Source: a virus. From it: a stretch of DNA of 28,369 nt. Below, one piece after another: positions 1 to 28,369 of the stretch. Each line of letters begins with the position of its first letter. The stretch's first letter is position 1. The notes beneath the pieces were generated by a model. The model was not told the origin of the DNA. It was given only the letters and a program-made list of their open reading frames with translations, and made no database searches. Location of the stretch: the IMG/VR virus record IMGVR_UViG_3300049841_000047, positions 1-28,369 of that record. The stretch is one strand, 5' to 3'. The translations under genes and the position numbers were made by a program.

Positions 1-2
1 GC

Positions 3-1121
3 GCCGTGACGGAGATCGGATCCGGCTGGTACAAAGTGGCGGGCCACGCGACCGATGCGGGCACGCTGGGGCCGCTGCTCCTGCATGCCACGGGCACGGG
101 TGCCGATCCCTGCGATGACCGGTTCGAGGTCGTCAGCTATAACCCCGAGGATGCGAATGCCTTCGGGCTGGGCTATCTCTCCGGGGACGCGTTCGCCCGC
201 TTGGGCGCGCCCGCCGGGGCCTCCGTCAGTGCTGATGTGGCGGCAGTCAAGACCGATACCGCCGCCGTGAAGACGAAGACGGATTTTCTCCCCTCGGCCA
301 CCGCGGGAGCCGCTGGCGGCGTGTTCATCGCGGGGACGAACGCGCCGACGACCATCACCACCGCGCTTACGACCACGTTTACCGGCAACCTGAGCGGCTC
401 GGTGGGGTCCATCGCCACCGGGGGGATCGCAGCCGGCTCGTTCGCCGCGGGGGCGATTGATGCGGCTGCCATCGCGGCCGATGCGATTGGATCCAGCGAA
501 CTCGCCGCCAGCGCGGTCACCGAGATCGTGTCGGCCATCTGGCAGGACACGACGGCGGGCGACTTCACGGTCGCCAGCTCCATCGGGAAGACGATCGTGA
601 ACGGAGTCGCGCTCGGGACGGGTTTGACGATCAACGCCTATACCGGCGACACGCCGCAGACGGGCGACACGTTCGCGCGCATCGGGGCCACCGGCTCCGG
701 GTTGACCTCGCTGGCGTCGCAGGCGTCAGTCAACACGATCGATGATTTTGTGGATACGGAGGTCGCAGCCATTCTGGCCGCCGTCGATACCGAAGTGGGG
801 GCGATCAAGACGGTCACGGATCAACTCACCTTCGGCACGGCCAATCGGGTCAACGCCCAAGTCTACGGCATGGAAGCCAACACCGTCACGGCGGCGGCTC
901 TGGCGGCCGATGCGGTGGACGAGATCCTTGATGACACGATTGGCGATTCGACGGTGACGGTCCGTCAAGCACTCAAGCTGATGGTCGCGGCGCTCGGTGG
1001 GCGGCTCTCCGGGGCGGCGACCACGACGGTCACGATTCGTAATGTCGCGAATACCACGAATGTGATCACCGCCACGGTGGACGCGGACGGGAACCGATCC
1101 GACGTGACGCTGAGTTTGTAG
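3..1121 (+). CDS. Tail-fibre-like structural protein, 5' truncated
   Basis: The frame is open to the left edge, so the true start is probably outside the window; a GTG at position 6 is only the first in-frame start seen. The visible part is about 372 residues, very rich in Ala, Thr, Val and Gly. It holds repeated motifs such as VKTDTAAVKTKTD and two related segments of the AAxAADAI/VxE type, around residues 150-175 and 295-310. Low-complexity, beta-prone sequence with short helical repeats is typical of trimeric phage fibres and baseplate-attached proteins. The N-terminal part (SGWYKVA) resembles the end of a beta-sandwich domain seen in such proteins. The fibre role is inferred from composition and position; no receptor-binding domain is recognised. 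A good ribosome site (GGAGG) follows for the next gene. Confidence 0.6.
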   Translation, partial: AVTEIGSGWYKVAGHATDAGTLGPLLLHATGTGADPCDDRFEVVSYNPEDANAFGLGYLSGDAFARLGAPAGASVSADVAAVKTDTAAVKTKTDFLPSATAGAAGGVFIAGTNAPTTITTALTTTFTGNLSGSVGSIATGGIAAGSFAAGAIDAAAIAADAIGSSELAASAVTEIVSAIWQDTTAGDFTVASSIGKTIVNGVALGTGLTINAYTGDTPQTGDTFARIGATGSGLTSLASQASVNTIDDFVDTEVAAILAAVDTEVGAIKTVTDQLTFGTANRVNAQVYGMEANTVTAAALAADAVDEILDDTIGDSTVTVRQALKLMVAALGGRLSGAATTTVTIRNVANTTNVITATVDADGNRSDVTLSL

Positions 1122-1129
1122 GAGGTCTA

Positions 1130-1426
1130 ATGGACACACGGATCGTGCTCGATGGGGTGACGGTCGGCCTCCTGATCTGTCTCTGTGTGAGCGTGGCGGG
1201 GATCTATATGGTCACGATGGACAAATTTAGCGCCGTCGTCGGGCTGCTCGAGAAGTTGCTCGCGACGGAGGCCGAGGCCTCTGACCCGTCGCCCGAGCTC
1301 CCGCCCCGTCCGATCTATACAGCGGTGGCCCCGACGGTCACGACGGCCACGGCCTCTGGCGAGATCGTCAAGCCGGGCCGGGCGCTTCTGCGGGCGCGGC
1401 TCGAGCAGAAACGGCGGCCGTCGTGA
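1130..1426 (+). CDS. Small single-pass membrane protein, proline-rich tail
   Basis: This 98-residue protein starts at an ATG preceded by GGAGG at the right spacing. Residues about 10-30 form one hydrophobic segment (VGLLICLCVSVAGIYMV), followed by a short amphipathic stretch and a Pro/Thr/Ala-rich, then basic, C-terminus. It sits directly after the fibre-like gene and before other small proteins. The topology would suit an inner-membrane lysis or structural accessory protein. No family is recognised, so a holin or spanin role would be a guess. Confidence 0.6.
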   Translation: MDTRIVLDGVTVGLLICLCVSVAGIYMVTMDKFSAVVGLLEKLLATEAEASDPSPELPPRPIYTAVAPTVTTATASGEIVKPGRALLRARLEQKRRPS

Positions 1427-1427
1427 C

Positions 1428-1718
1428 GTGTGGGCCTGGGCGTGGTGGCTGGCGTATCGGCGGGGTCGGATGAAAGTCCGTTTGCAGTTCCCGCCGACGA
1501 TCGAGGCCGTCCTCGACGTGGTCGCCGCCGATCAGCGCGTGCCGTTGCGGCTGTCGGTGGACTGCCTCGACGGCTCCGCGCATCGGCTGACGTTTCGCTG
1601 GGCGGGCATCGAAGACGGGGCGCCCGTGGCGATGCTGGAAAGTATCGAAGAGGTCGGCTCGGCACGGCGGTTCGGCCTGTCGGACGTGACACCGGGCCGC
1701 AAGCTCCTGGAGGGCTGA
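1428..1718 (+). CDS. Hypothetical small protein
   Basis: The protein has 96 residues if it starts at the GTG at 1428, two bases after the previous stop, or 82 if it starts at the ATG at 1470. The long form begins with a Trp-rich leader (WAWAWWLAYRRGR) that could be a short membrane anchor. The rest looks like a small soluble alpha/beta domain (about residues 15-90). It lies in a tight run of small genes downstream of the fibre. No family is recognised. The long start is chosen because genes here rarely leave gaps, but the choice is uncertain. Confidence 0.5.
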   Translation: MWAWAWWLAYRRGRMKVRLQFPPTIEAVLDVVAADQRVPLRLSVDCLDGSAHRLTFRWAGIEDGAPVAMLESIEEVGSARRFGLSDVTPGRKLLEG

Positions 1719-1719
1719 G

Positions 1720-1881
1720 ATGTTCGCCGGCCGCTACTATGCTCGGCGCTACTATACGCCCCGCTACTTCCCGAAGGTGGGCGCCACGCCATCGGCCTCG
1801 GCCTTCGAGGACGGCTCGCGGTATCGCTACGGCTCCCGGTACGGCTGGGCGTCGCTGATCCTGTTCTCGCTCTGGAGATGA
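1720..1881 (+). CDS. Arg/Tyr-rich 53-residue phage microprotein
   Basis: The ATG lies two bases after the previous stop and is preceded by GGAGGG five bases upstream. The 53-residue product begins MFAGRYYARRYYTPRYF and later has a second aromatic/basic run (RYRYGSRYGW), then a short hydrophobic end. I recall similar GRYY/PRYF proteins near tail-fibre genes of other environmental phages, but no function is known to me. The next gene begins one base after its stop. Its strong ribosome site and operon position support a real gene. Confidence 0.6.
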   Translation: MFAGRYYARRYYTPRYFPKVGATPSASAFEDGSRYRYGSRYGWASLILFSLWR

Positions 1882-1882
1882 T

Positions 1883-2197
1883 ATGGCGGCCCAGAATGTA
1901 CAAAATTTCCTCATGACGTTGACCGGCGCGGCGCAGGCCGTGACCGTCTCGCTCAACGGCGGGCGGATTCGGGAGATTCACCTCCAGCCCGACCCGGCCA
2001 ACGTCAACCCGTTCTATGTCGGTGGGCCGGATGTCGCCACCACGACCGGGCAGTATGTCCGGGCGCCCTCGGCGAGCGTGCCCCCGCCGCCCTACGTGAT
2101 CGATGGGTTCGCCGATGGCACGATGCGCTCGGATGACTGGTATGTGATCGGCACCCTGAACGAGAAGGTGCGCGTCATGGTGGTCCCCTACATCTAA
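1883..2197 (+). CDS. Hypothetical protein, likely virion-associated
   Basis: This 104-residue soluble protein starts at an ATG with GGAG upstream. The sequence (residues 30-55) has a pattern of REIHLQPDPAN followed by FYVGG, then a Pro-rich loop and a C-terminal strand-rich half. It reads like a small beta-sandwich. Comparable short proteins are common between fibre and lysis genes of environmental phages, where they are thought to be structural. That role is inferred from position only. Confidence 0.55.
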   Translation: MAAQNVQNFLMTLTGAAQAVTVSLNGGRIREIHLQPDPANVNPFYVGGPDVATTTGQYVRAPSASVPPPPYVIDGFADGTMRSDDWYVIGTLNEKVRVMVVPYI

Positions 2198-2201
2198 GAT
2201 C

Positions 2202-2525
2202 ATGACCATCTCCGCGGCGCGCGACGGCCTCGATGGTGCCCCGTGGTGGATCCGCGCGGGGCTGTGGTTTGGCGCGCCGACCGTGGCCGCCGGCTATCTA
2301 ATGTGGGTGATGGTGCAGACCGTTACCACCGGGCAAGAGCGGATCATGCTGAACCAAGCGACGATCATCGAGAATCAACGGATGATCATCACGACGATCG
2401 CGAAGCAAGAGACGGCCCTCTCGGCGAACGCGGTGCAACTGGGCCGGATCGAAATGGTGCTCACGCAAATCTGCGTGAATGCGGCGCGGACGGCCGACGA
2501 GCGCGGCGCCTGTATTGTCCGATGA
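2202..2525 (+). CDS. Single-pass membrane protein with coiled coil (holin/spanin-like candidate)
   Basis: The protein has 107 residues. A hydrophobic segment spans about residues 15-40 (LWFGAPTVAAGYLMWVMV), followed by a long Gln/Ile-rich helix (about 42-90) that looks like a coiled coil, then a short Cys-containing basic end. One membrane pass plus a coiled coil is the layout of several phage lysis proteins (class III holins, inner-membrane spanins) and also of some virion proteins. It overlaps the next gene by 4 bases (ATGA), and the following three small genes are also membrane proteins. The lysis role is inference. Confidence 0.55.
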   Translation: MTISAARDGLDGAPWWIRAGLWFGAPTVAAGYLMWVMVQTVTTGQERIMLNQATIIENQRMIITTIAKQETALSANAVQLGRIEMVLTQICVNAARTADERGACIVR

Positions 2526-2776
2526 CACTGCCAGCCTGGATTGCGCTTGGGGGGATCACGCTGACGCTGCTCCTCCAGACCGTCGCCGGGATCGTCTGGA
2601 TCGTCCGCCTGGAGGCACGATCGCAAGAAGATCGGCGGCGGCTGGACCGGTTCATCGATACCACGAATCATCTACTCAGCAAACTGGGCGATAAAGTGAC
2701 GGCCGAGGTCGGGCACCTGACCGGCCTGTTGATCGATGCGGGTCTGAGCACCGAGCGGCGACGGACGCGAGACTGA
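2522..2776 (+). CDS. Single-pass membrane protein with amphipathic helix
   Basis: The ATG overlaps the previous stop. The 84-residue product has an N-terminal hydrophobic segment at about residues 5-27 (WIALGGITLTLLLQTVAGIV) and a charged helical tail rich in Arg, Glu and Leu. The arrangement resembles the preceding gene, so the two may act together or be distant duplicates. No family is recognised. Confidence 0.55.
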   Translation: MTLPAWIALGGITLTLLLQTVAGIVWIVRLEARSQEDRRRLDRFIDTTNHLLSKLGDKVTAEVGHLTGLLIDAGLSTERRRTRD

Positions 2777-2778
2777 CG

Positions 2779-2859
2779 ATGATTTGGTTTCTGGCCGCGC
2801 TAGTTGTGGTGGTCGTGATCACGCTCATCCTGCTGCTCATCCCGGAGCGGGACCGGTGA
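2779..2859 (+). CDS. 26-residue membrane microprotein
   Basis: The ORF encodes 26 residues, almost all one transmembrane helix (AALVVVVVITLILLLI) flanked by a Trp and a charged PERDR end. It starts two bases after the previous stop and shares one base with the next ATG (TGATG). The perfect nesting within the run of small genes supports coding. Function unknown; short hydrophobic peptides in phage lysis regions can modulate holins. Confidence 0.45.
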   Translation: MIWFLAALVVVVVITLILLLIPERDR

Positions 2860-2945
2860 TGCGCCTCCTCGCCCTCGTCGCGCTCGCGTGGGTGTGCTGG
2901 CCGGCCGTGCGGCTCCTGTGGCGCTATATCGGGGCGTGGCCGTAG
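2859..2945 (+). CDS. 28-residue hydrophobic microprotein
   Basis: This 28-residue ORF starts inside the previous stop (TGATG) and ends immediately before the next ATG. The sequence (MRLLALVALAWVCWPAV) could be a signal-anchor or a small membrane peptide, followed by an Arg/Trp-rich end. No family is recognised. Its support comes from exact packing between neighbours. Confidence 0.4.
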   Translation: MRLLALVALAWVCWPAVRLLWRYIGAWP

Positions 2946-3095
2946 ATGGCTGAGGACGCGCCACGCTGCCCGGACTGCGGGGCGGTCATGGCCCCGTGGG
3001 GTGCCGACGTGAAGCGGTCGCGCTGGTGGCAGTGCCTCGCCTGCCACACGATGTGGCTGATTCGGGCAGGCGAGGTCATTCGCAAGGGGTATTAG
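2946..3095 (+). CDS. Zinc-ribbon microprotein
   Basis: The 49-residue product has two CxxC knuckles (CPDC at 8-11 and CLAC at 30-33), a classic zinc-ribbon layout. It begins directly after the previous stop and is the last rightward gene of the left block. Its stop overlaps the end of a small leftward ORF, so the blocks converge with no spacer. Zinc ribbons of this size may bind nucleic acid or proteins; the partner is unknown. Confidence 0.55.
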   Translation: MAEDAPRCPDCGAVMAPWGADVKRSRWWQCLACHTMWLIRAGEVIRKGY

Positions 3096-3181
3096 AACAG
3101 GCTCAGAAGCCAGGCTACCATCTCACTCAGGTAGCCGTAGTGCTGCTGGTCGGCGTCGTCGTTCAACTGCGCTCCGGGCAT
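3092..3181 (-). CDS. Putative 29-residue microprotein, end of leftward operon
   Basis: The leftward ORF begins at ATG 3181 with CGGAGTG upstream as a plausible ribosome site. It encodes an acidic N-terminus (QLNDDADQQHYGYLSEM) and a hydrophobic end (VAWLLSLF). Its stop overlaps that of the convergent zinc-ribbon gene. It is too short to judge by sequence alone. The ribosome site and sensible amphipathic composition give moderate support. Confidence 0.35.
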   Translation of the reverse strand: MPGAQLNDDADQQHYGYLSEMVAWLLSLF

Positions 3182-3203
3182 GGGTCACTCCGTGCGGTAG
3201 ACT

Positions 3204-3289
3204 CTGAGCCTCGCCGGTGGGCGTTGGGCCTCACTCACCCCACGCCCCGGCATCCTGCCGCGCCCACACCAGCGGCCGGCGAGACTCAG
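3204..3289. repeat. Imperfect inverted repeat in intergenic region
   Basis: Arms at 3204-3217 and 3276-3289 are complementary over 13 of 14 bases (CTGAGCCTCGCCGG against CCGGCGAGACTCAG). Shorter complementary blocks nest inside: GGTGGGCG near 3216 with CGCCCACACC near 3261, and GGGCGT with ACGCCC. The 151-base gap between the leftward genes at 3333 and 3181 is therefore likely to form a large RNA stem. No T-run follows on either strand, so it is not a standard intrinsic terminator. It could be a leader structure for the 29-residue ORF, an ncRNA or a processing site. Confidence 0.45.
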
Positions 3290-3332
3290 TGGGGCACCTA
3301 ATCGCCCCAGATTATGTTGAGCAACTCGAGCA

Positions 3333-3542
3333 CTACACCCCACCTCCCTTCGGGCGGGCCATGGGCGCGCCGGGTTCCGGGTCCGTAGCCACGCGACCCG
3401 AGTAGTAGCTAATCCCCGTCGCTCGCATGCGTGGCTCTTCGGTGGTCTTCACATGCGCGGTAAAGCCCTCACGCGGCGCCACGGCCCACCACGACGACGG
3501 GCAGCGTGGGTGCGTGCGATCGCTGAACGTCTGCGGGCGCAT
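3333..3542 (-). CDS. Hypothetical 69-residue protein
   Basis: The ATG at 3542 overlaps the stop of the upstream lipoprotein gene (TGATG), which decides the start; a GTG three bases earlier is the alternative. The product is basic and Pro/Arg-rich with an aromatic core (SSWWAVAPREGF, SYYSG). No domain is recognised. Translational coupling to the lipoprotein gene suggests it is real. The C-terminal 20 residues are Gly/Pro/Arg-rich and probably disordered. Confidence 0.5.
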   Translation of the reverse strand: MRPQTFSDRTHPRCPSSWWAVAPREGFTAHVKTTEEPRMRATGISYYSGRVATDPEPGAPMARPKGGGV

Positions 3543-4126
3543 CACTCGTCCTCGTCGTCGTGCTCGCAGCGGACGGCGCGACGGCTCGGGTCATGGTTCC
3601 GGCAGACGGGCGCGGCACCAGTCTCAGTCGGCGCATGCCCGAGGCCGATGATCTGGAAGCCAAGGCGGCTTGCGGCCCCGGACGGGAACAGATAGCCGAC
3701 CTCGACCTTGACCGGAGAGCAGGCCACCCGCAGATCGTAGCGGAAGGGCTCGCCGGTGTTGCCCTCGTTCGCGGGCCGGACATCGCTACCGGGCCGGGGA
3801 TCACGCGACTGGTAGCACGACCAGCGGATGACGATGGACTGCGCGAGGGGCTGCCGGCGCACGAAGATTTCCAGGTGCGCCTGTGGTGTGCCTTCCGAGT
3901 CGGCCTGCACGAAGAGTTCGGGCGGGTCGGAGGGCTCAGAGCGGCCGTCAGTGGGGACCGGCGCTTGCGGCAGGCCGGCGACCGAATAGAGCGAGACGCG
4001 GGTGTCGGGGCCTCCGGTGGCCGCGATCGGCGTGCTCGCTGTGGCGCTCGATAGGGCGGTGGGGGCTGACGGACTGTTCGCGCAGGCGGCGGTCAGCAGT
4101 AGAGCGGGAATCCAAATCAGTCGCAT
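3542..4126 (-). CDS. Predicted phage-encoded lipoprotein
   Basis: This 194-residue protein starts with a short signal peptide and a lipobox-like TAAC (Cys15) after a hydrophobic core (LIWIPALLLTAAC), so it is probably exported and lipidated. A Ser/Thr/Ala/Pro-rich linker (16-60) leads to a strand-rich domain with Cys residues near 104, 135 and 174 that could form disulphides. The C-terminus is acidic (CEHDDEDE). AGAGG lies upstream of the ATG. Phage lipoproteins include superinfection-exclusion proteins (T5 Llp type) and outer-membrane spanins, but this is longer than most of both. It lies at the distal end of the early leftward operon, which fits a host-modifying (moron-like) role better than lysis. 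Function is inferred only. Confidence 0.6.
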   Translation of the reverse strand: MRLIWIPALLLTAACANSPSAPTALSSATASTPIAATGGPDTRVSLYSVAGLPQAPVPTDGRSEPSDPPELFVQADSEGTPQAHLEIFVRRQPLAQSIVIRWSCYQSRDPRPGSDVRPANEGNTGEPFRYDLRVACSPVKVEVGYLFPSGAASRLGFQIIGLGHAPTETGAAPVCRNHDPSRRAVRCEHDDEDE

Positions 4127-4157
4127 GATGGCCTCTTAGTGGGGACGGGGTTGACGA

Positions 4158-4961
4158 CTATTCGCACTGGTTATAGATACTCGTACATGTGCGCACCTCG
4201 TCATCCCAGAAATCAGGCTGATTAGGCTGCGTCACGTAGGCGCGCACGTCTGCCAGCGTGGGGATTCGCACGCCAGTCTTTGGATCGCGGCGGGAGCAGA
4301 ATCGATCAGGGATATAATTCGGCGGAAAGAATGTCCTGCCCGCCGCCGCCGCCTCAAGTTCGGCCATCCGATCCCAAATCTCCGGCAACGTCTCCGTCAT
4401 CCGCTTTAGCTCGGCGTGATTCACCTGCACGCACGGGAAACACCCGACGCGACCCGCCCCGAGCTTGTAAAGCGGATTCGGCTCAACACCGTGCCGCTCG
4501 TGCATGGCGAACACGTCAGCGGCCGTCCAGGCGTATAGCGGGCGCTCGATCCAGCAATCGTAACGGTCCGAGAAGAACCGCGGACCGTCGTCAGCCCGCT
4601 TCTGCGATTCGTCCGCTCGCACCCCTTGATAGACGGTCGCCTCGTCGTGTAGTCCGCGCACGTAATCCACCGATGGCGTCGTCTTCAATTCGTCGGTGCA
4701 GAACCGCGCCTTCGCGCTGGGCACGCGTTTCTTCAACGTGACAAGAGACACCATACCGGCGTATTTCTCAGACTTTAGGGTGAGCAACCGGCCACCGAGG
4801 ACGCTGGCGTTGATGTGGGCCACGTACGCCATCGTGATCGGGTGCTCCCACCCGGTGTCACAGAACATCGGCAGAAATCCATCTGCGCCCCACTGCTCAA
4901 TAGCCCACAGCACGAGCGCGGTTGAATCCTTACCCCCGCTGAATTGCACAATGCGAATCAT
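4158..4961 (-). CDS. Phosphoadenosine phosphosulfate reductase family protein (PP-loop ATPase)
   Basis: The 267-residue protein has the PP-loop SGGKDS at residues 8-13, used by this superfamily to bind and activate nucleotides. It continues with FCTDELK (87-93), GVRADES (113-119) and GCFPC (173-177). C88, C174, C177 and C222 could hold an iron-sulphur cluster as in DndC-like members. The length fits phage CysH/DndC-like proteins. True PAPS reductases supply sulphite for cysteine; phage versions lack a proven role, with sulphur metabolism, tRNA thiolation or DNA modification all proposed. No other sulphur-modification gene (DndD, DndE, deazaguanine pathway) is in the window. The family call is firm; the reaction is not. 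Confidence 0.85.
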   Translation of the reverse strand: MIRIVQFSGGKDSTALVLWAIEQWGADGFLPMFCDTGWEHPITMAYVAHINASVLGGRLLTLKSEKYAGMVSLVTLKKRVPSAKARFCTDELKTTPSVDYVRGLHDEATVYQGVRADESQKRADDGPRFFSDRYDCWIERPLYAWTAADVFAMHERHGVEPNPLYKLGAGRVGCFPCVQVNHAELKRMTETLPEIWDRMAELEAAAAGRTFFPPNYIPDRFCSRRDPKTGVRIPTLADVRAYVTQPNQPDFWDDEVRTCTSIYNQCE

Positions 4962-4968
4962 GGTGTCT

Positions 4969-5058
4969 TCATAATCTCCGCAGCTGTTCGACGCGGGTGA
5001 GGTCGCGCGCGGCCCGGTCTTCCAGCCAGCGGCGACAGAGGTTCAGGAGCCAGGTCAT
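4969..5058 (-). CDS. 29-residue microprotein
   Basis: The ATG at 5058 overlaps the stop of the upstream gene (ATGA), and the stop is 7 bases before the PAPS-reductase-family gene. The product begins MTWLLNLCRRWLEDRAARDL and is strongly amphipathic and basic. It is supported only by exact packing. No function is known. Confidence 0.4.
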   Translation of the reverse strand: MTWLLNLCRRWLEDRAARDLTRVEQLRRL

Positions 5059-5243
5059 AGACGCGCCTCAGAGATGGCGGGTCGCGCCAGTTCCGCCATG
5101 AGCAGCGCTTGCACCTCCGCATGCGAGGCCTGCACCGCCGCGAGCACGGACCGCACCCGCGCAAGCTCGGTCTCAAGCTTGGTGATGCGAATCTCAGCGG
5201 TTGCCAATTGCATACCCAATCGGATAGCGGTCCAGTCCCCCAT
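5055..5243 (-). CDS. Small coiled-coil protein
   Basis: The protein has 62 residues and is nearly all helix: leucines and isoleucines recur at heptad spacing between about residues 12 and 52 (TAEIRITKLETELARVRSVL). It probably oligomerises. The ATG lies a few bases after the stop of the upstream membrane microprotein. It overlaps the downstream gene by 4 bases. No family is recognised. Confidence 0.55.
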   Translation of the reverse strand: MGDWTAIRLGMQLATAEIRITKLETELARVRSVLAAVQASHAEVQALLMAELARPAISEARL

Positions 5244-5247
5244 GCCG

Positions 5248-5331
5248 TCACTCTCCTCTCGGGCGCGTGCCTTCCCAGACGCACCACGCCCACAGGGCGG
5301 CCCCGACCACGATCAACCCGATGCCGATCAT
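5248..5331 (-). CDS. 27-residue membrane microprotein
   Basis: The ATG at 5331 overlaps the upstream stop (ATGA). The product is one hydrophobic helix (IGLIVVGAALWAWCVW) with a charged end (EGTRPRGE). The end codons double as a strong AGAGGAGAG ribosome site for the next gene, a common phage economy. Function unknown. Confidence 0.45.
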   Translation of the reverse strand: MIGIGLIVVGAALWAWCVWEGTRPRGE

Positions 5332-5624
5332 GGGGTCTCCACCCGCTGATAGCGCCAGATCGAGATGGTCCCATCAGGCGCGGTGTATTGGCACATGACA
5401 GAGCCGTAGGGCCCCTCGGGTGCGGCTCCGCCGGCATAGCCGACGAGTTCGAAGCGCGTGCCGTCCTCGCGGCCCATGAAGCAGAGATGCCCGTCGACCT
5501 GATCGCGCAGGATCACCATCTCCGCATCCGTGTGCGGACTACACAGCGACGTGACGCCGGCCGGGCGCTTGCCAGCCATGGCGCGGCACTGTCGGCAGGC
5601 GGGATCGTAGGGTGGCGCGCTCAC
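5328..5624 (-). CDS. Cys-containing hypothetical protein
   Basis: This 98-residue protein starts at a GTG overlapping the upstream stop (GTGA). A CRQC motif at about residues 10-13, plus C28 and further Cys and His residues, could bind zinc. The second half is strand-rich (VGYAGG, SVMCQYTAPDG, ISIWRYQRVE). It sits in the leftward run of small genes. No family is recognised. Confidence 0.5.
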   Translation of the reverse strand: MSAPPYDPACRQCRAMAGKRPAGVTSLCSPHTDAEMVILRDQVDGHLCFMGREDGTRFELVGYAGGAAPEGPYGSVMCQYTAPDGTISIWRYQRVETP

Positions 5625-5797
5625 GGCTGTCGACCCTTCCGCATCCGTAGACGCTGATAGGCCCGCTCGGCCTGTTCATCGTTGCGGTGGATGACGACGC
5701 CAATCGCGTGCCCGACGAGGAGGCCCGCCACGAGCCAGGCCAGCGCGAGCCCGCCGACGAGTTGTGCGAACTGGGTATCGGTCATCTGGTCGAGCAT
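5621..5797 (-). CDS. 58-residue single-pass membrane protein
   Basis: The gene has one of the best ribosome sites in the operon (AGGAGG seven bases before ATG 5797). After a short polar start, residues 12-36 form a Gly/Leu/Val-rich membrane helix (LVGGLALAWLVAGLLVG), followed by a basic cytoplasmic-type tail. A second in-frame ATG lies four codons later. The layout fits a small inner-membrane effector; no family is recognised. Confidence 0.55.
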   Translation of the reverse strand: MLDQMTDTQFAQLVGGLALAWLVAGLLVGHAIGVVIHRNDEQAERAYQRLRMRKGRQP

Positions 5798-5806
5798 GTG
5801 ATCCTC

Positions 5807-5893
5807 CTATGGCTCAATCCACAGTCGATACAAAATATACGCGGTGACTGCGATCACGGGGATAGACAGCAGCGTGCGACAGATATCGTTCAT
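5807..5893 (-). CDS. 28-residue membrane microprotein
   Basis: The ATG at 5893 overlaps the stop of the upstream Cys-rich gene (ATGA). The product has one hydrophobic helix (LLSIPVIAVTAYILYRLW) and a short acidic end. Its stop lies just before the AGGAGG site of the next gene. Coding is supported by coupling and composition only. Confidence 0.4.
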   Translation of the reverse strand: MNDICRTLLSIPVIAVTAYILYRLWIEP

Positions 5894-6171
5894 GGATGCC
5901 GCCGTTGATAGGTGTGCCATGCCTCAGCCGCGGCAATGATGGCCTCGATCTCGTGTGTCGGCAGATCGCCCGTGTCCCGACAGACCTGGCACACCTGCCC
6001 GCGGCCCGCCTCGCGCGTGCGGCAGACGACGCAGCGCGGGGCCGTGGCGGGGTCCGCATGCCGCGCCTTGCTGGCCGCATAGGCGGCGCGTGCGCGGGCC
6101 TTCATGGCGTCCGGGCACCACTGGCGCCGGGAGCCGAACAGCGCGCGGCCACAACCGCAGCGGCAGGTCAT
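5890..6171 (-). CDS. Double zinc-knuckle protein
   Basis: The start is set by the ATGA overlap at 6171. The 93-residue product opens with CRCGCG at residues 3-8 and a further Cys near 19, then has CVVC (48-51) and CQVC (62-65), giving two probable zinc sites joined by a basic Ala/Arg-rich helix. Similar N-terminal CxCGCG motifs occur in small phage and HNH-like zinc proteins, but no HNH catalytic triad is visible. Nucleic-acid binding is a reasonable inference. Confidence 0.55.
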   Translation of the reverse strand: MTCRCGCGRALFGSRRQWCPDAMKARARAAYAASKARHADPATAPRCVVCRTREAGRGQVCQVCRDTGDLPTHEIEAIIAAAEAWHTYQRRHP

Positions 6172-6359
6172 GGCTCGCGTCCTTCGGCTCTGGCGATGGC
6201 CTTGACCAAGGACGCGAGCGCGACTAGTGGCGCCATTGCCTTGATCGCCCAATCCGGCCCCATGTCGCCGTCCGTGTTACGGCAGAGTGCGCCGGAGTCG
6301 AACTGCGCCATCACGGCCTTGGCAGCGGTGAGTAGTTCATCATCTCGACATCGCTTCAT
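6168..6359 (-). CDS. Hypothetical small helical protein
   Basis: This 63-residue protein overlaps both neighbours by 4 bases. It begins with a basic stretch (MKRCRDDELLTAAK) and ends in an Ala/Leu-rich helix (APLVALASLVKAIARA). It may be a small DNA- or protein-binding helical protein; no family is recognised. Confidence 0.45.
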   Translation of the reverse strand: MKRCRDDELLTAAKAVMAQFDSGALCRNTDGDMGPDWAIKAMAPLVALASLVKAIARAEGREP

Positions 6360-6631
6360 TGGTCCACCCCCATCTTCTCGGCCAGTGCCCGCGTGATCCG
6401 CAGATCGCTCAGGCAGTGCGCCGCAATCGCCTCCCCTCGTGCGCGGGCCGTCTGTGCATCACTGGCGCAGCGCACCGGCACGCGCCGCTCAATGGCGGCA
6501 AGTGCCCGATTGATCGTGCGCGGGTGCACGCCGTATTCCCGTGCGAGATCAATCTTGCGCGGGAGCCGTTGCGTCATCGCGCGCACCGTCAGATCGACAA
6601 TGCGATCCATCACGCGGCCACTATGCGCCAC
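6356..6631 (-). CDS. Helix-turn-helix DNA-binding protein
   Basis: The protein has 91 residues from a GTG at 6631 that shares bases with the upstream stop (TAGTG); an ATG at 6610 would give 84. Residues about 25-48 read as a HTH, with KIDLAREYGVHPRTINRAL giving helix, turn and recognition helix. This resembles excisionase/MerR-like or resolvase-type HTHs. The remainder is a helical tail with two Cys. It lies just downstream of the exonuclease-annealase gene, so it could be a regulator or a recombination accessory protein. Confidence 0.55.
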   Translation of the reverse strand: MAHSGRVMDRIVDLTVRAMTQRLPRKIDLAREYGVHPRTINRALAAIERRVPVRCASDAQTARARGEAIAAHCLSDLRITRALAEKMGVDQ

Positions 6632-8124
6632 TAGTCGATCTCCTCAGGCGCATACAACCCGAAGGTCACCTCAGGCGCGACCAGCCGCGCCAACTTCGCC
6701 GAGGCCCTAGCCACAAGCATATCTGCGGGATACTTCGCCCACCCCGAGCCGGGCTTGACGAGCCCGGCGGCCTGCGCCTCGTCGATGGAATACGACAGGC
6801 TCATCTCCGGGTCATCACCGCGCTTCGCGATGAACGTGGCGCGCTGCGGCGTCCGCTCCGTGCACCGGAAGGACTTCACGAGCCCGCTCTTGAGGACCAG
6901 CGCGCGGATGGCGTCGGCCGCGAGCACCGGCTTGCCCTGCACGATGTGAAACGCGCGCAAGCTCGCCATCGCCTGCAACCCAAATTCGCGCCCGGCCATG
7001 ACCGTCATCAAGACGGACTGTGCGTTGCCGTAGGCACCGAACAGCCGCGAATCAAAGATGAATTTGGCTAGAACGCGCGCCTCGTCCAGCGAGCGCGGCT
7101 CAAGTTGCCGCTCCCATTCGAGCGGCGCGGCGGCGAGCACCTGCGCCGGCATAACGTGACGGGGCGTCAGCGAGACAGACGCCTCGGCCACGGTTGCGGC
7201 CTGTCGTGAGTCAGCCGGCGTCACCGACGACGGCGCGATGCGGTCATCGACCGACTGCGTGTCACGCACGGCCGCGTGACCATTGAAGGTGTCCGGCGTC
7301 GGCGGTGGCGTCAGCGCCTCGATCAAATCCTGTTGTGCATCAGTCATCGGTTCGTCTCCCTGAGCCACGCGCTCAGCCGCAATCTCCTCAAACGGTATCG
7401 GCACATCGGTCCGCATCTGCACTAGCGTCCGCACGTCATCGACGCGCGACTGAAAATCGCGCAGGCTCTTGGCGAGCCCCTCTGTGAACACGCGCGGGAA
7501 CTCATTTAGCGCGTAGTAAATACCCTCGATGGTCTCGTGCGCCTTCAGTAGCTCGGCCGCCCGCTTGGGGCCGATCCCGACCGCGCCCTTGATGTTGTCC
7601 GACGCATCTCCGACCAGTGTCAGATAGTCGGTCATCTGGTCCGGGCGCACGCCGAACTTGATGAGCACCTCCTGCGGGCCGATGATGGCGTTGTCGCGTA
7701 GGCTCTTGGCGGTGACGCGGTCGCCGATGAGCGCGAGCAAGTCCTTGTCGGCCGAGACAATCTGCACCTCGACTCCGGGCAGCGTTAGCGCGTGCGCCGT
7801 GGCGGACGCGATCACGTCGTCCGCCTCGAAGCCGAGCGCCTGCCAGATCGGAAATCCGTCTGCGCGCAGCGTTTCAATCGCGAGGGCCATCTGGTGATAG
7901 AGCGGCTCGCGGTCGGTCGCGTCACGCTGCGCCTTATAGGTGGGATCAAGGTCGCGGCGGAAACTCTTCTTGCTATCGACACAGATCGCCGTATGCGGCT
8001 GCGCTAGTTCGCGCACGCGCCGCACGGTGCCCTGGCTGACGGCGTCAGGGTTTGGGTTCACCGTCTCTGTGTGCCAGAGCGGATAGACAATCGACGAGAG
8101 ATCAATCAGGGTAATGGATGTCAT
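6631..8124 (-). CDS. Fusion of FEN-type 5'-3' exonuclease and RecT-type single-strand annealing protein
   Basis: The 497-residue protein joins two recombination enzymes. Residues 1-270 form a FEN/PIN-like 5'-3' exonuclease with D8, an [12 protein letters not shown] clamp/arch (56-67), EADD (100-103), SADKD (124-128) and GDASDN plus GIGPKRA (172-189), so the metal-binding acids look intact. A Pro/Ala/Thr-rich linker (about 271-335) follows. Residues 340-497 match Rec[44 protein letters not shown] (461-474) and FGLYAPEEI. Exonuclease would resect 5' ends and the annealase bind the exposed strand, as Red exo and Bet do as separate proteins. The ATG at 8124 is chosen for its ATGA overlap; a GTG at 8139 adds five residues. 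Both halves are one uninterrupted frame. Confidence 0.85.
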
Positions 8125-8591
8125 GATCTCACCGGGCACGGGATGAGGCCCGCATCAAAGAAGTGAATAAACTGCTCCGCGCGCGGGCGCAGCAGCGCCG
8201 GCACACCGGAGATGCCAGCGCACGAGAAGGTCCAGGCCATGGGGCAGTTCTCCCATGTATGGCACGTCCAGTGCGCAGCGGCCCCGTCGAGCGGCTGCCC
8301 ACCGGCCGTTAACAGCGCCGGCACCACGTCCGCGAGATAGGCCTCCCATCTCTCCCCGGTTGGTAGGTAGGCCCCGCGTAGGTCGGCCCCGCCCAGGTCG
8401 GCCCCGCGTAGGTTGGCCCCGCCCAGGTTGGCCCCGCCCAGGTTGGCCCTGCCCAGGTTGGCCCTGCCCAGGTTGGCCCCGCGTAGGTAGGCCCCGCCCA
8501 GGTCGGCCCCGCGTAGGTTGGCCTTCTGCGCTGCAACATCACCAGTCCAGATCAATGAGCCGTTGATATGCAGGATCGTGTAGGTATTCAT
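8121..8591 (-). CDS. Pentapeptide-repeat protein
   Basis: The 156-residue protein has eleven consecutive A(N/D/Y)LxG-type pentapeptides (residues 24-78), which should form about three turns of a right-handed quadrilateral beta-helix. The repeats start after a short strand-rich N-terminus ([14 protein letters not shown]). The C-terminal region (79-156) is a distinct domain with several Cys and Trp ([11 protein letters not shown]) and ends [10 protein letters not shown], a pattern I recall in other phage pentapeptide proteins. Pentapeptide proteins can mimic DNA (MfpA, Qnr) and shield gyrase, but the repeat stretch here is short and the role is open. It is translationally coupled to the exonuclease-annealase gene. 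Confidence 0.8.
8366..8515 (-). repeat. Ten tandem 15-bp repeats coding the pentapeptide stretch
   Basis: Ten 15-base units run in register on the + strand, of the form GGTyGGCCCCGCGTA or GGTTGGCCCyGCCCA, with an eleventh degenerate unit after 8515. Several adjacent units are identical, including the pairs at 8411/8426 and 8441/8456. The near-identity at silent positions suggests recent unit duplication rather than old divergence. Unit number could change without breaking the frame. Confidence 0.85.
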
Positions 8592-8594
8592 TTG

Positions 8595-8858
8595 CTAGAC
8601 CTCTGTCGGCACGCTGAGCGGGTCATACTCCGGCCAGCCCTCGGCCGGGTCGGTGTCGGTGTCGTGCGAGCAAAAGCCGTGGTGCTCGCCGTCGGGCATG
8701 CCGCACTGCTCGCAGCGGCCTTGTTCATCGTCCCAGTCGGCGGCATGCTCATGGCACAGCGGCTCGCCGAGCCGGGTGGTGTCGGCGGTGCCACCGCAGT
8801 CGGCGCAGCGGGCGGTAAACTCTCGGGTGTCGCTGCCGGCGTAGTAGGTGGCGTCCAT
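8595..8858 (-). CDS. Cys/His-rich zinc-binding protein
   Basis: This 87-residue acidic protein has CADC (18-21), a Cys-His pair (CHEH, 35-38) and CEQC (49-52) with later His and Cys. The spacing fits two zinc sites of ribbon or treble-clef type. It is the second gene of the leftward operon, with its ATG overlapping the previous stop (TAATG). High Asp/Glu content argues against direct DNA binding and suggests a protein partner. No family is recognised. Confidence 0.6.
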   Translation of the reverse strand: MDATYYAGSDTREFTARCADCGGTADTTRLGEPLCHEHAADWDDEQGRCEQCGMPDGEHHGFCSHDTDTDPAEGWPEYDPLSVPTEV

Positions 8859-9124
8859 TAGCGCACCCCTCGCCAGCGCGGATTACGGGCGCGCTGCGCC
8901 TCATCATAGCGGCGAAGCCGGGCATGCCGACGGATGACCTGTGGCAGAGTGTCCGGGCTTGCGGTCAGCGTGTCGCCGAAGGTATAGAGCCGTCGGCAGA
9001 CCTGGCGATCACGCCCGTGCTCATCCGTAAAGTATACGTAGTCCCCACGTAGAAAAAATGTCCACGCGCGCGGGGTGTCGGCATCGTCGCTGAGTAGGGC
9101 GGTGTGGAATGTGTATGTGGTCAT
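8858..9124 (-). CDS. First gene of the leftward operon, hypothetical
   Basis: The 88-residue protein starts at ATG 9124 with GGGGGAG upstream. Longer forms in the same frame would extend into the promoter and are rejected. Residues 1-50 look strand-rich (TYTFHTALL, WTFFLRGDYVYFTD) and 50-88 are basic and helical. As the promoter-proximal early gene it is expected to be expressed first. A regulator or host-takeover role is possible, but no domain is recognised. Confidence 0.55.
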   Translation of the reverse strand: MTTYTFHTALLSDDADTPRAWTFFLRGDYVYFTDEHGRDRQVCRRLYTFGDTLTASPDTLPQVIRRHARLRRYDEAQRARNPRWRGVR

Positions 9125-9146
9125 GTGCTCCCCCTTGACGAAACCC

Positions 9147-9175
9147 AGCATAGCAACGGCAGAATAGGTTGTCAA
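9147..9175 (-). promoter_or_regulatory. Leftward early promoter
   Basis: On the - strand a perfect -35 (TTGACA, 9175-9170) is followed after 17 bases by TATGCT (9152-9147), matching four of six -10 positions. Transcription should start near 9140, giving a short leader before ATG 9124 and its GGGGGAG site. Spacing and composition fit a sigma-70 promoter for the whole 9124-3092 operon. Confidence 0.7.
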
Positions 9176-9198
9176 GCGGATTTGTAAATTATTTGATC

Positions 9199-9228
9199 TT
9201 GACATTCCAAAATCATCCGGTGTAGGCT
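9199..9228 (+). promoter_or_regulatory. Rightward early promoter, possibly giving a leaderless mRNA
   Basis: A perfect -35 TTGACA (9199-9204) is followed after 18 bases by TAGGCT (9223-9228), which matches three of six -10 positions. The expected start site falls at about 9234-9236, on the ATG at 9235. No purine-rich ribosome site is present before that ATG. A palindromic AAATTATTT (9186-9194) lies between the two divergent promoters and is a candidate operator core. Confidence 0.6.
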
Positions 9229-9234
9229 GACGGT

Positions 9235-9447
9235 ATGCCTACCCGCACACAGACCCGCACGGGGCAACCCGTCGATCCGATCGCTGTCTTGCTCCAGATG
9301 CAGGCCAAGGTCGGCACGCGCCGCGCCCTGGCCGCACAGCTCGGGCTGAGCGGCGCCTACCTCTCCGACATCATGAATGGCCGGCGTGATGTCAACGCGC
9401 GCCTACTGGACAAGCTCGGCCTGATGCGCGTGGTGGTGCAGAAATGA
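9235..9447 (+). CDS. Cro/CI-type HTH regulator
   Basis: The 70-residue protein contains a Cro/C1-type HTH at residues 29-51, with RALAAQLGLS as the first helix and turn, then YLSDIMNGRR as the recognition helix. A short LLDKLGL helix and a VVVQ strand close the fold. It has no CI-type cleavage or dimerisation domain, so Cro is the better comparison. It is the first rightward gene after a divergent promoter pair, where it probably controls both directions. Expression may be leaderless, as for lambda cI from PRM. Confidence 0.75.
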   Translation: MPTRTQTRTGQPVDPIAVLLQMQAKVGTRRALAAQLGLSGAYLSDIMNGRRDVNARLLDKLGLMRVVVQK

Positions 9448-9704
9448 GCGCGCCGCTGGCGGGGGTGCGCTGCCACCATGGCATTCTCCGGCGCCACTGC
9501 GAGGCGTGCGACCTCGCGGATCGGCTGGACATGGCGGAACAGCACATCGAAGCCTTACAGGTGGAGCGCCGAGAGATTGAAGCCCTCGTGCAAGCACTCG
9601 TCATTGACGCCAATCGGCTATGTGATCGGCAACTCGGCGGCACCTATGGAGAGGATTGCCGTCGGTCGCTGGCGCGAGTCAAGGCGCTGATGAAGTGGTC
9701 ATGA
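9444..9704 (+). CDS. Cys/His motif plus coiled-coil protein
   Basis: The 86-residue protein overlaps both neighbours by 4 bases. It begins with a compact Cys/His group (C10, H11, H12, H18, C19, C22) that could bind one zinc. Residues 26-60 form a strong coiled coil (DMAEQHIEALQVERREIEAL). A C-terminal helical part has two more Cys. The combination suggests a dimeric adaptor; no family is recognised. Confidence 0.5.
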   Translation: MSAPLAGVRCHHGILRRHCEACDLADRLDMAEQHIEALQVERREIEALVQALVIDANRLCDRQLGGTYGEDCRRSLARVKALMKWS

Positions 9705-10072
9705 TGCAAGCGCCCCTGCTCCCCTACCGCCGTCGCCCGGTGCGCACGCTGGCCGATGATGTCGCAATCTTACTGCTCGCGCTAAAGGGCCGCGGCTGGG
9801 TCACGCGGAAGCAGTTAATCGCTCCGCCGTGGGGTGGCCGTAACCCATATCTGCTCGCGGTCTCAGGTGATGAAACGCGCCGCTGGACCGAGCGCCACTT
9901 TCGCGCCGTGGCCGAAGCGAGCGCGGGCCGCATCCTCGGTGGGAATCGGGGGTATTGTCTGACGGCCGAGGCCAGCGTTGAGGACATTACCCATGTCGAG
10001 AACGCCCTACGCAGCCAGGCGCGCAAGATGATCGCGCGTAGCATCCAGATTCGGAAGGCGCGGAATGCGTAA
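9701..10072 (+). CDS. Winged-helix-like phage regulator/replication accessory protein
   Basis: The start is ATG 9701 (overlapping the upstream stop) or the adjacent ATG 9704. The 123-residue product reads as a winged helix: LADDVAILLLALKG, then GWVTRKQL as a second helix, RRWTERHFRAVAEAS as a recognition-type helix, and GGNRGYCLT as the wing. A helical C-terminus (AVE-type, NALRSQARKMIARSIQI) follows. I recall similar proteins in early regions of other phages, where they lack an assigned function. DNA binding is a fair inference. Confidence 0.55.
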   Translation: MMQAPLLPYRRRPVRTLADDVAILLLALKGRGWVTRKQLIAPPWGGRNPYLLAVSGDETRRWTERHFRAVAEASAGRILGGNRGYCLTAEASVEDITHVENALRSQARKMIARSIQIRKARNA

Positions 10073-10283
10073 ATGTACCTGTTGGCTCGGCGATCCTACG
10101 GCGACATCAGGATCATCGATCGCGCGGATGGCGTGTGCGGTGCATGGCGACCACGCAAGACGCGCGTGTGAACATCTGTTGAGGCGCAGTGACGGAACAC
10201 AACGCCCGGATCGAATGGTCTGCCCTGAATGCGGTGATGCGTGGTGTGATGCGTGTGGCCATCCCTGGCCGGAAGGCACGTAA
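10065..10283 (+). CDS. Cys-rich zinc-ribbon protein
   Basis: This 72-residue protein has CTC near the start, C24 and C35, then a clear ribbon at the end: CPEC (53-56) and CDAC (61-64) with a following His. The gene overlaps the previous one by 8 bases and ends in TAATG with the next. It is one of many small zinc proteins in this block. Function unknown. Confidence 0.5.
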   Translation: MRKCTCWLGDPTATSGSSIARMACAVHGDHARRACEHLLRRSDGTQRPDRMVCPECGDAWCDACGHPWPEGT

Positions 10284-10681
10284 TGCCTGAACGGCCACGA
10301 CTCTATCACTACTGCTGCCGCCATTCGGCCGTGACGATCACCACGCGCGGATTCTTGCGGCCGAATCCGGCCTATGTCGAACTGATCGGCGCGCCGCTCG
10401 TGTGGCTAACCGATCAAGCAGTGCCGGACCGTGAAGGGCTCGGCCTCACCTCGCATCTGCAACCGTGCGATCGGCTGCAGTATCAATACGTGGCCGATGC
10501 CACCTATGCGGAGCCGTGGCTATCCTCAGCGCTGCGTGCGGCGATTGCGCATGAGGAGGGGTTCGATGGATTCGAAGAGGGGCGCCGGCCTGAGACGTGG
10601 TGGATTAGCCAACGGCCAGTCTGGGCCGTGCAAAACAGGGGCTATCGTGCGCCTGGCCAGAAGGCGCGCAATGCCTCGTAA
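10283..10681 (+). CDS. Uncharacterised phage protein, possible ADP-ribosyltransferase-like fold
   Basis: The 132-residue protein starts at ATG 10283 (TAATG overlap). Its N-terminus (LYHYCCRHSAVTITTRGFLRPNP) reads as H-Y-x followed by a helix and a strand, a pattern seen in several ART-type toxins and Tpt1/DarT-like proteins. VWLTD and LGLTS follow, then WWIS and VWAV strands near the C-terminus. I recall related proteins in actinobacterial and other phages annotated only as hypothetical. A catalytic Glu cannot be placed with confidence. The enzyme idea is a hypothesis; that it is a real conserved gene is more secure. Confidence 0.55.
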   Translation: MPERPRLYHYCCRHSAVTITTRGFLRPNPAYVELIGAPLVWLTDQAVPDREGLGLTSHLQPCDRLQYQYVADATYAEPWLSSALRAAIAHEEGFDGFEEGRRPETWWISQRPVWAVQNRGYRAPGQKARNAS

Positions 10682-11018
10682 GCCCGCCGCGCCGAAGGTG
10701 CCGCGCGTGCGTCACGCGAAGTACGGCGCGATGCCCACAGTGGTGGACGGCGTCAGGTTCGCCAGTCGCAAGGAGGCCAGGCGCTATCAGGTGCTGCTGA
10801 CGTGGCAGCGCGCGCATCTAATCAGTGAACTCGAACTCCAACCACCGTTTCGGCTGGTGGTCAACGGCATCGGCGTCGGCACCTATCGGGCCGATTTTGC
10901 CTATCTGGTCGATGGGCGGCAGGTGGTGGAGGATGTGAAGGGCGTGCGCACCCCGGTCTACCGGCTCAAGAAAAGAATGGTCGAAGCCCAATACGGCATC
11001 GAGATCATCGAGGTGTGA
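10671..11018 (+). CDS. DUF1064-like nuclease candidate
   Basis: The 115-residue protein starts at ATG 10671, overlapping the previous stop by 11 bases. It has the hallmarks of the DUF1064 phage family: DGVRFASRKEARRYQ, then LELQPPFRLVV, YRADFAYLVDG and VVEDVKG. The E in the SRKEARRY helix, D in YRADF, and the ED-x-K of VVEDVKG match a PD-(D/E)xK nuclease core. Family members sit in phage replication regions and are thought to be Holliday-junction or related endonucleases. The nuclease fold is strongly suggested; the substrate is unknown. Confidence 0.75.
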   Translation: MPRKPAAPKVPRVRHAKYGAMPTVVDGVRFASRKEARRYQVLLTWQRAHLISELELQPPFRLVVNGIGVGTYRADFAYLVDGRQVVEDVKGVRTPVYRLKKRMVEAQYGIEIIEV

Positions 11019-11020
11019 CC

Positions 11021-11353
11021 ATGATCAGACATACACCCGCCGAACTCCGCGCGCAGCGCGACGAGTGCGCGCGGATCAAGTCATTCCTGAGGCGCAAGGG
11101 GTCGAGCGCGGGCTGTTCCCTGCGCGATGCGACCACCTACGCGGAAGCGGCGGCGCTGATCGATGCCTACTTGGAGGCGCTCGAGGCGGTGCATGGGGAG
11201 ACTGGCTACGGACGAACAGCCGTCGTGCATGGTCAGACGTGCGTGAAACAGCAGCACGCGCTCGGCGGCGCGTATCTGCATAGTGCGGTGGACGATTCGC
11301 CCTACGATGTGGACGGCTGTCGCTACTGCGGTCGGTGTCATCAGGCGCTGTGA
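11021..11353 (+). CDS. Hypothetical protein with Cys-rich end
   Basis: The protein has 110 residues from ATG 11021 (GAGGTG upstream); a GTG at 11015 overlapping the previous stop is the alternative. The N-terminal half is helical and charged (TPAELRAQRDECARIKSFLRR). The C-terminus ends with C-x2-C-x2-C-type spacing (CRYCGRCH), probably with an earlier Cys/His completing a zinc site. No family is recognised. Confidence 0.45.
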   Translation: MIRHTPAELRAQRDECARIKSFLRRKGSSAGCSLRDATTYAEAAALIDAYLEALEAVHGETGYGRTAVVHGQTCVKQQHALGGAYLHSAVDDSPYDVDGCRYCGRCHQAL

Positions 11354-11354
11354 T

Positions 11355-11642
11355 ATGGGCTACTTTCCGAACGGATCATCGGGCATGGACTACGAAGCGC
11401 GGTACTGCTCGAAGTGCGTGCACCAAGGCACTGAGGACAACGGCTGTCCGGTGATGGACCTGCACCTGCTCTACAACTACGACCAGCACAAGAAACCATC
11501 GACCAAGGCTGCGCTGGAGAGTCTGATCCCGCGCGAGGGCGTCGAGAACGGACGATGCCGGATGTTCTGGTCGCGCACACATGGGCCGCGCGATGGCGGG
11601 GAGCCCGTACCGGCGCCGCTCCAGATCGTGAGGGCCGCATGA
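11355..11642 (+). CDS. Hypothetical Cys-containing protein
   Basis: The start is ATG 11355, one base after the previous stop. The 95-residue protein has CSKC at about residues 17-20, CPVMDLH at 30-36 and C67 (GRCRMF). I recall similar proteins with MGYFPNG...YCxxCxH starts in other phages. C17, C20, C30 and H23 could hold a metal. Function unknown. Confidence 0.55.
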   Translation: MGYFPNGSSGMDYEARYCSKCVHQGTEDNGCPVMDLHLLYNYDQHKKPSTKAALESLIPREGVENGRCRMFWSRTHGPRDGGEPVPAPLQIVRAA

Positions 11643-11836
11643 CCACCACAGCCTATCGGCGCACATGGAAGCACCAACAACGCTGCGCGAAGTGTGGGCG
11701 GTTCTTCGCGTCCGACTGCGACTATGACGACTACTGCCGCACGTGCTCCTACGACGTGGCCGCAGAGCAACGACATCGTGAGGAGCAGCAACGCCGTTTT
11801 CGCGCGCTGGTCTATGGGTCGTGGAGGCAAGAATGA
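11639..11836 (+). CDS. Zinc-finger microprotein
   Basis: The 65-residue product, coupled by ATGA, has CAKC (15-18) and, after 16 residues, CRTC (34-37), a zinc-ribbon layout. It then runs into a charged helix rich in Gln, Arg and Glu (EQRHREEQQRRF). It is likely to bind zinc and perhaps nucleic acid; no specific family is assigned. Confidence 0.55.
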   Translation: MTTTAYRRTWKHQQRCAKCGRFFASDCDYDDYCRTCSYDVAAEQRHREEQQRRFRALVYGSWRQE

Positions 11837-12051
11837 TTCCAAACGATACCGATATTGAAGGGACGCCGGAATTCGAACTACTGAAGGCACGCGTGCGGCA
11901 GTTGGAGTCAGAACTCGTACAACTGCGCGTGGCAGCCTTTGACTTTTACGCGATGGTGGCCGGTGAATCGCCGTCATTGCTCGAAGACGATATCAACGCG
12001 AGTCGTCTTGCTCACGCGCTGGATATTGTGCGCCGCGAGGAGTGGTCGTGA
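11833..12051 (+). CDS. Hypothetical helical protein
   Basis: ATG 11833 overlaps the previous stop and follows GGAGG; the GTG at 11821 is less likely. The 72-residue product is acidic and helical, with a probable coiled coil (EFELLKARVRQLESELVQL, about residues 12-32). The end codons provide GAGGAG for the following gene. Function unknown. Confidence 0.5.
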   Translation: MIPNDTDIEGTPEFELLKARVRQLESELVQLRVAAFDFYAMVAGESPSLLEDDINASRLAHALDIVRREEWS

Positions 12052-12308
12052 TAACGCGCGTGAAGCGCCTCGGGTCCGTAATGCACAAGACCTTTCAGCA
12101 CTGCATCTGCGCCGATCCGGAACACTGCCGCGAGCGCGTGCCAGGCTATATCTGTAAGGCGTGTGTGGCGTGTCAGGGTACCGGGCTGGAAGATTCAGGC
12201 GGGGTCACGCCGTGGGGCGCCGGTATCGATGTGCCGTGTTCGATGTGCTGTGATCCAGACCAGCGCGAGGGCTGTGATGACTACGAATCTAAAGACACAG
12301 ACAGCTAG
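12048..12308 (+). CDS. CxxC-rich (DnaJ-zinc-finger-like) protein
   Basis: The GTG at 12048 overlaps the previous stop and has GAGGAG five bases upstream. The 86-residue product has many Cys residues, including CKACVACQGTG (about 37-47), which matches a DnaJ CxxCxGxG half-motif, and a later CSMCCD. This type of motif binds zinc and contacts proteins in chaperones and phage single-strand/replication factors. Only one full CxxCxGxG is seen, so it is not a DnaJ domain proper. Its C-terminus overlaps the next gene. Confidence 0.5.
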   Translation: MITRVKRLGSVMHKTFQHCICADPEHCRERVPGYICKACVACQGTGLEDSGGVTPWGAGIDVPCSMCCDPDQREGCDDYESKDTDS

Positions 12309-12411
12309 TCTCGGCATCCGTGAATATCGCAACGGTCGATTGATGCACACATGTCGTCGACCGCGCAACGAATGCTACTGTCGGCCTGATTCAGATGAGC
12401 CGCCATTTTGA
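12277..12411 (+). CDS. 44-residue microprotein
   Basis: The ATG lies within the end of the previous gene, in another frame. The product ends HTCRRPRNECYCRPDSDEPPF, with three Cys and one His that could hold zinc. The overlap is long for this operon (32 bases), so confidence is moderate. No family is recognised. Confidence 0.35.
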   Translation: MTTNLKTQTASLGIREYRNGRLMHTCRRPRNECYCRPDSDEPPF

Positions 12412-12475
12412 CATCACCATTGACAATCTCACCATTGATGGGAACACCTATACCGGTCTTCATCATGACAAATGA
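12395..12475 (+). CDS. 26-residue microprotein
   Basis: This ORF begins at ATG 12395 and ends by overlapping the next ATG. The sequence (MSRHFDITIDNLTIDGNTYT, then GLHHDK) alternates hydrophobic and polar residues and looks like a beta-hairpin. Low-complexity artefacts rarely give such a balanced strand pattern. It overlaps both neighbours in different frames, so either it or the 44-residue ORF may be non-coding. Confidence 0.35.
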   Translation: MSRHFDITIDNLTIDGNTYTGLHHDK

Positions 12476-12662
12476 GACCCGCCGCAACAGCCTCGGCACC
12501 GTGCTGCCGCCCCGCCAGCCGGACCCGCGCACCTACTGTGAGCGCCAGGCCCCGAATACCGTGGTGGTCTGCGCTCGCTGCGGCACCGAGGCGCATGCGC
12601 GCGTGATCTGGCCGCAGATGCGCTGGCCGCAGCCATGGCTGTGCTCGCGGTGCGCGCGATGA
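12465..12662 (+). CDS. Zinc-ribbon protein
   Basis: ATG 12465 is preferred; a TTG at 12408 would extend the frame over the 26-residue ORF. The 65-residue product has CARC (about 36-39) and a C-terminal CSRC (61-64), spaced as in a zinc ribbon, with Trp and Pro around the second knuckle. Its stop overlaps the methyltransferase start (ATGA). Function unknown. Confidence 0.5.
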   Translation: MTNETRRNSLGTVLPPRQPDPRTYCERQAPNTVVVCARCGTEAHARVIWPQMRWPQPWLCSRCAR

Positions 12663-13138
12663 ATAGCGCTCTCATGTTTAGCCGGGCGAGTGATGAATGG
12701 GCCACGCCATACGACTTGTTCCAGCGACTGCATGCTGAGTTCTGGTTTACGCTCGACGCGGCGGCCACGGCTGAGAATGCCAAGACGCCCGCCTATCTCT
12801 CGGCCGAGCTCGATGCGCTGACCCTGGCGTGGTCTGGGACGGTCTGGCTCAACCCGCCCTATTCACAGTGCGCGCGCTTCATTGCCAAGGCGGCCGCGGA
12901 ATCCCGGCGGGGCTGTACGGTGGTCTGTCTCGTCCCGGCGCGCACCGATACGCGGTGGTTTCACGCGCACATCTGGGATGCGGATCAGCATCAGCCGCGC
13001 CCTGGCGTCGAGGTGCGGTTCCTGAAAGGCCGGTTGAAGTTTGGCGACAGCCCGAATAGCGCGCCGTTCCCGAGTCTGATCGTGATCTTCAGGCCGGCGC
13101 CGGCCCAGGCGGATCTGCTGGCGCCCGTGATAGAATGA
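12659..13138 (+). CDS. Phage Dam-type DNA N6-adenine methyltransferase
   Basis: The 159-residue protein has the short phage Dam layout: SDEWATPYDLFQRLHAEF (11-28) followed by TLDAAATAEN, then the catalytic NPPY (65-68) and the strand VVCLVPARTDTRWFH. The family (PF05869 type) transfers a methyl group from S-adenosylmethionine to adenine N6, often in GATC-like sites. The length is close to other phage members. A second start at 12674 is possible. No cognate restriction enzyme is nearby, so the likely role is protection from host restriction or control of packaging or transcription. The target sequence cannot be read from the protein. Confidence 0.85.
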   Translation: MNSALMFSRASDEWATPYDLFQRLHAEFWFTLDAAATAENAKTPAYLSAELDALTLAWSGTVWLNPPYSQCARFIAKAAAESRRGCTVVCLVPARTDTRWFHAHIWDADQHQPRPGVEVRFLKGRLKFGDSPNSAPFPSLIVIFRPAPAQADLLAPVIE

Positions 13139-13149
13139 GCACTGACACA

Positions 13150-13217
13150 CTGCTGCCTAGGCAAGGGGTTGCTCCCGAGGCCGAAAAGCGCGTCCCCTCT
13201 TGCGCGCCTGGCAGCAG
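13150..13217 (+). repeat. Imperfect hairpin in the leader of the replication gene
   Basis: CTGCTGCC (13150-13157) pairs with GGCAGCAG (13210-13217). Inside, AGGC and AAGGGG pair in part with CCCC, CTTG and GCCT, so a long bulged stem is possible. It fills most of the 119-base gap between the methyltransferase and the replication initiator. No T-run follows. A TTGACA at 13221 has no fitting -10. A structured leader or a small RNA are both possible. Confidence 0.4.
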
Positions 13218-13257
13218 ACTTTGACATAAGAGGATGCCGCTCAAGAGGGAGCTGCCC

Positions 13258-14103
13258 ATGCCACGTGTTCGGCTCATCAAGCCGGAGTTCTTCGACGACC
13301 CCGACATCGGGGCGTTGTCCCCCACGACAGCCCTGCTCTTTATCGGCCTCTGGACCCAAGCGGACCGGGAAGGCCGGATGCTGGACGATCCGCGCCGTGT
13401 AAAAACCCGGCTCGTCCCGTACTGGCCGGTTAATGCCGAGGCCGCGCTCGCCGAGTTATGCAAGGCAGGCTTCATCATCAGATATCAGGACAGCCACGGT
13501 CGTAACCTGTTGCAAATACGGAGTTTTGCGAAACATCAACACGTGCATCCTCGTGAAGCGGTTAGTGTCTATGAGGCGCCAGCCCTGAAATTACCGGGCC
13601 AGCCGGGAAATTTACCGGCGAGCCCGTCGGCTTCTACTTCTACTTCTACTTCTACTTCTCTTTCTACTTCTGTATCTACTTCTGGTGATGACGTGTCCGG
13701 CGTGCCTCCGGCACGAGAACCACGAACGGCTGAGAACGACGACGCCCCACAACCCGCCGCCGTCGTCGCGTCTGAGCCTCCTCCGGCGTTCGACGTGGAG
13801 TTCCGGACGTTCGTCGCGGCCTACCCGCCGCGCGGCCGGACGGTCTCGCGCATGGCGGAAGAACTCTTCGTCAAGGCGCGGCTCTCCGGCGTGCCGTTTG
13901 AGGACATGCTCGCCGCGCTCGAGAACCACTGCGCATCTGAACCGTGGCAGCAAGGGAAAGTCCCGAACCTGATACGGTGGCTCGAGGAGTCGCGGTGGCA
14001 CCTGCACTATGACCCGCCGCGGGCTTTCGGGGTGACGGCGAAAACCGCCGGCAACGTCGAGGCCATCCAACAGGTCATTCGGAGGCGTCTCCATGCAGAA
14101 TGA
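13258..14103 (+). CDS. Phage replication initiator (DnaD/O-like)
   Basis: ATG 13258 has GAGGGAG at good spacing; upstream in-frame ATG 13234 lacks one. The 281-residue protein opens with VRLIKPEFFDDPDIGALSP and TALLFIGLWTQADREGRM, a winged-helix domain I recall at the N-terminus of many phage replication proteins (about residues 1-100, ending QIRSFAKHQHVHPREA). A low-complexity Ser/Thr linker (about 124-145) separates it from the C-terminal domain, where FVAAYPPRG and later KVPNLIRWLEESRW fit the DNA-binding or helicase-recruiting part of such proteins. It is expected to bind the phage origin and, with the next gene, load the host helicase. The linker is the site of a hexanucleotide repeat. 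Confidence 0.75.
   Translation: MPRVRLIKPEFFDDPDIGALSPTTALLFIGLWTQADREGRMLDDPRRVKTRLVPYWPVNAEAALAELCKAGFIIRYQDSHGRNLLQIRSFAKHQHVHPREAVSVYEAPALKLPGQPGNLPASPSASTSTSTSTSLSTSVSTSGDDVSGVPPAREPRTAENDDAPQPAAVVASEPPPAFDVEFRTFVAAYPPRGRTVSRMAEELFVKARLSGVPFEDMLAALENHCASEPWQQGKVPNLIRWLEESRWHLHYDPPRAFGVTAKTAGNVEAIQQVIRRRLHAE
13632..13683 (+). repeat. Degenerate TTCTAC hexanucleotide repeat
   Basis: Units of TTCTAC run four times perfectly from 13632, then continue with point changes (TTCTCT, TTCTAC, TTCTGT, ATCTAC). The tract codes a Ser-Thr linker in the replication initiator. The low GC of this tract contrasts with its surroundings. Because units are six bases, slippage would change linker length but not the frame. 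Confidence 0.8.
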
Positions 14104-14602
14104 CGCGCTCGTCGCCTTCGGGAAGCTCATGGCCATTCTCGGCGAAACCTTCAACGAGTCGGTATCCGCCGTGCGCGTGGAGGCCTATCTCGAGGCCCTC
14201 AGCGATCTCCCGGATGATGCCGTCCTGGCGGCGATGCGGGCCTGCATCAAGGAGTGTGCGTTCTTCCCGCGGCCGAAGGAGATCCGCGATCGCGTGCTCG
14301 GTCCATCAGATGACCGTGCCGAGCTCGCCTGGGCCGAGGTGCTCCAAGCCGTGCAGCGCATCGGGAGCTACGGTTGGCCGGCCCATCTTGACGACGCCAC
14401 GATGGCGAGCATCCGGGCATCCTGGGGCTCCTGGAGCCGTCTGTGTGAGACGCTCCCAGCCGACGGGCCCGAACTCCTCGGCTGGCGCAAGGTGTTCCTC
14501 GCGAACTATGGGGCCACGACCCGCGCCGAGGCCCGTGACCCGCGGAGCCGGCAACTCCCCGCGTCCGTGTCGGCCCTCCTGTCGGCCGTAAAGGAGTCCT
14601 AA
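14093..14602 (+). CDS. Helicase-loader-like replication protein
   Basis: The 169-residue protein starts at an ATG with GGAGG upstream and overlaps the initiator by 11 bases. The N-terminal part (AFGKLMAILGETFNESVS, then EAYLEALSDLPDDAVLAAMRAC and FFPRPKEIRDRVLG) reads like the helical domain of the G39P/helicase-loader group. The C-terminal half is helical with a Trp-rich stretch (SWGSWSRL). No P-loop is present, so it is not a DnaC-type ATPase. Function is inferred from sequence pattern and from its place next to the initiator. Confidence 0.6.
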   Translation: MQNDALVAFGKLMAILGETFNESVSAVRVEAYLEALSDLPDDAVLAAMRACIKECAFFPRPKEIRDRVLGPSDDRAELAWAEVLQAVQRIGSYGWPAHLDDATMASIRASWGSWSRLCETLPADGPELLGWRKVFLANYGATTRAEARDPRSRQLPASVSALLSAVKES

Positions 14603-14603
14603 C

Positions 14604-14891
14604 ATGGAGATCCCCACGCTCAAGCTCCCACGGCCACGGTCAGAACCCTGGGTCTACTACTGCGAGGCCTGCTCCGATGCCGGCAAGGTCAGCCACTGGT
14701 GCGGCCCAGACGGCCCGACCCGCACGCCCTGGCAAGATGCCGCCTTCTGCGGCCGACCGCAGGACCACGCTCCACACGAATGGGTCGCCCCCTGCGCCTG
14801 CGCCGACCACAACCCCGCCATCCAGCGACGCAAAGCCCTCGCCGCCGCGCTCGTGCGCCCCCAGACCAAAACCACGAGAGGTGACCACTAA
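14604..14891 (+). CDS. Cys/His-rich hypothetical protein
   Basis: The gene starts two bases after the previous stop. The 95-residue protein has CEACSD (20-25), HWC (31-33), C49 and CACADH (63-68), enough for two zinc sites. It ends in a basic tail and overlaps the next ATG by one base (TAATG). No family is recognised. Confidence 0.5.
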   Translation: MEIPTLKLPRPRSEPWVYYCEACSDAGKVSHWCGPDGPTRTPWQDAAFCGRPQDHAPHEWVAPCACADHNPAIQRRKALAAALVRPQTKTTRGDH

Positions 14892-15091
14892 TGCCAACCG
14901 TCCCAGATACACTCAGATATGCCGTCACGTTCGAAAGCGCCACACAGGCACCCCGTACCCTTCGGGGCACCGTCCGCGCGCGCCGGGTGCACATGGCAGC
15001 GCGTTTGGCGATGAAGGATGCCATGTCTCAGGCGAAGGGCCAGCGCTGGGAGAGCATTTCCATCCTGATCGAGCGGGACCGCACCCCATGA
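14891..15091 (+). CDS. Hypothetical small protein
   Basis: The 66-residue protein shares a base with the previous stop (TAATG). It reads as strands around a helix: RYAVTFES, RTLRGTVRAR, then an Ala/Met-rich helix and SISILIERD. It is basic and soluble; no family is recognised. It is probably the last substantial gene of the early rightward operon. Confidence 0.5.
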   Translation: MPTVPDTLRYAVTFESATQAPRTLRGTVRARRVHMAARLAMKDAMSQAKGQRWESISILIERDRTP

Positions 15092-15150
15092 CCCGTCGAA
15101 GGCGTAGACTAGGGTTGCACGTGGAACACCTGAACTCTTTGAACTCATAA
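15088..15150 (+). CDS. 20-residue Arg-rich microprotein (tentative)
   Basis: The ATG overlaps the previous stop and the stop lies five bases before the terminase small subunit ATG. The 20-residue sequence opens with MTRRRRRLGL. It is supported only by packing and coupling. It could equally be a non-coding spacer. Confidence 0.25.
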   Translation: MTRRRRRLGLHVEHLNSLNS

Positions 15151-15154
15151 CCAT

Positions 15155-15556
15155 ATGCCACGCGGAGGCGCACGCCCCAACTCAGGCCCAAAGAAAGGGT
15201 TCAACCCGAAGACGGGCACGAAAGAGGCACCCACCATCAGCAAAGAGATGGCGCGGGAAGCCCTGCGCCAGATTGTCTTGCGCGAGATGGACGCGCTTGT
15301 GTCGGCCCAAATTGTGAACGCTAAAGGGCTGTCGTACATGGTGTTACGCGACAAGGCCACCGGGAAATTCTTGCGTGTGGGCAAAGATGCCGCCCAGCAC
15401 CTCAAGGCGGGCGAGCAGGAGATCGAAATCTGGGAGAAAGACCCTTCCATCCAGGCGTTCACCGACTTGTTCAATCGGGCGTTGGACAAGCCGAAAGAGC
15501 AGGAGCAGGACGTGCACATCAAGGGCGGACTGCTGATTCGGCACGAGAACCTCTGA
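15155..15556 (+). CDS. terS: Terminase small subunit candidate
   Basis: The 133-residue protein ends in TGATG with the large terminase start, the usual place for TerS. It begins with a basic Gly/Pro tail (MPRGGARPNSGPKKG), as in several phage small terminases. Residues 26-60 form a helical region (SKEMAREALRQIVLREMDAL) and the C-terminal third is charged. The small subunit binds pac DNA and stimulates the large-subunit ATPase. A clear HTH is not visible, so the call rests on position and the N-terminal motif. No good ribosome site precedes the ATG. Confidence 0.55.
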   Translation: MPRGGARPNSGPKKGFNPKTGTKEAPTISKEMAREALRQIVLREMDALVSAQIVNAKGLSYMVLRDKATGKFLRVGKDAAQHLKAGEQEIEIWEKDPSIQAFTDLFNRALDKPKEQEQDVHIKGGLLIRHENL

Positions 15557-16923
15557 TGCCGAAGGCTGCGGCTGCGCCGCTGACGGAGGTCGTCATCCCC
15601 TACACGCCGCGGCCGTTACAACGGGAGGTCGGCAAGCTCGCACGCACGAAGCGCTTCGGTGTGCTCGTCTGTCATCGCCGGTTCGGTAAAACCGTCCTGG
15701 GCGTGAACATCTTGCAGCAGACCGCCCTCACTTGCGAGAAGCCTCGGCCGCGGGTGGCCTACATCGGCCCCACCTACACGCAAGGCAAGTCGGTGGCCTG
15801 GGATTACATCCAGCACTACGCGCGGCCGATTCCGGGCGTGGCATTCAACCAATCTGAGCTCCGCGCCGACTTCCCGAACGAGGGGCAGTCGAGAATCTTC
15901 GGTGCCGACAACCCGGACAACTTGCGCGGGATCTACCTCGACCGAGCCGTGCTCGACGAATACGGCTTGCACCCCGCGAAAACGTTCTCAGAGGTCATCG
16001 GCCCGACACTCGTCGACCGGGGCGGATCCGCCCTGTTTTTAGGCACGCCGAACGGGAAAAATCAGTTCTACGACATCGCGCAGCACGCCAAAGCCGAGCA
16101 GGCCAAGGGCAACCCGGACTGGTTCTATGCCGAATACAAGGCATCCGAGACCGGCCTGCTCGATGCCGGCTACCTGGCTCAAGCGCGGGCCGTGATGACC
16201 CCGGACGAGTATGCCCAAGAGTTCGAGTGCAGCTTTGAAGCCTCGGTCAAGGGCGCCATTTACGGCCAAGAGATCGCCACCTTGCGCGAACAGCAGCGCA
16301 TCACCGCCGTGCCGATTGACCCCGTGCTCCCGGTGGATACCGATTGGGATCTCGGCGTGGGGGATGCGACAGCCGTAATCTTCAGCCAGTCGCTCCGGTC
16401 CGGCGAGGTCCGGATCGTGGACTACTACGAGAGCTCCGGCGAGGGGTTGCCGCACTATGCGGCCGTCCTGGCCAAGAAAGGCTATGTCTACGGCCAGCAC
16501 TGGGCGCCGCATGACATCCAGGTCCGGGAGCTCGGCAGCGGGCGCAGCCGCATTGAGACGGCTGCGCAGCTCGGCATCCGGTTCGAGGTCACGCCCAATA
16601 TCGCGCTTGAGGACGGGATCCATGCCGTGCGGATGCTGCTCCCGCGCACGTGGTGGGATGCGGAGCGCACGCGCCCGCTCCTCGAGGCCGTGCAACACTA
16701 CCGGCGCGACTACAATCAGCGCCTGAACGAGTTCAAGGCGGTTCCGGTCCATGACTGGGCGAGCCACGGCGCGGACGCGCTGCGCGGGTTGGCGGTGCGG
16801 CAGCAGGTGCCGAAAGACAAAATTGTGCTTGACATCAAGGTTCCGGCGTATCATGGCCCCGGCGCCTTCATGGGGATGGTGGTGTTTTGGGCTCTCCTGT
16901 GCGTGGGAGGCATGGTTGGCTGA
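15556..16923 (+). CDS. terL: Terminase large subunit
   Basis: The 455-residue protein has an ATPase half with Walker A CHRRFGKT (39-46), Walker B AVLDE (131-135) and a coupling motif FLGTPNG (161-167). The nuclease half has an RNase-H-like set of acids: D261 and D263 in VDTDWDLG, D320 in APHD and D407 in HGADALR. TerL pumps DNA into the prohead and cuts the concatemer. The head genes that follow suggest P22-like headful packaging, but the family class cannot be fixed by eye. The last 20 residues are an unusual hydrophobic stretch (MGMVVFWALLCVGGMVG) that most terminases lack. Confidence 0.9.
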   Translation: MPKAAAAPLTEVVIPYTPRPLQREVGKLARTKRFGVLVCHRRFGKTVLGVNILQQTALTCEKPRPRVAYIGPTYTQGKSVAWDYIQHYARPIPGVAFNQSELRADFPNEGQSRIFGADNPDNLRGIYLDRAVLDEYGLHPAKTFSEVIGPTLVDRGGSALFLGTPNGKNQFYDIAQHAKAEQAKGNPDWFYAEYKASETGLLDAGYLAQARAVMTPDEYAQEFECSFEASVKGAIYGQEIATLREQQRITAVPIDPVLPVDTDWDLGVGDATAVIFSQSLRSGEVRIVDYYESSGEGLPHYAAVLAKKGYVYGQHWAPHDIQVRELGSGRSRIETAAQLGIRFEVTPNIALEDGIHAVRMLLPRTWWDAERTRPLLEAVQHYRRDYNQRLNEFKAVPVHDWASHGADALRGLAVRQQVPKDKIVLDIKVPAYHGPGAFMGMVVFWALLCVGGMVG

Positions 16924-17032
16924 GATAGCGTTGGGACACAGGAAGGTCGCGCTGGTTGATGATGCCGACGTGGCGCTAGTGGCCGGCTACCGATGGCGCT
17001 ACAAGCCTTCATCGAACGGCAGGTCAGCATGA
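16916..17032 (+). pseudogene. Truncated HNH/homing-endonuclease N-terminus
   Basis: From a TTG at 16916 (GGGAGG five bases upstream) the frame reads MAEIALGHRKVALVDD, then ADVALVAGYRWRY and a stop after 38 residues. This is very close in pattern to the N-terminus of phage HNH homing endonucleases (IPLTxGxxALVDDxDYxxxxxxxW+W). The HNH catalytic part is absent, and I find no continuation in the other frames. It overlaps the end of the terminase gene in another frame and the next ATG (ATGA). Best explained as a remnant of an invaded endonuclease gene. Confidence 0.7.
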
Positions 17033-17355
17033 AGCCGATCACAGCAGCCACACTCACTGCCATGCGCGAAATACCCATCATGAAGCCGTTATCGGTGCTA
17101 TGGCTCGCGCACCTCGTGGTCGCGTTCTGGCATAGCTACGATCCGACGTTTGTCGGTCCGGTGCAGGTGACGTGGCGGGGACAGACCGCGCAGGCGCGGA
17201 TCGCGAGCGACGCGGACGAGACGGACGTCCCAGCGCCGGTGGTCGAGGTGGATTTAACGCCCGTGCTGTCCGGCCGTGAGCGTCTGCGTTCGACGATTCG
17301 TCGGAAACTCAGTGCGCACATGCCCGTGATCATGCGGTCGGCCTCCCATGGCTAA
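17029..17355 (+). CDS. Hypothetical protein between terminase and portal
   Basis: The protein has 108 residues from ATG 17029, which overlaps the HNH remnant's stop; ATG 17080 would give 91. The middle is hydrophobic (PLSVLWLAHLVVAFWHS), possibly a membrane segment or a buried strand, followed by a strand-rich half (VGPVQVTWRGQTAQARIAS) and a basic C-terminus. It overlaps the portal gene by 8 bases. No family is recognised. Confidence 0.45.
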   Translation: MKPITAATLTAMREIPIMKPLSVLWLAHLVVAFWHSYDPTFVGPVQVTWRGQTAQARIASDADETDVPAPVVEVDLTPVLSGRERLRSTIRRKLSAHMPVIMRSASHG

Positions 17356-19432
17356 GCCCAAGAAGCTCTCCGACGCCGAGTGGACGCTATTCAGGGACCG
17401 GTGGAAGCGCGCCAACGAGGCCGAAACCACGCAGCGCCAGAACGAGCTCGACGATCTCGCCTTCGAGGCCGGGCAGCACTGGGATCCAAAGATCAAGGCA
17501 GACCGCGAGCGCGAAGGGAAACCCGCCCTCACGATTGACCTCCTCAGCGGCCCGATCAAGACCGTCACCAATCAACAGCGCCTCGCGCGGCCCGGCATCA
17601 AGATCAGCGCTGTGGGTCACGGCACCGACGAGCAGCAGGCCGAATACTGGCAGGGCATCGTCCGGCGCGTCGAGCGGCTCTCGCAAGCCGGGCGCGCCTA
17701 CAGCTGGGCGGGCCAGCACCAAGCGAAGATGGGCCGGGGCTTCTGGGCCATCCGCAATGCGCATATCGGCCGCGGCTTTGAGCAGGACATCCGGATCGAG
17801 GAGATCGACAATCAGCACACGGTCTACTGCGACCCGGCGACGAAGCGCCTGGACGGCCTTGACAAGAAATGGGCGATCCGCTGGGAAGACTTGACACACG
17901 AGGAATACAAGGCCCGGTTCGGTGAGACCGCCGTGGCGGAGTCGCTTGGCTCACAGGGCTTCTCGGGGCTTGGTGACAGTCCGCCGGACTGGCTGACGGC
18001 GAAACATGCGCGTATTGGGGAGTACTACAGCCTCACGACCACGACGCAGACGCGACACCTGCTCGAGGACGGCACCGAGCACGAGGGCGATCTCCCCGAG
18101 GGCGTGACGGCGACGCGCTCGCGAGACGTGGAACAGACCACGGTCGAATGGAAGTTGATCAACGGCGCGGGAGAAGTGCTCGATGAGGCGGTGATTCCCG
18201 GCGAATATGTGCCCATCGTCATGGTCTACGGCGAGCGCCGGAATATCAATGGCGTGCTCGACTTCCGCGGGCTCGTGCGCATGGCGAAAGACCCGAACCG
18301 GATGGAGGATTACGCCGAGTCGTCCCTAATGGAAGCGATCAGCACCGGCAAGACGGCGCCCTGGCTCGTGGAGTGGGACCAGGTATCAGAGTTTAAGGAC
18401 ATCTGGGCCTCGTCCAATCGCAGCAACCCGGCGTTTCTGCCCTACAAGCGCGTCATGGCCACCAACGGCGCGCCCTTACCGCCCCCGCAGCGGGTGAGTT
18501 CTGGCGTGGATGTGACGGCGCTGACGCTCGCCGCGCAGCGGATGCAGAACCATGTGCGCAACGTCACCGGCAACGCGGACGTGTTCCAGGAAGAGACGCA
18601 CCGCGAGCAGTCCGGCCGGGCGATCCGCGAGCGCAAGCTGAATCAGGAGCTCGGGACCTCCGACTACATGGAGAACCTGGGCGACGGGATCGTCTGCACC
18701 GCGAAAATCATCATGTCGATGGCGCGGGAGATTTACGACACGCCGCGGGTGCTGCGGATCGTGGGCGCCGACGAGAAGGAAAAGCCGATCGTGGCCTACA
18801 AGGGGCAGGCCCAGCAGCCGGACGCCGAAGCGCTCGTCGCGAATCAGACGGCGGCGGCGATCTTGAACGTTGAAGGGCACCCCGAGGACTACGACATCGC
18901 GATCTCGGCCGGGAAGCGCCACGATACGGCCCGTCAGGAAACCGTGGACGTGCTCGAGCAGATCATCCCGAAGCTGCCGCCTGAATTGCAGAAGCCGGCC
19001 CTGATTGCCCTGCTGAAGAACATCGACGGGCCGGGCATGCCGGAACTCGTCGCGCAGATGGAGCCGAAGGGGCAAGACGGCATCCCACCCGAAGTGCAAC
19101 AGCAGTTGCAGCAACTGCAACAGCAATTGCAGCAGGCGATCCAGTTCATCGAGACGGATCAGGCCAAGCAGCAAGCGCAGATCGAAAAGGCGAGACTCGA
19201 CAACGATACCAAGGTCCAGATCGCGCAGATCGAGGCCAAGAACGCCTTGGTGTTGCAGAATCTGGAGCAGAAATTCGGGCTCTTGCTGGCGAAAATCGAG
19301 CAGACGCACGAGACGCGGATGCTCGCGACCGAGCACGACGTGGCGCAGGAGCAATTGGAGCACTCGACCGCGATGGGGATGGTCAGTGCCAACAACGCGC
19401 CAGCGAAGCCGAACGGGATGGGGGGCGCATGA
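17348..19432 (+). CDS. Portal protein, P22 type
   Basis: The 694-residue protein has the size and order of P22-type portals (P22 gp1 is about 725 residues). Recognisable parts are an N-terminal helix with FEAGQHWDP, LTIDLLSGPIKTVTNQQR, the RRVERLSQAGRAYSWAG region and a long helical C-terminus. The C-terminal third is rich in Gln (QQQLQQLQQQLQQAIQ near residues 580-596) and continues as a coiled coil, matching the barrel seen in P22-type portals. Twelve copies form the ring through which DNA enters and leaves. It is followed by small genes before the scaffold. Confidence 0.85.
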   Translation: MAKPKKLSDAEWTLFRDRWKRANEAETTQRQNELDDLAFEAGQHWDPKIKADREREGKPALTIDLLSGPIKTVTNQQRLARPGIKISAVGHGTDEQQAEYWQGIVRRVERLSQAGRAYSWAGQHQAKMGRGFWAIRNAHIGRGFEQDIRIEEIDNQHTVYCDPATKRLDGLDKKWAIRWEDLTHEEYKARFGETAVAESLGSQGFSGLGDSPPDWLTAKHARIGEYYSLTTTTQTRHLLEDGTEHEGDLPEGVTATRSRDVEQTTVEWKLINGAGEVLDEAVIPGEYVPIVMVYGERRNINGVLDFRGLVRMAKDPNRMEDYAESSLMEAISTGKTAPWLVEWDQVSEFKDIWASSNRSNPAFLPYKRVMATNGAPLPPPQRVSSGVDVTALTLAAQRMQNHVRNVTGNADVFQEETHREQSGRAIRERKLNQELGTSDYMENLGDGIVCTAKIIMSMAREIYDTPRVLRIVGADEKEKPIVAYKGQAQQPDAEALVANQTAAAILNVEGHPEDYDIAISAGKRHDTARQETVDVLEQIIPKLPPELQKPALIALLKNIDGPGMPELVAQMEPKGQDGIPPEVQQQLQQLQQQLQQAIQFIETDQAKQQAQIEKARLDNDTKVQIAQIEAKNALVLQNLEQKFGLLLAKIEQTHETRMLATEHDVAQEQLEHSTAMGMVSANNAPAKPNGMGGA

Positions 19433-19668
19433 GGGTGGGGCGTCATGGCTGTCAGTGGAAACGTGGTGATGTGGTCGTGTTGCGAGGTCGGTCGTGGACG
19501 CGACTGCGCCGGAACGAGTCAGGGAGAGTCGGTGTGTGGACCGGCTATCGCATCGCCACATCCGGCGAGTTCACTGTGCGTGCTGCTGGCGGCGGTACAT
19601 ATCGGGCCTATCTAGACGATCCATTCGTGTTGGAGAATCGCATTTTTGGCATGGTCAAAGTGTCATGA
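19429..19668 (+). CDS. Hypothetical small beta-rich protein
   Basis: The 79-residue protein overlaps the portal gene by 4 bases. The sequence alternates short strands (DVVVLRGRSW, RVGVWTGYRI, EFTVRAAGG) and could be a small SH3-like barrel. No family is recognised. Confidence 0.5.
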   Translation: MRVGRHGCQWKRGDVVVLRGRSWTRLRRNESGRVGVWTGYRIATSGEFTVRAAGGGTYRAYLDDPFVLENRIFGMVKVS

Positions 19669-19754
19669 TCGAGGCCCTTGGCGAGGTGCTCTTTTTCGCC
19701 TGCGTGGCCCTCGCGGCGGCCGGCGCGGCGATGCTGGTGGGCGCCCTGCAATGA
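19665..19754 (+). CDS. 29-residue membrane microprotein
   Basis: The ATG overlaps the previous stop. The product is one membrane helix (ALGEVLFFACVALAAAGAAML) with almost no flanks. It also overlaps the following gene by 4 bases. It may be a virion-associated or membrane-active peptide; the function is unknown. Confidence 0.4.
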   Translation: MIEALGEVLFFACVALAAAGAAMLVGALQ

Positions 19755-19927
19755 CCGCACTCGATGCGCTCGTGCAGTCGCTGCAACGGGCCCTCGATCT
19801 CTCGGTCACGACCGGCACGATTAGTCTCTGCCTGCACGAAGGCCGGCTGCAATCGGTGAAGACCGAAACCTATCAGCGCATCACAGTTGACACGCCCGCC
19901 CGCACGGGCGCAGTATTAAGCCGCTAG
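19751..19927 (+). CDS. Hypothetical 58-residue protein
   Basis: The ATG overlaps the previous stop. The N-terminus is a Leu-rich amphipathic helix (ALDALVQSLQRALDLSV), followed by a short strand pair and a Thr/Arg-rich end. It is the last gene before the terminator. Similar small proteins occur in this place in other P22-like environmental phages as I recall, without function. Confidence 0.45.
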   Translation: MTALDALVQSLQRALDLSVTTGTISLCLHEGRLQSVKTETYQRITVDTPARTGAVLSR

Positions 19928-19963
19928 CGGCGCGTATTCTCACGCGGGCGACCAGACACCCTG

Positions 19964-20004
19964 AGCCCCAGACCGACCCCTCACCGGGCGGCTGGGGCTT
20001 TTTT
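19964..20004 (+). terminator. Rho-independent terminator between portal and scaffold operons
   Basis: AGCCCCAG (19964-19971) pairs perfectly with CTGGGGCT (19992-19999), with a 20-base loop, and is followed by six T residues from 19999 to 20004. Another short stem (CGCCCG/CGGGCG, 19893-19910) and a palindrome CCGCTAGCGG (19921-19930) lie just upstream. The next gene starts 15 bases later with no promoter in between. Confidence 0.8.
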
Positions 20005-20018
20005 GTTGTGGAGTGACC

Positions 20019-20072
20019 ATGAAGGGCAAAGGCAAGGGCGGCAAGAAAACTGGACGAGGCCCCGGCTGCTAA
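20019..20072 (+). CDS. 17-residue Lys/Gly micropeptide
   Basis: The ORF reads MKGKGKGGKKTGRGPGC and its stop shares a base with the scaffold ATG (TAATG). A GTGGAG ribosome site precedes it. Its composition (six Lys, seven Gly) is extreme and would favour nucleic-acid binding. It may instead act as a leader peptide that sets translation of the scaffold gene by coupling. Confidence 0.45.
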   Translation: MKGKGKGGKKTGRGPGC

Positions 20073-21061
20073 TGGCCGATCCGATCACGGCGGCATCCAT
20101 CGAGGCGCCCCCACCGGAGCGAATCGCGCCGCAGACGTTGCGCGAGCACATCGCGGCGGAGGCGGCCGAGGCGACGGAGGCCGCCACGCCCCCACCAGCG
20201 GCGACGCCCGCGACCCCGCCGACCGAGGGATCTCCCCCGACCCCTGAAGCGGAAGCCGCGAGCGTTGCCCCTGACCCTGAGATCTCCGAGGCCGCCCGCG
20301 TCCTACGCCGCAATAGTGCCGCGGCCCGGAAGGCCCAAATCAAATCCGAAATTGACGAACTCGTCCGGGAGCGCAATCTCCTCCGGTCCGAGATCGCCGC
20401 CTCGCAGCGTCCGGCCGAGCCCCGGACGTCCGCGTCGCCCTCGGCTCCACCCGTCGCGCCCATGGCGGGTGACCTCTCCGATCCTGAGCCGTCTGAGTCG
20501 GCGTTTCAGGATTACGGCCAGTACCTCACGGCTCACGCACGCTGGGCGGCGCGCGATGAATTCCGGACGCAACAGGACGCCGTCCGAGCCCGCATCGCTC
20601 GGACCCAGGCCGACGAACGCGCCGCGCAGCATGCCGCTACGCTCGACCAGCAGCAGGCCGCCGTGCGCGAGCGTTTTGGTGACGCCGATGCGGTGATTGA
20701 AACGGTCGTTTCAGCCTTTGCCGACAACCCACGAGCGCCCGCGCTCGCCGAATATCTCGCCGGGACTGAGCACGGCGGTGACATTGCCTATCGATTAGGC
20801 AAGGATGCCGCATTGCTCGCGAAGGTGCGGTCTGCGCCGTCCGCAACGCAGGTGGGGGCCTTGCTGAAAGAGATCGAATTGTCTATCACGGCACCCAAGG
20901 TGCCCCACGTCACCAAGGCGCCCGCTCCGCCCAAGCAGACGGTCGGCGGCGGCGCCACTTCGGCCACACTCGACACCGCGAAAGGCGTGCCCCTCAAGGA
21001 TCATATTCGGATCGAAGAGGCGGAGATCGCCGAGCGGCGTCGGGCGGGCTACAGGTATTAA
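20072..21061 (+). CDS. Scaffolding protein candidate
   Basis: The 329-residue protein precedes the coat gene by 3 bases, the place of P22 scaffold gp8 (303 residues). The N-terminal part is acidic, Ala/Pro/Glu-rich and disordered (about 1-90); a long helical stretch (about 95-125, KAQIKSEIDELVRERNLLRSEI) follows, then further helices; the C-terminus is basic (HIRIEEAEIAERRRAGYRY), like the helix-turn-helix coat-binding end of P22-type scaffolds. Scaffolds guide coat assembly and leave the head before DNA fills it. Sequence identity is not visible; the call is by position and composition. Confidence 0.7.
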   Translation: MADPITAASIEAPPPERIAPQTLREHIAAEAAEATEAATPPPAATPATPPTEGSPPTPEAEAASVAPDPEISEAARVLRRNSAAARKAQIKSEIDELVRERNLLRSEIAASQRPAEPRTSASPSAPPVAPMAGDLSDPEPSESAFQDYGQYLTAHARWAARDEFRTQQDAVRARIARTQADERAAQHAATLDQQQAAVRERFGDADAVIETVVSAFADNPRAPALAEYLAGTEHGGDIAYRLGKDAALLAKVRSAPSATQVGALLKEIELSITAPKVPHVTKAPAPPKQTVGGGATSATLDTAKGVPLKDHIRIEEAEIAERRRAGYRY

Positions 21062-21064
21062 TTC

Positions 21065-22303
21065 ATGGCTACATCAGCGATTACCCCACAGTGGGTCATC
21101 AACGATATCGCGCGGGAGTTTCGCAACCGCACGGTGTTGATTGATGCGGCGGATCGGTCGTACGATCCGCAGTTCCGCGTCAAAGGGGCGAAGGTTGGCG
21201 CGCAGATTCAGGCGCGCTTGCCGTTCCGGCCGCGTGGCGCCTCGGGCGCCAAGATCGCCAAGCAGGCCGTGGTCGATCAGACCACGCCGCTGACCATCAC
21301 CGATCAGTACAACTCGGGCGTGGAGCTCTCCAGTTACACGCTCTCGTTGGAGAAGTCGGAGATTCGGCGCACAGTCATCAACCCCTGCGTGAATCACATC
21401 GTGCAATACATGGAGGCCCAGGGCTTCTCGCGGCTCGCGAAGAAGATCCCGAACTCCATCGGCACGCTCGGCACGTCGCCGACGACCAACCTGACGTATG
21501 CGCAGGGGGTGGCGAAGCTGAACGACATGGTCGGCTCGACCGATGACCTCGTAGCCATCCTGTCGAGCGATCAGAGCGCCGTCATTGCGGATGCCCAGAA
21601 GGGCAACGCTAACGTCGGCTTCGGCGCCAAGGAGGCGTTCCGCAAGGGCCAGTTCACGGGGCCGATGGCCCTCGGGATTGACCGATGGGCGGCCTCGCCG
21701 AACGTGGCGAGCTTCACGTCCGGGTCGTTCTCAGCCTCGACGCCGCTGGTCAACGTGGCCGGGGGCGTGGCGGAAGGCGCGTCGAGCGTGGTCACGGACG
21801 GCTTCAACGCGGACACGGCGCTCGTCGAGGGCGACGTGATCACGTTCGCCGGGGTCTACGAGGTGAACTCGGCGAACTTCACGAGCACGCAGCGGCTGCG
21901 GCAGTTCACGCTGCGCGCGGCGGCCTCCGGGGCGACCCCGACGCTCTACATTGACCCGCCGGTCTATGCGAGCGGGCCGCAGCAGAACGTCTCGGCGCTC
22001 CCGGCGGACAACGCGGCGATCACGGTCTGGGCGGCCAACCCATCCGGCGGCTCACTCACGGCGACGGCCTCGCGGCAGGGGCTCATTTTCGCGCCCGGCA
22101 CGGTGGTGTTCTGCATGGCCGACGCGGAAGACGTGGACGCGCCAGTCTGCGTGTTCGCGCGGGATGAGGAAGCGGGGATCTCCATGCGCCTCACGAAGAG
22201 TTTCGACATCGAGAACGACATGAACGAGGCTCGACTCGATGTGTTTTTCGGCTGGAACCTGATCCGGCCGGAATGGGGCGCCCTGCGCGTCCAGGGAGCG
22301 TAA
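21065..22303 (+). CDS. Major capsid protein, P22 gp5 type
   Basis: The 412-residue protein follows scaffold and matches P22-type coat proteins (about 430 residues) in length. Early motifs fit that family: WVINDIAREFRNRTVLIDAADRSYD and VGAQIQARLPFRPR, then DQYNSGVELSSYTLSLEK. The insertion-domain region and the later VFCMADAEDVDAPVCVFARDEE sit in the expected order. It should adopt the HK97 fold and form the icosahedral shell. A small number of Cys is present; none is obviously structural. Confidence 0.85.
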   Translation: MATSAITPQWVINDIAREFRNRTVLIDAADRSYDPQFRVKGAKVGAQIQARLPFRPRGASGAKIAKQAVVDQTTPLTITDQYNSGVELSSYTLSLEKSEIRRTVINPCVNHIVQYMEAQGFSRLAKKIPNSIGTLGTSPTTNLTYAQGVAKLNDMVGSTDDLVAILSSDQSAVIADAQKGNANVGFGAKEAFRKGQFTGPMALGIDRWAASPNVASFTSGSFSASTPLVNVAGGVAEGASSVVTDGFNADTALVEGDVITFAGVYEVNSANFTSTQRLRQFTLRAAASGATPTLYIDPPVYASGPQQNVSALPADNAAITVWAANPSGGSLTATASRQGLIFAPGTVVFCMADAEDVDAPVCVFARDEEAGISMRLTKSFDIENDMNEARLDVFFGWNLIRPEWGALRVQGA

Positions 22304-22306
22304 GTC

Positions 22307-23059
22307 ATGGCGATTGCAGCACTCACCAGCACCACGCTCTCGGCGGCGATTGACCGCACACAAACGCGGTTCCAGGTGGCCTCGACCTCGGGGATCAATG
22401 GCCTGGGGTCGCTCACGTCGCCGCAGTCGTTGATTGTGGTCGGCGGCGAGGCGATGCTCGTCCTCAACGTGCCGATCTCCGGCTACGTGGAGGTCACGCG
22501 CGGCGCCTCCACGCGGGCGCGCTCGCATGCGAGCGGGACGACCGTCTGGATCGGCGCCAAGACGCAGTTCGACGCTTCGCGGTTCGGGGAAGATGGGCTG
22601 ATCGGGCTGACCGGCGAACCCACGGCCGCGGGCTTGCCCTATTACCGGCTCCCGCTCGGCAACAAGGTGATGGACCCGAACACCGGCTTCGAGTATCGCC
22701 TGTGCGACTATCAGGCGGTCTTCGCGGTGGGCGACTGGGTCATCATTGACGCCAGCGGGTTGGCCTCGGCGCTCGGCACCGGTTCGAAGGGCCGCGTCGG
22801 GATCATCACCGAGGTCACGGTGTCCGATACGTGGGGCTGGGTCGGCGTGGCGGGGTCGTTCACGGCCACGCGCTCGTCCTCGAGTGTCACGACCGGCTGC
22901 GTGCTCAAAGCGGGCACGGCGGCGGCGGACATCAGCACGAGCACGGGCGGGAACGTCATCTTCAACGCGACGTATACCGCGGTCTCGGGCAACGCCTCAG
23001 GCACGGCCTACATTGACAACCCGTGGTGCTACGGGTTGACCACGGACATCGTCCCGTAA
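22307..23059 (+). CDS. Structural protein downstream of coat (head-associated)
   Basis: The 250-residue protein starts 4 bases after the coat stop. It is Ser/Thr/Gly-rich with many short strands. A GVxRGxxST-like start (YVEVTRGASTRARSHASG) resembles motifs in head-tail or decoration proteins, and residues 110-180 (YYRLPLG, DYQAVFAVGDWVII) form a beta domain. I recall such proteins directly after P22-like coat genes in other phages, likely decoration or head completion. The role is not proven. Confidence 0.55.
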   Translation: MAIAALTSTTLSAAIDRTQTRFQVASTSGINGLGSLTSPQSLIVVGGEAMLVLNVPISGYVEVTRGASTRARSHASGTTVWIGAKTQFDASRFGEDGLIGLTGEPTAAGLPYYRLPLGNKVMDPNTGFEYRLCDYQAVFAVGDWVIIDASGLASALGTGSKGRVGIITEVTVSDTWGWVGVAGSFTATRSSSSVTTGCVLKAGTAAADISTSTGGNVIFNATYTAVSGNASGTAYIDNPWCYGLTTDIVP

Positions 23060-23066
23060 TACGGCG

Positions 23067-23987
23067 ATGCCGATGTATATCACGGGCGCTCCCAAGGCGA
23101 CTTGGGGGCGTCCGCCGGTCGTTGGTCCGGCGCGCCATCGGAACGTCGCGATCGTCGGGTCGCACGCCGACTCGATCAAGTTCGCGCCATATGGCGATCC
23201 CACGTGGGAAATCTGGGTCCACTCCTCGACGGCGCTGCTCATTCCGCAGGGACGCGCCGATCGGCTCTTCGACATTCATCCGCCGCATTGCTTCCGCGTG
23301 GCCCGTAAAAACGGATTCGCGGATTACTACCAGTATCTGAAAGATAGCAAGGTGCCGGTCTACATGTCGGAGACCTATCCAGAGATTCCGCAGGCGGTCC
23401 GCTATCCGGTGGAGACGATTACGGACCTCTGGCCCGAGGAACCGATCAAGTCACAGACGGCGTTCATGATTGCGCTCGCGCTCTACGAGGGCGTGACCAC
23501 GCTGGGACTCTGGGGCGTGCATTACGAGCATCGGAGCGACCTCGAAGAGAGCCGGGCGAACTGTGAAATGTGGATCGGCATCGCGAAGGGCATGGGCGTT
23601 CGCGTGAAGATTGCGAAACAGAGCCCACTGTGCCGGAAGAACCCCGGCGAGCTCTACGGCTACGAGACGCACGCCACGCTCGAGCAGTATGAAGCGCGGG
23701 TGAAGGCGTTTCGGGAGGCGTGTCGGGACATGGACGGCATCGCGCCCACCGGTCCGGTGGAGGCGTGCGAGACGACCGAAGCGGAAGCGCGGGCGCGAGA
23801 GATTCGGATGCAAAATCCAGGCTATCGGGAAGCGTTTGCCAAGGTGACGCAGTCGGAAGAAATTCCTGAGTGGTTCCGGGCCGAGGAGGATCTCGTCCGG
23901 GCGTGCATGGGGCTGCCGCCGCTCGATGGCTACGTGCGGACGCCGACCGGGCTCGTGCGTCAGGACGCCGAGGCGACGCATGTCTGA
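23067..23987 (+). CDS. Uncharacterised Rossmann-like protein in the head module
   Basis: The 306-residue protein begins with a possible nucleotide-binding fold: VAIVGSHADSIKFAPYGDPTW, then EIWVHSS, and later LFDIHPPHCFRV, VPVYMSETYPEIPQAVRYP, TAFMIALALYEGVTTLGLWG and GVRVKI. This order (S/G loop, FDIH, YPEIP, LGLWGV) is a pattern I recall in a widespread phage family of unknown function. The C-terminal third is a charged helix (REACRDMD, EARAREIRM). It lies between coat and gp4-like genes. An alternative start is ATG 23073. Confidence 0.65.
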   Translation: MPMYITGAPKATWGRPPVVGPARHRNVAIVGSHADSIKFAPYGDPTWEIWVHSSTALLIPQGRADRLFDIHPPHCFRVARKNGFADYYQYLKDSKVPVYMSETYPEIPQAVRYPVETITDLWPEEPIKSQTAFMIALALYEGVTTLGLWGVHYEHRSDLEESRANCEMWIGIAKGMGVRVKIAKQSPLCRKNPGELYGYETHATLEQYEARVKAFREACRDMDGIAPTGPVEACETTEAEARAREIRMQNPGYREAFAKVTQSEEIPEWFRAEEDLVRACMGLPPLDGYVRTPTGLVRQDAEATHV

Positions 23988-24291
23988 CTGGCCCGGCCCG
24001 ACCTGGTACTACCATGCGACGGCGGTCCCGCGGTTGGTGACGACGCGGGCGCAGTTCGACGCGCTCGGGGACGGCTGGCACACCTCGCCGGCCGATTGCG
24101 TGGCACCCGTTCCGGAACCGGCCGAGCCCCCCCTACCGGAGACCGTCCAGGCGGCGGTCGCGCAGATCGAAGCCGCCATCGCCGCGCAGCCCGAGCCCTG
24201 CGGCAAGGTCAGCCCGTCCGCCTCGGCGAAAGCCTGCATCCGGCCCGCCGGGCATCGCGGCGCCCACACCTATCGTGAGGCGCAGCCGTGA
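23980..24291 (+). CDS. Hypothetical protein with Trp/His start
   Basis: ATG 23980 overlaps the previous stop by 8 bases. The 103-residue product starts SDWPGPTWYYHATAVPR and continues VTTRAQFDALGDGWHTSPADC, resembling a short beta domain seen in head-tail region proteins (WY+Hx, DxLGxGW). A Pro/Glu-rich linker and a Cys-containing end (CIRPAGHRGAHTY) follow. The role is unknown; a virion accessory is likely from position. Confidence 0.5.
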   Translation: MSDWPGPTWYYHATAVPRLVTTRAQFDALGDGWHTSPADCVAPVPEPAEPPLPETVQAAVAQIEAAIAAQPEPCGKVSPSASAKACIRPAGHRGAHTYREAQP

Positions 24292-25001
24292 CCGTCGCCA
24301 CTCTGATCACGCATGCCCTGCAACGGCTGGGCGTGGTGGCCGGGGGGGAGACGCCGGCCGCCGAAGATAGCGAGCTGGCCCTCGCCCGGCTGAACGCGCT
24401 CGTCGATTCCTGGCGCACGATGGCGCTCTTCGGCTATACGCAGGTGCGCACGACGTTCACCATCACGGCCAACGTCGCGGATTACGCCGTCGGGGTGGGT
24501 GCGACCGTGAACGTGGCGCGGCCCGTGTTCGTGGACGACATCAACATCCTCGACACGGCGCAGAATCCCGACCTCGAGATCGACCTCGGGCCGCTCATGT
24601 CGGATGCGGACTATGCGGACATCCCGCAAAAGGCGCTGACGGCGCCCTATCCGCAGGTCGCGCTCTATGCGGCCACGCTGCCGACCGGCACGATTACCTT
24701 CTGGCCCGTGCCGACGCTGTCCAGTCTACAAGGTGCGATCTACACGCCGAACACCTCGGGCACGCTCGCGCTGACGGACACGCTGTCGGTCCCGCCGGGG
24801 TATCAGCTCTTCTACGAGACGGCCTTGGCGGTCGAGATGGCGCCGGACTTCGAGCGCGACCCGTCGCCCGTCCTGGTGCGCAGTGCCCAGCGCGCGGAAG
24901 ACCGGATCAAGATGGTGAATGTGGTGGTCCCGCGGATGCAAGGGGATCCGGCGCTGGTCGGCACGACGGCGTCCCGGTGGCACATCAACACGGATCAGTA
25001 G
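24288..25001 (+). CDS. P22 gp4-like head completion/tail accessory protein
   Basis: The GTG overlaps the previous stop (GTGA). The 237-residue protein opens LITHALQRLGVVAGGETP and AEDSELALARLNALVDSW, the start pattern of the P22 gp4-like family, with a strand region (TTFTITANVADYAVG) and a C-terminal helix (LFYETALAVEMAPDFERD). P22 gp4 is 166 residues; homologues of this longer kind occur. In P22, gp4 binds the portal and closes the head so that gp10 can attach. The next gene begins at once with ATG 25002. Confidence 0.75.
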   Translation: MTVATLITHALQRLGVVAGGETPAAEDSELALARLNALVDSWRTMALFGYTQVRTTFTITANVADYAVGVGATVNVARPVFVDDINILDTAQNPDLEIDLGPLMSDADYADIPQKALTAPYPQVALYAATLPTGTITFWPVPTLSSLQGAIYTPNTSGTLALTDTLSVPPGYQLFYETALAVEMAPDFERDPSPVLVRSAQRAEDRIKMVNVVVPRMQGDPALVGTTASRWHINTDQ

Positions 25002-26459
25002 ATGCCGGCCTATCCTGGCTTCATCGGCGGCTCAGACGTGACGCAAAGCCCGCTGGCGAACGGGGAGCGGACCGTCAACTGGTACGTCGAGCGGACCAAG
25101 ACCGGCGAGCTCGCGCTCTATCCGACACCGGGGGTGGCGGCCGTGGGCGCGCTTGGTGTGGCGGCCGGCGGGCGCGGCCATTTCTACGAAGATGGGCGCG
25201 AGTTCGCCGTCATCGGCCAGACGTTCTGCGAGATCGACGCCACCGGGACGGTCACCGGCCGCGGGACCGTGGCGGTCGATGCCAACCCGGCCACGATCTC
25301 GACGAATGGCGACGGCGGCGGGCAGTTGTTCATTACCAGCGGGAACAACGGGTACAACTTCGATCTGACCTCGAACACGTTGACGCAGGTGCGCACGGGC
25401 GCGACCACGATGGGCGCGCATCTGGACGGCTACTTTCTCACGCTGGATGCGCCCACCTCGACACTCTATCTGTCGGCCCTGCTGGACGGCACGACCTGGG
25501 ATCCGTTGCAGTTTGCGCAGCGGTCCATTGGATCCGATCCCTGGATTGCGATGAAGGTGCAAGGCCGCTACGTGTGGTTGTTCGGCGAGAAGACCTCGGA
25601 AGTCTGGTACAACCAGGGCACCTTCCCGTTCCCGTTTGCGCCGCATCCCTCAGGGCTGGTGCCCTACGGCACGGCGGCGCCCTGGTCGCCTGCGGTCGTC
25701 TCCGGCACGCTCTATTGGCTGTCGAGCACCGAGCACGGGCACGGCGCCGTCGTCGCGGCCGAGGGCTTCGTCCCGCGCGTCGTCTCGTCGTTCGCGGCGC
25801 ATTGGGCGCATGATCAGATGGAGATGGTGAGCGACGTGATCGGCGACACCTACGAGGACGCCGGCCACACGTTCTATCTGCTCCATTTCCTGCGGGCGAA
25901 CGTGACGCAATGCTATGACGCCTCGCCGACGCTGAATCTGCCGACCGAACTGCGCTGGAGCGAGCGCGGCACCTGGATCAGCGAAATGAACGCGTACACG
26001 GCCTCGCGCACGCTCTATCATGCGTTCGCGTTCGGGGAACATCGGTTGCTCGATCGCGGGTCGGATACGATCTATCGCATGGCCGCCGAACTCGGCAGCG
26101 ACGTCGATGGGCGCCCGATTCGGCGGGTGCGTCGGGCGACCGCACTCCCGAGCGACAATCGGCGCGCGTTCGTGAGTCGCCTCGAAGTGCTCCTCGAGCC
26201 GGGCCTCGGGCTCGTCAGTGGCCAGGGGAGCGACCCGCAGATCGGGCTCCGGGTGTCGCCGAACGGCGGGAAGACGTGGGGGAATGAGCGGACCCGGAGC
26301 GCGGGCACCCTGGGGCAGTATGGGACGCGCACGATCTGGGATCGGTGTGGCAGCGCCCGGCGGTGGATGCCCGAGATCGTGGTCACAGACCCGATCCCGT
26401 GGCGGATCCTCGGCGCACAGGTGGCGGTGACCAGTGGGCAACGGACGCAGGCGGCCTGA
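25002..26459 (+). CDS. P22 gp10-like tail hub / packaged-DNA stabilisation protein
   Basis: The 485-residue protein has length and N-terminus typical of the gp10 family (P22 gp10 is 472 residues): YPGFIGGSDVTQSPLANGERTVNWYVE, then repeated strand blocks such as VKVQGRYVWLFGEKTSEVWYNQG, YGTAAPWSPAVVSGTLYWLSS and TSLG-like loops. These are the blades of a beta-propeller-like hub. With gp4 it forms the tail channel and keeps DNA in the head. It lies immediately after the gp4-like gene with no gap. The ATG directly follows the previous stop codon. Confidence 0.8.
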   Translation: MPAYPGFIGGSDVTQSPLANGERTVNWYVERTKTGELALYPTPGVAAVGALGVAAGGRGHFYEDGREFAVIGQTFCEIDATGTVTGRGTVAVDANPATISTNGDGGGQLFITSGNNGYNFDLTSNTLTQVRTGATTMGAHLDGYFLTLDAPTSTLYLSALLDGTTWDPLQFAQRSIGSDPWIAMKVQGRYVWLFGEKTSEVWYNQGTFPFPFAPHPSGLVPYGTAAPWSPAVVSGTLYWLSSTEHGHGAVVAAEGFVPRVVSSFAAHWAHDQMEMVSDVIGDTYEDAGHTFYLLHFLRANVTQCYDASPTLNLPTELRWSERGTWISEMNAYTASRTLYHAFAFGEHRLLDRGSDTIYRMAAELGSDVDGRPIRRVRRATALPSDNRRAFVSRLEVLLEPGLGLVSGQGSDPQIGLRVSPNGGKTWGNERTRSAGTLGQYGTRTIWDRCGSARRWMPEIVVTDPIPWRILGAQVAVTSGQRTQAA

Positions 26460-26935
26460 TGGCGTTCACGACCGCGCCCTTTCCGGCGCAGGATGCGATT
26501 GTCGATCGCGACCGGCGCCCGACGCGGGTGTTTCTGGACTGGACGACGGCCCTCGCAGGCGACGTGGACGCGAGCGCGGCGCGGATCTCGACCGTCGAAG
26601 TCGAAGATCAGAGTGCGTCGATTGGCGCGACGGCGATTCCGGTCGGGGCGCTCGCGGCCGGGTACTACCGGGTGACCACGTTCGCGCGCATTGTGCGGGC
26701 GGCGACGACCTCGAGCAGTCTGATCGTCGCGGTGCAGTTCACCGATGCGGCGGTCACCTGCACGCACACCGGGGCGGCGGTGACGGGGAATACGACGGGC
26801 ACGGTGCAAAGCCTGTCCTGGCTCGTGCGGATCGACCAGGGCACGCCGGTCACGTATACGACCACGTACGCGTCGGTGGGGGGGACGTCCATGCAGTATG
26901 ACCTCGCGATCATCGTAGAGCAGGTGCAGGCGTGA
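26459..26935 (+). CDS. Hypothetical tail/head-tail protein
   Basis: The 158-residue protein starts inside the previous stop (TGATG). It reads as a beta-rich domain: ATAIPVGALAAGYYRVTTFARI, LIVAVQFTDAAVTCTH, SWLVRIDQGTPVTYTT. The Thr/Val/Gly composition fits a virion surface domain. No family is recognised. In this position other P22-like phages have tail accessory genes. Confidence 0.5.
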   Translation: MAFTTAPFPAQDAIVDRDRRPTRVFLDWTTALAGDVDASAARISTVEVEDQSASIGATAIPVGALAAGYYRVTTFARIVRAATTSSSLIVAVQFTDAAVTCTHTGAAVTGNTTGTVQSLSWLVRIDQGTPVTYTTTYASVGGTSMQYDLAIIVEQVQA

Positions 26936-27300
26936 CGACCCGCCTCCTCCCGCCAGAGGAATGGCACCGGCTCGCGGGCACAGAAGCGGAGGGCATCGTC
27001 CCGGCGCTGGATCCGGTCGATGCGCGGGTGCTGGTGGTCGAAGATCAGGGCGCGATCGTGGGGACGTGGGTACTGATGCGGATCGTGCATGCGGAATGTG
27101 TGTGGATTGCGCCATCGCATCGCGGCAAGGCCTCGGTGGCGGGGCGGCTCCTGGCAGGGATGCGGAGCTTGGCGCGGATCTGGGGATCGCAGACGGTCTG
27201 GACGTGCGCCCTCACGGATGACGTGGCTGGTATGGTGACCAAGTTGGGCGGCGTGACATTGCCGGGGCGACATTTCGCCCTTCCTGTAGGAGTGAAGTAG
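26932..27300 (+). CDS. GNAT-like acetyltransferase-fold protein
   Basis: The GTG overlaps the previous stop (GTGA). The 122-residue protein has a GNAT-type core: VLVVEDQGAIVGTWVLMR, VWIAPSHRGKASVAGRLL (motif A, with the HRGKAS loop for acetyl-CoA) and later LGGVTLPGRHFALPV. The motif-A loop HRGKASVA is close to R-x-x-G-x-G/A. I recall GNAT-like proteins near internal virion genes of T7-type podoviruses, where they act in the virion rather than as enzymes. Which applies here is not known. Confidence 0.6.
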   Translation: MTTRLLPPEEWHRLAGTEAEGIVPALDPVDARVLVVEDQGAIVGTWVLMRIVHAECVWIAPSHRGKASVAGRLLAGMRSLARIWGSQTVWTCALTDDVAGMVTKLGGVTLPGRHFALPVGVK

Positions 27301-27780
27301 ATGCCAGCGATTGTGCCACTGATCACAGCCGGAGGGGCCGTGGCTGGCGCGCTCGTCAAGCGCAGCGCGGAAAAGAACGCGACACAGGCCCAGACGCAGG
27401 CCACGGATCAGGCGCTCGCCTTCGAGCGCGAGAACGAGCTGCGCCGCCGGCAGGAATACGACCAGTCGCAAGCCGAGGCCCGCGCGCAGTGGGACGCCGA
27501 ACAGGCGCGCAAGGCGCCCTACCGCGAAATGGGAGACGCGATCCTCCGCCGTCGGGCCGAGCGGCTGGGCATTCCATTCTCGCCGCGGGCGGAGCCGATG
27601 GCGCCGGCCCCGCGTCCGTCGCTGGGGTCGCTCGCGCTGCCCGGCGGGGCGCCTACCGATGCCACGTCGAGCGCCCAGGGCGGGACGAGTCTGGGCGGTC
27701 TCATCCGATCGACGTCCAACGACGTCGCCTCGCTCCGCAGGCGCTATCCGCAGCAGATCGCGCCGTATCAGGGGTACTAA
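27301..27780 (+). CDS. Ejection/internal virion protein candidate
   Basis: The 159-residue protein begins with a hydrophobic segment (VPLITAGGAVAGALV) followed by a long charged coiled coil (QAQTQATDQALAFERENELRRRQEYD to about residue 80). The C-terminal half is Pro/Gly/Ser-rich. A membrane-active start plus coiled coil is the layout of small phage DNA-ejection proteins (P22 gp7/gp14-like position, after gp10). Family membership is not provable by eye. Confidence 0.5.
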   Translation: MPAIVPLITAGGAVAGALVKRSAEKNATQAQTQATDQALAFERENELRRRQEYDQSQAEARAQWDAEQARKAPYREMGDAILRRRAERLGIPFSPRAEPMAPAPRPSLGSLALPGGAPTDATSSAQGGTSLGGLIRSTSNDVASLRRRYPQQIAPYQGY

Positions 27781-27784
27781 CGCC

Positions 27785-28369
27785 ATGATCCAATACGACC
27801 AGTACGGCCAACCCTACGAAGACGGGCTGTCGGGGCCGGGCGATCCGGGTGGGCAGACGGCTGGCGTGGGTCCGGCGCCGCCGCCGGCTGGAAACTCAGG
27901 GTTTTCCGGCCAGCAGTGGGTCTGGGGCGATCCGGGTCACCCGTTGAACGATCCAGGCAATCCGTTGAGCACGCCAGGGGCGAATGTGGGCCCCTGGGCG
28001 GGCGGATTGGGTCCGGGTCCGACGCCCACGGTGCCCTCGACGACGCCATCCGCGACGAATCACTCCTCCTATGGGGGCCTCGGCAGCCTCGCCTACCCGA
28101 CGCGCCCGGCCTACACGCCGATCCCGAAATGGTCGTTTCAGGCGCCGACGCGCGAGGATCTCTACGCCGACCCGAGTTATCAGGCGCGCCGGGATGAAGG
28201 CAGGCAGGCGATCGAACAATCGGCCTCCGGCCTCGGGCGGCTGCGCACTGGGGGCACGCTGAAAGACATCCTCAGCTACGGGCAGAACTTCGCCAGCCGG
28301 GAGTATGGCAACGTCTACGATCGCCGGTTCAACGAGGCGAAAGCGGCCTATGAGCCCCAGTTGCAGGAC
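27785..28369 (+). CDS. Probable virion protein, cut by the right edge
   Basis: The frame is open from ATG 27785 to the last base, giving 195 residues. The first 90 residues are Pro/Gly-rich with repeated GDPG/NDPG/STPG-type turns (DPGHPLNDPGNPLSTPG). Residues about 140-195 hold a helical domain with GRLRTGGTLKDILSYGQNFASREYGNVYDRRFN as a motif that I recall from conserved proteins of P22-like and other podoviruses. Its role in those phages is unassigned but it is likely an internal or ejected virion protein. The end of the gene is outside the window. Confidence 0.65.
   Translation, partial: MIQYDQYGQPYEDGLSGPGDPGGQTAGVGPAPPPAGNSGFSGQQWVWGDPGHPLNDPGNPLSTPGANVGPWAGGLGPGPTPTVPSTTPSATNHSSYGGLGSLAYPTRPAYTPIPKWSFQAPTREDLYADPSYQARRDEGRQAIEQSASGLGRLRTGGTLKDILSYGQNFASREYGNVYDRRFNEAKAAYEPQLQD

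Follow-up and report, generated by a model that had tools for sequence, protein, structure and literature searches.

Can a phage carry DNA end resection and strand annealing on a single polypeptide? An end-resecting enzyme and a strand-pairing protein are ordinarily two separate proteins. Lambda Exo and Redβ act as a two-component complex (PMC7496540), and reviews describe recT beside YqaJ or DUF3799 exonucleases (PMC8093625). An earlier note on the DNA analyzed here had claimed that one frame encodes both a FEN-type 5'-3' exonuclease and a RecT-like annealase. The DNA, hereafter the window, spans the whole of an IMG/VR virus record (28,369 bases), which may itself represent only part of the phage genome. 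Its genes include those for a Holliday junction resolvase, a replication initiation protein and a head module with terminase large subunit, portal (phrog_156), major head protein (phrog_283) and head closure Hc3, and we infer from this gene layout a P22-like podovirus. A phage Dam-type adenine methyltransferase gene was also observed (12635-13138, plus strand; PF05869, E = 1.1e-27).

The frame had been located correctly, and it is read on the minus strand from 8124 to 6631 (Table 1); translation of the plus-strand frame over the same interval meets stops throughout. The motifs singled out in the nuclease half, FEADD (residues 99-103), SADKD (124-128) and GDASDN (172-177), and those in the RecT half, a 14-residue stretch (461-474) and YAPEE (491-495), all lie in this single frame. 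The start codon of the gene overlaps the stop of the gene upstream (ATGA) and the gene after it starts at its stop codon (TAGTG), junctions that suggest an operon-like arrangement. The upstream gene (8121-8591, minus strand) encodes a pentapeptide-repeat protein, and a PAPS-reductase-type gene (4158-4961, minus strand; PF01507, E = 2.6e-20) lies downstream on the same strand.Table 1. Features of the fusion gene, in window coordinates
Feature	Position	Strand	Basis
FEN-type 5'-3' exonuclease–linker–RecT gene	6631..8124	(-)	497 aa + stop; ORF and translation
5'-3' exonuclease N-terminal (PIN/resolvase-like) domain, residues 5-158	7651..8112	(-)	PF02739, E 9.5e-25
5'-3' exonuclease C-terminal (SAM fold/H3TH) domain, residues 159-246	7387..7650	(-)	PF01367, E 4e-21
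Candidate internal ribosome site: GGGAG, 8-nt spacer, ATG (M260)	7345..7360	(-)	motif + family-wide enrichment over permuted codons, not over synonymous shuffles
Disordered Pro/Thr/Ala/Glu-rich linker, residues 275-333	7126..7302	(-)	AlphaFold2 pLDDT < 50
RecT/Redβ-type annealing core, residues 334-497	6634..7125	(-)	phrog_561, E 6.3e-22; core ends at stop

The nuclease half had been described as of the Pol I/T5 type, distinct from lambda Exo and RecE, with an intact-looking active site, and the profiles bear this out. PF02739 and PF01367 match in the expected order and both over the cut-off (Table 1), which identifies genuine exonuclease domains of the PolI/FEN class, and the best PDB sequence matches of residues 5-246 are Taq, other PolI nuclease domains and Xni. 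The N-terminal domain carries D8, D50, E100, D102, D103, D126 and D128, and the C-terminal domain carries D173 and D176. Eight of these positions align with Taq residues: D50, E100, D102 and D103 with D67, E117, D119 and D120, and D126, D128, D173 and D176 with D142, D144, D188 and D191. The full metal-binding acidic set is invariant in 49 fused proteins, as are R56, Y63, K64 and R67.

Among PHROG families, phrog_561 (RecT-like) matches residues 343-497 and phrog_4171 matches with E = 1.8e-14, so the RecT assignment proposed for residues 340-497 stands. The search against PF03837, suggested as a check, gave a divided answer: the window's own RecT half stays below the cut-off (E = 0.04), and 44 of 49 homologous halves match (best 2.7e-9). 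A profile built from the RecT halves finds Redβ (7ujl, E = 5.9e-4). Consistently, the AlphaFold2 model of the RecT half has a pLDDT of 90.5, and its top two PDB matches in Foldseek, among 350,542 PDB chains, are Redβ 7ujl (1.9e-4) and Listeria RecT 7ub2 (5e-3), both with TM of about 0.55. The predicted fold of residues 334-497 is that of a RecT/Redβ core.

In the full-length AlphaFold2 model, two confident domains are joined by the linker, and the whole-chain pTM of 0.58 means that no defined domain arrangement is predicted. The linker is the fastest-evolving segment (mean pairwise identity 21%; dN/dS 0.312) and ranges from 32 to 142 aa among homologs. In each of the 64 fusions collected (see below), no more than 0-12 aa separate the end of the RecT core from the stop codon, and no C-terminal domain follows the core, whereas stand-alone RecT relatives extend 45-241 aa beyond it. 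This domain is not part of the Pfam RecT definition, so membership of the core is unaffected. In Redβ, the C-terminal domain is involved in the contact with Exo, and C-terminally truncated Redβ anneals but does not recombine (PMC5052646). By analogy, the covalent tether, a flexible linker of ~60 residues, could take over the job that lambda Red gives to a non-covalent contact through this domain. Oligonucleotide recombination also needs the Redβ C-terminal domain, and a nuclease tether need not replace that function.

A gene of this kind could be an artefact, that is, a frameshift, a chimeric assembly or an overprediction merging two adjacent genes, and the earlier note had named a frameshift or assembly join as one outcome that would overturn its claim. 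A first search returned two full-length homologs with 49-51% identity. A search with the alignment of these two, and one made later, yielded 64 distinct fused sequences, window included, with a common architecture and aligned junctions, and identity to the window goes down to 31%; two further fused sequences lie beyond the 64. They come almost wholly from viral contigs of many assemblies, with one fusion (L090) on a betaproteobacterial MAG contig. Sixty-four distinct sequences from many assemblies rule out a frameshift or assembly join. Furthermore, the median dN/dS in close pairs is 0.195 for the exonuclease and 0.046 for RecT, which indicates purifying selection on both halves, and UniProt A0A6J5MUB0 from an uncultured Caudovirales phage (462 aa) is homologous over the whole chain, with 42% identity over 503 alignment columns. 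What speaks for an artefact is that two variant fusions with other annealases (see below) are each found on one contig. For FEN-RecT, an artefact is already refuted, and we regard it as exceedingly improbable. The FEN-RecT fusion is a real, conserved single-chain architecture.

A0A6J5MUB0, which also ranks first among the structure matches over the full chain, is named "PIN_53EXO domain containing protein", which covers the nuclease half only; no description of its RecT half or of the fusion was found. No record among 50,697 phage records in INPHARED or 72,556 plasmids in PLSDB covers 80% of the fusion protein, and a Burkholderia plasmid match has no annotated gene under the FEN match and no sign of RecT among its listed genes. 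In the open-access full texts searched, no exonuclease-annealase fusion is reported; a FEN-type single-chain exonuclease-annealase is apparently undescribed so far.

In the RecT tree, 63 fused halves fall on one side of a branch opposite 16 stand-alone RecTs (SH-aLRT 97), a topology consistent with one origin of the fusion. On the exonuclease side, a quick tree does not settle whether there was a single origin, nor the placement of L051 and L069; the AU test with the Mgm101 row placed outside gave P = 0.09.

Carriers of the fusion were compared with records carrying a stand-alone RecT. The carrier set comprises the window record and 29 other fusion records, 28 of the 30 being FEN-RecT. By Pfam profiles, and in records that may be incomplete, YqaJ, DUF3799 and PDDEXK_1 have no match in any of the 30. 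DNA_pol_A is likewise absent (0/30), and on this basis acquisition of a whole PolI was rejected. Exactly one RecT match occurs in each of the 28 FEN-RecT records; no second, stand-alone RecT or RecE was found in the 30. Among 16 stand-alone-RecT records, YqaJ is present in 3, PDDEXK_1 in 5 and FEN in none. Among the cultured or named records covered, ten have a RecE/ExoVIII/YqaJ/Cas4-type or PD-(D/E)XK exonuclease, by annotation or profile, as the adjacent or near-upstream gene. In these sets, nuclease type and architecture thus go together. The contrast drawn in the earlier note, a different nuclease in a different architecture, holds: the nearest stand-alone RecTs have genes of their own, in most cases with a PD-(D/E)XK exonuclease encoded upstream.

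Three further loci deserve mention in their own right. MW202753.1, a complete phage genome record, contains an unannotated RecT gene (L006:3983-4789:+). Escherichia phage vB_EcoP_PAS61 (L224, OQ921333.1) has two adjacent frames, 1036-1857 and 2031-2735, each annotated RecT and perhaps a split gene. A DUF3799/PD-(D/E)XK exonuclease gene (L086:6683-7537:+) lies at or just past the end of a stand-alone FEN gene.

The fusion shares with lambda Red the combination of a 5'-3' exonuclease and a RecT/Redβ-fold annealase, the RecT core matching 7ujl by profile and predicted fold. Lambda Red, however, consists of two proteins, its Exo is PD-(D/E)XK-type and its Redβ retains the C-terminal domain, whereas the fusion is one chain with a FEN-type nuclease and without that domain. 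The RecE/RecT-type modules of actinophages (Propionibacterium E1/Anatole, Thermobifida P1312, Gordonia SmokingBunny, Microbacterium Appa and Mycobacterium Luna22) include some of the closest stand-alone RecT relatives by sequence, often adjoining an exonuclease gene. They differ in having two genes, a RecE/YqaJ/ExoVIII/Cas4-type exonuclease, a RecT tail of 59-241 aa and no FEN in their genomes. The PolI N-terminal domain, Xni and T5 FEN belong to the same fold family as the nuclease half and have the full acidic ligand set, but they are fused to a polymerase or stand alone, whereas the partner here is an annealase and the carriers have no PolA. Having neither a PD-(D/E)XK-type exonuclease nor two polypeptides, the fusion works like Red/RecET but is not a member of it.

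As for catalysis, coupling and the role in the infection cycle, we infer from the domain families that the fusion is a phage homologous-recombination enzyme, a single-chain resection-plus-annealing recombinase resembling Red/RecET with a non-homologous nuclease, and we give this reading a probability of about 0.72. Judging by its family and intact active site, the N-terminal nuclease would, at double-strand ends or gaps, degrade the 5' strand, and the nascent 3' single strand would be handed directly to the tethered RecT core. The core, as expected of the RecT/Redβ family, would oligomerize and anneal the strand to its complement, and annealing may serve to form concatemers, to repair DNA and to exchange genes. 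The best reading of the tether would be that it couples resection with strand loading, and the fused unit would take the place of the RecE+RecT gene pair found in the nearest relatives with a stand-alone RecT.

Alternatively, the main task of the nuclease could be the trimming of 5' flaps or RNA primers, either at the replication fork or where strands have annealed, while RecT anneals strands at lagging-strand gaps, so that the enzyme finishes joints rather than resecting double-strand ends. The FEN/PolI class of the nuclease points this way: the hallmark substrates of FENs are 5' flaps, the family is known more for flap cleavage than for processive resection, and annealing by RecT/Redβ at forks is an accepted mode. 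We nevertheless consider this unlikely. The carriers have no PolA of their own, so no partner dedicated to primer removal is apparent, and they have no other recognized 5' resection enzyme, so some 5'-3' resection probably falls to the fusion.

The resection-plus-annealing recombinase may not be the only product of the gene. An in-frame internal ATG at 7347, with GGGAG 8 nt upstream, would yield a 238-aa RecT, and the annotated start has a weaker ribosome site. Across the family, 21 of 43 lineages (65% clusters) have a linker ATG preceded, at the usual distance, by a Shine-Dalgarno-like motif; permuting the linker codons leaves 8.0 ± 2.4. The motif is most frequent at the proper offset (26% vs. 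a 7% base rate). Among the main ATG starts, 17 of 38 carry such a site. These figures would fit one gene with two products, the full-length exonuclease-RecT and a RecT-only protein started in the linker, such that few nuclease-bearing subunits seed filaments of mostly free annealase. Synonymous-codon shuffles, however, show no excess of internal-start sites (37 observed vs. 34.7 ± 3.5), and the site is absent from about half of the family. A peptide motif, the acidic E-E/D-x-x-M, within an acidic linker would account for the signal equally well. Two products are thus possible but doubtful, and they refine rather than exclude the single-chain explanation.

Two loci carry other annealases. In L061, FEN is fused to an Mgm101p domain (PF06420, 3.4e-28; Rad52_Rad22, 9e-4) in place of RecT. 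Its exonuclease domain is 80% identical to that of the FEN-RecT loci L042/L043, and the flanking genes are collinear with theirs on both sides, which indicates a swap of the annealase within the gene. The order is reversed in L081, where an ERF domain (PF04404, 9.5e-14; phrog_155, 6.5e-17) precedes a FEN that groups with PolI-type nucleases. We raise only tentatively the wider proposal that single-chain phage recombinases are widespread and unrecognized, with FEN as a reusable partner of RecT, Mgm101/Rad52 and ERF. The annealase half would be exchangeable, and many lineages would also produce a free annealase from an internal start, by which the nuclease-to-annealase ratio would be set.

Several neighboring features were also observed. 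FEN-type nucleases in L088:5224-6642:+, L076:5515-6768:+ and L078:4129-5325:+ have 150-200 aa of unmatched N-terminal sequence, which may represent unannotated partner domains or non-coding frame extension. At 22 loci, the window not among them, a conserved family of ~134-183 aa is encoded directly or soon downstream of the fusion (e.g., L031:7617-8054:+ and L028:7429-7908:+). It has the motif DGxYGDPxxKAKxPRDWxGP...SECPPEYLDLLAxRYDYFA, and neither Pfam nor PHROG matches it. In a few members the C terminus is an acidic tip resembling that of SSB, such as DDDIPF, and the family is possibly a recombination accessory. An SSB (L090:2716-3132:+; PF00436, 2.6e-17; tail DDEIPF) adjoins the L090 fusion, and an unmatched protein, OB-like by eye and with the tail DDDQIPF (L048:7617-7982:+), adjoins that of L048. 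An SSB partner is not a general rule, as a canonical SSB was found in only 2 of 14 records, adjoining the fusion in both.

Here a natural fusion joins an annealase to a non-homologous nuclease and does without the usual annealase contact domain, which makes covalent coupling directly testable. The fusion is also a single-gene candidate for double-stranded-DNA recombineering in hosts to which two-protein modules do not transfer well. From the annealase swap, found on one contig, the pairing of nuclease and annealase appears modular, and surveys that seek the exonuclease of RecT only in a neighboring gene would miss the fused group. Made as one chain with a nuclease of an unrelated type, the enzyme of this phage and of dozens of its uncultured relatives points to a phage recombination machine of different construction.
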